Assembly: GCA_012960225.1 (NCBI GenBank)
Contig: DUBS01000056.1
Coordinates: forward strand, 46,894 to 110,893
Length of the DNA: 64,000 nt
Reading direction: 5' to 3'
Source: Gemmatimonadota bacterium
GTDB lineage: Bacteria; Gemmatimonadota; Gemmatimonadetes; Longimicrobiales; Gaopeijiaceae
Part shown: positions 1-64,000 of the stretch, piece after piece
Layout of the letters: each line of letters begins with the position of its first letter
Position numbering within the stretch: the first letter of the stretch is position 1
Notes under the pieces: generated by a model
Database searches by the model: none
What the model saw: the letters and a program-made list of their open reading frames with translations, nothing else
Told to the model about the DNA's origin: nothing
Made by a program: the position numbers and the translations under genes

Positions 1-699
1 GATGACGTCGCCGTCGGCATGAGCTTGGGGCATTTCGATCCAGTCCCCGATCCGGATCATGTCGTTGGACATGATCTGAACGCTAGCCACCAGAGACAGG
101 ATCGTGTCCCTGAACACCAGCATCAGCACGGCCGTGAGCGCCCCGAGGCCTGAGAGGAAGAGCACGGGCGAACGACCTGCCACAATGGAAATCACAATGA
201 TGCCGGTAGCCACGTACAAGAAAAGACTAATGACCTGCAGGTATCCCTTGATCGGGCGATTTTGGGCTTCTTTGTAGGTTGCGGAGTAGATGTCGTTGAG
301 GGCATCCAATAGCCCACCGGCCGCCCTCGTCAGAGCTATCACCACCCATGCCAATGACACGCGGCGTACGAAGGTTGCCCCCGCGAACAAGAAATTCTCC
401 CAACTCGTTAACGTAACGGCGGCGGCGCCAGAAGCGCTGTCGCCGATACTCAGGGCCCAGTCGATTCCAACGTAGACCACGAGTGCTGGAGCCACCCTGG
501 CCAGTTGATGGAAGACGCGTCGCTCAAAGAGGCGATCGTCCCAAGTGGACCGTGTCCTGCTCATCAACTTGTGGATGAACCCCAGGAATACTCTGCGGGT
601 CACTATGTTGGCCATCCAAGCCAAGACGATCAGGAAAAGGAGTCCGCCCGCGGCCCGCAGCCAGTCGTTTGCAACAATGTTCGAAAAGAAATCCTGCAT
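1..699 (-). CDS. MscS-family mechanosensitive channel, YbdG-like (partial, N-terminal 233 residues)
   Basis: Translating the minus strand from an ATG at 697-699 gives an open frame of 233 codons that runs off the left edge, so the C-terminus is missing. The visible part has several hydrophobic helices. It then has a segment reading LGALTAVLMLVFRDTILSLV, the pore-helix region of MscS channels, followed by the start of the beta domain with IGDWIEMP and ADGDVI. The last motif matches the YbdG/MscM branch of miniconductance channels. Such channels sit in the inner membrane and release solutes on hypo-osmotic shock. The start lies 17 bases after the stop codon of a decayed MscS-like relic on the same strand, which suggests a former tandem pair. 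Family assignment is fairly sure; subfamily is by motif only. Confidence 0.8.
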   Translation of the reverse strand, partial: MQDFFSNIVANDWLRAAGGLLFLIVLAWMANIVTRRVFLGFIHKLMSRTRSTWDDRLFERRVFHQLARVAPALVVYVGIDWALSIGDSASGAAAVTLTSWENFLFAGATFVRRVSLAWVVIALTRAAGGLLDALNDIYSATYKEAQNRPIKGYLQVISLFLYVATGIIVISIVAGRSPVLFLSGLGALTAVLMLVFRDTILSLVASVQIMSNDMIRIGDWIEMPQAHADGDVI

Positions 700-716
700 G
701 GTTCTTCCTTGTCAGT

Positions 717-923
717 CTATGCCTGGTCAGGGTCGCTTTTCATCATCACGGTCCGGATAGGGAACGAGATCTCGATTCTTGCATCGGAGAAACGCCGATG
801 CAACCGTTTGATGAACTCGTGCTTGACCGGACTCTAGATTTTGAATTCACTCACCATCAGCCGCACATCAAAGATGATGCTCAACTCAGTAAAATAAAGA
901 TCAAAAATCAGGACGCGGTAGCC
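717..923 (-). pseudogene. Decayed C-terminal tail of a second MscS-family channel gene
   Basis: Read on the minus strand in one frame, this stretch gives LYFTELSIIFDVRLMVSEF, then a TAG stop at 834-836, then KHEFIKRLHRRFSDARIEIS and FPIRTV, ending at a stop at 717-719. The order hydrophobic strand, F-x-V-R, K-x-E-x-x-K-R-x-H-x-R-F, I-E-I-x-F-P-x-R-T-V is the end of the MscS C-terminal domain. The rest of the gene is absent: the frame is closed by a TGA at 924-926, next to the end of acs. The relic therefore looks truncated and carries an in-frame stop. A very short functional protein is unlikely. The assignment rests on motif recognition, not on an alignment. Confidence 0.55.
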
Positions 924-929
924 TCAGGT

Positions 930-2885
930 CTATTCTTCCTCTTCATACATCACCTGTAGACGTGCAACCACGCTCGGGTCTGCCAAAGTCGTTGTATCTC
1001 CCACGGTCTGTCCCTCTGCGATATCCCGCAGTAGACGTCTCATTATTTTCCCTGAACGAGTCTTGGGGAGGTCAGCTGTAAAAATCACTATCTCAGGTTT
1101 GGCAATCGCTCCGATCTTGTACCCGACATGCTCGCGAACTTCAGCCAGCAGCTCATCAGTACCTGAGTTTCCCTCTTTAAGGGTCACGAACGCTGCGATC
1201 GACTGACCTTTGATCTCATGGCTCTTACCAACTACAGCAGCTTCCGCAACAGCCGGATGATCGACGAGGGCACTCTCAACCTCCATCGTACCGATTCGAT
1301 GGCCGGCGACGTTTAGAACGTCATCCACTCGTCCAAGGATCCAATAATAGCCGTCCTCATCTCTCTTGGCGCCATCTCCTGGGAAGTAAATCCCATCCCA
1401 CTTAGACCAATATGTTTCTTGAAAGCGTTGGTCATCACCCCATATCGTGCGAAGCATAGACGGCCAAGGAGAAGTAATCGCGAGATACCCGGCGCTCGTA
1501 ACTTCTCCTGCTTCGTTCAAGATCGTTGCTTCAATTCCAGGAAAGGGAGAAGTCGCAGTTCCTGGTTTTGTTTCAGTGATCCCTGGCAGTGGCGTGATCA
1601 TGATCGAGCCTGTCTCCGTCTGCCACCATGTGTCGACAATAGGGCATGAGCTTCCGCCGATCTTTTCATGATACCAAATCCATGCTTCCGGATTTATGGG
1701 TTCACCAACTGTCCCCAATAGTCGGAGCTTAGATAGGTCATACTCTGCCGGCCAATCATCCCCCCAACGCATAAAGGTCCGGATCGCGGTTGGCGCTGTA
1801 TAGAAAACGGTGACAGCATGTTTCTCACAAAGCTCCCAAAAACGGCCTCGATCAGGCGTGTCTGGAGCCCCTTCATACATGAAGACTCTGGCCCCGTTGG
1901 CGAGCGGTCCATAAACGATATAGCTGTGCCCAGTAATCCATCCCACGTCCGCTGTGCACCAATACACGTCGTCGTCTTGTAAATCGAACACAACCTTGGT
2001 GGTAGCAGCTACCTGTGTCAGGTATCCTCCAGTGGTATGAACTACTCCCTTCGGTTTACCTGTCGTGCCCGACGTATAAAGGATAAATAACACATCTTCG
2101 GCATCCATTTCTTCGGCCGGACAATCAGCCGAGTTTTGATCCATAAGGTCATGATACCAGTGATCCCTGCCCTCCAGCATTTCTGCATCAACCTTTTCGG
2201 TTAACTCACCACCTCGCTGAACTACGACAACCTTCTCTACGGTAGGTGAGTTCAGGAGAGCTTCATCTGCATTGGATTTAAGAGGAACAATGCCACCCCT
2301 TCGCCAACCCCCATCAGCGGTGATAAGCACTTTGGCTTGAGCATCATTATTTCGGTCAGCCAGTGATTCGGGGCTAAAGCCCCCGAATACCACGGAATGG
2401 ATCGCTCCGATCCTAACGCAGGCAAGCATAGCAATCGCTGCCTCCGGGATCATAGGTAAATAAATGGTGACGCGATCCCCACGAGTTACACCCAGATTTT
2501 TCAGCGCATTTGAAAAGCGGCAGACCGCATCATGCAACTGAGCATATGTGTAGGTTTTTGTGTCTCCTGGTTCTCCCTCCCAGATAAGAGCAGCTTGATC
2601 AGAACGAGAGCTATTTAGATGACGGTCTAAACAGTTGTAAGCAACGTTAAGTTTCCCGCCTACGAACCATTTCGCATGAGGAGGTTTCCACTCTAAGACA
2701 GAATCCCAGCGTCTAAACCAGTCTAACTGCTCTGCCCACTCTGCCCAGTAGGATTCACGGTCCATCCTTGCTCGTTCATAGATCTCCAAATCACTGACCA
2801 CAGCACGAGTCCGAAAATCCTCACTCGGAGAAAAGCGGCGGTTCTCAGTTAGAAGGGCATCAAGCGTGCCAGCGTCTTTGCTCAT
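930..2885 (-). CDS. acs: Acetyl-CoA synthetase (AMP-forming)
   Basis: Activates acetate with ATP to acetyl-AMP and then acetyl-CoA in the cytoplasm. The 651 residues are the usual length for Acs. Visible signatures are the ATP-binding loop [15 protein letters not shown] near residue 270, the TWWQTETG motif, the hinge region [19 protein letters not shown], and the C-terminal [11 protein letters not shown]. That last motif holds the conserved lysine that is acetylated to switch off Acs in many bacteria. It is transcribed away from perR, with 195 bases between the two starts. No convincing Shine-Dalgarno sequence is seen beyond AAGAAG. Downstream lies a channel relic rather than an operon partner. 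Propionyl-CoA synthetase is a less likely alternative given the length and motifs. Confidence 0.97.
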
Positions 2886-2958
2886 CAGACATTCTTCTTA
2901 TTGTGCGGCATGTGGGACAATTCCAGAGCTGTACTGGAAAAGAATCTGCCCAGACCGC

Positions 2959-2986
2959 CCCATCAGCAACCCTTGTCGCTGATGGG
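2959..2986. repeat. 9-bp perfect inverted repeat between acs and perR
   Basis: CCCATCAGC at 2959-2967 and GCTGATGGG at 2978-2986 form a perfect 9-bp stem around a 10-base loop. No T-run follows on either strand, so it is not a standard intrinsic terminator. It sits in the divergent acs/perR promoter region and could be an operator or an RNA hairpin in the acs leader. Confidence 0.5.
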
Positions 2987-3044
2987 CGCTAGACAATCCT
3001 TAACCCTCTCACTTGTGAAACTGATCAAATCGTGGATCACGCAG

Positions 3045-3074
3045 TTGACATCATTTCGTTAGGATCGATAAAGT
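3045..3074 (+). promoter_or_regulatory. Candidate sigma-70 promoter of perR, possibly giving a leaderless mRNA
   Basis: TTGACA at 3045-3050 is a perfect -35. TAAAGT at 3069-3074 is a weaker -10, 18 bases further on. Transcription would start at about the ATG at 3081, leaving little or no leader; no Shine-Dalgarno is seen at a normal distance. A small repeat, AGGAT at 3061-3065 and ATCCT at 3075-3079, overlaps the -10 and could be an autoregulatory site. Confidence 0.4.
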
Positions 3075-3080
3075 ATCCTT

Positions 3081-3539
3081 ATGCTATGTGAGAATACTGA
3101 CCTTCAACTACGCCGTGCCCTGCAGTCCAGTGGACAGCGGTTTACCGAACAACGGGCAGCCGTATACCGCTACCTCGCTAACACGGATATTCATCCTACA
3201 GCAGATGAAATATTCTTAGCTGTCCGCTCCGACCTGGATGGGATGTCTCTCGCGACGGTCTATAAGAGTCTCGAAACTCTTGTCGGCTGCGGCCTTGCGG
3301 TCAAACTCAGCTACAGTGATGGGTCGGCACGTTATGATGGACGAATGGACCCTCATTATCATTCACGCTGCCTAGCGTGCGGGTCTATAACGGATATCCC
3401 CGGCGAAGTTGCCGGCTCGGAAATCCAATCACTTAGTGGCAGGGCTACAGACTTTCAGGTTATCGGCTACAGCTTGGAATTGACCGGATACTGTACGACC
3501 TGTGTCCCCGAAGGTGGATCCGGCCCTATCCGCGCCTGA
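3081..3539 (+). CDS. perR: Fur-family peroxide-type repressor (PerR-like)
   Basis: A 152-residue Fur-superfamily metalloregulator. The N-terminal winged helix is clear (HPTADEIF and SLATVYKSLETLV). Two CxxC pairs, C97/C100 and C138/C141, form the structural zinc site. The residues that bind the regulatory metal in Bacillus PerR (H37, D85, H91, H93, D104) all appear here one position later: H38, D86, H92, H94 and D105. The two aspartates favour PerR, which senses peroxide by iron-driven histidine oxidation, over Fur. It is divergent from acs and upstream of dacB on the same strand. Targets cannot be seen directly; the Fe/Mn SOD at the right end of the window is one possible partner in oxidative-stress control. 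Confidence 0.88.
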   Translation: MLCENTDLQLRRALQSSGQRFTEQRAAVYRYLANTDIHPTADEIFLAVRSDLDGMSLATVYKSLETLVGCGLAVKLSYSDGSARYDGRMDPHYHSRCLACGSITDIPGEVAGSEIQSLSGRATDFQVIGYSLELTGYCTTCVPEGGSGPIRA

Positions 3540-3572
3540 TTTACACGCTGCTATGAGCCCTCTGGTCACGGC

Positions 3573-5300
3573 GTGAAGTCGCCTACGCTGAGATTCCTCC
3601 TGGGGTTATCGGTCTCACTTGTAGTGTTAGAAAGTCAGCCAGTCGAAGCGCAAAAGATCACGGAGTTGCAAGCAGACCTTTCGCAGATGTTGGATACCTA
3701 CAGCTGGAGGGATGCTAGATGGGGGGTGCTAGTCGTCTCACTCGACCAGAGTGACACGCTCTTTTCGGAGTCACCGGATTCTGCTCTGAGTCCGGCATCA
3801 AACCTGAAGTTACTCACAACGGCCGCAGCTCTACGGATTCTCGGACCGGACTTCCGCTTCCAAACATATCTGCTCTCTGAGTCCAACATCGCCGATGACG
3901 TTCTTGAAGGTGATCTTGTGCTATACGGCACTGGTGACCCAGGAATCTCTGATCTCTTTTTTCAAGAACGAGAGGATGTTCTTGAACTGCTTGCGGATCA
4001 ACTTGAAGAAGCCGGTGTCAGGACCGTAACGGGCGACCTAGTGGCTGACGCTTCACACCTTCCTGGGCCCCTTCGTCCTTACTCATGGGACCCTAAGGAC
4101 CTTAATGATCATTTTGCAGCCCCTATTTCAGCACTCTCGTTTAACGAAAATGTGGTGTCCTTCCGTGTCGCTTCTTCAGACCGCGTAGGATCGAGACCGG
4201 AGGTACATACCATACCAGAGAGTGCAGGCCTGGATGTGTATAACCTAGCCATCACCTCTCCCAGAGGAACTAGACCTCATTTGGCAATTTTGCGCGAATA
4301 CCCTTTGGACCCTATTCGGATCGAAGGAGGCATCGTACTTGGAGCGAGGGATGCTTGGCGCCAAATGACTGTTCCATCTCCCCCTCACTTCGCTGCTTCT
4401 GTATTCCGCAACGTACTATTAAAACGCGGTATTCGTATTCTAGGTAATATCCGAGTAGTGGAGTCCCCAGATAGGTCTGTACTAACCGGGATCACCTCTC
4501 CAACCCATCATGAACGATCCCGAGTCCGCATACTCGCAAAGCATACTTCGCCTCCTCTCAGCGAATACATCTCTGTGATAAACAAGAAGAGTAACAACCT
4601 CTTCGCTGAACTCGTATTTCGGACTATGGGCCGCACGCAAGAGGGGTTGGGGAGCCCCGAAGCTAGTGCCAGAGCTGTCTCAGCAGCATTGACTGAAATC
4701 GGCGTACCAATGGAGGGCGTAGTTCAACTTGACGGCTCTGGCCTCGCAGCTGGGAACCGGACAAGCGCCAGTACTTTCGTCAGTGTTCTACAACGCATGG
4801 CAGAAACGGAAACATGGAATCATTACTGGGCTTCTCTGCCACAGGCTGGCACTCGCCGTGAGCTTAGAAGGATGTACCAAACTGCTGCGGCTGGTAATCT
4901 GCGTGCCAAAACGGGAACAATCGAAGGTGTCTCAGCACTCAGCGGTATCGTCCGTTCACGTGACCACGAAAGGCTAGCCTTCTCAATCCTGTTGAATGGA
5001 ACACCATCTACTACACGTGCGAAGCGTGTAGAGAACCTTGTAGGAGCGCGATTGGCCGAATTCGTGCGCAGTCCCGAACGTGACCCTAATGCCCTAGTTG
5101 AGGAAATCGACGAGAGAATAGTAGTGTCAAGTCAGAGTTCCCAACGTTATCAGGTGGTTTCGGGTGACAATCTGTCTTCAATCGCCTATCGCTACGGCCT
5201 TACCCTCAGTGAGATGCTACAAGCCAACCCGAGAATCGAGCCGAATCGAATTCTAGCAGGACAGTGGCTGACGATTCCACAGCGAGGTGGTGGCAGCTAA
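3573..5300 (+). CDS. dacB: DacB-type D-alanyl-D-alanine carboxypeptidase/endopeptidase (PBP4 family) with C-terminal LysM
   Basis: A periplasmic penicillin-binding protein that trims or cleaves peptidoglycan cross-links. An N-terminal signal peptide (about residues 1-26, ending VEAQ) precedes a class C PBP domain. That domain has the nucleophile motif S76-N-L-K79, a later SNN motif (within INKKSNNLFAEL), and KTG in the segment RAKTGTIEGVSALSG. Residues from about 525 form a LysM domain (YQVVSGDNLSSIAYRYG and following), which binds glycan. The start is GTG at 3573; the nearby ATG at 3553 closes after seven codons. E. coli PBP4 lacks a LysM, so the fusion may anchor this enzyme to murein. It follows perR by 33 bases. 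Confidence 0.93.
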   Translation: MKSPTLRFLLGLSVSLVVLESQPVEAQKITELQADLSQMLDTYSWRDARWGVLVVSLDQSDTLFSESPDSALSPASNLKLLTTAAALRILGPDFRFQTYLLSESNIADDVLEGDLVLYGTGDPGISDLFFQEREDVLELLADQLEEAGVRTVTGDLVADASHLPGPLRPYSWDPKDLNDHFAAPISALSFNENVVSFRVASSDRVGSRPEVHTIPESAGLDVYNLAITSPRGTRPHLAILREYPLDPIRIEGGIVLGARDAWRQMTVPSPPHFAASVFRNVLLKRGIRILGNIRVVESPDRSVLTGITSPTHHERSRVRILAKHTSPPLSEYISVINKKSNNLFAELVFRTMGRTQEGLGSPEASARAVSAALTEIGVPMEGVVQLDGSGLAAGNRTSASTFVSVLQRMAETETWNHYWASLPQAGTRRELRRMYQTAAAGNLRAKTGTIEGVSALSGIVRSRDHERLAFSILLNGTPSTTRAKRVENLVGARLAEFVRSPERDPNALVEEIDERIVVSSQSSQRYQVVSGDNLSSIAYRYGLTLSEMLQANPRIEPNRILAGQWLTIPQRGGGS

Positions 5301-5342
5301 TTAGGTGCACTGCAACAGCACATACCATCTCAAGGTCAGGTG

Positions 5343-5594
5343 CTAGCAGATTCCTTGGACAGCACTCCGACCAGTAGCGGACCGGAGGCGTCTCCGGAGT
5401 TCGACATCTGACATGGTTTGGAGCGTCCTGTAAGCAGTCTTCTCGGTATTCCAGCGGATATCCTTCAACGCGATACCTTGGCCCGAATCATTCTCGAGCA
5501 CCATGACATATCGACCCTTGTAGTCAGGTCCATCTGCTCTATGCACGCTGGCGGTCCACTGGTTCCCTTGGTGATCTGCAAACTGTCTTATCAT
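5343..5594 (-). CDS. Small uncharacterised protein, 83 residues
   Basis: I do not recognise a named family. The frame extends to 5678, but the ATG at 5592-5594 is the most likely start because the upstream residues look non-coding. The protein is soluble, has no membrane segment, and is rich in aromatic and charged residues (RQFADHQGNQWTASVH, GRYVMVLEN, IRWNTEKTAYRTLQTMSD). The C-terminus is basic and helical (VELRRRLRSA). The pattern of beta strands followed by a helix, and its reasonable composition, suggest a real gene. It lies between dacB and a divergent EamA transporter. No Shine-Dalgarno is obvious. Function unknown. Confidence 0.55.
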   Translation of the reverse strand: MIRQFADHQGNQWTASVHRADGPDYKGRYVMVLENDSGQGIALKDIRWNTEKTAYRTLQTMSDVELRRRLRSATGRSAVQGIC

Positions 5595-5739
5595 GGCTAT
5601 TAAATTGGCCCCGGTATCCCGGAAAAAGATCGTAAATGTGGACACTGGAGTTCTTACAAGTACTTTTCGGCGCCACAACCCAAACTAGTGGCTTCGGTTC
5701 ACCTCCCACAACGGCCCAGATTGGGACCGGGGTATCTAG

Positions 5740-6663
5740 ATGGAGATCCCTAGAAGGGATGTCACGACTGACTTGGGACTTCTTTTGATCGTTTTGATCT
5801 GGGGGGTCAACTTTTCAGTCCTCAAGGTCCTTTTGCGTGAGCTCGATCCCTTAGCCCTCAATGCACTCCGCTTTCCCATGGCGGCCGTTGCTCTATGGAT
5901 CCTAGTCCGCCGGCTCGATGGTTCGTCAAAGCCAGACCCAGAAGATTTACGTCGTATCATCACCCTTGGTTTCTTGGGTAATGTTGCTTACCAACTCTGC
6001 TTCATCTTTGGAGTCGACTCAACTTTCGCCGGAAATGCGAGCCTACTACTAGCTACGACTCCAGTTTGGACACTCTTTCTCTCAAGCGTGGCTGGACATG
6101 AACGTCCGGGGGGTTGGGCCATCATAGGTGTAGCGGGAACCTTGATAGGAATATTCATGGTAATCACGGGTAGCCGTGATGCCGGAACTCTTGCTAGCCC
6201 AACTACACGCGGAGATTTACTTATCTTGATCGCCTCGATGCTGTGGGCGATGTATACGGTTGGAGGCCGAAAGCCGGTTACCCGCTATGGGGCGCTTCGC
6301 GTAACTGCGTGGACTTTGTGGGTTGCCACCCCAATCATTTTCTTAATGGGCCTGCCAAGCTTAATGAAGACTGACTTAAGGACAATAACCCCAGAGGCGT
6401 GGATAGGTATTACGTACGCTGGCTTGCTAGGGATTGGGCTCGCCTACCTTCTCTGGTATCGAGCGGTTGAACGCATCGGCAACAACAGAACAGCAGTGTA
6501 CTCGAACTTGGTACCTGTAGCCGCACTCATTACTGCTTGGATCTGGCTCGGAGAGGTCCCCACCACCCTGCAGCTAATAGGAGCAGCTGTGATCTTGGTG
6601 GGCCTGACCTTAGCCAGGCTAGCCCACTCCCCTGAGAACGAATTTCCGAACAACGAAGCCTAA
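5740..6663 (+). CDS. EamA/DMT-superfamily transporter
   Basis: A 307-residue inner-membrane protein with about ten hydrophobic helices in two repeated halves, the layout of the drug/metabolite transporter superfamily. The first EamA repeat begins near residue 12 (GLLLIVLIWGVNFSVLKVLL). The second begins near residue 160 (DLLILIASMLWAMYTVGGRK) and ends with the typical glycine-rich last helices. Such proteins export or import small metabolites such as amino acids; the substrate cannot be read from the sequence. A GGGG stretch eight bases before the ATG at 5740 serves as a plausible ribosome site. It probably stands alone. Confidence 0.88.
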   Translation: MEIPRRDVTTDLGLLLIVLIWGVNFSVLKVLLRELDPLALNALRFPMAAVALWILVRRLDGSSKPDPEDLRRIITLGFLGNVAYQLCFIFGVDSTFAGNASLLLATTPVWTLFLSSVAGHERPGGWAIIGVAGTLIGIFMVITGSRDAGTLASPTTRGDLLILIASMLWAMYTVGGRKPVTRYGALRVTAWTLWVATPIIFLMGLPSLMKTDLRTITPEAWIGITYAGLLGIGLAYLLWYRAVERIGNNRTAVYSNLVPVAALITAWIWLGEVPTTLQLIGAAVILVGLTLARLAHSPENEFPNNEA

Positions 6664-6797
6664 CCACCTGCGGGCACTCTATGCTAAGTTGGTCCTCAAA
6701 GCTGAAACGATCCCAGTCCGGCCGTGTTACAAGAGCGTTCAAGCATTCTAGTAAGTTGTTAATCAATTCAACCGCGAGAGAGGAGAGAAGACCCTCC

Positions 6798-7493
6798 ATG
6801 CGCATATTTCTCCGTGCGCTCGTCTTGGGTTATCTAATATTTCCTTTGCTCATCAAGAGTGAGGGGACAGCTCAAACAGTACCCTCCGTATACCGATTCT
6901 TAGAGCGGGCACAGGAAGCAGGCCCGTTCGCTAGCCAGGTAACATTCTCAACCGGACGTTTCGGATACGGACCCAAAGGCGGCGTCCTCCTTGGAGGTCG
7001 TTATGGTGTGCACGTGAGTGGCCCAGTATCAATGGAAGGAGTTGTCGGGGTCATTCAAGGTGAACGCGACATCGTAAGTCCGGGCCGAGACGAGGGAGAT
7101 CGGGTGATCGGTTCTGCAGACGTCAGGATGGTCAAACTTGATGCTGGCCTCCGCTTCAGCTTAACAGGCCACCGTGCCTGGCACGGCCTGAGTCCTTCCC
7201 TGATCTTGGGTGGTGGGATCGCGTTTGATACGGCTGAGCAGAACCCAGTTGAAGAAACTCTAGATGCCGCTGACCGCTTTGAGTTGGGTAAGAGCTTTGT
7301 CGGATCACTTGGTCTGAGCACTCACTGGTATTTGAGTGATCGTATCGCACTTCGCGGGGATGGACTCTTCTCCCTATCTAGGCTAGGCACACCCCCTGGG
7401 TTCAGTGACTCAGCGCGCGGGTTTGTGGGAGTAGAGAAAGCAGAATGGGTACAGGGGCTTAGTTTCTCTGTTACAGCACTCTTCCGCTGGTAG
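6798..7493 (+). CDS. Predicted outer-membrane beta-barrel protein
   Basis: The open frame begins at 6681, but the ATG at 6798 follows a good Shine-Dalgarno (GGAGAG at 6782-6787) and opens directly into a signal peptide (MRIFLRALVLGYLIFPLLI, cleaved about residue 26), so I take it as the start. The mature part of about 200 residues alternates polar and hydrophobic positions with many glycines (GPKGGVLLGGRYGVHVSG, LSPSLILGGGIAF). It ends in FRW; a terminal aromatic residue is the usual signature recognised by BamA. No specific family is recognised. It ends three bases before moeA, so the two may be co-transcribed, though a functional link is not evident. Confidence 0.72.
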   Translation: MRIFLRALVLGYLIFPLLIKSEGTAQTVPSVYRFLERAQEAGPFASQVTFSTGRFGYGPKGGVLLGGRYGVHVSGPVSMEGVVGVIQGERDIVSPGRDEGDRVIGSADVRMVKLDAGLRFSLTGHRAWHGLSPSLILGGGIAFDTAEQNPVEETLDAADRFELGKSFVGSLGLSTHWYLSDRIALRGDGLFSLSRLGTPPGFSDSARGFVGVEKAEWVQGLSFSVTALFRW

Positions 7494-7496
7494 TAC

Positions 7497-8828
7497 ATGC
7501 CTCCGGTGAAGAAACAGAAGCCCCGTTTCGAAGTTCGCTCAGCAGACTGGCTGACTTTGAAGCAAGCCCAAGAAGTGATCCTCTCCTCAGCTCAACATCT
7601 TTTATCTGAAAAATTGCCCATCCAGGCTTGTCTCGGTCGCTCCCTCTCTCAAGACCTAGTGGCTCGTGCGACACTTCCTCCTTGGGATAATAGCGCGATG
7701 GACGGATATGCAGTTCGTGGAGAGGAGATTTCACACGCCGGACCTTCAGCCCCTGTTGTATTGTCCGTGACAGGCGTGGTTCACGCAGGAGACTTGCCTG
7801 GGTCGAGTGTAGGAGAAGGGGAAGCAATACGGATAATGACTGGAGCTCCAATACCACCAGGAGCTGACTCGGTTATCCGAGTTGAAGACACTGACTCGGA
7901 GCAGACACCGGGAATAGTGAGTGTCTTCAAGAACCGTGACGAAAGACGCAACATTCGACCTGCTGGGCAGGATATGCAACTAGGGGACCAGGTACTGGTG
8001 GCAGGTACCACTGTCACTTCAAGAACAGTGGGGCTGCTGGCGGCGCTCGGCATGGAAAACGTTCCGGTGGTGAAACAACCTACCGTCGGTATACTTCCGA
8101 CAGGCGATGAGCTTCGTACACCAGAGAGATACGAGGATGTTCAGCGAGGAGAGGGAATACCAGAGTCGAATGGTCCAATGCTCGCCGCTGCTGTTACTGG
8201 CGCTTCTGCGATGCCCCTACCGTTAGGAATCGCTTCAGACGATCCGGAAACTCTCCGGGAACGAATATCTAAAGCCACTGACGCCGATGTCCTCATCACT
8301 ATCGGTGGCGCTTCGATGGGAGAGTCCGATCTAGTTAAGGAGATCTTAGAGGAATTCGGATTTGAACAGGACTTTTGGCGAGTCCGTATGCGGCCTGGAA
8401 GCCCCTTCGGATTTGGACGGCTTCCCCGTGGAGATACATATCAACCGGTCTTCAGCCTCCCAGGAAATCCCACGTCTGCATTCGTTACCTTCGAACTGTT
8501 CGTCCGCCCGTTTCTGCTGGCGATAGGCGGACACAAAAGGATCTTCCGACGGACACTCCGCTGTCAGGCCGCTGAACCTCTCAAGGGCCCAGGTGAACTC
8601 AGCCATTTCCTGCGTGTTTGGCTGGACTCATCCACGGTACCCCCTAAGGCTCATATCACAGGACCACAGGGTTCAGGTCTCATAACAACTCTAGCAGATG
8701 CTGAGGGGCTCGCGGTGGTATCAGAAAATCAAACCGAGATCGCTGAGGGAGACAGCGTCGATGTGATACTACTAGCTGATACGCCGGGTGCGGAAACCTA
8801 CACCGAGAGTGACTTCTCTACGGGATAG
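7497..8828 (+). CDS. moeA: Molybdopterin molybdenumtransferase MoeA
   Basis: Inserts molybdate into adenylylated molybdopterin, the last step in making the molybdenum cofactor. The 443 residues carry the family motifs in order: PPWDNSAMDGYAVR near residue 65, IMTGAPIPPGADSVIRVED, then the MPT-binding domain with PTGDELRTP, TIGGASMGESDLVKE and the loop RPGSPFGFGRL, and SLPGNPTSAF. The C-terminal domain IV is present. The ATG is three bases after the preceding stop, with no clear ribosome site, suggesting translational coupling. A mogA gene lies at 49.3-49.8 kb on the other strand; no other moa/moe genes are in the window. Confidence 0.96.
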   Translation: MPPVKKQKPRFEVRSADWLTLKQAQEVILSSAQHLLSEKLPIQACLGRSLSQDLVARATLPPWDNSAMDGYAVRGEEISHAGPSAPVVLSVTGVVHAGDLPGSSVGEGEAIRIMTGAPIPPGADSVIRVEDTDSEQTPGIVSVFKNRDERRNIRPAGQDMQLGDQVLVAGTTVTSRTVGLLAALGMENVPVVKQPTVGILPTGDELRTPERYEDVQRGEGIPESNGPMLAAAVTGASAMPLPLGIASDDPETLRERISKATDADVLITIGGASMGESDLVKEILEEFGFEQDFWRVRMRPGSPFGFGRLPRGDTYQPVFSLPGNPTSAFVTFELFVRPFLLAIGGHKRIFRRTLRCQAAEPLKGPGELSHFLRVWLDSSTVPPKAHITGPQGSGLITTLADAEGLAVVSENQTEIAEGDSVDVILLADTPGAETYTESDFSTG

Positions 8829-8842
8829 TCTCTGCCTCCTTG

Positions 8843-9832
8843 TTAATCTTCCGACTTGAGTGCCTTGATTGCCTCAGTCATGCGAGGGAGCACCTCAAAG
8901 AGATCCCCGACAATCCCATAATCCGCCATACTGAAGATCGGAGCATCTGGGTCTCGGTTTACTGCTACAATCGTCTGAGAAGTACGCATTCCTGCTAAAT
9001 GTTGGACAGCTCCAGAGATCCCAACTGCGATATAAAGCTTTGGGGCAACCGTTTTTCCAGTCTGACCAACTTGTTCAGCATGTGGTCTCCATCCCGCATC
9101 TACCACCGCTCTAGATGCGCCAAGTGCTGTGTCTGGACCGATCACATCTCTCAATTCCTCAAGCACTCGCCAATTTTCTGGATCTTTCAGCCCACGCCCT
9201 CCTGAGACAACAACCGCAGCTTCAGAGACATCAACCGCACCTTCTGCAGCACCCTTCCGCTCAATTACACGCACACACCACGTCTCAGAGTCTATATCAG
9301 GTATGAATTTGGATACCTGAATCTTGGAGTCATAATCACCAACAGGAAAAACATTTGGTCGAATAGTAACTATCACCGGGTCCGCATCTATCGAAAACCT
9401 AGTAAATGCCTTCCCCGAGTAGACAGGTCTGGTAAACAAGGGCACCCCATCTTGTACTTCCATGCCAGTAACATCTGACCCTAACGGGACATCAAGTGCC
9501 GCAGCCACCCTCGGCGCCAAATCCTTTCCGAGACTGCTTGCCGAGAAAAACAAGGCTTTGAAATTCCCGCTTCTAAGATGGTTTACAACTACTGGCAAAT
9601 AGGCTTCCGGGTTGTATTCGGACAACGCTTCATGCTCCGCAACAGCTACTGATGTTGCACCAGCAGTGGAGAGTCCTTCCGCCGCAGACGTCAAACCCGG
9701 ACCGCCAAGAACCAAGGCACTAGCTGATCCACCGATTTCGCTAGCAAGCTGAGCCGCCACACTTACAACTTCACGAGCTCCGCCACCTATTTTCCCTTCT
9801 CGCTGTTCTACGAAAGCGAGGACATCTGCCAT
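8843..9832 (-). CDS. etfA: Electron transfer flavoprotein alpha subunit
   Basis: The alpha subunit of the soluble ETF heterodimer, which passes electrons from acyl-CoA and other dehydrogenases to the quinone pool. At 329 residues it has normal length. The C-terminal FAD domain is clear: VVSGGRGLKDPENWR, GASRAVVDAGWRPHAEQVGQ, TGKTVAPKLYIAVGISGAVQ and NRDPDAPIFSMADYGIVGD. The N-terminal half is the usual nucleotide-fold domain. AGGAG at eight bases before the ATG is a good ribosome site. It follows etfB by 46 bases, the standard etfB-etfA order, and lies at the end of the nhaC-etfB-etfA chain. Confidence 0.96.
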   Translation of the reverse strand: MADVLAFVEQREGKIGGGAREVVSVAAQLASEIGGSASALVLGGPGLTSAAEGLSTAGATSVAVAEHEALSEYNPEAYLPVVVNHLRSGNFKALFFSASSLGKDLAPRVAAALDVPLGSDVTGMEVQDGVPLFTRPVYSGKAFTRFSIDADPVIVTIRPNVFPVGDYDSKIQVSKFIPDIDSETWCVRVIERKGAAEGAVDVSEAAVVVSGGRGLKDPENWRVLEELRDVIGPDTALGASRAVVDAGWRPHAEQVGQTGKTVAPKLYIAVGISGAVQHLAGMRTSQTIVAVNRDPDAPIFSMADYGIVGDLFEVLPRMTEAIKALKSED

Positions 9833-9878
9833 ATCAAGGATCTCCTACTTATGTGTTTAGTACTTATTGAAAAGAGCG

Positions 9879-10628
9879 TCAAAGAGCATTCGCTTCTTCC
9901 CTGAGCAGGCGCACAAGTTCAGCCACTGCATCAGGACTATCCTCTAGAATACAACCGGATCCGCGAGTGGTAGGCTCACTGAACCGCTCAATATGAATAC
10001 CCGGATGACTGAAGTCGGCTTCACGCTCTTCCAGCGGCTTTCGCTTGGCAGCCATGATTCCCTTCAAGGACGCATAGCGAGGTTCGTATTCACCCTTGGT
10101 AATTGTTAGCACCACAGGCAGATCAGCTTCGATAACCTCAATACCTCCTTCAACCTCCCGCTGGCATGTAACAACTCCCTCTCCGAACTCGAACGAAGAA
10201 ACCTCTGTTACACACGAAATACCAAGTAGCGTCGCAACCATCGGCCCGACCTGTTGTTGGTCACTTCCTGCAGCCTTGACTCCAAACAAGATCAGTTGAG
10301 CATCCGAATCCTTGAGCTCAACAGCAAGGGCTTTAGCAATTCCCAGTCCATCCATATAAGAATCAGCCCGGAGGAGTGTTGCCTTATCAGCACCCATAGC
10401 CAAGCCACTACGGAGTGTCTCCTGTGCCTCACTATTACCAATCATGAGGAGGCCGACTTCCCCATCTTCCATATTCTCCTTTACACGCAGTCCAGCTTCG
10501 ATTGCGAACTCGTCATATGGGCTAATGACGTACTTAACGCCCTCCGTGTCGATGTCTGTGCCAGTCTGATTAACCCGTATATGGGTTTCAGTATCAGGAA
10601 CTCTCTTGATACAGATGATAACGTTCAA
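9879..10628 (-). CDS. etfB: Electron transfer flavoprotein beta subunit
   Basis: The beta subunit of ETF, which binds AMP and docks partner dehydrogenases. The sequence opens NVIICIKRVPDTE and contains YVISPYDEFAIEAGLRVKE and the AMP/adenine-loop region KAAGSDQQQVGPMVA. The frame can be opened at a GTG at 10655, but a strong GGAGGA (plus strand 10638-10643) lies nine bases before a TTG at 10626-10628. Starting there gives the normal N-terminus, so TTG is chosen. The nhaC stop codon is at 10659-10661, so the two genes are almost certainly co-transcribed. About 249 residues, normal for EtfB. Confidence 0.95.
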   Translation of the reverse strand: MNVIICIKRVPDTETHIRVNQTGTDIDTEGVKYVISPYDEFAIEAGLRVKENMEDGEVGLLMIGNSEAQETLRSGLAMGADKATLLRADSYMDGLGIAKALAVELKDSDAQLILFGVKAAGSDQQQVGPMVATLLGISCVTEVSSFEFGEGVVTCQREVEGGIEVIEADLPVVLTITKGEYEPRYASLKGIMAAKRKPLEEREADFSHPGIHIERFSEPTTRGSGCILEDSPDAVAELVRLLREEANAL

Positions 10629-10658
10629 CGAATCTGTTCCTCCGTCGTTAAGCACTAA

Positions 10659-12065
10659 TCAGAGTGTGGCCCCGAGTAGGCCGAAACACACCGTTGCGAT
10701 CGCTCCACCCAACAGTGCGTACGGTAATTGCGTACGAACATGATCTATATGATCGGTGGCAGCTGCCATTGATGAGATGATCGTAGTGTCACTGATTGGA
10801 GAGCAGTGATCTCCAAAGACGCCCCCAGAAAGCGTGGCAGCCACAAAAGGTGCGAGCGGAAGACCAAGGGTCGCCGCGGCTGGAACTGCGATCGGCAACA
10901 TAATCGCAAATGTGCCCCAACTTGTTCCAGTCGAAAATGCTATACCTCCTGAAACTAAAAAGATGAGGGGCAAATAGATGTAATTAGGCATGGTACCCGC
11001 CGTGACTTGCGCGACATAGATACCCGTCCCCAGTACGTCGACAACATCTCCTAAGGCAAGCGCCAACAGAAGAATGAGAGCAAGTGGAACAAGTCCTCCA
11101 GCACCTTTGAGCCCGATTTTCACAAGCTCTTCTGTGCTAAATGCTCCCTGAACAAGAAGCATGATCCATGCGAGCGCCAACGCGAATAAAACTGACCATA
11201 GGACACTTGTCGATCCGGATCCGGCCGAGAGATCTCCTCCTCCAGTGATATACAATCCCAGCGGCATGAATAGAACCATACCGGCGATAGGAGCTATCAT
11301 ATTGAGCGCGTGTGGCTCGACTTTCTCAATGGGGGTTGGAGATAGTATCTCTTCATCGATCATCGGCGTGGAATCTGGCCAAAGAAGTTCACCACGGAGC
11401 GCACGCTCTTCTGCCTTCCTCATGGGTCCGATATCAATACCCCATAAAATCACAGCTAGGACCATCAGAATTGCAATAATCGCGTAGAAGTTCAGTAGCA
11501 CTGCATTCAAGAAAACCATCAAAGCATTCTCTACACCCAATCCCTCAAGGATACCCAGATTGTAGGCACCCCAAGCGTTCATTGGGATCAATATGCAGAT
11601 CGGAGCAGAAGTCGAGTCGATAATGTACGCGAGCTTCTCACGGGAACTCTTATAACGGTCAAAAAGAGGACGTGCGACCGAACCAGCCACTAAAACTGTG
11701 ATATTAGACTCGATGAAGATTACCATCCCTGTGGCCCAAGCGAGTAACTGAGATCTCTTGGCAGAATCGACCCACTTGTTTCTTTCCAAGAAGCGCACAA
11801 AGCCCCTCACTCCACCGGATGCCTCAACTGTCGCAATCAGAGCTCCGATGACGAGGGTGAATAGAATCACTTGGGCATCACTACCCAGCACATCAACCGC
11901 TCCCTGGATCGAGGCAGCTATTCCCGAAAGAGGATTCCATTCCGAAAGCATTGTCCAAGCGAGCCATAGGCCTCCAGCAAGTGACAAGTAGACCTGCTTT
12001 GTCCAAATCGCGAGCACAATCGCAAGCACAGGAGGTAGAAGTGAAGTCCAGTTGGGATCAATCAT
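10659..12065 (-). CDS. nhaC: Na+/H+ antiporter, NhaC family
   Basis: An inner-membrane secondary transporter of 468 residues with about 12 hydrophobic segments. The conserved block GGVFGDHCSPISDTTIISS near residue 415, with GIAFSTGTSWGTFAIMLPIA before it, is the signature of the NhaC/ArsB-like antiporters, which exchange sodium for protons. Its ATG overlaps the end of the glycosylase gene by eight bases and its stop is just before etfB, so it lies inside a minus-strand chain. A sodium antiporter and proton-type ATP synthase fit a marine or saline habitat (inference). Other organic-cation exchangers share this fold, so the substrate is probable rather than certain. Confidence 0.9.
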   Translation of the reverse strand: MIDPNWTSLLPPVLAIVLAIWTKQVYLSLAGGLWLAWTMLSEWNPLSGIAASIQGAVDVLGSDAQVILFTLVIGALIATVEASGGVRGFVRFLERNKWVDSAKRSQLLAWATGMVIFIESNITVLVAGSVARPLFDRYKSSREKLAYIIDSTSAPICILIPMNAWGAYNLGILEGLGVENALMVFLNAVLLNFYAIIAILMVLAVILWGIDIGPMRKAEERALRGELLWPDSTPMIDEEILSPTPIEKVEPHALNMIAPIAGMVLFMPLGLYITGGGDLSAGSGSTSVLWSVLFALALAWIMLLVQGAFSTEELVKIGLKGAGGLVPLALILLLALALGDVVDVLGTGIYVAQVTAGTMPNYIYLPLIFLVSGGIAFSTGTSWGTFAIMLPIAVPAAATLGLPLAPFVAATLSGGVFGDHCSPISDTTIISSMAAATDHIDHVRTQLPYALLGGAIATVCFGLLGATL

Positions 12066-12741
12066 TCAGGGAGTCCCCCTTACAGTTAGCAGGATGTCTC
12101 GACACCCCGCGGGCACCGTGAACATAGAACCGATAAGGCCAATCAGTTGCTTTCGTCACACCGATGCGACCGGAAGTCCGAACTGCTTTGTTCGAAAGCG
12201 TCCATCCTGACTCAAGTGCAAGTGGTGGTGATGTCAAACGATGACCCTGAAGTGCACCAGTAACTCCCATCGCCTGGGTCACTCGGCCAGGACCACGCGC
12301 AATCGGGTTCCGACCACCGCGTCGTTCTCGCATCACGTCTTCCCCATCTATCGGATCGAGCCCACGGATGAGAACAGCCTGTGCCTGGCTATCTAAACCC
12401 GTAACCACATTCATGCACCAGTGAATCCCATAGATTCTATAGATGTATACGTACCCAGAGGGGCCGAACATCACGGCATTTTGTTTGGTGATACCCATTA
12501 CAGTTGCAGCGTGTGAAGCAGGATCTTCCGGCCCACCGTAGGCTTCGGTTTCCACAATGACTCCCACAGTCCGTTCTCCTTCCAGATTGGAGACCAACCG
12601 ACATCCCAGCAGATTACGGGCCACCTCTACAACCGGTTTGTCTAGAAATCCACTAGCGAAACCCTGGGCTGGGAGGGACTCATCCCGCCATGGTTGCTCT
12701 CTGGGCAGAGTATCTAGCGATCTAATCCCGCATTCACTCAC
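12058..12741 (-). CDS. mpg: DNA-3-methyladenine glycosylase (AAG/MPG type)
   Basis: Removes alkylated purines from DNA as the first step of base excision repair. Family features are FLDKPVVEVARNLLGCRLV, IVETEAYGGPEDPASHA with the catalytic glutamate, MFGPSGYVYIYRIYGIHWCMNVV, AVLIRGLDPIDG, and the GPGRVTQAMGV loop. The open frame reaches back to 12918, but everything before 12760 overlaps the C-terminal coding of the NYN gene and lacks family similarity. A GTG at 12739-12741 gives 227 residues, near the family norm; this start is uncertain because no good ribosome site is seen. The end overlaps nhaC by eight bases. Confidence 0.92.
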   Translation of the reverse strand: MSECGIRSLDTLPREQPWRDESLPAQGFASGFLDKPVVEVARNLLGCRLVSNLEGERTVGVIVETEAYGGPEDPASHAATVMGITKQNAVMFGPSGYVYIYRIYGIHWCMNVVTGLDSQAQAVLIRGLDPIDGEDVMRERRGGRNPIARGPGRVTQAMGVTGALQGHRLTSPPLALESGWTLSNKAVRTSGRIGVTKATDWPYRFYVHGARGVSRHPANCKGDSLND

Positions 12742-12760
12742 AGTATCAAAGAGGTTGTTA

Positions 12761-14485
12761 TTAGCTGCGACCGCGGCCTCTAGGGCCACGGTCGCCACGG
12801 TTTCCAGCTTTGTTCGTGCTACTAGAAGTCCGGCGGGTGTAGTCGGTTCTCCATGCTGCAAGCACCTGCTCACCTCGATTACTAGGCAAGGCTGCCGCAA
12901 CACTGTCTGGGTTATCACGAAGCGTACGGAAAAGGTCCGGTCCGAACTGTTCGACCAAGGTCTCCGCTGTCTTCTGTCCCACTCCTTTGTACCGATGTGC
13001 CAGGTACCGCACGATTGCCTGAGGATCCGTCGGCAATCCTATACTTGATGCACTAAAATCTTCACCAGAAAAAGCCACCGAGTCGGACTCCTTCGGTAGA
13101 GATGTTCCAGCAGCCTGACCTTCGAACAGCGGCGGCAGGTCTTTCCCTCCCCGTCGACGAGTTGACCCGCGTCGGGGACCCAGACGTAAGCCAGACTCCG
13201 GCGAACTTGAAGGAACTACTTCAACGATTGATGTATTTGGTTGTTCCACGACCTCCGCATCAAGAGAGGTGTGGTCAGTTGCCTCAACGTCAGCTGAAGA
13301 TCCTTGAGTCCCTGCAGTTGTCTCATTCTTTGAATGAGAGTCTGGAAGAGATACTTCGAAATTTCCGCGATCAGTACGATCGGTAGAAATGATGCTGTGC
13401 TCTGTTGCTTGAACAAGAAAGCGGGAGAATTTTGGAAAGCCGAGCTCAGCCTCGTCGAAGTTACTATTCTTCTTCAGCATCTTTCGTTTGAGATCGGAAT
13501 CCCGCACTGGCTCACGTCCTAAAGTTCGGAAATCCTCTAAGACTGAAACGAGGAGTCGATAGGCTTCTTGCAGCGGATCGTCTGTGCTTCTAGAAACCTG
13601 TGAGATAGACTGATTAACATTGTCGCCAGAATGTTGGGGCTTGGAGCTTCTCTGACCCTGGCCACGGTGGGGACCTCTTTTGTCGTCCGCCTCCTCCTGA
13701 TTCGACCGACTTCGGTAAGGAGGACCAACCTCGTACTGGCCGTTCTCCCTCTTCTTTAGCGTGACCAAACCTCTCGAGGACGCCTCCGCTAAAAACTTAC
13801 TGAATTTACTGAATCCCATGCCCCGGTCATTAAAGAGGGGGTCAAGCTCCTGCATGACCTGCTTGAGGCGATCCGAACGCATAACATCACCTCGTGACAC
13901 CATCTTCTTCAGAGCTTCCTTGACAAGGATCCATGGATCACGAGCGGCTTGGGTTAATTCGGTGGTCTTGGTCAGCCCAGTCAAGCTCGTGTAGGAGTAG
14001 TACTCATCACAGTTTTGTACCAGGATGTCCGAACTAGACTCCCGAATCCCCACACCTATGACGTACTTGCCATACTCCTTGAGCTTAAGAACTAAGCTGG
14101 AAAAATCGGAGTCCCCTGTGAGGAGAATATAGGTTCCGATCTCTGGCCGAATAAAAACCAACTCGAGTGCATCAATCGCCATCCGGATATCAGTTGCGTT
14201 CTTCTTGTTACTCCCGTAAGCGGGAGCAAAAATGAGATCGACTGAAGCCTCTGATAGCGGCACAATATATTGGGGATACCGCCGCCAATCAGCGTAAGCA
14301 CGTTGGACGCTCACCTTACCCTTGATCACATCTGAATCGAGGAGGGTCTTGAGCTCTTTGGAGAGATCGCTGCGCATACCCATCGTGACATTGTCGAAAT
14401 CGATAAGTAGCGCGGCATGGGTAGAATCTGAGCCTACTGGGCCCAGGCCCCCTTGATGGGGGGCGTTGGTATACGGTGTACTCAT
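12761..14485 (-). CDS. NYN-domain putative nuclease with two OST-HTH/LOTUS domains and a C-terminal helix-hairpin-helix
   Basis: A 574-residue multidomain protein. Residues about 23-170 form a NYN (LabA-like, PIN-fold) domain with the acidic residues D29, D31, D99, D125 and D127 (IDFDN, ATDIRMAID, LTGDSDFSS), so metal-dependent RNase activity is likely. Two OST-HTH/LOTUS RNA-binding domains follow at about 183-255 and 303-382; both contain the G-F-x-K-F-S-x-F-L core. A charged linker leads to a helix-hairpin-helix near residues 495-545 (YKGVGQKTAETLVEQFGP) and an Arg/Gly-rich tail (RGDRGPRGRGRS). The ATG at 14483-14485 is preferred over the upstream 14533. It heads the chain with the glycosylase gene. 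The domain calls are solid; the substrate is unknown. Confidence 0.85.
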   Translation of the reverse strand: MSTPYTNAPHQGGLGPVGSDSTHAALLIDFDNVTMGMRSDLSKELKTLLDSDVIKGKVSVQRAYADWRRYPQYIVPLSEASVDLIFAPAYGSNKKNATDIRMAIDALELVFIRPEIGTYILLTGDSDFSSLVLKLKEYGKYVIGVGIRESSSDILVQNCDEYYSYTSLTGLTKTTELTQAARDPWILVKEALKKMVSRGDVMRSDRLKQVMQELDPLFNDRGMGFSKFSKFLAEASSRGLVTLKKRENGQYEVGPPYRSRSNQEEADDKRGPHRGQGQRSSKPQHSGDNVNQSISQVSRSTDDPLQEAYRLLVSVLEDFRTLGREPVRDSDLKRKMLKKNSNFDEAELGFPKFSRFLVQATEHSIISTDRTDRGNFEVSLPDSHSKNETTAGTQGSSADVEATDHTSLDAEVVEQPNTSIVEVVPSSSPESGLRLGPRRGSTRRRGGKDLPPLFEGQAAGTSLPKESDSVAFSGEDFSASSIGLPTDPQAIVRYLAHRYKGVGQKTAETLVEQFGPDLFRTLRDNPDSVAAALPSNRGEQVLAAWRTDYTRRTSSSTNKAGNRGDRGPRGRGRS

Positions 14486-14708
14486 TGAGTTTTTTCTCGC
14501 TAACCTAATTGTCTTTCCGCGAGACCTCCCCACCCCACTCGCATCGTTGGATCACCAATAGGGTCGGGGAAGCCTTTCGGGGATACCCACCATGGGTACC
14601 GCGCCCCCGTCGGATGGATCAACCCGCCGACTACACAAAGTGGGAGAAATCAATCCATCGCGTCTTGGCCGAATCCGTATCCGGCAGATCGCAATGAAGC
14701 AAATGAGA

Positions 14709-14864
14709 TCAGGAGTCTTGCTTACTTACGAGAATCTCGCAAAACGAGTCCAGAACCTCTTGTCCTATTGCGATCGCACCATCCACGGAAACGATCCAGG
14801 TACTGCTGGCTTTCATGAGTAGCTCGTCGGTCGAGCCAACTGCGGCCACCTTTAGTATCGCCAT
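14709..14864 (-). CDS. Possible 51-residue protein, unrecognised
   Basis: An ATG at 14862-14864 opens a 51-codon frame beginning MAILKVAAVGSTDELLMKAS and ending at a TGA at 14709-14711. TAGG lies eight bases before the ATG and could be a weak ribosome site. The sequence has ordinary amino-acid composition but no family is recognised. The start codon overlaps the palindrome at 14863-14877. It may be chance; it may also be the remnant of a longer gene. Confidence 0.2.
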   Translation of the reverse strand: MAILKVAAVGSTDELLMKASSTWIVSVDGAIAIGQEVLDSFCEILVSKQDS

Positions 14865-14991
14865 CTAGGACCTAGATTGAGCCCTAACCTCTAGGGGATA
14901 CCGGCGAAAGCCAAAGAAATAATAACGTTGTCCATCCACCCTACCAAATAGAGTCTCGGGTTACTATAGACTATCCGCAGGTCCTCAAGCG

Positions 14992-15075
14992 AGGGGTTGT
15001 CCCCTTCACATAAGGCTTTTGAGGCCCAAATTGATGAGTAGAATCCTGGTGCTCATCTTTTCTGATTAAGCCTTA
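14992..15075. ncRNA. Candidate structured RNA: hairpin plus nested two-stem element
   Basis: AGGGG (14992-14996) pairs with CCCCT (15001-15005) around TTGT. Then TAAGGCTT (15011-15018) pairs perfectly with AAGCCTTA (15068-15075), enclosing a second perfect stem, GATGAG (15033-15038) with CTCATC (15052-15057). The element lies 50 bases downstream of the aroB stop on the minus strand. The strand of any transcript is unknown. No known RNA class is recognised. The pairing is seen directly; the RNA interpretation is inference. Confidence 0.25.
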
Positions 15076-15125
15076 AATAGTACTGCTTTCGAGCATATCA
15101 AATCGCAACTCAGGAATTCTCTCCC

Positions 15126-16232
15126 TTAGTTGTTTTCCCTTCGGCTACCTATAATCTCACGGACCAAGGGTTCAGGAACTTCCTGGCTCCATCCTTCCGC
15201 ATCCTCCACCTCCCCGATACGGCGAAGTAAGACGTAACGAGAGCGACCTAACCGTGTCTTCTTATCTGAGCTCAGAAAGCTCATGACTACCTCAGGATCG
15301 AGTTGAGGAATCGTCTCGAGGCCAAGGCCAAGACCCTCCAGCCCCGAAGACAAGGCCTTACTCGTGCCACTTTCTGTAACTTCGAGACGTTCACCAAGCT
15401 CCGCTTCCATAACCATACCGGCAGCAACCGCAGCACCATGACTAAGGCTATATCCCGATGCTGCCTCAAGAGCATGGCCTAGGGTATGCCCGAAATTTAG
15501 GATTTGGCGGTATCCATTTTCTAGTTCATCCTGTGTAACAACCTCTCCCTTAAGTCGAATCGAGCCGGCAACAGCAACCTTGGCAGCCTCGGGATCGGCG
15601 CTCAGAAGTAGGTCCATATCCGCTCGCAGGTCATCGTAGTATTCAGCATCTAGGATTGCACCATGTTTGAATGCCTCGACAAGCCCGGCAGAACGTTCAT
15701 CATCCGGAAGCGTTGCTAGCACATTAGGGTCAGCGATTACACATTTGGGTGGGTGGAATGCTCCAACGAGATTTTTTCCAGCTCGAGTGTCCACGCCGAC
15801 CTTCCCACCTATGGCTGCATCGATCATAGCCAGGTACGTCGTTGGAACCTGGACAAGAGACACACCTCTTAGGAATGTTGCCGCCACGAACCCAGCTAGA
15901 TCTCCCGTCACCCCTCCACCCACGGCAATGATGCAGGTGTCACGCCCATACCCAGCGTCTAGGAGACCGTCAGTAAGCTTGGACCAATTCTTCCTGATTT
16001 TCGAGGCTTCACCGGCTGCGAATGAGTATAGTTGAACTTTCTTTCCGCTTGATCTGCACTGTTCTAAGACCGCTTTAGCGTACAGAGGACCAATTCGGTC
16101 ATCAGAGATCACAGCATACCGATAAGCTGGTGCGTACTCATCAAGAATAACGGGAAGCTGCTCAAGGAGTCCGGCACCTATGAGTGCCGGGTAACTCTCT
16201 CCTGGCGCGCCGATATCAATCTTGATGGTCAT
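15126..16232 (-). CDS. aroB: 3-dehydroquinate synthase
   Basis: Converts DAHP to 3-dehydroquinate, the second step of the shikimate pathway, using NAD and a divalent metal. The 368 residues show the NAD-binding segment AVGGGVTGDLAGFVAATFLRG and the substrate loop VQVPTTYLAMIDAAIGGKVG. The metal ligands are a glutamate in LVEAFKHGAI and histidines in NFGHTLGHALE and SLSHGAAVAAGM. It starts with ATG at 16232 and is divergent from the PBP1A gene, with 207 bases between the two. The other aromatic genes in the window, aroK and aroC, form a separate operon at 59-60.7 kb. Downstream lies the hairpin-rich gap. Confidence 0.96.
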   Translation of the reverse strand: MTIKIDIGAPGESYPALIGAGLLEQLPVILDEYAPAYRYAVISDDRIGPLYAKAVLEQCRSSGKKVQLYSFAAGEASKIRKNWSKLTDGLLDAGYGRDTCIIAVGGGVTGDLAGFVAATFLRGVSLVQVPTTYLAMIDAAIGGKVGVDTRAGKNLVGAFHPPKCVIADPNVLATLPDDERSAGLVEAFKHGAILDAEYYDDLRADMDLLLSADPEAAKVAVAGSIRLKGEVVTQDELENGYRQILNFGHTLGHALEAASGYSLSHGAAVAAGMVMEAELGERLEVTESGTSKALSSGLEGLGLGLETIPQLDPEVVMSFLSSDKKTRLGRSRYVLLRRIGEVEDAEGWSQEVPEPLVREIIGSRRENN

Positions 16233-16250
16233 ATTGGTGGGATCCAGCCC

Positions 16251-16277
16251 GGCACCTTAGTGCCAACGTAACTGGCA
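16251..16277. repeat. Overlapping inverted repeats in the aroB leader
   Basis: GGCAC (16251-16255) pairs with GTGCC (16260-16264). Overlapping this, TGCCA (16261-16265) pairs with TGGCA (16273-16277) around seven bases. The two alternative hairpins share bases and are mutually exclusive. They lie about 19-45 bases upstream of the aroB start on its coding strand, where they could act on aroB expression. No protein binding can be shown. Confidence 0.35.
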
Positions 16278-16376
16278 AAGAGCTTCGCTCGCCTGACAAT
16301 TGAGGTCAAGACTCGTGTGCTCGTAATTTGTTCTTGAGATCCTACCTAGAGGTGAGCTAGCTTGAAGGAGTGGAGA

Positions 16377-16430
16377 ATGCTGGCATCAAGCTTGCAATCT
16401 TGTGTTGACGATGTTTCTCTCCGCACCTAG
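16377..16430 (+). CDS. 17-codon leader ORF immediately upstream of, and in frame with, the PBP1A gene
   Basis: AAGGAG at 16365-16370 is the best Shine-Dalgarno in this region and lies six bases before an ATG at 16377. The frame reads MLASSLQSCVDDVSLRT and stops at TAG (16428-16430). The PBP1A GTG at 16440 is in the same frame, and the stop codon overlaps the AGGA that would serve PBP1A. This is either a leader peptide coupled to PBP1A translation or the true N-terminus interrupted by a nonsense change. Confidence 0.4.
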   Translation: MLASSLQSCVDDVSLRT

Positions 16431-16439
16431 GACCGACAA

Positions 16440-18635
16440 GTGACAGCTCAAGACAATTCCAAGAAAACACCGAAAGGAGGAGGCCGACTCCTGTCACGGC
16501 TTACCCCGCTTTGGAGGCCACGCACCTACCTACTGGCTGGATCATTCCTTGTCGCCGGTGCGGCTGGCGGAGTATGGGGATCCTGGCAGAATCTTTGCAC
16601 CGGAGATACCTGCCCATCTATCGCACAAATCCAAACATTCGAACACGAACAAACTAGCAAACTCCTTTCCCACGATGGCCGGCAAATTGCTGAGATCGGA
16701 TATGAGCGGAGAACCCCTGTCTCACTTCACGCACTACCCGAGTACATCCCCCAAGCGGTAACAGCGATCGAGGACAAGCGCTTCTATCAACACTCAGGCT
16801 TTGATCCATTCGGCATTGCGCGCGCCGCTTTTGGGGTCTTGACTTTCCGTAATCTTGGCGGCGGTAGCACGATCACCCAGCAGTTGGCGAGAAATCTCTT
16901 TGACGAGATCGGTTTTCAACGGCGCTACGTACGTAAATTAAAGGAAGTCCGGGTCGCGATGGACCTTGAGAAATCCTACACGAAGGACCAAATACTCGAG
17001 GCCTATCTTAATGAAATCTATATGGGACGCGGCTATGGATTCCAGAACGCCGCACGCAATTATCTCGGAAAAGACATAGCCCAGATTAATGTTGCCGAAG
17101 CAGCACTGCTGGCAGCAATTCTTAATAGGCCAGGGGTTTACGACCCATTTCGCTACCCCGACCGAGCGAAGGCGCGTAGAGACTTAGTACTGACACGTAT
17201 GGTTGCAGAAGGTCATCTGGAGAGGGAAGAAGCTGCACGCTGGAAGCAATTTCCACTACCCGAGAGCCAGCCAACCGGGTCCGTGACTTCCGTGGCCCCC
17301 TATTTTGAAGAGTGGGTAAGACAGATCCTCGATTCTCGTTTTGGAGACGAGATTTATCGGAACGGACTTCGCGTGTATACAACGCTCGACGTGGATATAC
17401 AGCAAGCAGCACAGCTGTCGATGGAGGAAGGTTGGGCGGCAATCGAAGCCGATAGCGTTCACTTCGAACATCCATACTACTCCGACTTTGACACGGTCCA
17501 AGCGTTCTCGGGATCAACACCCTACTTGCAAGGTGCTTTCATCGCTCTGGATCCCCTTACTGGACACGTCAAGGCGATGGTAGGTGGGCGAGACTTTGAG
17601 CAGTCGAAGTTTGATCGTGCACGACTGGCTAACCGCCAAGCCGGATCTTCTTTTAAGCCCTTCGTTTATACTGCAGCGATAGCCAGTGGAATCCCTGCTT
17701 CGCACATCGTGGTTGATGCTCCAGTAGTCTACCCACAGGTCAGCGGTGAGGACTGGCGTCCAGCTAATTTCGGCGGAGAATTCAAAGGCCCGATGACGAT
17801 GCGAGAAGGGCTTTACACCTCCACCAATATGATCGCTATCAAGGTTGGTTGGGAGGAGGTCGGTATCGAAACAGTTGCTCAAACTGCCCGACATATGGGG
17901 ATTCAGACTGAGATCGAGCGGTTCCCTTCTACGACGATCGGTGCGGCTGAGGTGATCCCAATACAGGTGGCTGAAGCGTACTCATCCTTCCCCAGCCTCG
18001 GAACTAAGGTCCGACCATTCCCCATTCTTCGCGTGGAAAACTCTGAGGGCATGGTACTTTGGGAGCCACAACCGGAACGTACTCAGGTCCTCGACAGCCT
18101 CGTGTCTCGAATCATGGTTTCAATGCTTGAGGACGTAGTGATACGCGGCACTGGGTACAATGCTATCCGCGTACGAGGTGATCTTCCGTATCAAGTTTCA
18201 GCTGCAGGCAAGACAGGCACTACGAACGATGGCACTGACGTTTGGTTTACGGGTTTCACACCAAATCTTCTCGCGACAGTCTGGTTTGGGATGGACGCAC
18301 CCATACCAATTTTTTCACTAGGTCCTGGTAAGCGACAAGCCACTGGAGGTGGGCTGGCAGCACCCGTGTGGGCCTCCTTCATGCGGCGAGTGTACATGGG
18401 TGGGCAGGGGGATGGGGATAACACCAGTTTTCAGGCACAAGGCCCACTCCTCCCTATCGTGAGCGGCTGGCCCTTACTGCCCGGTCTTAATGCTGTACTT
18501 GTCGACCGGCGCACTGGAAAGCTCGCATCCCGCTGGTGTGCTGAAGAGGACCGCTATCTGGAATACTACCTCCCCGGGACTGAACCCACCGAGTTATGCG
18601 ATCGTTCGAGTCGCCGATTTAGAGGGCTCCGCTAA
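16440..18635 (+). CDS. Class A penicillin-binding protein (PBP1A-type glycosyltransferase/transpeptidase)
   Basis: A bifunctional enzyme that polymerises and cross-links peptidoglycan. The 731 residues show a short basic cytoplasmic tail and one membrane anchor (about residues 31-50, LLAGSFLVAGAAGGVWG). A GT51 domain follows with the catalytic glutamate in AIEDKRFYQHSGFD and the motif GGSTITQQLARNLF. The transpeptidase domain has SSFK (AGSSFKPFVYTAAI), STN (YTSTNMIA) and KTGT (SAAGKTGTTND). The start is GTG at 16440 with AGGA seven bases before it, overlapping the stop of the leader ORF. It heads a plus-strand series with V4R, ruvX, mltG and thiE genes; MltG is its natural functional partner. 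Confidence 0.95.
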   Translation: MTAQDNSKKTPKGGGRLLSRLTPLWRPRTYLLAGSFLVAGAAGGVWGSWQNLCTGDTCPSIAQIQTFEHEQTSKLLSHDGRQIAEIGYERRTPVSLHALPEYIPQAVTAIEDKRFYQHSGFDPFGIARAAFGVLTFRNLGGGSTITQQLARNLFDEIGFQRRYVRKLKEVRVAMDLEKSYTKDQILEAYLNEIYMGRGYGFQNAARNYLGKDIAQINVAEAALLAAILNRPGVYDPFRYPDRAKARRDLVLTRMVAEGHLEREEAARWKQFPLPESQPTGSVTSVAPYFEEWVRQILDSRFGDEIYRNGLRVYTTLDVDIQQAAQLSMEEGWAAIEADSVHFEHPYYSDFDTVQAFSGSTPYLQGAFIALDPLTGHVKAMVGGRDFEQSKFDRARLANRQAGSSFKPFVYTAAIASGIPASHIVVDAPVVYPQVSGEDWRPANFGGEFKGPMTMREGLYTSTNMIAIKVGWEEVGIETVAQTARHMGIQTEIERFPSTTIGAAEVIPIQVAEAYSSFPSLGTKVRPFPILRVENSEGMVLWEPQPERTQVLDSLVSRIMVSMLEDVVIRGTGYNAIRVRGDLPYQVSAAGKTGTTNDGTDVWFTGFTPNLLATVWFGMDAPIPIFSLGPGKRQATGGGLAAPVWASFMRRVYMGGQGDGDNTSFQAQGPLLPIVSGWPLLPGLNAVLVDRRTGKLASRWCAEEDRYLEYYLPGTEPTELCDRSSRRFRGLR

Positions 18636-18691
18636 CACTAGGCTCTCCTTGGATTATTTTCTGGATGGTACCCTAATCCCTCGTAGATCGT

Positions 18692-18709
18692 AGAGTAGCC
18701 GCCTACTCT
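18692..18709 (+). repeat. 7-bp hairpin after the PBP1A gene
   Basis: AGAGTAG (18692-18698) and CTACTCT (18703-18709) pair perfectly around a 4-base loop, 56 bases past the PBP1A stop. There is no following T-run, so a Rho-independent terminator is not supported. A second, weaker stem, AGCGA/TCGCT, lies at 18757-18773, just before the next gene. Confidence 0.35.
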
Positions 18710-18809
18710 GTAATGGATCTCTCATGTAATCGCGAGTCCATCTAAGGATGTCCACTAGCGACTCCTAATCGCTGGGAGGTACGTTCGGCGAGTCACTCTA
18801 GGAGAACTG

Positions 18810-19358
18810 ATGGAACCACCAGTCATGACATCGAGGGAGATTACCGTGCCAGCTTGGACTTTCAGCGCCCTGAGAGACGAGCTTGGGGAAATTTCTGATA
18901 AGCACTCAAGCACGACACTGCTTCAAAAGGTCGGGTATCGTTCGGGAATTTCAGCTTCTGCTGTATTCAAAGAAGGCTTAAACAGTGCAGTTCTAGAAAC
19001 GATGCAATCCACATTCTGGACACATCTCTGCGGCTTCTTCTCATGCAGGGGCTGGGGCACGCTAGTGGTCGATTCGGATCACCCCGGATTAGGTTTTCTG
19101 ACCAGTAAGGATTGGGCGGAAGCAATGACGGCTGAGGTGGACCGAAATGCAAGTTGCTGCTTCAGCACGGGATTCATATCTGGCCTCCTGTCTGAAATAG
19201 TAGGAAGCCCTGTGGCAGTGCTCGAGGCCAAATGTCGGGCACGAGGAGACAGAGCGTGCGAGTTCGCTTTCGGCTCGGAACAGGTGGTCCGCAACCTATA
19301 CGGACAACTCCTGATAGATGCTGACCCTCCTGCAACTCAAAAGGAAAACACCTCCTGA
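18810..19358 (+). CDS. V4R (4-vinyl reductase) domain protein
   Basis: A 182-residue cytoplasmic protein with a V4R domain in its C-terminal half. The diagnostic end is FSTGFISGLLSEIVGSPVAV, then EAKCRARGDRACEFAFGS, the C-x-x-x-G-D-x-x-C-x-F pattern. V4R domains bind small hydrophobic ligands or tetrapyrroles and are also found as sensor domains in regulators; here there is no attached effector. AGGAGA seven bases before the ATG at 18810 is a good ribosome site. Its stop overlaps the ruvX start (TGATG), so the two are translationally coupled. What it senses or binds cannot be read; a role near cell-wall or DNA-repair genes is only suggested by context. Confidence 0.8.
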   Translation: MEPPVMTSREITVPAWTFSALRDELGEISDKHSSTTLLQKVGYRSGISASAVFKEGLNSAVLETMQSTFWTHLCGFFSCRGWGTLVVDSDHPGLGFLTSKDWAEAMTAEVDRNASCCFSTGFISGLLSEIVGSPVAVLEAKCRARGDRACEFAFGSEQVVRNLYGQLLIDADPPATQKENTS

Positions 19359-19786
19359 TGAGAGTACTCGGCATCGACTATGGGATGAGGAGAATCGGCC
19401 TTGCACTTAGCGATCCCACTGAAACAATTGCTACGCCTCTGGATACCCTAATACGCCGGCGAGGCAAGAGGGCCCCATTATCTAAGATTGAGTCTATTGC
19501 AATTGAAAAAGGTGCTGAACACTTAGTAATTGGCCTACCTCTTAACCTGGAGGGGAACGAAACTGAATGGTCTGAAGAGGTGCGTACTTTCGGAATGCAA
19601 CTGGCTAAACGTATGAATCTTCCGGTTTCCTTCGTCGACGAGCGAATGACGTCCGTGCTCGCCGAGCGGACAATAAGATCGATCGGCCTACCCAAAACCA
19701 AGAGGGAAAACAAAGCGAGGATCGATGCAGCGGCAGCACAACTAATCCTTCAGAATTGGCTCGACCTAAGGAAACACACAAAGTGA
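19358..19786 (+). CDS. ruvX: RuvX/YqgF-family putative pre-16S rRNA nuclease
   Basis: RNase-H-fold nuclease linked to 16S rRNA 5'-end maturation in E. coli (YqgF) and earlier described as a Holliday-junction resolvase homologue. The 142 residues are typical. Motifs: LGIDYGMRRIGLALSD with the first catalytic aspartate, VIGLPLNLEGNETEW, VDERMTSVLAE with the catalytic glutamate, and IDAAAAQLILQNWLD with the last aspartate. It overlaps the V4R stop by one base and its TGA overlaps the mltG GTG (GTGA), so it sits tightly inside an operon. Confidence 0.94.
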   Translation: MRVLGIDYGMRRIGLALSDPTETIATPLDTLIRRRGKRAPLSKIESIAIEKGAEHLVIGLPLNLEGNETEWSEEVRTFGMQLAKRMNLPVSFVDERMTSVLAERTIRSIGLPKTKRENKARIDAAAAQLILQNWLDLRKHTK

Positions 19787-20796
19787 AAAATCCGCGAGCT
19801 AGATTGACCACCAGTAGTATAATGCTCGTGTGTCTTATGTCCTGCGGAGCTGATCCCGACGGTCTATTAAGGGTGACAGTTCCATCCGGTTCAACACTCT
19901 CTGAGGTTGCGGACACCTTAGTGAACCGAGGCTTGATAGGAGCGCAAGGCCCGTTCAAGCTTTATGCCCGCATACGTGGGGATGATCGACGCATCAAGTC
20001 TGGGCGTTATGAGTTGCATGAAGGAAATCGCTGGAGGGACATCCTTGAAAAGCTGACAAAGGGTGAAGTTATGACAGTCCCGATGACAGTGCCTGAGGGT
20101 TTCCGGCTACTCCAAATTGCACCACGAATATCTGAAGTTAGCGAGGTAACGGAAGATTCCGTGCTCTCAGTCATCTACAATCCGGACCTGCCAGGAAGCT
20201 TGGGGGTCCCTGGGCCGACTTCCGAAGGATATCTGTTTCCCGACACGTACAGATTCGCTCCCGGTGTATCGGTAGAATCTGTTCTTAAAGCAATGGCGGA
20301 CCGATACCACTCTACTTGGTCCGAAGCACGTCTGGTCCGACTTAAAGAACTCGATATGACTGAGAACGAGTTGGTAACATTGGCTTCGATCATCCAGGCG
20401 GAGGCTCGACATAATAGTGAGATGCCTCGGATTTCTTCCGTCTACCACAACCGACTACGGGAAGGGTGGCTTCTCCAAGCTGACCCCACTGTCCTTTTCG
20501 CCCTTGGGGGACCACGAAGCCGCCTGCTTTACGCCGCGATCGATTCGGTAGCTGACCATCCGTATAACACTTACTCCCAACCTGGTCTGCCACCGGGTCC
20601 AATCTGCTCACCAGGAGATCTAGCTATTGCTGCAGCACTCAATCCTGCTCAAGAGGACTTCATGTACTTTGTGGCTCGTCCAGACGGAAGGCATGTCTTT
20701 ACGCGCACCCTCGCGGAGCATAACAGGGCAAAACTAGAAGCGCAGAGGGCACGAGATCGGATAAGTGCTGATGAGCACTCTGAACCTACTCGCTAA
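19783..20796 (+). CDS. mltG: Endolytic murein transglycosylase MltG, predicted lipoprotein
   Basis: Cuts nascent glycan strands and so sets their length. The YceG domain is recognisable: TLASIIQAEARHNSEMPRIS with the catalytic glutamate, SVYHNRLREGWLLQADPTV, YNTYSQPGLPPGPICSPG, and HVFTRTLAEHN near the end. The start is taken as GTG at 19783, which overlaps the ruvX TGA as GTGA and follows AAGGA; this gives 337 residues. The N-terminus reads TTSSIMLVCLMSCGAD, a lipobox-like LMSC. E. coli MltG is instead anchored by a membrane helix, so this form may be a lipoprotein. It shares an operon with PBP1A, its usual functional partner. Confidence 0.94.
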   Translation: MKNPRARLTTSSIMLVCLMSCGADPDGLLRVTVPSGSTLSEVADTLVNRGLIGAQGPFKLYARIRGDDRRIKSGRYELHEGNRWRDILEKLTKGEVMTVPMTVPEGFRLLQIAPRISEVSEVTEDSVLSVIYNPDLPGSLGVPGPTSEGYLFPDTYRFAPGVSVESVLKAMADRYHSTWSEARLVRLKELDMTENELVTLASIIQAEARHNSEMPRISSVYHNRLREGWLLQADPTVLFALGGPRSRLLYAAIDSVADHPYNTYSQPGLPPGPICSPGDLAIAAALNPAQEDFMYFVARPDGRHVFTRTLAEHNRAKLEAQRARDRISADEHSEPTR

Positions 20797-21454
20797 GCCC
20801 AACTCCACCATTTTGCCGAGAAGAGATCTTACGAGCGCGCTCCGCCTCATAGCGATCACGGACCATCGTCTAGCGAGACCCCGTAAAATCGTTGAAGTCG
20901 TTGAAGCTGCATTGCTAGGCGGTGCTAAGGCAATCCAACTCCGAAACAAGGGAGACACTGCCAATGAACTTCTGGAAACAGGGAAACACCTACGCGACCT
21001 CACACAAACACATGGGGCACTTCTTTTCGTGAATGACCGCGTAGATATAGCACTCGCAATTGGTGCTGATGGCGTACATCTGGGTCCAAAAGACCCTCCA
21101 ATCCAGGCGGTACGTAGACTCGTTGCGGATGAGTTCCTTATCGGATTTTCTGCCGACGATCCTGAGTTAGCCCACTCGGCTGTGGCCGAAGGAGCAAATT
21201 ATATCGGGTGTGGTACTATCTATCGTACATCGACAAAGCCAGATGCTGGTGACGTGATCGGAATGCCAGGACTCAGAAGCGTCATTGACGCTGTTGATGT
21301 CCCAGTGATAGCAATCGGTGGGATCACGAACCGTCGGATTCCAGAGGTCTTGGCAGTGGGCGCGACTGGGGTGGCAGTCGCCAGTGCAATCATGAGCGCA
21401 TCCGACCCAATGCAGGCAACCTACTCGATGCTTACGGCGCTAGAGAACACCTGA
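20771..21454 (+). CDS. thiE: Thiamine-phosphate synthase
   Basis: Joins HMP pyrophosphate to the thiazole phosphate to make thiamine phosphate. The TIM-barrel signatures are present: KAIQLRNKGDT, LFVNDRVDIALAIGADGVHLG, YIGCGTIYRTSTKPDAG and VPVIAIGGI. The ATG at 20771 gives 227 residues; a GTG at 20765 is an alternative. Either way the start lies within the end of mltG, so the genes overlap by 26-32 bases and are coupled. No thiamine riboswitch is seen. The kinase that makes its substrate, thiD, lies separately at 34.7 kb. Confidence 0.94.
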   Translation: MSTLNLLAKPNSTILPRRDLTSALRLIAITDHRLARPRKIVEVVEAALLGGAKAIQLRNKGDTANELLETGKHLRDLTQTHGALLFVNDRVDIALAIGADGVHLGPKDPPIQAVRRLVADEFLIGFSADDPELAHSAVAEGANYIGCGTIYRTSTKPDAGDVIGMPGLRSVIDAVDVPVIAIGGITNRRIPEVLAVGATGVAVASAIMSASDPMQATYSMLTALENT

Positions 21455-21479
21455 AGAGTTATTGCTCAGGCTAAATTAC

Positions 21480-22298
21480 CTAGATTCCACCAACCCTGAG
21501 CAAATCTTCAATTTCGACAGCGCCCACGAAGAAGTCCCCGAGAGACCTCCCGGCATCTGGGCTATGCCAATCCGATCCCCCACTGCATAAGAGACCCTTT
21601 TCACTGCAGATCGCTTCGAGGCGCATCACATCCTTTGGCCTGTGAGAGGGCCGGTAAACTTCGATGCCCTGCAATCCTGAACTAATCAATTCAGGAAGTA
21701 GTACATCAACGATATCCCTCGGAGGGTGGGCCCAAACTGGGATTCCACCAGATGCTAATATTAACTGAACGGCCTCTGTAGCATCCAGGAGATCTGTCGG
21801 GACAAAAAACTGAGATTCATCACCGATAAAGCTATTAAATGCATCTGGTACCGACGCAGCATGACCTGCTTTTACAAGTGCCTTAGCTAAGTGCGGACGA
21901 CCTAATACGCCTCCATCAGGGCCAGCCTCAGCTTTAACATCTTGGTAGGTAACCAAGATCCCTGCTTCAGTAAGCCTGTTAAGCATCTCACGCATGCGAG
22001 TTTCACGGTGTTTCGTTGCGCGGACCCTGTGGTTCAGGAGTACCTCAGATACTGGGTCGACAAAATATCCAAGAATATGAATACTCCGACCATGATACAT
22101 TGAGCTAACCTCAATAGCTGGAATTACTTGGACACGCACCTCGGAACCAACCGCCTCCGCTACAGAGAAGGATGCAGTCGTGTCATGGTCAGCGATTGCA
22201 ATCACATCTAAACCGCCAGACGCAGCTCCCTGGACTACGGCTTCAGCACTCCAGGCGCCATCGGAGGCAGAGGTATGGATGTGTAGATCAACCTTCAC
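21480..22298 (-). CDS. PHP-domain phosphoesterase (RNase AM/TrpH-like)
   Basis: A 272-residue metal-dependent phosphoesterase. The PHP motifs that bind two or three metal ions are intact: DLHIHTSASDG at the N-terminus, IADHDTT, AIEVSS, then VWAHPPRD and GGSDWH. The closest characterised relatives are YciV (RNase AM), a 5'-3' exoribonuclease acting on short RNAs and 3',5'-bisphosphonucleotides. It lies 17 bases after atpC on the same strand and is likely transcribed with the ATP synthase operon. No functional reason for that linkage is evident. Confidence 0.88.
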   Translation of the reverse strand: MKVDLHIHTSASDGAWSAEAVVQGAASGGLDVIAIADHDTTASFSVAEAVGSEVRVQVIPAIEVSSMYHGRSIHILGYFVDPVSEVLLNHRVRATKHRETRMREMLNRLTEAGILVTYQDVKAEAGPDGGVLGRPHLAKALVKAGHAASVPDAFNSFIGDESQFFVPTDLLDATEAVQLILASGGIPVWAHPPRDIVDVLLPELISSGLQGIEVYRPSHRPKDVMRLEAICSEKGLLCSGGSDWHSPDAGRSLGDFFVGAVEIEDLLRVGGI

Positions 22299-22315
22299 TA
22301 GAACTCAGCCTCAGA

Positions 22316-22627
22316 TTATTCCACAACGTCTTCTGCAAATACTATCGCAGCAGCTGGGATCTCCTCGGGGGGCACATCAGCGGCATATTCGGTCAGGACC
22401 GTGACAACGTCGCGCTCGACCTTGAGTACCCCTGCCGCCACGTGGAATGAGTCACTACCCCCTCCGGGACGGTCGAGATTGAGCTCACCGGCACCCAGAA
22501 GCGTCACCAAAGGAGCGTGCCCGGACAAGATACCAAGCCGCCCATCCCACGCCGGTGCTACAATCGAAGAAGCTTCACCTTCGAATACTACCCTGTCCGG
22601 AGAGACGACCCTTACATCCAATGCCAC
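22316..22627 (-). CDS. atpC: ATP synthase epsilon subunit, short form
   Basis: The epsilon subunit of the F1 central stalk. The sequence VRVVSPDRVVFEGEASSIVA, then GRLGILSGHAPLVTLLGAGE, is the N-terminal beta-sandwich domain. Only 103 residues are present; the usual protein of about 130-140 residues has a C-terminal two-helix domain that inhibits ATP hydrolysis. Here the chain ends in a short acidic tail, so that domain appears absent. Similar short forms occur in some other phyla. It follows atpD by three bases, the standard order. Confidence 0.95.
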   Translation of the reverse strand: MALDVRVVSPDRVVFEGEASSIVAPAWDGRLGILSGHAPLVTLLGAGELNLDRPGGGSDSFHVAAGVLKVERDVVTVLTEYAADVPPEEIPAAAIVFAEDVVE

Positions 22628-22630
22628 GAG

Positions 22631-24097
<1,467 letters not shown>

Positions 24098-24958
24098 CTA
24101 TTCCAGGCTAGCAGCACCGCCAACAATCTCGGCGATCTCCTGCGTGATTTGTGCCTGCCGCGCCCGGTTGTACGTTCGCGTCAGGTATTCAAGCATATCA
24201 CCTGCATTATCCGTTGCACTCTTCATTGCCGTGCGACGAGCTCCCTGCTCTGCCGCCGCATTCTCCACCATAGCCGTATAGACTGTGTTCCGTATGTAGG
24301 CTGGGAGAAGTCTCCCTAAGATCATGTCCCCACTCGGTGACAGGATGTATGCGTCCGATGAGGATGTCTCATCTCTTGGCTTTACAGGGAGAAGTTCAAA
24401 GGTCCGAGGTGGTGTCGACATCGCCGACCGAAACTCCGAACTGACCAGATACACCGCATCGACATCACCATCCGCAAAGCGGTCCCGGATCGGACCTACT
24501 ACTGACTCCGCATCTTCAATCGATGGATAGTCACCGATGTCTACCCGCTCAGTGAGCATCTTCTCTCCCCGGAAGCGGAAGTAGGCAATCCCTTTCTTTC
24601 CAGCTACATGAAGTTCTGTCTCGATACCCTTACCACTTAGTTCTTCAAGCAGGTTTCTTGCGTGCTTGATAAGGCTCGCATTGAAAGCCCCAGCGAGTCC
24701 TCTATTCGCCGTAAGCAGGAGAATAGCTGCGCGCCTCACATGCTCAGGACGACGAAGAATGGGGTACTTCTCAGAAAACTCCAACGAGTAAAGGCCTCCC
24801 ACAATTTCTTGTAGCGCATTCGCGTACGGGCGAGCCGCATGCACACGATCTGTTGCACGCTTAAGCTTCGATGTCGCTACCAACTCCATCGTGCGTGTGA
24901 TCTGCCGAGTATTCTCGACGGACTTAATTCGTCGCTTGACCTCACGGGCGCCAGCCAT
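24098..24958 (-). CDS. atpG: ATP synthase gamma subunit
   Basis: The rotating central shaft of F1. The first helix (AREVKRRIKSVENTRQITR then TMELVATSKL) and last helix (MKSATDNAGDMLEYLTRTYN then RARQAQITQEIAEIVGGA) match the family closely. The 286 residues are normal. It sits 21 bases after atpA in the classical AGDC order. Confidence 0.97.
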   Translation of the reverse strand: MAGAREVKRRIKSVENTRQITRTMELVATSKLKRATDRVHAARPYANALQEIVGGLYSLEFSEKYPILRRPEHVRRAAILLLTANRGLAGAFNASLIKHARNLLEELSGKGIETELHVAGKKGIAYFRFRGEKMLTERVDIGDYPSIEDAESVVGPIRDRFADGDVDAVYLVSSEFRSAMSTPPRTFELLPVKPRDETSSSDAYILSPSGDMILGRLLPAYIRNTVYTAMVENAAAEQGARRTAMKSATDNAGDMLEYLTRTYNRARQAQITQEIAEIVGGAASLE

Positions 24959-24979
24959 ACCTATCTCTGCCCTCTGTCC

Positions 24980-26560
24980 TTAGGCCGATGCAGCCGCAGC
25001 GGCCTGCACCTGGCTCCCCTGCTCAGCTTGAAAAGCTTCATTGTACTCCTCAATAGCTGACACAAGCTTCGCCTCAAGGTCCTCAGTCAATTCACCTACC
25101 TCGCTAATTCCATCCAGAACCTCGCGGTGCATGTTTGAGAGGTGTTCGTGGAAACGCCGTTCCCAGACTCGAACATCCTCCACAGCCACCTCATCCAAAT
25201 AACCGTTGGTCACCGCATAGATGACCGCTACCTGGTTGGCAACGGGCATCGGCTGGTACTGTGGTTGTTTCAATAGCTCGACGGTTCGCGCCCCACGCGC
25301 CAATTGCCGCTGTGTGGTGGCATCAAGATCTGATCCGAATTGTGCAAATGCCTCTAACTCCCGGTACTGTGCGAGGTCCAGTCGAAGCCGTCCCGCAACC
25401 TTCTTCATAGCTTTGATCTGTGCTGCACCTCCGACTCGAGAGACGGAGATACCCACATCTACAGATGGACGAACACCGGAATAGAAGAGGTCGGGTACCA
25501 AGAAAATCTGGCCGTCTGTGATTGAGATCACGTTCGTAGGGATGTAAGCAGACACATCTCCTGACTGCGTTTCAATAATTGGAAGCGCTGTAAGCGAGCC
25601 GCCCCCGAGGTCGTCCGAGAGTTTAGATGCTCTTTCTAAGAGCCGTGAGTGTAGGTAGAAGACATCCCCTGGGTATGCTTCACGCCCCGGAGGCCTCCTG
25701 AGTATCAAAGAAAGCTGACGGTATGCTTGCGCCTGCTTGGAGAGATCATCATACACAACCAGCGTATGCTTACCTTGCCACATGAAGTGCTCGGCGAGAG
25801 CAGTAGCTGAATACGGGGCGATGTACTGCATGGGTGCCGGGTCCGAGGCATTAGAAGTAACAATAATTGTGTACTCCATCGCCCCATGTTCACGAAGGGT
25901 TTCCACCACGCTGCGCACTTTGCCCGCTCGCTGTCCGATAGCACAGTAGATGCAGATGACACCCGTGTCCTTCTGGTTAATGATTGTATCGATCGCGATC
26001 GCAGTTTTCCCCGTCCCCCTATCCCCGATGATCAATTCGCGTTGCCCTCGACCGATTGGGATCATCGAATCAATCGCCTTCAGCCCGGTTTGTAATGGCT
26101 CAGCTATAGGTTGTCGCTTCACGATTCCAGGGGCCACAATGTCGATCTGGCGACTCTCTTCAATCCCGTCGATTGGACCTTTCCCGTCTTGTGGTGCTCC
26201 AAGTGGATCAACCACGCGGCCCAGGTATCCGTGCCCCACCTCCAAGCTCAACAACTTTCCTGTCCGGCGAACCTGGTCCCCCTCGTGAAGCTTCGTCCAG
26301 TCACCCATGATCACAGCACCGATATTGTCTTCTTCAAGATTCAGGGCTAACGCTGTAATCGCTTCACCCGTTCCAGAGGGAGTGATCTCGAGCATCTCTG
26401 AAGCCATCGCGTTGGTAAGGCCATAAATTCGGGCAATCCCATCTTTTAGCTCGAGTACCTCACCGATTTCTTCCGCTTGGAGATCCTCTTCATACCGATC
26501 AATTTCCTTGAGGAGGACATCTTTGATTTCGCTTGCGCGAAGCTGTGAATCATTGGCCAT
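24980..26560 (-). CDS. atpA: ATP synthase alpha subunit
   Basis: The non-catalytic nucleotide-binding subunit of F1. The 526 residues include the P-loop [15 protein letters not shown] near residue 170, [13 protein letters not shown], the signature [20 protein letters not shown], and [20 protein letters not shown]. The C-terminus carries an alanine- and glutamine-rich tail. It follows atpH by 32 bases. Confidence 0.98.
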
Positions 26561-26592
26561 CTATATGGGATCCTAGTTTGTAGGGCTCGGCC

Positions 26593-27168
26593 TCAACCTG
26601 CTACTTCTCCGACTTGCCCAGATGGAATGCGAGCAGTAAGGAGTCGGCGACGCAAACCTTCGAGTCGTCTCCGCACCGAACCGTCGTAGATCGTGTCACC
26701 TGTGCGGACTATGAGTCCGCCCAATATTTCCGGTTTGACCCGGATATGTGGTATTGCCTGCTTGCCAAGCATCTTTGATAACCGCTCAGAAACTACGTTT
26801 GCCGTGGTATCATCTAGCGGTCGAGCCACAGTTACTTCGACGTGTTCTCTACCCAAATGGCCGTCCAAGAGCAGGAGATATTCAGCGGAAATCTCTCTGA
26901 GGAGGGTCTGCCTTCGCTTGTCAATCGTGATCAGAACAAAGTTCATCACCTGTTTTGGTACTTTATCACGAAAACCCTTTCGAATGACGTCCTTCTTGGC
27001 TTCATCATCGATTCGTGGTGTTTCCACAAAGGTGCGGAACCGTGAGTCATCTTCTAGGAGGCCTGCTACCATTCCGAGAGCGTCACCATATTCCTGAATA
27101 CTTTCGTTGCGACGTGCGAGTTCGAAGAGGGTCTCCGCGTAGTTTCGCGCAACGGTTTCATCTCTCAC
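26593..27168 (-). CDS. atpH: ATP synthase delta subunit
   Basis: Joins F1 to the peripheral stalk. The N-terminal helical domain ([20 protein letters not shown]) and C-terminal segment ([20 protein letters not shown]) fit the OSCP/delta family, and 191 residues is normal. Its start overlaps the atpF stop by four bases, so the two are coupled. Confidence 0.95.
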
Positions 27169-27773
27169 GCCTGTGCGGCCCCATCACCCAACTCATTGAG
27201 ATACCGCTCGACCAACTGTCGGTCGGTCTCTTGATCAAAATTCTCCTGCATTAATTGTGAGGCAGCAGCCAGCGCCAAATCAACTGACTGCCGTCGCAAA
27301 CTTTCGAGCGCCCCATCCCGTTCCCGTTCTATCTCTGCCAACGCGCGCTCGATAATACCCTGTGCCTCTGTGCGTGCTTTCTCTTCCAGTTCTTTACGAA
27401 CGCGCTCGCCAGCTACCTTGGCTTCAGCAAGAATCTCACTTGCCTGCCTGCGAGCATCCGCCATTTGCTCACGGTGCTCCTCCAAGAGTTGCGCAGCCTC
27501 GACATTGAGTTCTGCGGCCCCATCGATAGCTGCCTGGATTCCTTTCTCTCTGCTATCAACAGCATCCACTATCGGACCCCACGCATACTTTCTGAGGATC
27601 AACAGGAGGCTAACAAACACAATTAGTGTCCAGACACTCAGCCCCGTATTGATATCATAGAGCCCACCACCCCCTTCACTCTCATGCTGAGCGAACAGCA
27701 AGCTGGGGGCAGCTATCATGAGGGTGACTACGCAACTCAGCACACGACTGTCTCTCATCGATGTCTTCATCAT
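27165..27773 (-). CDS. atpF: ATP synthase b subunit with N-terminal signal-peptide-like extension
   Basis: Forms the peripheral stalk of Fo. After a membrane helix (about residues 43-61, [16 protein letters not shown]) comes the conserved [18 protein letters not shown] and a long charged helix, as usual for b subunits. It is longer than the family norm (about 160), at 202 residues. The N-terminus has a basic start, a hydrophobic stretch [18 protein letters not shown] and a likely cleavage site near FAQ, followed by a glycine-rich spacer. This looks like a signal peptide ahead of the true anchor. AGGGAGG lies upstream of the ATG pair at 27768-27773. Confidence 0.95.
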
Positions 27774-27846
27774 CTTCCAATTTCCTCCCTAACCCTATCG
27801 AGTTCTAGCAGATAACCCGAGAGGATGAGCAAGGAGTTCTCCTCCC

Positions 27847-28170
<324 letters not shown>

Positions 28171-29085
28171 TCAGTGTGCATGCCGAATAAGTCCAATAAA
28201 AACCGCGGAAAGCATTGCAAAAATGTAGGCCTGCAGGAATGCTACAAAAACTTCGAGAGCCATGATCGCTATAACAATCAAAACAGAGCCGCCAGCAACA
28301 AGCCATTTGGCAGCGCCGATTCCGGAGAACAAAAATATGAAGCCCAGCATAGACAGTACTAGAGTGTGTCCAGCCATCATATTCGCGAAAAGCCGAATCA
28401 TAAGCGCAAATGGCTTGGTAAGTTTTCCAAGAAATTCGACTGGTGTGAGAATCACTAGAAGAGCCGCCTGACCAATCGGAGGCAGTCCAGGCGGCGCATA
28501 AAAGATGGTCCTCATATATCCCTTGAATCCAAGTGTTCTCATCCCGGAAATCTCTACAACAACGAATGTCATGAGAGCGAGCGCCCCCGTTACCATGAAA
28601 TTACCTGTCGCTGTTGAACCGAACGGCATCAGACCCAGCAAGTTCATAAAGAGAATGAAGAAGAAAAGAGTCAGGATATATCCGGTATAAGCATCTGCAC
28701 CGTGTCCGATATTGCGACGCACTACTTCATCACGGAAGTAAATGATCAGGGCTTCCATCGCGTTGGCCAGTCCGCTGGGTGCACGGTCAGTATACTTGTC
28801 ACGCATCGCGCGCCCAATTGGGATAAACACCAGAAGACAAAGAAGGGCGGCCAAAAACATGAACACGACGTGTTTCGTTGGGGACAAATCAATTGTGAGC
28901 CCACCAATATGTACCGGCTCAAAGTGCGGAAGCGGAATCACAAAACCTCGCCCCAAGATCTCAAACTCGAGCTCACTGCCATCCAAGAGATGGTGCAGAA
29001 GCATCCCCTGAAGGTCTGGAGATCCTTCACTGGAATGAGCCTGAGCGGACTCCTGCAATGCCGAGAGGAAGGAAAGAAATTTCAT
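28171..29085 (-). CDS. atpB: ATP synthase a subunit
   Basis: The stator channel subunit that, with the c ring, carries protons. The essential arginine lies in KPFALMIRLFANMMAGH near residue 230, followed by further membrane helices to the C-terminus. The 304 residues include an N-terminal region of about 70 residues, partly amphipathic and rich in His/Glu, before the first membrane helix; this is longer than in E. coli. It follows the atpI-like gene directly (stop and start adjacent). Confidence 0.97.
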   Translation of the reverse strand: MKFLSFLSALQESAQAHSSEGSPDLQGMLLHHLLDGSELEFEILGRGFVIPLPHFEPVHIGGLTIDLSPTKHVVFMFLAALLCLLVFIPIGRAMRDKYTDRAPSGLANAMEALIIYFRDEVVRRNIGHGADAYTGYILTLFFFILFMNLLGLMPFGSTATGNFMVTGALALMTFVVVEISGMRTLGFKGYMRTIFYAPPGLPPIGQAALLVILTPVEFLGKLTKPFALMIRLFANMMAGHTLVLSMLGFIFLFSGIGAAKWLVAGGSVLIVIAIMALEVFVAFLQAYIFAMLSAVFIGLIRHAH

Positions 29086-29454
29086 CTATAAAGTCTCTGC
29101 ATGCTCGGACTTTAAATAAATCGGTTCGATCAAGAGAAGTCCAAAGAAGAATCCAGCAAGTGCCAGCAGCATCGGAACCAACCCTTCTGAATCGAGGCGA
29201 ACGGCAACAAAGGCTGCGAGCCCGATGACAACCATCCTAAGCAGGGTACCGCCCATCCATACGGCTAGGAACCGATTCCAGTTGGAACGAAAGTTGAGCA
29301 TGGCGGCAAAAGCTACGATTTGGATCGGGAGCGCGATGAGAGCGGCAATCACAAGCCCCCTGCGACCAGCAGAATCAAGGAACGGCATAAACATTAGCGT
29401 GATTAGCGTTACGCCCACGAGACCCGTGAACGCATATTTGGTCACGTTACTCAC
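29086..29454 (-). CDS. Four-helix membrane protein at the atpI position
   Basis: A 122-residue inner-membrane protein with four predicted helices (around residues 8-27, 33-53, 66-87 and 91-111). Its size, topology and place just before atpB are those of the AtpI/UncI proteins, which help assemble the c ring. Sequence similarity to AtpI is weak by eye, so the call rests on position and topology. It overlaps the preceding small gene by four bases. Confidence 0.75.
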   Translation of the reverse strand: MSNVTKYAFTGLVGVTLITLMFMPFLDSAGRRGLVIAALIALPIQIVAFAAMLNFRSNWNRFLAVWMGGTLLRMVVIGLAAFVAVRLDSEGLVPMLLALAGFFFGLLLIEPIYLKSEHAETL

Positions 29455-29702
29455 CGGACTCCGTTCTCTCTGTTCCTAGGTTCAATCACGACGTGGTAGT
29501 AAAGGCTGTAGCCACCTGCACCGGCTCCGATTAAAGCGCCCAGAATCATGACGAACGGTGACGTACCCACCTTAGAGTCCACCCACGCACCAAAGAGCAT
29601 GAACAACAAAACTGACAGCGTCCATTTTAGGCCGTGCCCAAGGTGTTGACCCGAAGCTCGCAAGAGCTCGTGGGAACCTTCCCCCTGTTCTTCTTCTCGC
29701 AC
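29451..29702 (-). CDS. AtpZ-like small membrane protein
   Basis: An 83-residue protein with a charged N-terminus and two membrane helices (LKWTLSVLLFMLFGAWVDSK and FVMILGALIGAGAGGYSLYY). This matches the AtpZ/AtpI-like family often found as the first gene of ATP synthase operons and proposed to act with AtpI in ion handling or assembly. The start is taken as a GTG at 29702 with AGGA close before it; a TTG eleven codons later or so could also serve. It is the first gene of the operon. Confidence 0.75.
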   Translation of the reverse strand: MREEEQGEGSHELLRASGQHLGHGLKWTLSVLLFMLFGAWVDSKVGTSPFVMILGALIGAGAGGYSLYYHVVIEPRNRENGVR

Positions 29703-29740
29703 GGTCCTGCGCCCTCATGGGTAGCGGGAGCAACCTCAAA

Positions 29741-29758
29741 ATAGGATATATTACCTAT
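29741..29758. promoter_or_regulatory. 18-base palindrome ahead of the ATP synthase operon
   Basis: ATAGG (29741-29745) and CCTAT (29754-29758) flank an AT-only core, ATATATTA. The site lies 39-56 bases upstream of the first gene of the ATP synthase operon and downstream of its candidate promoter, so it could be an operator. No known regulator motif is matched. Confidence 0.3.
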
Positions 29759-29771
29759 CAAGAGCCGGCAT

Positions 29772-29799
29772 AATTTACCGCTTGTGAAAAAAAGAGCAA
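29772..29799 (-). promoter_or_regulatory. Candidate promoter of the ATP synthase operon
   Basis: On the minus strand TTGCTC (plus 29794-29799) is followed after 16 bases by TAAATT (29772-29777). The match to the sigma-70 consensus is fair (4/6 for the -10). It lies about 70 bases upstream of the first gene. Confidence 0.3.
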
Positions 29800-29838
29800 G
29801 CCGGTTCTCTCGGTAATCATATGTATAGTTCACTCTGC

Positions 29839-29868
29839 TTGACGCCTAGAAAAACACTGGTCTATCTT
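29839..29868 (+). promoter_or_regulatory. Candidate promoter of the MoxR gene
   Basis: TTGACG (29839-29844) and TATCTT (29863-29868) are separated by 18 bases on the plus strand, about 90 bases upstream of the MoxR start. The same -10 hexamer with the same spacing is seen ahead of the tRNA-Leu gene. Confidence 0.4.
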
Positions 29869-29956
29869 CGGCGCGGTTTCACAAGCTCACAGGATTGTAC
29901 GATCGTTACATATGGGATAGGATCTGCTATCCATCGGCTTGGTATCAGGGAGAAAG

Positions 29957-30976
29957 ATGTCCACAACTGAACAAAGCGCGATTGTCCAACGCGATGACCT
30001 CGAGTTACTAGAACGGGTTGTTGAGGTCTCAGACGCCATGAGACGGGAGGTTGCCAAGCAGATCGTCGGCCAAGATGAAGTAATTGACGAATTGCTCACA
30101 GCGCTGTTGGCTAATGGGCACGCTCTATTGGTTGGCGTCCCCGGGTTGGCAAAGACACTCTTGGTTCAAACAGTCGCTCAGTCACTTGACCTGGATTTCA
30201 GCCGAATACAATTCACTCCAGACCTAATGCCGACTGACATCACCGGTACCGAAGTGATCGAAGAGGACCGGACTACAGGTCGTCGGGTCTTTAGGTTTGT
30301 AAAAGGCCCGATATTTGCAAATGTGGTTCTGGCAGATGAGATCAATCGCACTCCACCCAAAACCCAGGCAGCTCTGTTAGAGGCTATGCAGGAAGCATCC
30401 GTCAGCATTCGCGGCACAACCCACCAGCTTACCCCGCCCTTCGTCGTACTCGCAACACAAAATCCAATTGAGCAAGAGGGAACGTATCCGCTCCCGGAGG
30501 CCCAGCTAGATCGGTTTATGCTTGAGCTTCCGATCTACTACCCCTCTCGAGATGAAGAGGAAGAAATCGCCACGAGAACTACAGGTGAAGAGGAAGCGGA
30601 AGTCAATCCGATTGTTACAGCCTCGGATCTCATTGAATTGCAGCAACTTGTTCGACGAGTGCCCGCCCCACCTTCCCTAGTTTCGTTCGCGGTTAAGCTA
30701 GCACGCTCGACCCGCCCCGGACCCGAAGCATCAGATGTAAGTCAAAAATACGTCTCTTGGGGTGCTGGGCCGCGTGCTTCACAGTTCCTCGTGCTTGGTG
30801 CTAAAGCACGTGCAGCATCTCGTGGATCACCTATGCCTTCTTTGGACGATATCCGAGCGGTAGCCCCAGCTGTGCTGGCCCACCGTTTGGTCCTGAATTT
30901 CCAAGCAGAAGCGGACGGACGTACAACCCGTGGAGTGATTCATGAACTTCTCGAGGAGAGTCGGGATTGGAGTTAG
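29957..30976 (+). CDS. MoxR-family AAA+ ATPase
   Basis: A cytoplasmic chaperone-like ATPase of about 339 residues. Walker A is GVPGLAKT, Walker B is VVLADEINRTPPKTQAALLE, sensor 1 is VVLATQNPIEQEGTYPLPEA, and the C-terminal lid with sensor 2 follows. The frame opens at TTG 29939, but GGGAGA lies a few bases before the ATG at 29957, which is chosen. MoxR proteins usually act with a DUF58 or VWA partner encoded next door; here the next gene is a CNNM/CBS membrane protein instead, so the client is unknown. Confidence 0.92.
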   Translation: MSTTEQSAIVQRDDLELLERVVEVSDAMRREVAKQIVGQDEVIDELLTALLANGHALLVGVPGLAKTLLVQTVAQSLDLDFSRIQFTPDLMPTDITGTEVIEEDRTTGRRVFRFVKGPIFANVVLADEINRTPPKTQAALLEAMQEASVSIRGTTHQLTPPFVVLATQNPIEQEGTYPLPEAQLDRFMLELPIYYPSRDEEEEIATRTTGEEEAEVNPIVTASDLIELQQLVRRVPAPPSLVSFAVKLARSTRPGPEASDVSQKYVSWGAGPRASQFLVLGAKARAASRGSPMPSLDDIRAVAPAVLAHRLVLNFQAEADGRTTRGVIHELLEESRDWS

Positions 30977-31043
30977 ATCGAAGTAACGGAGGTGGCGACC
31001 ACCCTCCGAGTACCAAACGAAGACCCGATTGGGACAGCGTCCG

Positions 31044-32297
31044 ATGACGGGTGCTATACTCATATTACTCGGGCTTTGCCTGCTTCTGTCCGCTACACTC
31101 ACCGCAGCACAAACTGCAGCGTTCCAAGTTAGTGAATCCAGGATGCGCACACTTAAGAGTGAGGGATTCAAGGGCGCAGAGGCACTGACACAGGTAAGAA
31201 GAAGAGCAGGCAATGTCGGATCGAGTGTCCGCCTGATTACGGATACACTGAATCTTGGGACAATGGGAATCGGTGTTGCTACCGGTGTACTGACCTTGCA
31301 ACGTGGACCATCGGCACTCGACGTAATGGTCGGTGTGGTGATTATAATCGTGTTCGCGGATGCATTACCTCGCTCGATTGCTGCCCGCCATCCCGTAAGA
31401 CTCGCTCTAGCTTCGGCATCAGGACTGCTCAATCTGACTCAATGGACACGATGGATATCGGTACCAGTTTCCAGGCTTGAGGATGCACTCGTCAAGAACC
31501 GAGAAGACGAATTAAGCATGGAGGAGCGAGAACTCAGGGAAATTCAGGAAATTGGTCAAGAAGAAGGTGTTCTCGAAGAGTCAGAAAATCTTCTGGTAGA
31601 GCGTGCGTTTCGGCTGGACGAGTTAACGGCCTGGGATGCGATGGTCCCCCGAGTCGATATCTTTGCCTGGCAAGAGGATCTAACCCTTTCTGAGATTATT
31701 GACGGGCTTCCGGATGTCCCGTACAGCCGAGTCCCTGTATACAAGGATTCAGTCGATGACGTGACAGGTATTCTTTATGTCCGTGAAGCCTATGAACGTA
31801 TTAGTCAGGGAATGCATGACCTCAAGCTCCACCAAATTTCAAGGACTCCTTTCTTCGTCCCTGGATCTCTATCCCTTGCCCAGCTAATGCAAGATTTTCA
31901 AGCTAAGCGCATCCATATGGGTATCGTTGCAGACGAATTTGGAGGAACAGACGGTCTCGTAACTTTAGAGGACGTACTTGAGGAGCTTGTCGGGGAAATT
32001 CGTGATGAAACCGATGTGGAGGAAGAGGAAATTCACCGAGTCTCTAGGAACCAGATTGAATGCGATGCCGGCGTTGATGTCAGAGACATCAATCAAGCAC
32101 TTGGAGTTACTCTCCCGAAGCTGGAGCATCGGTCACTGAACGGCCTGATCCTTGAAGAGTTAGGACATGTGCCTTCCGTGGGTGAAAAACTGCTATGTGA
32201 TGATGTTCGGATTGAAATCATGCAAGCAACGGAAACTCAGGTTATTAGAGCGCAAGTAACACGGCTAACCGATCTCCAGACATCCAATAACAACTAA
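31044..32297 (+). CDS. CNNM/HlyC-CorC family membrane protein with CBS domains
   Basis: A 417-residue inner-membrane protein with a weakly conserved N-terminal CNNM (DUF21) region (first helix about 5-25; further hydrophobic stretches near 75-130). A tandem CBS pair follows (MVPRVDIFAW and the typical YSRVPVYKDSVDDVTGILYV; second CBS with GIVADEFGGTDGLVTLEDVL), then the C-terminal CorC_HlyC domain. Relatives take part in magnesium or other divalent-cation efflux; some are annotated as hemolysins without support. The open frame begins at TTG 31029; the ATG at 31044 is preferred. It follows MoxR by 67 bases and its stop overlaps the next ATG. Confidence 0.88.
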   Translation: MTGAILILLGLCLLLSATLTAAQTAAFQVSESRMRTLKSEGFKGAEALTQVRRRAGNVGSSVRLITDTLNLGTMGIGVATGVLTLQRGPSALDVMVGVVIIIVFADALPRSIAARHPVRLALASASGLLNLTQWTRWISVPVSRLEDALVKNREDELSMEERELREIQEIGQEEGVLEESENLLVERAFRLDELTAWDAMVPRVDIFAWQEDLTLSEIIDGLPDVPYSRVPVYKDSVDDVTGILYVREAYERISQGMHDLKLHQISRTPFFVPGSLSLAQLMQDFQAKRIHMGIVADEFGGTDGLVTLEDVLEELVGEIRDETDVEEEEIHRVSRNQIECDAGVDVRDINQALGVTLPKLEHRSLNGLILEELGHVPSVGEKLLCDDVRIEIMQATETQVIRAQVTRLTDLQTSNNN

Positions 32298-32833
32298 TGG
32301 CCATCGTCATCCCCTTCAGGGGAAAGAAGCCAAGAATCCACTCTAGCGCATTTCTCGCACCCACAGCCGTGCTTATTGGAGATGTAACAGTGGGTGCTGA
32401 CGCAAGCGTATGGTTTGGAGCAGTGCTAAGAGGTGACAATCCGGATCATGGAATTGTCATAGGACCACGCACCAGTGTGCAGGACAACTGCGTCGTGCAC
32501 GTGGGAACGTGGGGACCAACAGTGATTGGAGAAGATGTAACAGTAGGTCACGGAGCTAAGTTCGAGAGTTGCACAATCGGAGACCGAACCCTGGTAGGTA
32601 TGAACGCGGTTATCCTGCAGAATGCAGTAGTCGGTTGTGAATGCCTCTTGGCGGCAAATACGGTCATCCTAGAGGGTTCTAAGATCCCGGACCGAAGCTT
32701 GGTAGCTGGTGTCCCCGGACAAGTAAAGAAAACGCTAGAGGGGAATGCCGCTTCCTGGATCGAAGGGGGTGGAGAACACTACGTCACCCTCTCACGAGAA
32801 TACCGTGATGCCGGTATCGGGATACCAGAGTAA
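32297..32833 (+). CDS. Gamma-class carbonic-anhydrase-like hexapeptide protein
   Basis: A left-handed beta-helix protein of 178 residues with many hexapeptide repeats (IGDVTVGADASVWFGAVLRG and onward). Residues matching Cam of Methanosarcina are R45, D47, Q62 and the zinc ligands H68 and H85. The third zinc ligand, expected at position 90, is Glu instead of His (GHGAKFESC). Metal binding may persist with Glu, or the protein may act on something other than CO2, as in the PaaY/YrdA relatives. The start overlaps the end of the CBS gene by one base. Confidence 0.88.
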   Translation: MAIVIPFRGKKPRIHSSAFLAPTAVLIGDVTVGADASVWFGAVLRGDNPDHGIVIGPRTSVQDNCVVHVGTWGPTVIGEDVTVGHGAKFESCTIGDRTLVGMNAVILQNAVVGCECLLAANTVILEGSKIPDRSLVAGVPGQVKKTLEGNAASWIEGGGEHYVTLSREYRDAGIGIPE

Positions 32834-32895
32834 GATTGACTCTGCGCGATAAACCAGATCGCAGCAGAAATGATCCGGAAGATGGGGTCCGTGAG

Positions 32896-33042
32896 ATGGC
32901 TCAGCCGAGTTCGTCTAAGGACGAAGGATCTTTGAAGACCCAGACAACCCTGTGTGACTCGTGCGGTGCACAAATGATTGAACGGCACTGTAAGCTGATT
33001 TGTCTCAATTGCGGCTATCAGCGGGATTGCTCAGACCCTTAA
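32896..33042 (+). CDS. Very small zinc-ribbon protein
   Basis: A 48-residue protein with two CxxC pairs (LCDSCGAQM and LICLNCGYQRDCSDP). With a further Cys in the final DCSDP and a His in ERHCK, this is a single zinc-ribbon fold. The open frame can begin at TTG 32836 (68 residues), just after the carbonic-anhydrase stop; the ATG at 32896 is the simpler start. The cysteine spacing and compact C-terminus argue for a real gene. Function is unknown; small zinc ribbons often bind nucleic acid or a partner protein. Confidence 0.65.
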   Translation: MAQPSSSKDEGSLKTQTTLCDSCGAQMIERHCKLICLNCGYQRDCSDP

Positions 33043-33055
33043 TCACGACTGTTCT

Positions 33056-33868
33056 CTAGGCTACAAGACCCATGATGTGGGTAAGGTACCAGTCCATCAT
33101 TGCATCACCCCAGAGATATGTGATAGCGCCGGCAACAGCGAGGAATACCCCGAATGGGATAAGCCGTCTATACAGTGTAGCTATTGGACCATAGACGACT
33201 AGGCCGCCCAAAGACCCTAGGAAAGCGGTCTCAGCTACCCCCGAGATACCGACAAACGAGCCCACCATCATCATCATCTTGATATCCCCACCTCCCATCG
33301 CCTTATCCAAACCGGCCTCTTCTAGTCGTCCCGGAGAGATTTTCTCTATGATGCGAGTACCGGCTGCAGCGATGAACCAGAGGAAGGTGTAGCCGACCAG
33401 TGCTCCTCCTACTGCACTAACCCAACCTATGCCGCCCGGCAAAAACGACATCGCGAGACCAAGTATCGTTCCTCCCAGTGAAAACTCATCCGGGATGATG
33501 TAAAAGCGAGCATCAGAGATCAACATCCCTAGGAGCAGACAGAGAAATACGCTCCCCCTTAGTGCCTCCCCACTGAGACCATGGATCATGAATATCCCCG
33601 CACATAACAGTCCGGATGTCAGCTCAACAACTGGATATTGGAGGGGAATTAGCATTGAGCAGTAGCGGCACTTCCCAGATAAGATCAACCAGCTCAGAAC
33701 AGGTATGTTGTCATACCATCTGATGGCACTGGAGCATTCTGAACACCGGGAACCCGGAGATATGATCGGCAGATCTATAGGCCACCTAGTTGAGCACATA
33801 TTCAAAAACCACCCGACAGCGAGACCAGAAAGGCCGGCTACACCTGGGACCAGCCAAGCTTGGTCCAC
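33056..33868 (-). CDS. pilD: Type IV prepilin peptidase / N-methyltransferase
   Basis: An inner-membrane aspartic protease (family A24) that cleaves and methylates type IV prepilins and type II secretion pseudopilins. The cytoplasmic zinc loop has two CxxC pairs (SRCSECSSAIRW and GKCRYCSML). The catalytic aspartates are in LISDARFYIIPDEFS and MGGGDIKMMM. The 270 residues hold about seven to eight membrane helices. It starts with GTG at 33868, overlapping the stop of the upstream methyltransferase by one base. A likely substrate, the pilin-like protein at 60.9-61.3 kb, is in this window. Confidence 0.95.
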   Translation of the reverse strand: MDQAWLVPGVAGLSGLAVGWFLNMCSTRWPIDLPIISPGSRCSECSSAIRWYDNIPVLSWLILSGKCRYCSMLIPLQYPVVELTSGLLCAGIFMIHGLSGEALRGSVFLCLLLGMLISDARFYIIPDEFSLGGTILGLAMSFLPGGIGWVSAVGGALVGYTFLWFIAAAGTRIIEKISPGRLEEAGLDKAMGGGDIKMMMMVGSFVGISGVAETAFLGSLGGLVVYGPIATLYRRLIPFGVFLAVAGAITYLWGDAMMDWYLTHIMGLVA

Positions 33869-34656
33869 TAGTCCTCCGTCTTCGTTAATTCGTAGAGAAG
33901 GATCGCACCTGCAACTGCAACATTGAGGGAATCGACTTGCCCTGAGATCGGTACCCTCACCATATGTTCGGCGGCATCCAACACGGCCTGGCGAGGACCC
34001 GCCCCTTCATTAGCCAAAACCAATGCAAACCCCCTATCGTCGGGTTTTGCCTTAAGACTTGGCGCTCCTGGATCCGCTACCCAAATCGGTACTCCTGCTT
34101 TGGTTATCTCACGAATAGCCTCCTCAGCCGCAGCATGAGCAACCGACAACCGAAAAACCATACCTGCTGATGCACGCACAGTCTTTGGGGCCCATGTGTC
34201 CGCAGTCCCGTCCAATGTGATGACCGCGTCAACAGGGAATGCTGCAGCTGCCCGGATGAGTGTCCCCACATTCCCGGGGTCTTGAATGCCATCAAGCACC
34301 AGGTAGCAGCCACCAACTCGGAGGATATCCTGAAGCTCCATTTGCTGTTCTTTACAGACTATTAGGATACCCTGGGGATGCTTCGTATCCGCCAGCGCTG
34401 CTAATTCTTTCTCACTAACACTCGTAATATCTAGATTCTCCTTTCTGATATGCTCAGCTAATTCAAGTCCCGCGGTTGTAGATTCAATCCTTTCTGATAC
34501 CACCACAAATCGGACTTCTGCCCCGGCATCGATAGCTTCCTTCACAGCCCGCACACCCTCAACAAGGACGAGCTCTTCCTTTTTTCTCGACTTCCCATTC
34601 CGTAACCGACCTAGGAGTCGACGCTTCTGCTGGCTCAGATCCACTAAGCCCACCAC
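33868..34656 (-). CDS. SpoU/TrmH-family RNA 2'-O-methyltransferase
   Basis: A SAM-dependent methyltransferase of about 262 residues with the SPOUT knot motifs: motif 1 LDGIQDPGNVGTLIRAA, motif 2 LVLANEGAGP and motif 3 VPISGQVDSLNVAVAGAILL. The N-terminal part is an L30e-like RNA-binding domain (ELVLVEGVRAVKEAIDAG). Relatives modify 23S rRNA (RlmB/TsnR types) or tRNA; the target is not resolved here. Several GTG codons could be the start (34656 and two further in); 34656 is the longest. Confidence 0.92.
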   Translation of the reverse strand: MVGLVDLSQQKRRLLGRLRNGKSRKKEELVLVEGVRAVKEAIDAGAEVRFVVVSERIESTTAGLELAEHIRKENLDITSVSEKELAALADTKHPQGILIVCKEQQMELQDILRVGGCYLVLDGIQDPGNVGTLIRAAAAFPVDAVITLDGTADTWAPKTVRASAGMVFRLSVAHAAAEEAIREITKAGVPIWVADPGAPSLKAKPDDRGFALVLANEGAGPRQAVLDAAEHMVRVPISGQVDSLNVAVAGAILLYELTKTED

Positions 34657-34697
34657 TTTTTGTGAGCTTGGACTTCAACTGAACACCCATTTAGCTG

Positions 34698-35495
34698 ATG
34701 ACGCACTTATCTCCTCCAATCGCACTCACGATCGCCGGAAGTGACAGCGGTGGTGGTGCCGGTATTCAAGCGGATCTCAAAACGTTTTCCGCTTTTGAGG
34801 TATACGGTACGAGCGCTGTCACTGCTGTGACAGCCCAAAACACTGTTGGCGTTAGGTCCATTCACGCCGTACCCATAGCAATAGTACGAGCCCAAATAGA
34901 TGCTGTCGTGACTGACCTCCGTCCTAATGCTTTGAAGACCGGAATGCTCACTAATGAGGGACTCGTACGCGAAGTTGCCACAGCGATACGTGAACATAGG
35001 CTTAACCGATATGTCATGGATCCGGTGATGGTCGCTACGAGTGGAGACAGACTCTTGGATGCCGGCGCGGAGAAATCACTGCTGAACGAACTCCTTCCTC
35101 TTACAACTCTAATTACTCCAAACCTGCATGAGGCTGCTGTCTTGGTAGGTCGGCCCCTTAAGTCACTTAAGGATCTTCAAGCCGCAAGTCGAAATTTAGT
35201 GGAGCGGGGGGCGGGGGCTGCACTTATTAAAGGAGGGCACCTTGAAGGGGATGCCATAGATGTTCTTTGGGATGGATCAGAAGAGCGTATCTGGCGACGG
35301 CCGAAGATTAACACGACACGAACTCATGGGACCGGCTGCGTGCTCTCTGCTGCAATCACTGCAGGACTCGCTCACGGTGAAGACCTCGGCGACGCAGTTA
35401 ACAGAGCGATCCAATTTGTTATCCGAGCAATTAGAACCGCGCCCCAGCTCGGTAGGGGTACGGCTCCGGTGAATCATTCCGTGGATGCCCCTTGA
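34698..35495 (+). CDS. thiD: Hydroxymethylpyrimidine/phosphomethylpyrimidine kinase
   Basis: Phosphorylates HMP and HMP-phosphate to HMP-pyrophosphate, the pyrimidine partner used by ThiE. The ribokinase-fold motifs are AGSDSGGGAGIQADLKTFSA at the N-terminus, MDPVMVATSGDRLLD, ITPNLHEAAVL, and the catalytic THGTGCVLSAAI near residue 212. The 265 residues are normal. It is divergent from the methyltransferase gene and stands apart from thiE. No TPP riboswitch is seen in the short upstream gap. Confidence 0.95.
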   Translation: MTHLSPPIALTIAGSDSGGGAGIQADLKTFSAFEVYGTSAVTAVTAQNTVGVRSIHAVPIAIVRAQIDAVVTDLRPNALKTGMLTNEGLVREVATAIREHRLNRYVMDPVMVATSGDRLLDAGAEKSLLNELLPLTTLITPNLHEAAVLVGRPLKSLKDLQAASRNLVERGAGAALIKGGHLEGDAIDVLWDGSEERIWRRPKINTTRTHGTGCVLSAAITAGLAHGEDLGDAVNRAIQFVIRAIRTAPQLGRGTAPVNHSVDAP

Positions 35496-35537
35496 AGTCG
35501 AGCACTAATGCGAGAAACAAGCTGATCGAGGATCTGA

Positions 35538-37019
35538 TCAGAGGATCATCCCCGCGACCGTAGCTGTCATAAACGCGGCGATCGATCCAGCAATCATCGC
35601 GCGTAAACCCAATCGGGCTAGATCCTGCCTCCGTGAAGGAGCAATACCACCGATCCCTCCTAGTTGCACTCCAATTGACATGAAATTCGCGAAGCCCGAT
35701 AACGCGTAAATGGTGATAATGATCGACCGCGGTTCAAGATCATTTTCACCACCCAGTGTCTCCGCTAATTGCAGGTATGCGTAGAACTCATTCAAAACCG
35801 TTTTTGCACCAATCAAAGATCCGACCATAGGAGCGTCAGCCCAGCTCACACCCATGAGCCACGCGAGTGGAGATAGAAGCCATCCTAGGATCAGTTCGAA
35901 GGTGAGTCCGTCGATACCTGCTAGACTACCTAACCCACCAAGCAGGCCGTTCATCATGTACACTAGAGCGACAAAAGCGAGCAGCATTGCTCCAACATTC
36001 AGCGCCAGGAAAAGTCCCTCTGACGCTCCTCGTGCTGCGGCATCAATCACGTTCACGTCCGGAGATTCGATGCTAACTTCAAGATTCCCAGATGTCTCCG
36101 GCTTACCATCCTCAGGATACATCAACTTGGCAACAACTAGTGCGGCTGGTGCAGACATGACTGAGGCAGCGATAAGATGTCCGGCAATATCCGGAAAGTA
36201 CGCCATAAGAAGGCCCACATACGCAGCAAGTACACCTCCTGCTACTGTGGCAAATCCCCCAGTCATGACCACCATAAGCTCCGACATCGTCATCTTCTCG
36301 ACGAATGGTTTGATAAGGAGGGGCGCCTCAGTCTGGCCTATGAAGATGTTCCCCGCTACGCACATAGTTTCGGCACCAGAGGTCCCCATAGTACGCTGCA
36401 TCACGAACGCTATACCCCTCACGGCTAGCTGCATGATGCCAAGGTGATAGAGGACCGTCATCAGAGATGAGAAAAAGATGATAGTGGGCAAAACATTGAA
36501 TGCGAAAAACGCCCCTGTGTTCGCTACCTGACCGGGCATCTCCGAGAACTCACCCTGCCCCACAGTCCCAACTCCCACCGGCACATTTTCGTACACTAAG
36601 TTCCCAAAAATGAAGCTGGCACCGTCAACGGTGAAGCTAAGAAGCTCAACCATTACACTATTAATCACATCGAAAAAAGCAGCTCCGATGTCCGTTCTTA
36701 AGATGAAGAACGCAAATAGGATCTGGAGAGAAATACCCCATATCACGATTCGCCAAACCACATTCTTTCGGTCAACACTCAGCCCCCAGGCAATAGCTAC
36801 AAGGAAGGCAAGGCCCAGGATTGACCGTAGGCGTTCTACTAGAGGTAAGTCGAGGGATCCCTCCGGAACAGAAATCTGGTTCACGGCCTGGGAACCTGTC
36901 TGCATCACCGAAGAAGCATAGGGAGCAATCTCAGCTCCGATACTTTGCCATGCACCCGTCAAAATCAGAGTCACTGCTGTTACCCAGAGGACGGCAACGG
37001 CTGGCCCTGGTGCCTTCAT
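35538..37019 (-). CDS. Concentrative nucleoside transporter (CNT/NupC family)
   Basis: An inner-membrane symporter of about 493 residues that brings nucleosides in with protons or sodium. The CNT signature NIFIGQTEAPLLIKPFVEKM near the middle and the C-terminal ALSGFANFMSIGVQLGGIGG are clear, with the nucleoside-binding NEFYAYL. There are about ten membrane helices and a long loop after the second. The open frame extends to 37109, but the ATG at 37017-37019 (MKAPGPAVAVLWV) begins the first helix directly and is preferred; an ATG four codons earlier is also possible. It converges on thiD. Confidence 0.92.
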   Translation of the reverse strand: MKAPGPAVAVLWVTAVTLILTGAWQSIGAEIAPYASSVMQTGSQAVNQISVPEGSLDLPLVERLRSILGLAFLVAIAWGLSVDRKNVVWRIVIWGISLQILFAFFILRTDIGAAFFDVINSVMVELLSFTVDGASFIFGNLVYENVPVGVGTVGQGEFSEMPGQVANTGAFFAFNVLPTIIFFSSLMTVLYHLGIMQLAVRGIAFVMQRTMGTSGAETMCVAGNIFIGQTEAPLLIKPFVEKMTMSELMVVMTGGFATVAGGVLAAYVGLLMAYFPDIAGHLIAASVMSAPAALVVAKLMYPEDGKPETSGNLEVSIESPDVNVIDAAARGASEGLFLALNVGAMLLAFVALVYMMNGLLGGLGSLAGIDGLTFELILGWLLSPLAWLMGVSWADAPMVGSLIGAKTVLNEFYAYLQLAETLGGENDLEPRSIIITIYALSGFANFMSIGVQLGGIGGIAPSRRQDLARLGLRAMIAGSIAAFMTATVAGMIL

Positions 37020-37178
37020 TCGGGTGATCATCTCCTCGGATAAGCGTAAACCAGACCCAATATCATTGGAACAACACCGAACCAACAACAACCAACGCAG
37101 AGAGATCATGGTTTGCCGTCACACGATCTCGTTGGGCAGCTCCTTTCCAGTTCTAATCATCCCAGACGACAACAAGGG

Positions 37179-37191
37179 TGCCATTATGGCA
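37179..37191. promoter_or_regulatory. 13-base palindrome upstream of dnaK (shared motif, copy 1)
   Basis: TGCCATTATGGCA is a perfect 5-bp inverted repeat with a 3-base centre, 116 bases before the dnaK ATG. It differs by one base from the site upstream of hslV at 53970-53982. CIRCE and HAIR elements are not present here. Likely an operator, by inference from the shared pattern. Confidence 0.45.
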
Positions 37192-37227
37192 GTTGTCCGC
37201 TATAAACCCAGCCAAACCGGCGTGTAA

Positions 37228-37256
37228 TTGCAGTAGTTTTACGGCATAGCTATTGC
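37228..37256 (+). promoter_or_regulatory. Weak candidate promoter of dnaK
   Basis: TTGCAG (37228-37233) and TATTGC (37251-37256) are 17 bases apart, upstream of dnaK. Each matches only three of six consensus bases. The centre of the palindrome at 37179-37191 would be roughly 80 bases before its start point, much like the arrangement at hslV. Confidence 0.2.
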
Positions 37257-37307
37257 ACTAGCAGACATGAGATAGAACAACGCCTACCAGCGGATATTGA
37301 GGAGAAT

Positions 37308-39233
37308 ATGAGCAAAGTTATTGGGATTGATCTAGGTACAACCAACTCTGTTGTCGCAGTAATGGAGGGTGGTGAACCGGTGGTGATCCCGAACTCAGAA
37401 GGTGGGCGGACAACCCCATCGGTGGTCGCATTCACGAAAGAAGGTGAGCGTTTGGTAGGTCAGGTAGCACGCCGCCAGGCAATCACAAATCCTGAAAACA
37501 CGATCTTTTCGATTAAGCGATTCATGGGCCGAAAGCACGTTGAGGTCTCCGAGGAAGAGAAGCTCGTTCCTTACAAGGTCGGTCCTGACGCCAGCGGCAG
37601 GGTACAAGTCACGCTTCCGAACGCAGAAAACAAGGCCTTCAGTCCACCTGAAATCAGTGTCATGATCCTTCAGAAAATGCGACAGACCGCTGAGGACTAC
37701 CTGGGAACTAAGGTGAGCCAAGCCGTCGTGACAGTCCCTGCATATTTCAATGATGATCAAAGACAATCCACGAAAGACGCCGGAAAAATCGCCGGTCTGG
37801 AAGTGCTCCGAATTGTCAACGAGCCTACGGCTGCCGCCTTAGCGTACGGCTTAGAGAAGCAAGCTGAAGAGAAAATTGCCGTTTTTGACCTGGGTGGGGG
37901 TACTTATGATATCTCGATTCTAGAGTTGGGTGACGGAGTATTCGAGGTCAAGTCGACAAATGGTGATACACACCTAGGGGGTGATGATTACGACCAGAGA
38001 ATCATCACCTGGCTCGTGGATGAGTTCAAGCGTGACCAAGGGATTGACTTGTCTCAAGATCCAATGGCTCTTCAGCGACTGAAGGAAGCTGGAGAAAAAG
38101 CGAAAATGGAACTCTCGACGACTATGTCGTCAGACATAAATCTTCCATTTATCACAGCCACCCAAGACGGTCCTAAGCACCTAAACTACACGCTCTCAAG
38201 GGCTAGATTTGAGCAGCTCGTTGAGGATCTTAACCAGCGCACGATTGAGCCGATGAAGAAGGCACTAGCGGATGCTGGTCTGACAACAAACGACATCGAT
38301 GAAGTGATTCTCGTCGGAGGATCAACCCGTATCCCGAAGGTCCAAGAAATTGTTAAGGACTTCTTCGGGAAGGAACCTCACCGGGGTGTGAACCCGGACG
38401 AAGTCGTAGCAGTGGGTGCTGCGATACAGGGTGGTATACTTGCTGGGGAGGTCACAGACGTCCTCCTGCTCGATGTGACACCGCTGTCTCTAGGTATTGA
38501 GACGCTCGGAGGGGTCCGGACCACCCTCATTGAGCGAAACACCACTATTCCAACCAAGAAAGCGGAAGTCTTCTCCACTGCGGAGGATAATCAGACAACA
38601 GTCGAGATCCACGTGCTCCAAGGTGAACGGAACATGGCCATCGACAATAAAACGATCGGCAAGTTCCAACTCACCGGTATTCCACCAGCACCAAGAGGGA
38701 TGCCTCAAGTGGAAGTCACCTTTGACATTGATGCGAATGGGATCCTGAACGTATCCGCTAAGGATCGTGCTACTGGTAAAGAACAGGAAATACGGATTGA
38801 AGCGTCGAGCGGGTTATCCGATGCTGAAATTGATCGGATGGTGCAGGATGCCGAGGCACACGCTTCCGAAGATGAAGAGAATCGAGAGAAGGTGGAGGCT
38901 CGTAATCAGCTCGACTCCCTAGTCTACCAGGTCGAAAAAGATACGGATGAGTGGGGCGACAAGGTTGATGAGGCGACGAAGAATCGTCTTGAATCAGCAC
39001 TTGAACAGGCCAAGGAAGCTCTCAAGGGAGATAATACCGACACACTTAGCACTGCGCGGGATGAACTGATGCAGGCATTCAGCACAGCTGGACAAGAAAT
39101 GTATCAAGCTCAAGCTTCCGAAACTGGGGGTGAAGAAGAAAATCCAGAGGAAGGAAGCACAGGCGAAACCCAGACTGGTACCGATGAAGATGTGATCGAA
39201 GCTGATTATGAAATTGTGGAGGAAGAGGACTAA
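37308..39233 (+). CDS. dnaK: Chaperone DnaK (Hsp70)
   Basis: The central ATP-driven protein-folding chaperone. The 641 residues begin [20 protein letters not shown], contain the family signatures [16 protein letters not shown] and [16 protein letters not shown], the linker [15 protein letters not shown], and end with the acidic [10 protein letters not shown] tail that binds co-chaperones. GAGGAG lies three bases from the ATG at 37308 (GAGGAGAAT), a strong but close ribosome site. It stands alone: no grpE or dnaJ gene is adjacent. Control may involve the palindrome at 37179-37191. Confidence 0.98.
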
Positions 39234-39419
39234 GCCACAATTACCTTACATGGAAGCCATAAGGCCTCAGAGGTAGAGAGCTAGCGGAACCAGAGAGTTC
39301 GACATTTCCTAAGGAGTATGGAAATTGGATCTACCTAAGGTCTTTGTGTGTAGTTATGCCATCCGGTTTCCTCAGGCGGGCCTTTGTAACACTGAGAATT
39401 GATTTGGGAAGGAGCTAAG

Positions 39420-40973
39420 ATGTACGACCCCCTTCGTGCGAAAGTTAAGGTGGTGTTTTATAGCGCTATCGCCTTCTTGTTCGGACTCGCGATTACCAGC
39501 GGGCTCGGATGGACGAGTAAGTCATATGCGATGCCCCTCATTGAAGAGACAGCGCAAGTATCCCCGGAAGCAGTTCAGCCGGCACTAGATCTCAGCCAAG
39601 CATTCATAAATCTTGCGGATGCGGTTACACCAGCAGTGGTGCGGATAGAAGCTCGTAGGCCTGTGACAGCTGTTAACCAGGAAGTTCCTGATGCATTCCG
39701 CCGCTTCTTTGATGCGCCAGAAGGGCAAAACCAACCTCCATCGCAGGGACAAATCGCCGGAGGCAGCGGATTTGTGGTCTCTGCAGACGGATATATTCTT
39801 ACCAACAACCATGTCGTCGAAGGAGCAGACGAGGTTAAGGTCTACTTTCCTGATCGACGTTATTTCGATGCAGAAATTATCGGAACTGACCCTTTCACTG
39901 ACGTAGCTCTCATAAAGGTCAATGCCGGAGAGCCTCTTCCAGCACTTGCTTTTGGTAATTCTGACAACGTAAGGGTCGGAGAGTGGATCCTCGCAATTGG
40001 TAACCCTGGATTCGGTAATTCTACGTCTCTTGATTTCACTGTCACGGCTGGGATCATCAGCGCACGTGGTCGGCCACTGCAGCTCCTTCAGAACGAACTG
40101 CGCTCCGACCCAAGATTCGGTGATCAAGCTTCCCGCTGGGCGATTGAAGATTTCCTTCAAACCGACGCGGTTATCAACCCAGGAAATTCGGGTGGACCGA
40201 TGGTCAGCCTCAACGGTCAAGCAGTGGGCATTAATTCCGCAATCGCCTCTACGACTGGAGCCTACCAGGGATACGGATTCGCTATCCCGATCAATCTTGC
40301 TCGCCGTGTGATGGAAGATCTAGTTGAGTATGGTTATGTGAAGCGACCAAGAATCGGCGTGGAAATTATCACAGCCACAGCAGAAGACGCTGAGGTATAC
40401 GGACTACCTTCCGTCTCCGGAATCCTAGTTCAAGCAGTAGGCCCGGAAGGACCAGCCAGCGGAAACCTTGAGCCCGAGGATGTAATCGTAGCCCTGGATG
40501 GTAAATCAGTCGGTTACGTCGCGGAGTTGCAGGCACAAATTGCTCAGCGCCGACCTGGTGACCGAGTCAGCCTCACCGTTTATCGGGATGGCGGTCCTAT
40601 AGATGTGTCCATTCAACTTGATGAAGCTCCCATCAATAGTTCACCCGCCAGCGTTCCAGAACGGACCATCCACTCCGAAGAACGCTTGGGTATCAATGTG
40701 GAAGAACTCGATCAAGAACTCGCAGCTGAATTAAGGTTCCCTGAAGCTGGGGGTGTCGTGCTAACTCAGGTTACACGAGGAAGCCCAGCTCAGCGGAGAG
40801 GGGTGGGGCAATATGTGGGGAACAAGTTGATTCGGGTGAACGCTACAGACATCGCTACGCCCGAAGATGTGCGTGATGCACTCGATCTGGTCGGAGGAGG
40901 TGAAATCGTCTCACTCCATTTTGAGAACCAGGATGGAACGGGACGTGTGGCCAATGTTCGCATGCCTAGTTGA
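39420..40973 (+). CDS. DegP/HtrA-family periplasmic serine protease with two PDZ domains
   Basis: A periplasmic protease/chaperone of 517 residues. A membrane or signal segment (about residues 11-30) is followed by the trypsin-like domain with the triad His (ILTNNHVVEG), Asp (PFTDVALIKV) and Ser (NPGNSGGPMVS). Two PDZ domains follow, around residues 300-390 and 420-510. The frame opens at TTG 39399, but AAGGAG just before the ATG at 39420 marks the real start. It follows dnaK by 186 bases and is closed by a terminator at 40996-41031, so it forms the end of the dnaK-degP block. Confidence 0.95.
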   Translation: MYDPLRAKVKVVFYSAIAFLFGLAITSGLGWTSKSYAMPLIEETAQVSPEAVQPALDLSQAFINLADAVTPAVVRIEARRPVTAVNQEVPDAFRRFFDAPEGQNQPPSQGQIAGGSGFVVSADGYILTNNHVVEGADEVKVYFPDRRYFDAEIIGTDPFTDVALIKVNAGEPLPALAFGNSDNVRVGEWILAIGNPGFGNSTSLDFTVTAGIISARGRPLQLLQNELRSDPRFGDQASRWAIEDFLQTDAVINPGNSGGPMVSLNGQAVGINSAIASTTGAYQGYGFAIPINLARRVMEDLVEYGYVKRPRIGVEIITATAEDAEVYGLPSVSGILVQAVGPEGPASGNLEPEDVIVALDGKSVGYVAELQAQIAQRRPGDRVSLTVYRDGGPIDVSIQLDEAPINSSPASVPERTIHSEERLGINVEELDQELAAELRFPEAGGVVLTQVTRGSPAQRRGVGQYVGNKLIRVNATDIATPEDVRDALDLVGGGEIVSLHFENQDGTGRVANVRMPS

Positions 40974-40995
40974 AGAGTTACCGTAACGAGATAAA

Positions 40996-41031
40996 TGCGG
41001 GCGCTAGAGGCGCCCGCACTCCTTGCTTTTT
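40996..41031 (+). terminator. Intrinsic terminator after degP
   Basis: TGCGGGCGC (40996-41004) pairs perfectly with GCGCCCGCA (41010-41018) around TAGAG. A T-rich stretch ending TTTTT follows at 41024-41031. The GC-rich 9-bp stem is convincing; the T-run starts a few bases late. Confidence 0.7.
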
Positions 41032-41066
41032 GTAAGCTCCTTTTCGAAATGATAGAAACCCCTCTG

Positions 41067-41096
41067 TTGAACGATTCTTAGCACCGGTTTTATCTT
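41067..41096 (+). promoter_or_regulatory. Candidate promoter of tRNA-Leu
   Basis: TTGAAC (41067-41072) and TATCTT (41091-41096) are separated by 18 bases and lie 12 bases before the tRNA 5' end, a suitable distance. The transcript may continue into tig. Confidence 0.45.
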
Positions 41097-41107
41097 CTCT
41101 TTCGCCT

Positions 41108-41190
41108 GCGAAAGTGGCGGAATTGGCAGACGCGCGGGATTTAGGATCCCGTGGCCTTAGGCCGTGGGGGTTCGAGTCCCCCCTTTCGCA
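41108..41190 (+). tRNA. tRNA-Leu (anticodon UAG)
   Basis: An 83-base class II tRNA. The acceptor stem GCGAAAG pairs with CTTTCGC. The D-loop reads GGCGGAATTGGCAGACGCGC. The anticodon stem CGGGA/TCCCG encloses TTTAGGA, giving anticodon TAG. A long variable arm (TGGCCTTAGGCCG) is typical of leucine tRNA. The T arm is GGGGGTTCGAGTCCCCC. The discriminator base is A at 41190. CCA is not encoded. Confidence 0.97.
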
Positions 41191-41223
41191 CTCTGTCACC
41201 TAATGAATTTACCGTAAAGACCT

Positions 41224-42498
41224 ATGAGCGTAGACGCTTCCAGCCTTGAGATCTCCGTGGAGGAGAAAGAAAACTGGCGCCGTAGCATGGAGGTTACAGT
41301 TCCGGCAGATGTTGTGCGCAAAGAGGAAGTACGTGCTGCTGAAAAACTTGCTTCCCGCGCACGACTTAAGGGCTTTAGAAAGGGCCGAGTTCCGAGACAA
41401 GTGATCGAGTCCAGATTTGGAGGCTCCTTACGACAGGAAACTTTGGACAACTTAGTGGGTGAAGCATACAAGAAGGCACTGGCCTTAAAGGAGCTCCGTC
41501 CAATAAGTGAAGGCGAGATCCAGAACATCAATTATAAGCCAGAGGAGGACCTGGTATTTTCGATCGTTTTTGACGTTCACCCGGAAATAGAGATCAGCCG
41601 TCTCGGGGGATTTGCTGTCGAGCGACCAGTTACTGAGGTCACTAACGAGCACGTAGATAAAGTGCTAGACCGGATTAGGGAGCAGAACGGCGCATGGAGA
41701 CCTGTAGAAGCAGGCTCTCCGGAAGACGGCAATCTCGTCTCCGTCAACATCAGAAGATTGGATGGTGATCAATCAGATGAAGGCCGAGAATACGAGTTCA
41801 TCTTAGGCCAGGGAGACGCACTTCCTGACATTGAAGTAGCAATCAAAGGTCTTGAATTAAATAAGAAAGGAGAGTTTGACATCTCCTTTCCCGATGATTT
41901 TCCCGACGAAGACCGCCGAGGAGACCTAGAGCGTATCGAGCTTACGTTCTTGGGCCGCAAAGAATTAGAACTGCCTGAATTAGGGGATGACCTTGCCAAA
42001 CAGGCTGGTGAATTCGAAACGCTGGATGATCTGAAGGTAGGTGTACGCGATGACCTACAGAAAGAAGCTGGCAAACAGGCTGACTCGGTAGTGAGGGGTC
42101 GTCTACTCGATCTTTTGGTCGAGGCCAATCCCTTTGATGTTCCAGTATCAATGGTTGACCGCTATATAGACGGAGTTATTGGCGAAGAGTCGAAGAACCT
42201 AGAGCCTGACAAACTCAAGGATGTACAAGATTCGATTCGGCCAGAAGCTGAGAAAGCTGTGAAGCGTATTCTTATCTTAGAAAAGATCGCTGAAACTCAG
42301 TCGTTAACGGCAACCGACGAAGAAGTCGATGCTCGAATCACAGAAATCGCAGAAGCTAATGATAGCACAACAGAAAACATTTATGCGAACCTTCAAAAGT
42401 CAGGTCAGCTCGAAATGCTCAAACGAGAGCTCACCGAGAAAAAGATTTTTTCATTCATAGAGAAACAGTCAGAAATCACCGACGGTACAGCAACCTAG
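41224..42498 (+). CDS. tig: Trigger factor
   Basis: Ribosome-bound chaperone with peptidyl-prolyl isomerase activity. The N-terminal domain carries the ribosome-docking loop in [17 protein letters not shown] near residue 58. The PPIase domain follows at about 150-245, and the C-terminal chaperone arms end at residue 424, normal length. It lies 33 bases after the tRNA and ahead of clpP-clpX-lon, a widely conserved order. Only a weak ribosome site (AAAGA) precedes the ATG at 41224. Confidence 0.95.
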
Positions 42499-42521
42499 CG
42501 ACACTGTCAGAGAGAGAAACC

Positions 42522-43151
42522 ATGTCTATATACCCTCCCTATGTGATTGAGCGGACCAGCCGAGGCGAACGCAGTTACGACATCTTTAGTCGTCTACTCA
42601 TGGACCGAATTATTTTCCTGGGTACCGGCATTGATGACAATGTGGCCAATATCATCGTGGCCCAACTGCTTTTTCTGGATGCTGAGGACCCGGAACGTGA
42701 CATCTTCATGTACATCAACTCTCCAGGAGGGGGTGTTTACTCAGGGATGGCGATCTATGACACAATGCAGCACCTGCGCGCGCCCGTTTCGACGTTCTGC
42801 GTAGGAATGGCCGCTTCCATGGGGGCAGTCCTTTTGGCAGCTGGTGCCAAGGGAAAACGCAGTGCACTGCCAAACTCCCGTATCATGATTCATCAACCTT
42901 CAGGAGGATCCCAGGGCACAGCCTCAGACATAGAAATCGCAGCAAAAGAAATTTTGCATATTCGCGAGAGGTTGAATCTTTTGATTGCAAAACATACTGG
43001 ACAACCGGTGGAAACGATCCAGGAAGATGCAGACCGGGATCGCTTCATGAGCCCCAAGGAAGCAGTTGAGTATGGGCTCATTGACCAGGTCTTAGAAGGT
43101 CCAGTTCAAACAACAACTGTTAAATCCTCGGACTCAGAAAGTAGCAAATGA
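42522..43151 (+). CDS. clpP: ATP-dependent Clp protease proteolytic subunit
   Basis: The tetradecameric serine protease chamber that works with ClpX. The nucleophile is in [15 protein letters not shown], the histidine in [11 protein letters not shown], and the third residue is the aspartate near 172 ([13 protein letters not shown]). The N-terminus is short with [14 protein letters not shown]. The 209 residues are typical. It follows tig by 23 bases and precedes clpX by 38. Confidence 0.98.
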
Positions 43152-43189
43152 AGATTCTGCAAGATCGGATTCTGAAAGGTGCGTAGCCA

Positions 43190-44422
43190 ATGACAAGTGA
43201 CAAGGACCTTCGCTGCAGTTTCTGCGCTAAAGACAAAGAAACCGTTAAGAAATTTATCAGTGGGCCAAACGTCTATATCTGTAACGAGTGTATTTCACTT
43301 TGTAACGAAATACTGGCTGAAGAGGACGAGCTCGCAACTAACGAACAAGCAGTTCCTAGCCCAATTCCCGAAGAAATTAAATCTAGGTTGGACCAATACG
43401 TTATAGGTCAGGGAGCTGCTAAGAAATCTCTAGCAGTCTCGGTCTACAATCATTACAAGCGAGTGAACCATCATGGTGTACTCGATGACGTTGAGATCGA
43501 GAAAGCAAATATCCTGCTTATTGGACCAACAGGAGTAGGAAAAACGTTACTTGCGCAGACACTTGCCCGAATGCTCCATGTCCCGTTCACGATCGCAGAT
43601 GCAACGACACTGACTGAAGCAGGTTATGTCGGTGAGGATGTGGAAAATATCCTCGTGCGACTCCTCCAAGCAGCCGACTTTAATATTCCAGAGTGTGAGC
43701 GGGGCATCGTCTACATTGATGAGATGGACAAGATCGCCCGCAAATCCGAGAACCCATCAATTACCCGAGATGTCTCTGGGGAGGGTGTCCAACAAGCACT
43801 TCTAAAGATACTCGAGGGCACTATAGCATCAGTGCCTCCACAGGGAGGACGGAAGCATCCGCAACAGGAATATATTCAGGTGAATACCCGGAACATCCTC
43901 TTTATCTGTGGAGGTGCATTCGACGGGCTTGAGAAGATCGTTGAAGCGCGTCTCGGGAAGAAGCAGATCGGCTTCACAGGTGAAGAGCTTGAAAAGACAG
44001 ATGATGACATCATGAGTTACGTCGAGCCAGAGGATCTGCAGCGATACGGGTTGATCCCAGAATTGGTTGGACGGCTCCCAGTAGCTGTACACTTGGAAGA
44101 GCTTGATGAACGATCTCTCGAACGCATCCTCGAAGAACCCAAGAACGCGCTGGTAAAGCAATACCAAAAGATGTTCGAACTCGAAGGCGTTGGTCTTACT
44201 TTTGACCGAAAGGCGATCAAGGCCATTTCACGCAAGGCGTTAGAGCGAGGCACAGGGGCCAGAGGCCTCCGCTCAATCATTGAAGGTATTATGCGGGACT
44301 TGATGTTTGAGATCCCATCACGGACAGATATTAGCGAAGTAGTCATTACCTCGGAATGTGTTGAACAGGGCACAGCTCCGCTTCTATTACTAAACGCTGA
44401 GGAACAAAAACTAGAAGCGTAG
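43190..44422 (+). CDS. clpX: ATP-dependent Clp protease ATP-binding subunit ClpX
   Basis: The AAA+ unfoldase that feeds substrates to ClpP. The N-terminal zinc-binding domain has CSFCAKDKE and CNECISLC. Walker A is [15 protein letters not shown] and Walker B is [11 protein letters not shown]. The IGF loop that docks on ClpP is seen as KQIGFTGE. At 410 residues it is complete. It belongs to the tig-clpP-clpX series. Confidence 0.98.
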
Positions 44423-44452
44423 TGCCAGGAAGAACTGCAAATCCATCTCAAG

Positions 44453-44464
44453 AGCCATTTGGCA
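44453..44464. promoter_or_regulatory. Degenerate copy of the dnaK/hslV palindrome upstream of lon (copy 3)
   Basis: AGCCATTTGGCA resembles the 13-base sites at dnaK and hslV, with one base missing from the centre and A for T at the first position. It retains a GCCA/TGGC inverted repeat. It lies about 140 bases before the preferred lon start. Confidence 0.3.
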
Positions 44465-44604
44465 GCTGGAGCTTGAGAAAAAGATGTCGCCTAGAAGACG
44501 ATTATCTGATGCCGAAACATCCGCTCAGTGCGTCTCTGTTGTGAGCGCGACCGAATGTGTACGATAGGCCCCAAGCAAACCCTCTCGCGCACTCGAGCGA
44601 AAGA

Positions 44605-47016
44605 ATGGCAAAGCTCATCCGGACTGAAGATCAAATTGAGGTACCTGACCGTCTACCGGTAATCGCGCTTCGAGACCTCGTCTTCTTCCCTTATTCCGTC
44701 CTACCTCTACTCATAGGACGCAGTCGCTCTGTCACAGCCCTTGAGGAAGCAAAGTTAGACAAGGATCTAGTCCTCCTCGTTACCCAACGGGACTCGGCAA
44801 TCGATGATCCCGAAAGTGGAGATCTATTTCGCATAGGAACAATCGCTCGAATCATCCAGGTCACACCTCTACCAGATGGAACTTCGCGGGTAATGCTAGA
44901 AGGACTCGGACGTGCTCGGATCCGGAGGCTCACAACCAAGACTAAAGCTCTACGAGCCACTGTCGAACTATTGACCGCTCGCGAAGCAGAGTCAGATGGT
45001 GAAGCGCCAGCGAACGCTCTATCACTCACTCAGACCGTAGCAAGCCTCTACTCAGAATATACTCGTCTCCACGAAGGGATTCCTGAAGAATTTTCTGGGA
45101 TTCTCTCTGCCGAAGGAGACGGTGTCCAATTCATTCACCTGGTCGCCGCACACCTGATCTTGCCCGCGCTGGACAAACAGGAACTGTTGGAAACCATAGA
45201 TCCGATCGAGCAATTGGAGATCTTACGCCAATTGCTAACACGCGAACTTGAGATCATGCGTATCGAGGCGAAGCTCGACCGGCAAATTCAACTTCATCTG
45301 AAAGAAGAAAAAACGCCTAATCTTGTGCTTGGCCTTGGGGGAATCCGGAAGGACTCGTCACAGGAAGACTTAGACGAGTGGAAGGAGATCGGGCAAGCTA
45401 TTCATGACGCCAATCTTCCTCCTCGTGCTCTGGACCTGGCAAATAAGGAATTGGGCCGTCTGAAAAAGTTGAATCCTGTTGCTCCAGAAGCGGCCGTCAT
45501 TCGAACACACCTTGATTGGATTGTCGAGCTCCCATGGACTGCGCGATCCCAAGACAATTTATCAGTAAAACATGCCTCACAAATCCTTGATTCCGATCAC
45601 TTTGGCTTAATCGAAGTGAAAGAGCGGATTCTCGATCACGTTGCAGTGCTGTCCCTAGTGCGTGAGATGCGTGGACCAATTCTCTGTCTAATTGGGCCTC
45701 CAGGAGTAGGCAAGACCTCGCTAGGCCGAAGCATTGCTCTCGCTTTAGGGCGAGAATTCGTGAGAGTAAGCCTCGGTGGTATCAGGGATGAAGCCGAGAT
45801 TAGAGGACACCGGCGCACCTACGTCGGCGCATTACCAGGACGAATAATCCAAGGCATGCGCCGAAGTGGTACACTTAATCCAGTTTTCCTGCTTGACGAA
45901 ATAGATAAGCTAGCCAGGGACTTCCACGGAGACCCCGGTGCAGCTCTCCTGGAGGTACTGGATCCAGAGCAAAATGCGAACTTCACAGACCATTACCTTG
46001 AACTTGATTACGATCTCTCCGACGTCCTCTTCATAGCAACGGCCAACACACTCCAAGGCATCCCTGAGCCACTGCGCGACCGCATGGAATTGATACGGCT
46101 TCCAAGCTATCTGGATACGGAGAAACGAGAGATCGCGATGCGTTTCCTTTGGCCAAAGCAAATCAAGCGTCACGGACTGAGAGTGGAGGAGATTGCCCTG
46201 TCTCCTGCAGCAGTGCATGATGTGATCGAACGCTATACCCGTGAAGCCGGCGTTAGAGAGCTCGAGAGACGGTTATCACGAATTGCTCGGAAACTGGCAC
46301 GATCTGTAGCAGATGGCCGCAAGATTTCCAGCATATTAGAGCCTCAGAACCTCAAGGAACTGCTTGGCCCTCGTCCCTATGCTCCTCCTGATCGAGACGA
46401 GAACAGTGACCGGATCGGTATTGCTAATGGCCTTGCTTGGACGGCTGCAGGAGGTGCTGTCCTAGATGTCGAGGTAGCTGTGGTTATGGGAACTGGTAAC
46501 CTCAGGCTCACGGGCACTCTCGGTGAAGTCATGAAGGAATCCGCTCACGCTGCGGTCACATACGCCCGTTCACGCTCTTCCCTGCTTAACCTCGACCCCC
46601 AGTTCCACGAGAAAATTGATGTTCACATTCACATTCCAGAAGGTGCGACCCCGAAAGATGGTCCTTCCGCAGGAATTACAATCGCTGTCGCACTAATTTC
46701 AGCCTTAATTGAAACACCGACACGTGCGGACGTTGCTATGACTGGAGAAATCACCCTCCGGGGTCGCGTACTCTCGGTCGGGGGTCTCAAAGAAAAGGCT
46801 GTTGCAGCACTGAGGGGAGGCATACGCCGAGTGGTACTTCCTGCTGCAAATGCACCCGATCTCGAACTTCTACCGGATGAGGTTCACGCGGGTGTGGTAT
46901 TTGAACTAGTCAATACGATGGACGAAGTGATGGATGCTGTTTTAGTTGAAAGTCCGATTAATCAAAGAACACAGGTAGCTACCCCTGGGCTCGGGTTGCC
47001 GTATTCACACGGATGA
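44605..47016 (+). CDS. lon: ATP-dependent protease Lon
   Basis: A cytoplasmic hexameric protease for damaged and regulatory proteins. The N-terminal substrate domain begins LPVIALRDLVFFPYSVLPLL. Walker A is GPPGVGKTSLGRS near residue 365. The C-terminal protease domain has the catalytic serine in PKDGPSAGITIAVA and the lysine in VGGLKEKAVAALRGG. The frame opens at GTG 44557; the ATG at 44605 gives 803 residues and the usual N-terminus, and is preferred. The stop overlaps engB by four bases. It follows clpX after 182 bases, so it likely has its own promoter. Confidence 0.97.
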   Translation: MAKLIRTEDQIEVPDRLPVIALRDLVFFPYSVLPLLIGRSRSVTALEEAKLDKDLVLLVTQRDSAIDDPESGDLFRIGTIARIIQVTPLPDGTSRVMLEGLGRARIRRLTTKTKALRATVELLTAREAESDGEAPANALSLTQTVASLYSEYTRLHEGIPEEFSGILSAEGDGVQFIHLVAAHLILPALDKQELLETIDPIEQLEILRQLLTRELEIMRIEAKLDRQIQLHLKEEKTPNLVLGLGGIRKDSSQEDLDEWKEIGQAIHDANLPPRALDLANKELGRLKKLNPVAPEAAVIRTHLDWIVELPWTARSQDNLSVKHASQILDSDHFGLIEVKERILDHVAVLSLVREMRGPILCLIGPPGVGKTSLGRSIALALGREFVRVSLGGIRDEAEIRGHRRTYVGALPGRIIQGMRRSGTLNPVFLLDEIDKLARDFHGDPGAALLEVLDPEQNANFTDHYLELDYDLSDVLFIATANTLQGIPEPLRDRMELIRLPSYLDTEKREIAMRFLWPKQIKRHGLRVEEIALSPAAVHDVIERYTREAGVRELERRLSRIARKLARSVADGRKISSILEPQNLKELLGPRPYAPPDRDENSDRIGIANGLAWTAAGGAVLDVEVAVVMGTGNLRLTGTLGEVMKESAHAAVTYARSRSSLLNLDPQFHEKIDVHIHIPEGATPKDGPSAGITIAVALISALIETPTRADVAMTGEITLRGRVLSVGGLKEKAVAALRGGIRRVVLPAANAPDLELLPDEVHAGVVFELVNTMDEVMDAVLVESPINQRTQVATPGLGLPYSHG

Positions 47017-47615
47017 AGATTCGAACTGTTGAGTATTCAGGAACACTAGCTAAGCCCGGAGGGGAAATTCCTGGCACGCTTCCTCAGATCGCTTTCTTGG
47101 GCCGCTCGAACGTTGGAAAATCTTCCTTAATCAATACACTTCTCAAAAGGACTCGCAGCAAATTAGCTCACGTGTCTGCAACCCCTGGAAAGACAAAAAC
47201 CATCAATTTTTTTCTGGTAAATGAGCGCTTCTTTCTGGTTGATCTACCTGGTTATGGCTATGCCCGAGCACCAAAGCATATGCGAGATTCCTGGATAGAA
47301 CTGATAGACTGGTATCTAAGAGAGACCAGCTACCTTAAGGGATTGGTACACTTAATAGATGCTCGGAGAAAGCCAACAAAACATGACTTAGAGATAGCAT
47401 CATACCTTTCTGAGCTAGGTATCCCTGCTGTAGCCGTACTCACAAAAATGGACAAGCTAAAGAAAAGTCAGTGTCTCCCTGCTGTCGAATGTGCTTGTGA
47501 AGAGTTGGGTTTTGATGAAGACCAGGTGGTCCCTTTTTCTTCAAAAACTGGAGTGGGTCGTAAAGCTTTACTTAAAGCTCTGGACGATCTAGTAACGGAA
47601 ACCGGGGCAACTTAA
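47013..47615 (+). CDS. engB: Ribosome-biogenesis GTPase EngB (YsxC/YihA)
   Basis: A GTPase needed for large ribosomal subunit assembly. The G motifs are FLGRSNVGKSSLINTLL (G1), TPGKTKTINFF (G2), DLPGYGYARA (G3), TKMDKLKKS (G4) and FSSKTGVGRKAL (G5). The 200 residues are normal. It overlaps lon by four bases (ATGA), so the two are translationally coupled, as in many bacteria. Confidence 0.96.
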   Translation: MKIRTVEYSGTLAKPGGEIPGTLPQIAFLGRSNVGKSSLINTLLKRTRSKLAHVSATPGKTKTINFFLVNERFFLVDLPGYGYARAPKHMRDSWIELIDWYLRETSYLKGLVHLIDARRKPTKHDLEIASYLSELGIPAVAVLTKMDKLKKSQCLPAVECACEELGFDEDQVVPFSSKTGVGRKALLKALDDLVTETGAT

Positions 47616-47669
47616 ACCTGCTGCGTCAATCACTTATCGATAAATATCAAGTACAAGGTTCGGGTGAGG

Positions 47670-49280
47670 TCATCCATCTAATTCGTACTTAGAAATCTTC
47701 CTGTAGAGAGTCCTTTCCCCAATCCCTAAGAGCTTAGCAGCCTTCCGGCGATTCCCTCCTACCGAAGATAGTACGGCTGAAATCGTTTGACGTTCTACGT
47801 CTTCCATAGTCATTCCAGGTCGAAACACGACAGGTTCATCGAATGGAGAGCTTAGCTTCCATCCAGAATCTGCGACGGGAAATTCCTCGGAGACTGCAAT
47901 GCCGCGCTGTGAAGTTAAGGCTCCAATCTCTATGACTGAATCAATCGGTTTATCACCAGATACAGATCCCACTGTGCCTATGACGGTTTCACCATTAGTC
48001 GTAAGACCTTCACCGCTCCTATAAGCTTCGAACTCTTTTCTTAAATCATCCATATCGAGGCGAAGATCTACCAACGTTCGGAATACGAACTCGAGTTCCG
48101 GTTTCAGATGCTTTTGGACTTCGCCTGAATGCACAGTTTGATCGATCAAAGCGGGCAAGAGAGCTTGCCCTCCACCTGTGCGAACCTCCTCAGGAATATC
48201 TTCGGGCCGTATCACCCGGCCTGGAGCTAGAACAACCATGGATTCAACCAGATTCTTGAGTTCTCGGACATTACCTGGCCACAAGTAATTTACGAGAATC
48301 TCCATCGCATCTGAGGAGATACCGTGGAAGTCACGATCATGCCGACTAGAAGCTTCTAGCACGAATGTTTCTACAAGAGTGGGGACATCCGCCTTCCGGT
48401 CACGGAGCGCTGGAAGCGTTATAGAGAGGACATTTAGGCGAAAGTAAAGATCTCTTCGGAATCTACCGAGAGATACCAGCCTCCGGAGGTCCTGATTTGT
48501 GGCCGCAACGATTCGAACATCAACCTTGATACTCTTCTCGCCACCAACCTTATGAAACTCTTTCTGTTCAAGCACCCGGAGAAGTTTGGTCTGCGTTAAC
48601 AAAGCCATATCACCGATCTCGTCCAGGAATATTGTCCCACCATTTGATATTTCAAATAGTCCTCGACGGGAAGCAATCGCACCGGTAAAAGCCCCTTTCT
48701 CGTGTCCGAACAACTCTGATTCCAGCAGTGTATCTGAAAGCGCGGCGACATTAACTGCTATAAAGGGTTCATGCCGACGTGGTGAGAGTGCATGAATTCC
48801 TCGTGCGACCAGCTCTTTTCCCGTCCCCGATTCTCCGGTAACAAGCACGGTAGATTCAACCGGTGCGATTTGTACTACTCGTTCGAGCGCTTCGATCATC
48901 GCATCCGTCTCACCAACAATACCGGTTAAACGCTGAAGGCGCCGGCGCTCAATGAGACGGCTCCCGAGAAGGATCACGTCACTAGTCAATGAAGGATTAT
49001 CAAATACTTCATCAACATCCTGACTCATCTCTGCGACTAATGGCTGCGAACTGATTACAAAAACAGGTATATGGAGCTTGTCACGGGCCTGAATGACTAA
49101 GGAACTTTGTCCTTGTTCAGCCCCTCCAGTCAGTACGAGTAGAACGGCGCCGTCCTCGGCTGATAGCTCTTCGTCAGGCGTGACTAGGTCAGTGGAATAA
49201 CCTGAAGACTTGAAACCATCACGCAGAAGACCAGCGGTTGACAGGTCATGGGTCGAAATCAGTACTTGACCCTCATTCAC
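47670..49280 (-). CDS. Sigma-54-dependent transcriptional activator with degenerate receiver domain
   Basis: A bacterial enhancer-binding protein of 536 residues. Residues 1-115 look like a response-regulator receiver, but the phosphorylation aspartate position reads VLLVLTGG and the conserved lysine position reads DNPS, so it is probably not phosphorylated. The AAA+ domain (about 118-360) has Walker A GESGTGKE, the sigma-54 contact loop GAFTGA and Walker [13 protein letters not shown]. An unusually long linker (about 360-490) precedes a Fis-type HTH ([20 protein letters not shown]). It overlaps mogA by four bases. No partner kinase or rpoN is in the window. Confidence 0.92.
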
Positions 49281-49777
49281 GACAGATCTCCCTGCTCATC
49301 GTGAGGCACGCGCTCATTTCTAAGTAGCTCTGTGGCGTGAGCAAGGAGTGGTTGAAGCACCGACAGACCATCCCTTACTCCCCCTGGACTCCCAGGAAGG
49401 TTCACAATGAGTGTCTGGCCACGGGTTCCGCACACACCTCGTGAAAGCACTGAAAAGAGCGTGCTCTCGCGACCTACTCTCCGTATCTCCTCGGCTATCC
49501 CAGGAGCCTCACGGTCTAGTACAGCACGTGTCGCTTCAGGGGTGACATCACGCATGGTCAGCCCAGTTCCTCCAGTGGTCACTAGCAGATCGAGATCCAA
49601 TTCATCCACCCAAGAGATCAGTACCCGTGTGATTGCTGAAGTCTCATCAGGAACTACTTCACGCGCTCCCACCTGATACTCGTGGGTCGCGCACCACTCC
49701 GTGATTAGTGATCCACTGCGATCTTCGCGCTGGCCACTGGCACATCCGTCACTGACCGTCAGGATTCCGATACGCAT
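49277..49777 (-). CDS. mogA: Molybdopterin adenylyltransferase MogA/MoaB
   Basis: Adenylylates molybdopterin before MoeA inserts molybdenum. The 166 residues include [18 protein letters not shown] at the start, the substrate-binding [18 protein letters not shown], and [20 protein letters not shown]. MogA and MoaB are not easily separated by eye. It follows gcvT by 19 bases and its stop overlaps the sigma-54 activator start. Confidence 0.93.
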
Positions 49778-49796
49778 AGACTAGGGTAAAAAGGTT

Positions 49797-50906
49797 TTAG
49801 CGCCTGATTGAACTATCTGTATAGAACGGAGGACGCTGCACATGGACCTCTGCTGGACGGCCGCGTACATCGACTTGAAGAGCGGTGTCGGCCTTGGCCA
49901 TTTCCGATGGCACGTAACCCAAAGCAATCCCCGCACCAAGAGATGGGCTCATGGTACCGCTGGTGATCCGGCCCACAGCTTTGCCGTTCGACAGAATCGG
50001 GTACCCAGGCCGTGGGAAAGCCCTTCCTTCGACTCTCATACCAACCAATCGACGGGCTACTCCATTCTCTTTTTGCGCCACGAGAGCATCCCTACCCACA
50101 AAATCACCGTTATCTAGCTTCGTAATCCACCCGAGTCCGGATTCAAGTGTCGTATGATTTTCATCGAGATCGTTACCATATAAGGAATATCCCATCTCAA
50201 GTCGCAGTGAATCTCGCGCACCTAATCCTGCTGGTACTAGGCCTTGAGGGGAACCAGCAAGGAGGAGCGCATCCCACACTTGCGGAGCATCCTCAGCGGC
50301 GGTGTAAAGCTCAAAGCCATCCTCTCCGGTATAACCCGTTCCACTAACTACAGCCGGGACGTTGGCGACCTCTCCTTCAGAGAAGCGGTAGTACTCTATT
50401 GAATCAACATCAGGATTAGTAAGAGGCTTTAGAATTTCCCTTGCAGCTGGGCCTTGAAGTGCTATAAGAGCGGTTGCCTCTGAAGCATCCTCAAGCTCTA
50501 CGTCAAAAGTGTCTGCGTGCTGCTGAATCCACTCCAGATCCTTTGCCTGATTGGCAGCGTTCACCACCAGCATGAACCGATCAGAAAAACGATAGATCAA
50601 GAGATCATCGATAATGCCGCCCGATTCGAGACACATAGCAGAGTACTGTGCTTGTCCGATTTCGATTTTCGATGCGTCGTTTACTGTAATGTACTGAACA
50701 AGGGCCAAAGCTTGTGGGCCTCGGACGATGAACTCACCCATGTGAGAGACATCGAAGAGACCCGCTGTTTCTCTAACTGCAGTATGCTCTGCGATTATTC
50801 CAGTTTGGTACTGCACTGGCATTTCAAATCCTGCAAATGGGACGATCTTCCCACCGGCAGCCACATGCCGGTCGTAGAGGGATGTACGCTTCAGTGGCTT
50901 GTTCAT
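49797..50906 (-). CDS. gcvT: Glycine cleavage system T protein (aminomethyltransferase)
   Basis: Transfers the methylene unit from lipoyl-bound glycine to tetrahydrofolate. The 369 residues begin KRTSLYDRHVAAGGKIVPFA and carry AVRETAGLFDVSHMGEF with the catalytic aspartate, and SGTGYTGEDGFELY, GLGARDSLRLEMGYSLYGND in the folate pocket. The other glycine cleavage genes (gcvH, gcvP) are not in this window. It overlaps argF by four bases. Confidence 0.97.
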   Translation of the reverse strand: MNKPLKRTSLYDRHVAAGGKIVPFAGFEMPVQYQTGIIAEHTAVRETAGLFDVSHMGEFIVRGPQALALVQYITVNDASKIEIGQAQYSAMCLESGGIIDDLLIYRFSDRFMLVVNAANQAKDLEWIQQHADTFDVELEDASEATALIALQGPAAREILKPLTNPDVDSIEYYRFSEGEVANVPAVVSGTGYTGEDGFELYTAAEDAPQVWDALLLAGSPQGLVPAGLGARDSLRLEMGYSLYGNDLDENHTTLESGLGWITKLDNGDFVGRDALVAQKENGVARRLVGMRVEGRAFPRPGYPILSNGKAVGRITSGTMSPSLGAGIALGYVPSEMAKADTALQVDVRGRPAEVHVQRPPFYTDSSIRR

Positions 50907-51814
50907 CCCAAGAGTTCCAAGAGAATCGCCTTCTGGGCATGAAGCCGATTTTCCGCCTCGTTAAAGATCCTGGACTGTGTTCCGTCAATGACTGAGCTAC
51001 TCACCTCTTCTCCTCTATGAGCAGGCAAGCAGTGGAGAAACATCGCCTCCGGAATCGCTTGCTCCATCAGAGCATCATCGACCGAGAAGCCAGCAAATGC
51101 TCCCATCCGTTCTCGAGCCTCCTCTTCTTGTCCCATCGAAGCCCACACATCTGTCGTCACAACATCCGCCCCCTGAACGGCTTCAAAAGGGTCTCTTGTA
51201 AGGAGGATGTCGGCCATTTTCCCGGCACGTTTAAAGATCGAAGGGTCCGGATCGTAACCCTCGGGACAAGCTAAACGAACTGAAAATCCTAGTCGGTACG
51301 CAGCATTCAACCAAGAGTTTGCCATGTTGTTCCCGTCACCAATCCAAGCGACAGTTCGCTCTGGATAGTTCGGACCAAATTCCTCAGCAACAGTCTGCAA
51401 GTCTGCGACCACCTGACAAGGGTGCAGCAAATCTGTGAGACCGTTTATTACCGGTACCGAGGAATGCCGAGATAGCTCTTCCACTTCTTCGTGGCCAAAC
51501 GTACGAATCATGATACCGTCAACGTAGCGTGATAGAACTTTGGCCGTATCGTGAATCGGCTCTCCCCGTCCGATCTGGCTGTCATGATCAGAGATAAAAA
51601 GCGCATGGCCACCCAGCTGAGTCATGCCAACTTCAAATGAAATCCTGGTCCGAGTTGAACTCTTACGGAAAATCATTGCCAAACTCTTGCCAGTCAGTTG
51701 GCTATGGTCTTCGCCCACTTTCAGTCTACGGGCTCGGTTGAGGAGTTCCGTTAACTCATTAGAGCTAAAGTCAGCGATCGACAAAAAATCTCGCTTACGC
51801 ATAACGAAGCTCAT
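50903..51814 (-). CDS. argF: Ornithine carbamoyltransferase
   Basis: Makes citrulline from ornithine and carbamoyl phosphate in arginine synthesis. The carbamoyl-phosphate motif STRTRISFEVGM is near residue 52, with HPCQVVADLQT and the ornithine motif MFLHCLPAHRGEEV further on. The 303 residues are normal for the anabolic enzyme. It lies nine bases after hslU and overlaps gcvT by four. No arg operator is evident. Confidence 0.95.
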   Translation of the reverse strand: MSFVMRKRDFLSIADFSSNELTELLNRARRLKVGEDHSQLTGKSLAMIFRKSSTRTRISFEVGMTQLGGHALFISDHDSQIGRGEPIHDTAKVLSRYVDGIMIRTFGHEEVEELSRHSSVPVINGLTDLLHPCQVVADLQTVAEEFGPNYPERTVAWIGDGNNMANSWLNAAYRLGFSVRLACPEGYDPDPSIFKRAGKMADILLTRDPFEAVQGADVVTTDVWASMGQEEEARERMGAFAGFSVDDALMEQAIPEAMFLHCLPAHRGEEVSSSVIDGTQSRIFNEAENRLHAQKAILLELLG

Positions 51815-51823
51815 AAAACATAC

Positions 51824-53305
51824 CTAAAGGATGTAGCGGCTAAGGTCTTCGTCGGTCGCTACTTTTTCGAGTCGCTCTTTCACAAAGGCCTGGTCAACAA
51901 GGATCGACTCTATCCCAGATTCAGGAAGCTTGAATAGCACATCCTCTAGCAGGGTTGTCATCACAGTTTGTAATCGGCGGGCACCGATATTTTCCATACG
52001 CTCGTTCAGTTGCATCGCGATATGTGCGATCTCAGCTACTCCATCATCACTGAACTCAATCGATGATCCCTCTGTCTCGATCATAGCCCGGTACTGCTCC
52101 AGAAGAGCATTCTTGGGCTCCTTCAGGATGCGAACAAAGTCTTTTTCAACCAGGGTCTGCAGTTCGACCCTAATCGGAAAGCGACCTTGGAGCTCAGGGA
52201 TAAGGTCTGACGGTTTTGCCACGTGGAAGGCACCCGCGGCTATAAAAAGGATATGATCTGTTCGTACCAAACCGTACTTGGTCGTGACGGTCGACCCTTC
52301 CACAATCGGTAAGAGATCCCGTTGCACCCCTTCGCGACTAACATCTGGGCCTTGGCCACTGCGCGCGCCCGCAACCTTATCGATCTCATCTAGAAAGACG
52401 ATACCCATTTCTTCCGCCCTGTAGAGGGCTTCATTCACAACCTCATCCATATCAACGAGCTTATCGAGCTCGTCCTGGATAAGAATCCGACGTGCTTCTG
52501 CAACCGTAACGACTCTGCTCTTTGTGCGCTTGGGGAGCATGTCTTGAAGCATCTCAGTGAAACTATGATCGAGTCCATCACCAGCCCCGCCCATCGGGAT
52601 CATCATCCCCTCTATGTTGGCAGATTGGCTAACCTCAATTTCGATCTCACGTTCATCTAACTTCCCATCAATGAGAAGCTGTCGAAGCTTTTCACGAGAC
52701 CGTTGCCTCCGGTCTTGGATCCCTTCTCCTTCCTCTTCCGAAACTCCCGCTGGTCCTGCAATAAAGATGTGAGGACCCTCTCCATTAGTTTCTTCTGCCT
52801 GATCCGGATTCAAGGCTGGTAGCAGGAGATCAAGGATTCGATCATCTACACGCTTTTCAGCGACTTCCTGCATCTCATGCTCTCGGTTTGCCCGCACGAG
52901 ATTTACCGAGATATCCACCAGGTCACGTATCATCGATTCTACGTCGCGGCCGACATAGCCAACTTCCGTAAATTTAGAAGCTTCCACCTTAAGGAAAGGC
53001 GCACCAGCTAGTCGTGCTAATCGTCGAGCAATCTCGGTTTTTCCAACACCGGTTGAACCTATGAGAATCAGGTTACTGGGGGCGATCTCCTGCCTCATCT
53101 CATCCTCGACCTGCTGCCGGCGCCATCGATTGCGGAGTACTATGGCAACTGCCTTCTTGGCGTCATCTTGGCCAACGATGTACTTATCGAGTTCAGATAC
53201 AATTTGCCTTGGAGTCAGCTCATCAAGCCACATCGAATCCTTGGACTCGTCTTCCACTATTGTAGATGTGGCTTTGTCTTGGTGCTCAAGCACCTTGCTC
53301 GTCAT
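51824..53305 (-). CDS. hslU: HslU (ClpY) ATPase subunit of the HslVU protease
   Basis: An AAA+ unfoldase that feeds HslV. Walker A is [19 protein letters not shown], followed by [20 protein letters not shown], the intermediate domain at about 135-270 and Walker [14 protein letters not shown]. The C-terminus ends in DLSRYIL, the hydrophobic tail that inserts into HslV. The first about 25 residues extend beyond the E. coli form. It overlaps hslV by four bases. Confidence 0.97.
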
Positions 53306-53865
53306 ACTGTTTCTCCCGCGTCAACACCCAGCTCGTGTACGACGATCTCATTATTCGTGTAAATACAAATCTCCGCTGAAATTTCGAGAGCACGCTGAAC
53401 CACACCCTGTGCATCAAGATCAGAGGAATCCTTGAGGGCACGTGCCGCTGCCAACGCATAGGAACCACCGGACCCAATAGCTAGAATCCCATCGTCGGGC
53501 TCAATAACGTCTCCCGTGCCGCTGACTAGAAACAAGTGATCTTTGTCAGCCACTGCCAAGAGAGCATCAAGACGACGCAGATACCGGTCCATTCTCCAGT
53601 CTTTTGCGAGTTCGACTACCGCCTTGGGCATATTTGCAGGGAAGCGCTCAAGCTTTTCCTCGAGTTTCTCAAACAAAGTGAAGGCATCTGCTACAGCTCC
53701 TGCGAACCCAGCTAGAATCGTACCATCTTTAACCACCCGGACCTTTCGTGCCCTGCCCTTAACAACTGTGTCACCCATAGTGACTTGCCCATCTCCACCC
53801 ATAGCTATACGGCCATCCTTCCGAACAGCAAGCACCGTAGTGGCATGAACAGACGGAAGAGTCAT
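53302..53865 (-). CDS. hslV: HslV (ClpQ) peptidase subunit of the HslVU protease
   Basis: A proteasome-like threonine protease. After an eight-residue propeptide (MTLPSVHA) the mature chain begins [20 protein letters not shown], with the first Thr as nucleophile. The motif [15 protein letters not shown] and the later [14 protein letters not shown] are typical. The 187 residues are normal. The gene heads the hslV-hslU-argF-gcvT-mogA series. A candidate promoter lies at 53900-53929 and a shared palindrome at 53970-53982. Confidence 0.97.
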
Positions 53866-53899
53866 AGAAGAGGTCTCCGGCTAATACGTTGGATCGAGG

Positions 53900-53929
53900 A
53901 TATTACCCATAAGAAACTACAAGTCTCAA
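53900..53929 (-). promoter_or_regulatory. Candidate hslVU promoter
   Basis: On the minus strand TTGAGA (plus 53924-53929) and TAATAT (53900-53905) are 18 bases apart, placing the start point about 30 bases before the hslV ATG. The -35 matches 5/6 and the -10 4/6 of the sigma-70 consensus. Confidence 0.4.
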
Positions 53930-53969
53930 TGCCCCGATTTATTGCGAGGGGCTAATCTAACTTCAGTAG

Positions 53970-53982
53970 TGCCAAAATGGCA
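53970..53982. promoter_or_regulatory. 13-base palindrome upstream of hslV (shared motif, copy 2)
   Basis: Read in the direction of hslV, the site is TGCCATTTTGGCA, a perfect 5-bp inverted repeat with a 3-base centre, 104 bases from the hslV start. It differs from the dnaK site by one base. It lies 16 bases after the xerC stop, but there is no T-run to make it a terminator. Confidence 0.45.
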
Positions 53983-53998
53983 GGCTTAGACGAGCTCT

Positions 53999-54925
53999 CT
54001 ACTTACTTCGAGGGTGTGCGTCCCTATAGACTTTTCGTAAACGCTCTTTAGTTGTATGCGTGTAAATCTGGGTCGTTGAAAGCGACACGTGCCCGAGAAG
54101 CTCCTTTACCGCAAGAAGATCGGCGCCCGCATCCAATAGATGCGTCGCGAATGAATGCCGTAGTGCATGAGAAGAGAGTCCACGGGAGCCAGCCGCCACT
54201 TCAAAACACTTGGAAACAGCAGCTTGGATCGAGCGTCGTGAGAGCCTTCCGCCCCTAGCATTCACAAGGAGTGCATCTTCCACATGGTTCCGAACCTCTC
54301 TCCTGCGTGGCTCATACCTGTCGAGTGCTCGGAGGGCAGATTCTGTTACTGGAACTATCCTCTCTTTCCGCCCCTTCCCGATTACACGAACGAACTTAGA
54401 CGAGCTATCGATAGACTTCAGATCCAAACTGTGAAGCTCTGCTAGACGTAAGCCACTACCATAAAGTAGTTCCAATATCAGAAGCTCACGTGTGGCCCCA
54501 AGTGTGTTCCTTTCCGCATTTCGCTCGGCCTCTTCGAACACCAGATGAATGTCCCCTGCAGACAAATGTCCAGGCAGTCTCTTTTCTGCCTTTGGGGGAC
54601 GAACGGCACTAGTGGGGTCAATATCAATGCTGCCCTCAATATGCAGGAAATTGAAAAACGAACGAGCAGCAGAAAGCTTCCGAGCAATCGTGCGCTTTGA
54701 GAGTCCCATTCTGTCCAGCCAGCCTAGAAATCCTCTTAGCGCGAGCCGGTCGACATCCGAATCCGACCATGTCCAGTTCGGCCGGCCGAGGTACTCCGTC
54801 AAAAAAAGATCCAACTGACTGAGGTCCCGTTGATAAGCTTTCACGGTATTCTTGGATAGTTGGCGCTCCATAGCCAAGTGCGCCAGAAATTCCCTTACCT
54901 CTCGGCGAAGAGTCACTTCGCTCAT
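53999..54925 (-). CDS. xerC: Tyrosine recombinase XerC/XerD
   Basis: Site-specific recombinase that resolves chromosome dimers at dif. The N-terminal SAM-like domain (about 1-90) has KNTVKAYQRDLSQLDLF. The catalytic domain shows the first arginine in LLYGSGLRLAELHSLDL, GKGRKERIVPV with the lysine, HALRHSFATHLLDAGADL with the H-x-x-R pair, then GHVSLSTTQIYTHTTKERL with the histidine and the tyrosine nucleophile. Its place between trmFO and hslV matches the xerC (codV) position in Bacilli. XerC and XerD cannot be told apart with certainty. Confidence 0.93.
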   Translation of the reverse strand: MSEVTLRREVREFLAHLAMERQLSKNTVKAYQRDLSQLDLFLTEYLGRPNWTWSDSDVDRLALRGFLGWLDRMGLSKRTIARKLSAARSFFNFLHIEGSIDIDPTSAVRPPKAEKRLPGHLSAGDIHLVFEEAERNAERNTLGATRELLILELLYGSGLRLAELHSLDLKSIDSSSKFVRVIGKGRKERIVPVTESALRALDRYEPRRREVRNHVEDALLVNARGGRLSRRSIQAAVSKCFEVAAGSRGLSSHALRHSFATHLLDAGADLLAVKELLGHVSLSTTQIYTHTTKERLRKVYRDAHPRSK

Positions 54926-54951
54926 TTGGCCCCCGTGTTTACCCAGCGGCG

Positions 54952-56280
54952 CTATGCACTTGCTCTAGCTCTGTCCAATGTTAGACCACTCTTTTGCATC
55001 CACACCAAGAAGTCCTCATTGGCTCGCTGCGCTAGTAATTTTCTCCGTTCACGTTTAGATCGGATGCGCTGACTGAGGGGGTCGACCAAGCCCCAATTCG
55101 AGTTCATAGGCTGAAAATGTTTCGGATCGGCATCTCTTAGATAACGGAAGAGTCCTCCTAGCACAGTAGTAGGCGGAGGAATCAAGGGTTCTTGATCAGA
55201 AAGAGATCTCCCTAGGTTGATACCCGCGAGGATTCCGCTCGCGGCCGACTCAGTGTAACCCTCTACACCAGTTAACTGCCCTGCAAAAATAAGGTCAGTC
55301 CGTTCTTTAGAGGAGCCACTTGAGGACAAACAGCCAGGAAAATTCAAGTAGCTATTTCTATGGATTGAGCCCCATCTAAGGAATTCAGCATTCGAAAGAC
55401 CAGGGATAGTTTTAAAGATCTTGCGCTGTTCACCGATCTGGAGGCGCGTCTGAAACCCAACCAAGTTCCACATCTGACCCGCCCTGTCCTCACGTCTTAA
55501 TTGAACCACAGCCCAAGGACGTTTACCTGTTTGTGGATCGGTAAGCCCGATCGGCTTCATTGGACCAAATCGCAATGTATCCATACCTCGTGAGGCCATA
55601 ACTTCAATCGGAAGACATCCCTCAAAGTATGGAACAGTGTCCCAATCATGTCCCTGATGTCCCACACCATCTCTGAGTGCTTCGACAAACGCTAGATACT
55701 CCGGCTCAGACATCGGACAATTGAGATAATCTGCATCTTGATCAAAACGGCCAGCAGCAAAAACTACCTCTTCATCAAGTCCGTCCCGATGCACAATGGG
55801 TGCGATTGCATCAAAGAAGGACAATCCGCCATCTCCGAGTTCTTGCTGGATGGCCTCGGAAAGAAGATTGGACGTAAGCGGCCCGCTAGCAATTATAGTC
55901 GGTCCACGAGGAAGATCAGTGCATTCTTCTCGTACAATTTCGATTGCGGATTCGGCCTCAATCTCCGCTGTCATTGCCTGCGTAAAAAGAGTTCGGTCCA
56001 CTGCGAGAGCTGAACCTGCAGGAACACGTGATACATCAGCTGAGTGTAGCAATACCGACCCGAGCATTCTCATTTCTCGCTTAAGTTGCCCATGCGCATT
56101 CGCAGGGTCTTCACTCTTGAATGAGTTTGTGCAGACCAACTCACCTAAGCTGTCAGTATGGTGCGCCTCCGTGGACTTCTCGGGACGCATTTCCATCAAA
56201 CGGACTAGATACCCCTGCTGCGTGAGTTGGAGTGCCGCCTCACAACCGGCGAGTCCTCCACCTACAACGCTGACCTTCAC
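54952..56280 (-). CDS. trmFO: TrmFO, folate/FAD-dependent tRNA (uracil-54-C5) methyltransferase
   Basis: Makes ribothymidine 54 in tRNA using methylene-tetrahydrofolate and FADH2. The FAD-binding motif VVGGGLAGCEAALQLTQQG is at the N-terminus. The conserved cysteine lies in LVCTNSFKSEDPANAHGQL, and KPIGLTDPQTGKRP and GVEGYTESAASGILAGINLG follow. The 442 residues are normal. It overlaps topA by four bases (ATGA), as in the common topA-trmFO pair. Confidence 0.96.
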   Translation of the reverse strand: MKVSVVGGGLAGCEAALQLTQQGYLVRLMEMRPEKSTEAHHTDSLGELVCTNSFKSEDPANAHGQLKREMRMLGSVLLHSADVSRVPAGSALAVDRTLFTQAMTAEIEAESAIEIVREECTDLPRGPTIIASGPLTSNLLSEAIQQELGDGGLSFFDAIAPIVHRDGLDEEVVFAAGRFDQDADYLNCPMSEPEYLAFVEALRDGVGHQGHDWDTVPYFEGCLPIEVMASRGMDTLRFGPMKPIGLTDPQTGKRPWAVVQLRREDRAGQMWNLVGFQTRLQIGEQRKIFKTIPGLSNAEFLRWGSIHRNSYLNFPGCLSSSGSSKERTDLIFAGQLTGVEGYTESAASGILAGINLGRSLSDQEPLIPPPTTVLGGLFRYLRDADPKHFQPMNSNWGLVDPLSQRIRSKRERRKLLAQRANEDFLVWMQKSGLTLDRARASA

Positions 56281-58943
56281 TTCTTACTCCGGCCCCGACC
56301 CTTTTTCTTCCCACGACTAGCTTTTTTCTTCTCGAGAAGATCTATCGCCATCTCGAGCGTTACCTCATCTACTTCCATTCCTTTAGGAAGTCCCGCATTT
56401 ACTTTTTCGTGTTTAATATACGGCCCCCAGCGACCTGAATAGATAAACAGTTCTTGTCCAGTATCAGGGTGTTCCCCGAGTTCTTTCAGCGCTTGCGGTT
56501 TTCCAGAAGCTTTTGCATCGATAAGGCCAAGCGCTTCCTCTAGGGTCACTGTCCACATTGCGTCAAAGCTCTTCAGGTTTGCGAAGGTCTTCCCGCGACG
56601 CACAAAGGGTCCATAACGTCCAAGGCCTGCCGCAACTTCCTCCCCTGTGTTTGGATCTTCACCTACTGTCCGAGGTAATTCCAGAAGCTTGACTGCATAC
56701 TCTAAGTCGACCTCAGAGGAACTCATTTTTTCTGGTAAACTGACACGTTTCGGCTTCGTACCTTCTTCTGGCGCCTCAAGTTCGACATATGGGCCATAGG
56801 GCCCATCCTTTACCCGAACTATCCTGTCCTCCTCAGGATGAAGGCCGAGTTCTATCCCTTCCGCACTAAGGTCATCTAACAGTTTTACTGCATACTCTAA
56901 GTCGACCTCAGAGGGACTCATCTTTTCTGGTAAACTGACACGTTTCGGCTTCGTACCTTCTTCTGGCGCCTCAAGTTCTAAGAACGGACCATAACGTCCA
57001 GTCTTTAGCCGGACTTGTCTGCCTTCCGCAGGATGGAGGCCGAGTTCTATCCCTTCAGGAGGTATCCCATCCATCGAGCGCTTGCCTTTGCACTCAGGGT
57101 ATGCTGAGCAACCTAGAAAACGGCCACTCTTAGTCCACTTAACCAACATGGGCTGACCACACTGCTCACAGGTCTCACCTTCAGCCGCAAGGATTTCCTT
57201 TATGATCTGGTCCGAATTTTCTTGACCGTCCTCCAGTCGTTCTCGGAATCCAGGGTAGAAATCAGCAAGCAGTCCGTGCCACTTAACTTCCCCGTCCTCT
57301 ACTCGATCCAGTTCATTTTCCATCCGACTCGTAAACTCAACATCGAAGATATTTGGAAGAATACGGACAAGAAGCTTAGTAACTACCTCACCAAGATCCG
57401 TCGGATGGAAGCGTTTTTTCTCTAATTCCACATAGTCTTTGTCTCTGATCTTCCCTATGGTATCCGCATAAGTGGAGGGTCTTCCTATCCCTAGTTTTTC
57501 TAGCTCCTTGACGAGACTCGCTTCAGAAAAGCGCGGCGGAGGCTGCGTAAAGTGCTGCCTCGGCTCAATCTGCTCAGTTTCACTCAAATCTTCAGGAGCG
57601 AGCTCTGGGAGTGGTTCCAGGTCGTCTAGACGACGGTGTTCACCAGACTCCCTGGTTTCGAGGTAGAGACGTGTGAACCCCTGAAACTTCACGATCGATC
57701 CAGTGGAACGAAATAAATAGTCTCCTCCACTAGCACCCCTGAGTTCAAAATCTACAGTAGTGGTATCATACACAGCGGGTGACATTTGACTGGCCACGAA
57801 CCGAAGCCAAATCAATTCGTACAGCTTCGCTTCACCCTCAGCCAAATAGCTCCTGGCTTCCGATGGGTGGAGCATCGGATCCGTCGGACGCACAGCTTCG
57901 TGGGCGTCCTGCGCTGCACGTTGCTTCTTGCCACTGTAGAGGCGAGGAGATTTGGGTATATAGCTCGCGCCAAATTCCCTAGTTATCCACTCTCGGGCCT
58001 GATTTGTTGACCCGGACGACACCCTACTTGAGTCTGTACGCATATAGGTGATCAAGCCGATTTGACCTCGGCCACCAATCTCTTTCCCCTCATAAAGTTT
58101 CTGGGCAGTCGACATGGTGGCACGCGCTGAGAATCCGAGCCGCTTAGCAGCCTCCTGTTGCAGAGTCGATGTAGTGAACGGGGGAGCTGGATTTTTCCGA
58201 CGTTCACGACGCTTGACACTGGATACCACGAAGGGAACACCATTCAAATCCCCAACTACATCGGCCGCAGCATCTTCTCTGGAGAGCTTGAATTTCCTTC
58301 CGTCAATCTGATGGAGCTTAGCTTCAAACTTCTCGCTATCCTTAGTAAGGTGCGCGGTAATCGACCAGTATTCTTGTTCAATAAAAGCTCGAATTTCATA
58401 CTCTCGCTCACAAATGAGTCGAAGGGTGACCGTCTGCACGCGACCTGCAGAGAGACCAAATCGGATCGGCTCCCATAGCATTGGGCTAACCTGATAGCCA
58501 ACCAGCCGGTCAAGAATTCTCCTCGCCTGCTGAGCCTCTATTTTATTGGTATCAAGAGGCCCGGGATTATCCAGAGCTTCTTGAACTGCCTCTTTTGTGA
58601 TTTCGTGAAAAGTTACTCGCTGGAAACGGCTCTTATCGTTTTCATACCCAAGTCGCTCTGCAACATGATAAGCGATTGCCTCCCCCTCCCTGTCTGGATC
58701 TGTAGCAAGTATGATGCGCGTAATACCTCCTGCACTCGCCTTTTTCTTTAGATCTCTAACTACACTTGGCTGGGTTGTTACGTACTTAGGCTTGAACCCA
58801 TCTTCAACATCGACCCCCAATTCTTTCTTTGGTAAGTCCCGAACGTGTCCGACAGATGCAGCAACTTCATATCCGTCGCCAAGATATTTCTCTATCGTGC
58901 GGGCCTTCATGGGTGATTCGACAATCACGAGTGTATGACTCAT
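56277..58943 (-). CDS. topA: DNA topoisomerase I
   Basis: Relaxes negative supercoils. The 888 residues begin with a Toprim domain (LVIVESPMKARTIEKYLG; DPDREGEAIAYH). The active tyrosine is Y300 in GLITYMRTDSSRVS. One zinc ribbon (CEQCGQPM, then LGCSAYPECKGKRS) lies near residue 600. Four C-terminal repeats with the G-R-Y/W-G-P-F/Y core follow, and a lysine-rich tail ends the protein. Two of these repeats are almost identical at DNA level (see the repeat entries). aroK overlaps its start and trmFO its end. Confidence 0.97.
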   Translation of the reverse strand: MSHTLVIVESPMKARTIEKYLGDGYEVAASVGHVRDLPKKELGVDVEDGFKPKYVTTQPSVVRDLKKKASAGGITRIILATDPDREGEAIAYHVAERLGYENDKSRFQRVTFHEITKEAVQEALDNPGPLDTNKIEAQQARRILDRLVGYQVSPMLWEPIRFGLSAGRVQTVTLRLICEREYEIRAFIEQEYWSITAHLTKDSEKFEAKLHQIDGRKFKLSREDAAADVVGDLNGVPFVVSSVKRRERRKNPAPPFTTSTLQQEAAKRLGFSARATMSTAQKLYEGKEIGGRGQIGLITYMRTDSSRVSSGSTNQAREWITREFGASYIPKSPRLYSGKKQRAAQDAHEAVRPTDPMLHPSEARSYLAEGEAKLYELIWLRFVASQMSPAVYDTTTVDFELRGASGGDYLFRSTGSIVKFQGFTRLYLETRESGEHRRLDDLEPLPELAPEDLSETEQIEPRQHFTQPPPRFSEASLVKELEKLGIGRPSTYADTIGKIRDKDYVELEKKRFHPTDLGEVVTKLLVRILPNIFDVEFTSRMENELDRVEDGEVKWHGLLADFYPGFRERLEDGQENSDQIIKEILAAEGETCEQCGQPMLVKWTKSGRFLGCSAYPECKGKRSMDGIPPEGIELGLHPAEGRQVRLKTGRYGPFLELEAPEEGTKPKRVSLPEKMSPSEVDLEYAVKLLDDLSAEGIELGLHPEEDRIVRVKDGPYGPYVELEAPEEGTKPKRVSLPEKMSSSEVDLEYAVKLLELPRTVGEDPNTGEEVAAGLGRYGPFVRRGKTFANLKSFDAMWTVTLEEALGLIDAKASGKPQALKELGEHPDTGQELFIYSGRWGPYIKHEKVNAGLPKGMEVDEVTLEMAIDLLEKKKASRGKKKGRGRSKK
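56692..56783 (-). repeat. 92-bp direct repeat inside topA, copy A (C-terminal copy)
   Basis: Identical to 56887-56978 at 90 of 92 positions, same orientation, offset 195 bases (65 codons). It encodes the segment ELEAPEEGTKPKRVSLPEK and onward, within a topoisomerase C-terminal repeat unit. Confidence 0.9.
56887..56978 (-). repeat. 92-bp direct repeat inside topA, copy B (N-terminal copy)
   Basis: Partner of 56692-56783. The two differences are at the GAGGAACTC/GAGGGACTC and ATTTTTTC/ATCTTTTC positions. Flanking sequence is also similar (GGCCGAGTTCTATCCCTT occurs after both), consistent with a 195-bp in-frame duplication. Confidence 0.9.
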
Positions 58944-59485
58944 TCCATCCCATTCCGTGGGTTATTCGCTTGTAGTATCTCCGAGATACGGACCGACACA
59001 TCTTCTACTGAGAAGCCGTCAGTGTCCACCTTATGCTCTGCCTGACTGTACGCATCCGAGCGTTCTCTAAGGAGGTCTCGTGCCTTCTCCAGGGGATTTG
59101 AGCAACTAAGCAAAGGCCTAATGTTCTCAGAATCTCCAACCCGCCGGATCACTTCCTCAGGACTTACGGAGAGCCAAATGGTAACCGTGCCATCTGGTAT
59201 CTCATCGAAGCGTCCAGGGACAGCTGCCCAACCCCCTCCAGTTGCGATCACTACTTCGTCTTGATTGAGAACTTCTCTAGTCTTTCTATTTTCTTCTAGC
59301 CGAAAGAAGGATTCTCCAGAATCCTGAAATATTTCAGCAATTGACATACCAGCATCATGGGTGATGGCCTCATCAATGTCTTCAAAACGCCAGCCCAGTT
59401 GCTCCGCGAGCTTCCTGCCTACAGTCGATTTCCCAGAACCCATAAAACCTATAAGGAGAACCCTGTGGACAGGGAAAATTTTCAC
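58940..59485 (-). CDS. aroK: Shikimate kinase
   Basis: Phosphorylates shikimate at O3. The P-loop is LIGFMGSGKSTVGRKLAEQ near residue 12. The shikimate-binding parts are FEDIDEAI, FFRLEENRKTREVL and VIATGGGWAAVP; the lid arginine is in NIRPLLS. The 181 residues are normal. It overlaps both aroC and topA by four bases, making an aroC-aroK-topA chain. Confidence 0.95.
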   Translation of the reverse strand: MKIFPVHRVLLIGFMGSGKSTVGRKLAEQLGWRFEDIDEAITHDAGMSIAEIFQDSGESFFRLEENRKTREVLNQDEVVIATGGGWAAVPGRFDEIPDGTVTIWLSVSPEEVIRRVGDSENIRPLLSCSNPLEKARDLLRERSDAYSQAEHKVDTDGFSVEDVSVRISEILQANNPRNGME

Positions 59486-60687
59486 CGTTCGCCAAAGCCT
59501 CGTTCTTTCAGATGTAAGATGTAACCATCAAAATTTCTCCGCACCTCGGAAAGAGAGTCACCGCCAAATTTGTCTAGGAAGGCGTCTGCAAGCGTCAACG
59601 CTACCATGCCTTCGGCGACCACAGCCGCTGCCGGAACAGCACATACGTCACTTCTCTCAACTGCAGCATCCCCATCTGACCCATCACGAAGATCAACACT
59701 AGGCAGTCGCTTTCGCAGGGTTGAAATAGGTTTCATCGCGCCACGCACGAGAAGAGGTTCACCTGTGGTGACTCCCCCTTCAAGTCCCCCCGCGCGATTC
59801 GAGGCACGTACAATCCCTCCACTCCGTGACCTGCCCTCGGCACGTACAATCGGATCATGCACTCTCGAGCCTGGTCGACGTGCACCTTCGAAACCAAGAC
59901 CGATCTCGACACCTTTCACGGCATGGACTGACATGACCGCACGTGCCAAGCGTCCATCAAGCTTCAGGTCCCATGACACATAGCTTCCGAGACCTACCGG
60001 AAGACCTAAGGCGACAACCTCAAACACACCACCGAGCGTATCGCCTTTCTCCTTGGCTCCATCGATCTCAGCTATCATTCTCGTTACCGCACCCTCATCG
60101 AGACAGCGAACAGGGTTCCGGTCAGCTACCTCGTTGATGTCCTCTGGTAACTCAACGACCTGAGCGTCAACTGGGCCAATAGACGCGACATGACTCTCTA
60201 CTCGGATACCAAACTCTGAAAGAAATCGTTTGGCGACAGCGGCGCATGCCACACGAGCCGCAGTTTCCCGAGCACTCGCGCGCTCTAGAATGTCACGTAC
60301 GTCACGACGGTCGTACTTAAGCGCACCAACCAAATCAGCGTGACCCGGACGTGGTAGATAGTGAGGCCGTAAGGCTTTTGGATTTGCATCCTCCGTAGGA
60401 GGAAGATGACTCATCGCCGTAGTCCAGTTCTCCCAGTCACGGTTCCATATCAGCATCGAAATCGGAGATCCGAGGGTTTCACCCAAGCGCACACCACTCA
60501 GCAGTTCGGCGCGGTCACTTTCAATCTGCATACGCCGTCCTCGTCCATAGCCCCCCTGGCGACGCTCTAATTCAGGATCTACGTCTCGCTTCATTTCAAG
60601 GGAAAGACCTGCAGGAATCCCTTCGATAAGGGCGGTCAGACCCCGACCGTGTGACTCTCCAGCTGTGCTGAACGAGATGCGTCCCAT
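59482..60687 (-). CDS. aroC: Chorismate synthase
   Basis: The last common step of aromatic synthesis, needing reduced FMN. Motifs include FSTAGESHGRGLTALIEGIP at the start, RRQGGYGRGRRMQIESD, PRPGHADLVGALKYD, RASARETAARVACAAVAKR and the late RSDVCAVPAAAVVAEGM. The 401 residues are typical of the monofunctional enzyme. AGGAG sits a few bases before the ATG at 60687. A good promoter lies upstream at 60742-60770. Confidence 0.97.
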   Translation of the reverse strand: MGRISFSTAGESHGRGLTALIEGIPAGLSLEMKRDVDPELERRQGGYGRGRRMQIESDRAELLSGVRLGETLGSPISMLIWNRDWENWTTAMSHLPPTEDANPKALRPHYLPRPGHADLVGALKYDRRDVRDILERASARETAARVACAAVAKRFLSEFGIRVESHVASIGPVDAQVVELPEDINEVADRNPVRCLDEGAVTRMIAEIDGAKEKGDTLGGVFEVVALGLPVGLGSYVSWDLKLDGRLARAVMSVHAVKGVEIGLGFEGARRPGSRVHDPIVRAEGRSRSGGIVRASNRAGGLEGGVTTGEPLLVRGAMKPISTLRKRLPSVDLRDGSDGDAAVERSDVCAVPAAAVVAEGMVALTLADAFLDKFGGDSLSEVRRNFDGYILHLKERGFGER

Positions 60688-60741
60688 ATTACTCCTGATT
60701 AGGACTAGAAGGCCTTAATCCTAGAAACCTAAGGGTATCAC

Positions 60742-60770
60742 TATATAGATAAGGTTCGAGCGGGAACCAA
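60742..60770 (-). promoter_or_regulatory. Candidate promoter of the aroC-aroK-topA chain
   Basis: On the minus strand TTGGTT (plus 60765-60770) and TATATA (60742-60747) are separated by 17 bases. This places the start about 50 bases before aroC. The spacing is ideal; the hexamers match 4/6 each. Confidence 0.45.
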
Positions 60771-60924
60771 GAGCTGTCCTTGCTGGATAGAGATAACACG
60801 CAGGTGCCCAGGATTCTATCAAAATACTTCTTGTGGGCCTGAATCGGGCATTTACTCCCTAAGGATTATCAGAAATTGCGAATGTTACACCGGGCGATCA
60901 GAAAGCATGTTCTGTGAATCTTTG

Positions 60925-61317
60925 TCACCTGGTACAAGCAACCTCATCAGGAGCGCTCGGAGTTACCAAGAGAGTCGGAATCGGAATCGACCCATGATAG
61001 ATGAAGCAACCCTCTATGGGTTCAAGGGCTACATGAGTAGCCGTAGCTGACCAATCTTCAGAATCAGCGTTGACGGATATACTCACATCACGAGAACTGA
61101 TGAAGGCCAAATCTGATTTCTCTGCAGTATAGGAATACTCGCTGGCGTAGTAGATCTCCTGCTGACTTGCCAGGTTCTTGAGATCAGCTTCCATGGCAGC
61201 AAAATACGATCTATATGTTGTGTTGGAGACCTTGGGAATCACGAGCGCCGCCAGGATGCCCAAAATCACAATGACTATAAGTAGCTCTATAAGTGTAAAG
61301 CCCTGTTTGTTACTCAT
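60925..61317 (-). CDS. Type IV pilin-like protein
   Basis: A prepilin of 130 residues. A short basic leader (MSNKQG) is followed by the processing site G/FTLIELLIVIVILGILAALV, with glutamate at mature position 5, the substrate of the PilD encoded at 33 kb. After the hydrophobic helix comes a globular domain of about 100 residues with two cysteines near the C-terminus (EGCFIYHG and EVACTR) that may form the usual disulfide loop. The start is the ATG at 61315-61317, after GGGG; a codon four residues earlier is possible. It could be a major pilin, a minor pilin or a type II secretion pseudopilin. No other pil genes are adjacent. Confidence 0.9.
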   Translation of the reverse strand: MSNKQGFTLIELLIVIVILGILAALVIPKVSNTTYRSYFAAMEADLKNLASQQEIYYASEYSYTAEKSDLAFISSRDVSISVNADSEDWSATATHVALEPIEGCFIYHGSIPIPTLLVTPSAPDEVACTR

Positions 61318-61388
61318 TTTGGGCCCCAAGTCTTGTATGGCAATAATCTATGAGTAGCACATCCACAGAAAGAACGTAGCTCTAAAGT

Positions 61389-62216
61389 TCAATCAGGAGA
61401 AAGATCAGTATCCCAAGGATCTTCGAGCGGTGGCGTCCATCGAGGTGCACGGGGAGGCCAACAATTACTCTTGAGGATCCATCCCAAAGCGGAAACGCCA
61501 TCTCTCCAACCGATTTTCTTTCCTTCGGAGTAAGAACGTCCGTGATAACTGATCGGTAACTCGTAGATGCGCGCACCTGCTTGGGCCAAGCGAGCGGTCA
61601 GTTCCGGTTCAATCCCGAACCTCTTAGTGGATAGGGGAAGTGACTGGAGCAGATCAGTACGGATCATCTTATAGCAGGTCTCCATGTCGGTGAGATTCAC
61701 GTCAGTCAGGATATTTGATAGAAGCGTTAACAGGCGATTCCCAACTGAGTGCCAAAACAACAAGACCCGATGAGGTCCACCCAAAAAGCGTGAGCCGTAA
61801 ACAGCATCAGCCTTGCCACTTAGGATCGGCTGCAAGAGAACAGGAAGTTCTAGCGGATCATACTCAAGGTCAGCGTCCTGAATGACTACGACATGCCCTT
61901 TTACCCGCTCAAACCCCGTACGAAGCGCAGCACCCTTACCCATATTCTTCTCATGCATGCACAGTTGGTCAATCAACTCGTCTGCAAGATTGACTAATAG
62001 ATCACGCGTCCCATCGGTTGAGCCATCGTCAACGACAATCACATCTAAATCAAGCGGTACCTCTCGGACCTGGCGCAGTAGTTTCTCCACCGTTGCTATC
62101 TCGTTATAAACAGGAATTACAACGGAAAGCACCACCTTGTCCCAAGGAAGAGAGGCACTCCGTGGAATGGGAGAACCAATTTGTGAAATCTTTTTATCTG
62201 GACTTCTCTGAGCCAT
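61389..62216 (-). CDS. Family 2 glycosyltransferase (DPM1/DPG synthase-like)
   Basis: A 275-residue GT-A enzyme. It starts its catalytic domain with LSVVIPVYNEIATVEKLLRQ and has VIVVDDGSTDGTRDLL, VIQDADLEYDPLELPVLLQP (the DxD-like site) and YGSRFLGG. No clear membrane helix follows, so it is probably a soluble or peripheral enzyme that moves a sugar to a polyprenyl phosphate or glycolipid. The acceptor is unknown. It precedes the pilin gene by 71 bases; a role in surface glycans or pilin decoration is possible but unproven. Confidence 0.9.
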   Translation of the reverse strand: MAQRSPDKKISQIGSPIPRSASLPWDKVVLSVVIPVYNEIATVEKLLRQVREVPLDLDVIVVDDGSTDGTRDLLVNLADELIDQLCMHEKNMGKGAALRTGFERVKGHVVVIQDADLEYDPLELPVLLQPILSGKADAVYGSRFLGGPHRVLLFWHSVGNRLLTLLSNILTDVNLTDMETCYKMIRTDLLQSLPLSTKRFGIEPELTARLAQAGARIYELPISYHGRSYSEGKKIGWRDGVSALGWILKSNCWPPRAPRWTPPLEDPWDTDLSPD

Positions 62217-62347
62217 ATCGATTCTAGAGACCCCTTCACCGTTGATCGAGCATCGTGGGTGAGCCGCAAGCTAGTGAATCTGTTATACACACCCGTGTAG
62301 TCGCCAGCATTAAGTCGGGTCGCAGCTCTACCCGGGGTTATTTAAAC

Positions 62348-63004
62348 TTACCCAGGCCGAGCGATCTTCCGGATATCTCCCGGCATCGCATACCCGATAC
62401 CAGAAAGCCGCCCAACTGGTAGCAGCGCCTCTGGATCCACCTCTGATCTACCTTTGATTAGAGGAAGTGAGGCATCCAGCCTGATGCCGACCACTCTCCC
62501 TATCACAAGCGTGTTGGGAGCGGCACCCAAAGCCACTTCCTGTTCGAGGACGCACTCAAGTACTGCTGGGCATCCATCAACATATGGCGCATCTACACGG
62601 TTAGACGGTTCAGCCTTTAATCCAGCAAGCTCGAACTCGTCTACGGCCGCGCCTACTTCCGCAGAGGTAAGATTCATTACATCGAGTTGCGAAGCTGTAA
62701 CAACATTAGCGCAGAAGGCGAGCCGGTTCCTGATATTGATTAAGGTATCTTTCGGGCCAGTTGCCCGGTGACCGACCGAAACACCAACAAGAATCGGTGC
62801 ATGAGACAGAGCAGAAAAATAGCTGAATGGGGCCAAATTTGGTGTATCACCGGACCCCCAAGTTGAGATCCAACCGATTGGACGCGGGACTACCAGTGAT
62901 GTTAGAAGCTGGTAGCGTTCGCTAGCAGAGATCTCACTTGTATCAATTGATCGGACCCCTTCATCCGATTCCGGACTAGGGGATTTACCATAACCCGTAC
63001 TCAA
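62348..63004 (-). CDS. Flavin reductase-like (DIM6/NTAB) FMN-binding protein
   Basis: A 218-residue flavoprotein with the split-barrel FMN fold. Recognisable parts are LLTSLVVPRPIGWISTWG, NLAPFSYFSALSHAPILVGV and KDTLINIRNRLAFCANVV. Relatives reduce flavin for partner oxygenases or act as flavoredoxins. The substrate is unknown. Its start overlaps the stop of the upstream LysM peptidase gene by four bases. Confidence 0.9.
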   Translation of the reverse strand: MSTGYGKSPSPESDEGVRSIDTSEISASERYQLLTSLVVPRPIGWISTWGSGDTPNLAPFSYFSALSHAPILVGVSVGHRATGPKDTLINIRNRLAFCANVVTASQLDVMNLTSAEVGAAVDEFELAGLKAEPSNRVDAPYVDGCPAVLECVLEQEVALGAAPNTLVIGRVVGIRLDASLPLIKGRSEVDPEALLPVGRLSGIGYAMPGDIRKIARPG

Positions 63005-63768
63005 TGGTTCGCAGGTACTCCCAGGATTTGCCCGGCGTAGATCGTGCTTCCGTGAAGTCCGTTTGCCTGCCTGAGCTCATCTACAGTGGTTTGGTGTCTT
63101 CGGGCAATCGTCCACAAAGAGTCCCCAGATCTTACTGTATAGGATATTTCTGCTGATCGGGAAGCTGTGGGTCTCTGAAGGATCTCTACGTAGCCAGCGT
63201 ATTGATTTGGGAAAATCGCAATATGGTAATGCGGAGGATAACGCTCCCTTGTTGCCTCTAGGACACGGGTCTGTTCCAGGTCCCCGAGAACCCTCTCGAG
63301 CCACAGTCGACAGTTTCGATTTCCACTGTAACGCAGATCTACAGCCATGCCAGTCGGGTGGACTGACCGGTCTGAGGCGTTACGTGGTTGTCGTTCAGTT
63401 GGCCGCGTCAGGCTCGTAACAACTAATTGTTCACCGCAAGCCGCCATGTACTGACGGGATAGACGTTCAATGAAGAGTGCAACTTCTGGCCGAGCGAACG
63501 GAAATGACACTGCATGCAGCTGAAAATCGCGGTTCGGACTTACCCGGACGAGCCATCCTTGTGAAGCAAAGTACCCAACCCGTTCAGGCGTAGCTATGTA
63601 GGTGAAGTCATGCTCCTCCGCGACCCGATTCTGAAGATCTAACGATTTGCTCGAACCTCTCAAGCTTTGTCCGGAAGCCGGAGTGGTCCAAGCCACTAGT
63701 AGAATCAGAAAGAGAAGGCGAATAAAGACCCCTTTAGCGGCACACTCTTTTACAACTGTTCTTGTCAT
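63001..63768 (-). CDS. Exported LAS-like (M15-type) murein peptidase with C-terminal LysM
   Basis: A 255-residue exported protein. After a signal peptide (about residues 15-34, FLILLVAWTTPASGQ) comes a domain with the zinc-site pattern of the LAS/DUF5715 group: HPTGMAVD (H-x6-D) and PPHYHIAIF (H-x-H). A C-terminal LysM follows (YTVRSGDSLWTIARRHQTTV). A role in cutting peptidoglycan cross-links is likely. The frame opens at 63819, but GGGGTG just before the ATG at 63766-63768 marks the start. It is coupled to the flavin reductase gene by a 4-base overlap, an odd pairing. Confidence 0.85.
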   Translation of the reverse strand: MTRTVVKECAAKGVFIRLLFLILLVAWTTPASGQSLRGSSKSLDLQNRVAEEHDFTYIATPERVGYFASQGWLVRVSPNRDFQLHAVSFPFARPEVALFIERLSRQYMAACGEQLVVTSLTRPTERQPRNASDRSVHPTGMAVDLRYSGNRNCRLWLERVLGDLEQTRVLEATRERYPPHYHIAIFPNQYAGYVEILQRPTASRSAEISYTVRSGDSLWTIARRHQTTVDELRQANGLHGSTIYAGQILGVPANH

Positions 63769-63782
63769 GGCACCCCATATGT

Positions 63783-63794
63783 AAACATATGTTT
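63783..63794. promoter_or_regulatory. 12-base perfect palindrome upstream of the LAS-LysM gene
   Basis: AAACATATGTTT is a perfect palindrome starting 15 bases upstream of the gene start at 63768. CATATG also occurs just before it (63776-63781 region), making a short direct repeat. This is a plausible operator, or a site overlapping the -10 region. Confidence 0.4.
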
Positions 63795-63853
63795 CCACTG
63801 AGACAAGGAGTTTCCTCATGGTACTGCATGGTGCTCTACGACGACCTTTATAC

Positions 63854-64000
63854 TCAACCCTCAGTGGCAGAGTATAGCTGAGCTACAACATCCCAATTGA
63901 CAACATTCCACCAAGCGGAAAGGTAGTCAGGACGACGGTTCTGGTAGTTCAGATAATATGCATGTTCCCAGACATCCACACCGAGGATCGGCGTCATTCC
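63854..64000 (-). CDS. Fe/Mn superoxide dismutase (partial, C-terminal 48 residues)
   Basis: Translating the minus strand from the right edge gives [20 protein letters not shown], then [18 protein letters not shown], and a stop at 63854-63856. This is the C-terminal metal-binding part of Fe/Mn superoxide dismutase, with the ligands Asp and His in DVWEHAYY. The N-terminal part lies beyond the window, so Fe or Mn preference cannot be judged. It removes superoxide in the cytoplasm or periplasm. The 85 bases to the next gene hold a palindrome. Confidence 0.93.

Follow-up and report, generated by a model that had tools for sequence, protein, structure and literature searches.

The window analyzed here (the whole stretch of 64,000 nucleotides, from a Gemmatimonadota MAG) contains a gene for a NYN nuclease fused to two LOTUS domains and a helix-hairpin-helix (HhH) domain, directly followed by a gene for a DNA-3-methyladenine glycosylase (Aag/MPG). 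As an earlier note on this DNA took the HhH domain and the neighboring glycosylase gene as hints of a role in R-loops or DNA repair, the question raised by this locus is whether the nuclease acts with the glycosylase in repair or whether it serves RNA decay. Our analyses indicate that a housekeeping role in RNA decay, rather than a function as a repair protein, is most likely. The features concerned are listed in Table 1.

Table 1. Positions of the NYN gene, its domains and two flanking features within the window
Feature	Position	Strand	Basis
NYN-LOTUS-LOTUS-HhH gene (574 aa plus stop codon)	12761..14485	-	Open reading frame and translation
NYN (DUF88/LK-nuclease), residues 24-164	13994..14416	-	Pfam PF01936 (1e-23); profile match to PDB 2qip (1.5e-11)
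LOTUS1 / OST-HTH, residues 183-253, GFSKF motif	13727..13939	-	Pfam PF12872; PDB 2kpm (1.1e-5); confident model
LOTUS2 / OST-HTH, residues 304-381, GFPKF motif	13343..13576	-	Cross-match of LOTUS1 profile (1e-12); model pLDDT
RecD2/XPF/RuvA-type HhH, residues 483-553	12827..13039	-	Profile matches and AlphaFold fragment model
RG-rich tail, residues 554-574	12764..12826	-	Translation, shuffle count
DNA-3-methyladenine glycosylase (Aag/MPG)	12058..12741	-	Pfam PF02245 (2.1e-59); NCBIfam NF002003 above cut-off
AMP-binding ligase remnant, decayed	14622..14989	-	tblastn, internal stops

The reading frame opens with an ATG codon at position 14485 of the minus strand and closes with the stop codon at 12761-12763, in agreement with the earlier note, which had also described the NYN aspartates as intact and the nuclease as joined to two LOTUS domains. 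Both descriptions hold. Residues D29, D31, D99, D105, D125 and D127 were invariant in all 47 aligned proteins, and D29, D99, D105, D125 and D127 were also kept in 5/5 sequences of a wider NYN-LOTUS alignment, i.e., the window protein, one Gemmatimonadota relative and proteins from Caballeronia, Eleftheria and Vibrio. This five-row alignment, used as a profile, gave the matches to 2qip and 2kpm in Table 1; these are the structures behind the nuclease and OST-HTH definitions of Anantharaman, Zhang and Aravind 2010 (PMC2848206, available text). Pfam PF12872 matched two stretches of the window protein (E = 9.9e-9), and the bounds of LOTUS1 and LOTUS2 were placed by profiles built in this analysis. 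A genome search by PF12872 was too insensitive to be used, as it gave no match even in the window, where hmmscan detects the domain. The AlphaFold model of LOTUS1 is a confident helix-helix-helix-strand-strand fold, and pLDDT exceeds 90 over most of LOTUS2. In the full-length model, most of LOTUS1, LOTUS2 and the HhH reached pLDDT values > 90, the linkers between them were modeled with low confidence, and NYN stayed at pLDDT < 50, perhaps because the NYN rows of the alignment are near-identical, although this is a guess.

The C-terminal HhH named in the earlier note was likewise recovered. Pfam detected no HhH in the window protein itself; the NCBIfam RecD2 model TIGR01448 matched its residues 482-546 (5.3e-6). 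When the C-terminal regions of the window protein and 60 relatives were searched, RecD2 matched all 61 sequences and Pfam HHH_5 matched 51 of them, and the best PDB matches of the profile of this region were topoisomerase V and the XPF endonuclease (approx. 2e-4). Hairpin residues G501, G503, T506 and A507 are invariant; the second hairpin, as judged by eye from the alignment, has no GxG motif. Modeled alone, the fragment had a pLDDT of 85.6, and in VIA-align comparisons it aligned with RuvA, XPF/ERCC1, Hel308, UvrC, Pol beta and a flap nuclease (Z 4-6.6); the best of these was RuvA (Z 6.6 over 64 residues, 2.5 A), with no Z reaching 8. The VIA-align listing held no RecD2 chain, and absence there does not rule this family out, while Foldseek with the same model returned nothing below E 0.001. 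HhH domains are also able to bind RNA or proteins. In FEN/XPG flap nucleases the H3TH packs directly on the PIN-like core; a FEN/XPG-type arrangement was rejected for the window protein, as its HhH begins approx. 320 residues past NYN, behind low-confidence linkers.

The earlier note also described an RGG-like tail. Residues 554-574 contain NRGDRGPRGRGRS, and in the window protein, the linkers together with the tail hold 8 RG dipeptides vs. 2.6 in shuffled sequences. Among 113 proteins the mean was 8.6 vs. 4.9 in shuffles, and z exceeded 2 in 39% of the 112 scorable proteins. The RG enrichment in linkers and tail is thus real but modest.

The protein was found in all 39 near relatives (own genome included) and in 234 of the 249 genomes sampled from the phylum. 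The 15 genomes without it comprise the five sampled outside the class (0/5 positive) and ten inside the class, including both genomes of family f8. Separately, we observed that the protein is absent from both f8 and all five f10 genomes, and that the glycosylase also went undetected in the five f10 genomes. In 20 genomes from other families of the class, each with a single match, the NYN part (first 171 residues) showed 77-87% identity to the window protein, as compared to 70-75%, i.e., a lower identity, for ClpX in the same genomes. By reading, the best 80 of 391 contig-scan matches were all from Gemmatimonadota, three of them carrying the label Gammaproteobacteria; the proteins of these three (L093, L109 and L115) duplicate or nest among Gemmatimonadota ones, and the three are probably mislabeled bins. 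Among plasmids and phages, no relative covered 80% of the query and all were < 60% identical, and the HhH as query found RecD-like helicases only, in 5 plasmid records. One human faecal phage contig (MT836735.1, positions 8070-8861) encodes a relative with 26% identity over residues 90-380.

Two of the domains vary within the class. After 18 duplicates were dropped, our set held 124 distinct proteins, 117 of which reach a stop codon; among these closed proteins the HhH profile was positive in 93 and negative in 24. One of the negatives, L055, has a frame broken by Ns, and its DNA does encode the HhH; the other 23 make up the whole closed set of families f4, f5 and f6. The NYN plus LOTUS1 tree has 116 rows, 93 of them HhH-bearing and 23 HhH-less; on it, the HhH label changes once, on a branch with support 100/99, and since this tree is unrooted, gain and loss fit equally. 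The HhH is a clade-level trait found in part of the class only. LOTUS2 was detected in 110 of the 117 closed proteins and is weak in f5; in L043/L019 (G012), LOTUS2 is lost while NYN, LOTUS1 and HhH remain. Four proteins of family f3 (L050, L051, L053 and L054) are 1019-1069 aa long and continue for approx. 250-300 residues past the HhH.

We consider it rather likely that the gene product is a core endoribonuclease belonging to the bacterial LK-nuclease/OST-HTH (MARF1/Limkain-b1-like) family and that, in one clade, the HhH keeps it close to DNA. NYN would cut RNA via a metal bound by the invariant aspartates, as judged from the family, in which the NYN domain of human MARF1 is a shown endoribonuclease (PMC6294520, available text). 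The two LOTUS winged helices, on flexible RG-rich linkers, would capture RNA, and this RNA is probably structured or rich in G; G4 RNA has been reported as a ligand of LOTUS domains, among them those of bacteria (available text of PMC12247748, citing Ding 2020). In one clade, the C-terminal HhH may, from its fold, tether the enzyme to the DNA backbone, and such tethering could place RNA cleavage close to the nucleoid or make it coincide with transcription. MPG, though very likely on the same transcript, is dispensable to this system. A role as the sole decay-initiating RNase in place of RNase E/Y was ruled out, as RNase E/G (20/21) and RNase Y (21/21) are both present; the enzyme would thus add to the usual RNA decay machinery. 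PADLOC yielded 0 families matched by the NYN-LOTUS protein or by the glycosylase, and membership of either protein in a known anti-phage defense system was rejected on this result. Conservation, single copy and the lack of a PADLOC match together speak for a housekeeping role.

To characterize the neighborhood, neighbors were counted by tblastn, since a simple ORF caller had overlooked NYN at 8 of 29 loci. The glycosylase assignment in the window is firm (NF002003, 200.3 bits vs. a cut-off of 182), and the likely GTG start of this gene lies 19 bases 3' of the NYN stop codon. Of the 111 loci with 800 or more bases of downstream sequence, 97 had MPG as the next gene, in the same orientation (101 pairs without this length limit). 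A 4-base overlap between a possible MPG start and the NYN stop codon was present in 23 of the 101 pairs; of these overlaps, 22 belong to the 34 pairs left when family f1 and the unlabeled loci are set aside. Given the adjacency and the overlaps, it is very likely, as far as gene arrangement can indicate, that the NYN gene and MPG share a transcript, as the earlier note had supposed. Upstream, an AMP-binding ligase (Pfam 1e-82) was found in 94 of 118 loci; at this site the ligase is intact (approx. 535 aa) in most relatives and a relic in the window, where the remnant has 58% identity to a 119-aa open remnant in a congener (tblastn). The other neighbors were aroB (at most 4.5 kb upstream in 78/108 loci), nhaC (nearby in 57/98) and etfB (at most 4 kb downstream in 58/98). 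In families f4-f6, MPG was present in 18/23 loci and the ligase in 8/23, and aroB (0/23), nhaC and etfB (0/21 each) were missing. MPG is the most persistent linkage of the NYN gene. Neither of the two outcomes that the earlier note had named as refuting it, i.e., LOTUS or HhH domains going undetected by profiles and a neighborhood lacking conservation, was thus obtained. Among the neighbors in the annotated Eleftheria and Vibrio relatives, no glycosylase was seen.

One reading of this neighborhood is that it represents inherited order only, i.e., a housekeeping RNase residing in a mixed operon (aroB, ligase, NYN, MPG, nhaC, etfBA) without functional links among its genes. It has, in our estimate, an even chance of being correct, and as it concerns the neighborhood alone it is compatible with a core endoribonuclease. 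The frequent presence of aroB upstream (78/108) and etfB downstream (58/98) is consistent with inherited order, as are the repeated changes in MPG and ligase adjacency (10 and 11 changes, respectively). On the other hand, MPG alone keeps its place next to the NYN gene in most loci throughout the class, frequently with an overlap, and it was not found elsewhere in 9 of the 10 genomes that were checked because MPG is missing from the site.

If the nuclease and the glycosylase formed a functional pair, the two would be expected to be retained together; co-retention of NYN/HhH and MPG was tested, and the result came out against it. Among HhH-bearing families, 79 of 88 loci had MPG adjacent, vs. 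18 of 23 loci among HhH-less families (P = 0.16; Fisher's exact test). The tree requires 10 or more changes in MPG adjacency, with NYN kept throughout, and in 7 independent row pairs with contrasting MPG adjacency, HhH differs in none, a comparison of low power given the single HhH change. Ten genomes without an adjacent MPG were searched as a whole; nine gave no match and one (G017) had MPG on another contig, where it should be considered that these MAGs may be incomplete and that other glycosylase families may be present. As the nuclease persists without MPG and MPG is seldom seen away from the nuclease gene, these data agree better with MPG as a passenger, or as a one-way client dependent on the nuclease, than with a two-way partnership. 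With MPG changing repeatedly while NYN and HhH stay unchanged, and with 18 of 23 HhH-less loci keeping MPG, the R-loop or repair role proposed in the earlier note is a weak reading, and this part of the note was not borne out.

The same data bear on the proposal of a damage module in which the nuclease and MPG act jointly, for example with the nuclease destroying alkylated or deaminated RNA and MPG clearing the same lesions from DNA, and in which the HhH binds damaged DNA or R-loops. The adjacency of MPG in 97/111 loci, the overlaps (23/101 pairs, with 22 among the 34 pairs outside f1 and the unlabeled loci), the absence of MPG altogether from 9 of the 10 checked genomes in which it is not adjacent, and the persistence of the pair in f4-f6 (18/23) when aroB (0/23) and nhaC and etfB (0/21) are gone would all agree with such a module. 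It is nevertheless improbable, as MPG adjacency shows 10 or more changes, HhH never differs within the 7 independent pairs, HhH and MPG are not associated (P = 0.16), and NYN is conserved far more strongly than MPG, which shows 38-45% identity in f4-f6. Still less probable is a surveillance unit in which a MARF1-like RNase was made DNA-tethered once via the HhH (or the HhH was lost once in the other clade) and is translationally coupled to MPG; here MPG would remove alkylated or deaminated DNA bases and the RNase would destroy RNA that bears these lesions or was formed across them. Least probable of all is a structure-specific DNA nuclease, in which a PIN-like NYN and an HhH would imitate the PIN-like core and the H3TH of flap endonucleases: the PIN/FLAP superfamily includes NYN (PMC6294520, available text), the HhH model aligns with flap nucleases (Z 4.0-4.5) and the C-terminal domain of Pfam 5_3_exonuc weakly matches 21 of 61 members, but the LOTUS domains point to RNA, and the HhH, approx. 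320 residues from NYN behind low-confidence linkers, is missing from a whole clade.

The protein is of wider interest, as it is near-universal in a bacterial class and conserved above ClpX. The class includes cultured members. Since two natural versions exist, with and without HhH, both the role of the enzyme and the contribution of an HhH to an RNase are directly testable.

Among known systems, the closest are the bacterial LK-nuclease/OST-HTH proteins, human MARF1 / Limkain b1 and Bacillus subtilis Rae1/YacP. Rae1 consists of one NYN domain and is not known to carry LOTUS or HhH domains. The 70-residue C-terminal domain resembles XPF and the N-terminal HhH of RecD2 in sequence and, as modeled, RuvA and ERCC1 in fold; unlike RecD2 and XPF, the window protein carries neither a helicase nor the XPF nuclease. 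Human MARF1 / Limkain b1 shares with it, as predicted from sequence, a domain of the NYN endoribonuclease family together with LOTUS domains, and the available source text mentions no HhH for the human protein. The description of LOTUS-NYN proteins in the earlier note as best known from eukaryotic germ cells was too strong, as they are not unusual in bacteria; its remark that the bacterial forms are poorly studied stands, in that no activity or functional study of any bacterial NYN-LOTUS protein was found among open-access papers. According to the available text of PMC2848206, almost all bacterial OST-HTH proteins consist of one or two OST-HTH domains fused to an N-terminal nuclease, the bacterial form is a possible standalone RNA-degradation enzyme whose genes lack conserved ties to known RNA-processing systems, and bacterial NYN-LOTUS proteins are proposed as likely ancestors of MARF1-type RNases; its main text makes no mention of HhH, a glycosylase or Gemmatimonadota. 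Open-access papers yielded no report of a NYN-LOTUS-HhH fusion; NYN with two LOTUS domains is thus already known in bacteria, and the HhH fusion appears to be a new addition. Like the bacterial LK-nuclease/OST-HTH proteins, the window protein has an N-terminal nuclease with conserved acidic residues, followed C-terminally by OST-HTH domains with the Ghxph motif, and matches 2qip and 2kpm; unlike the published ones, it has a C-terminal HhH, RG-rich linkers and a conserved neighbor gene.
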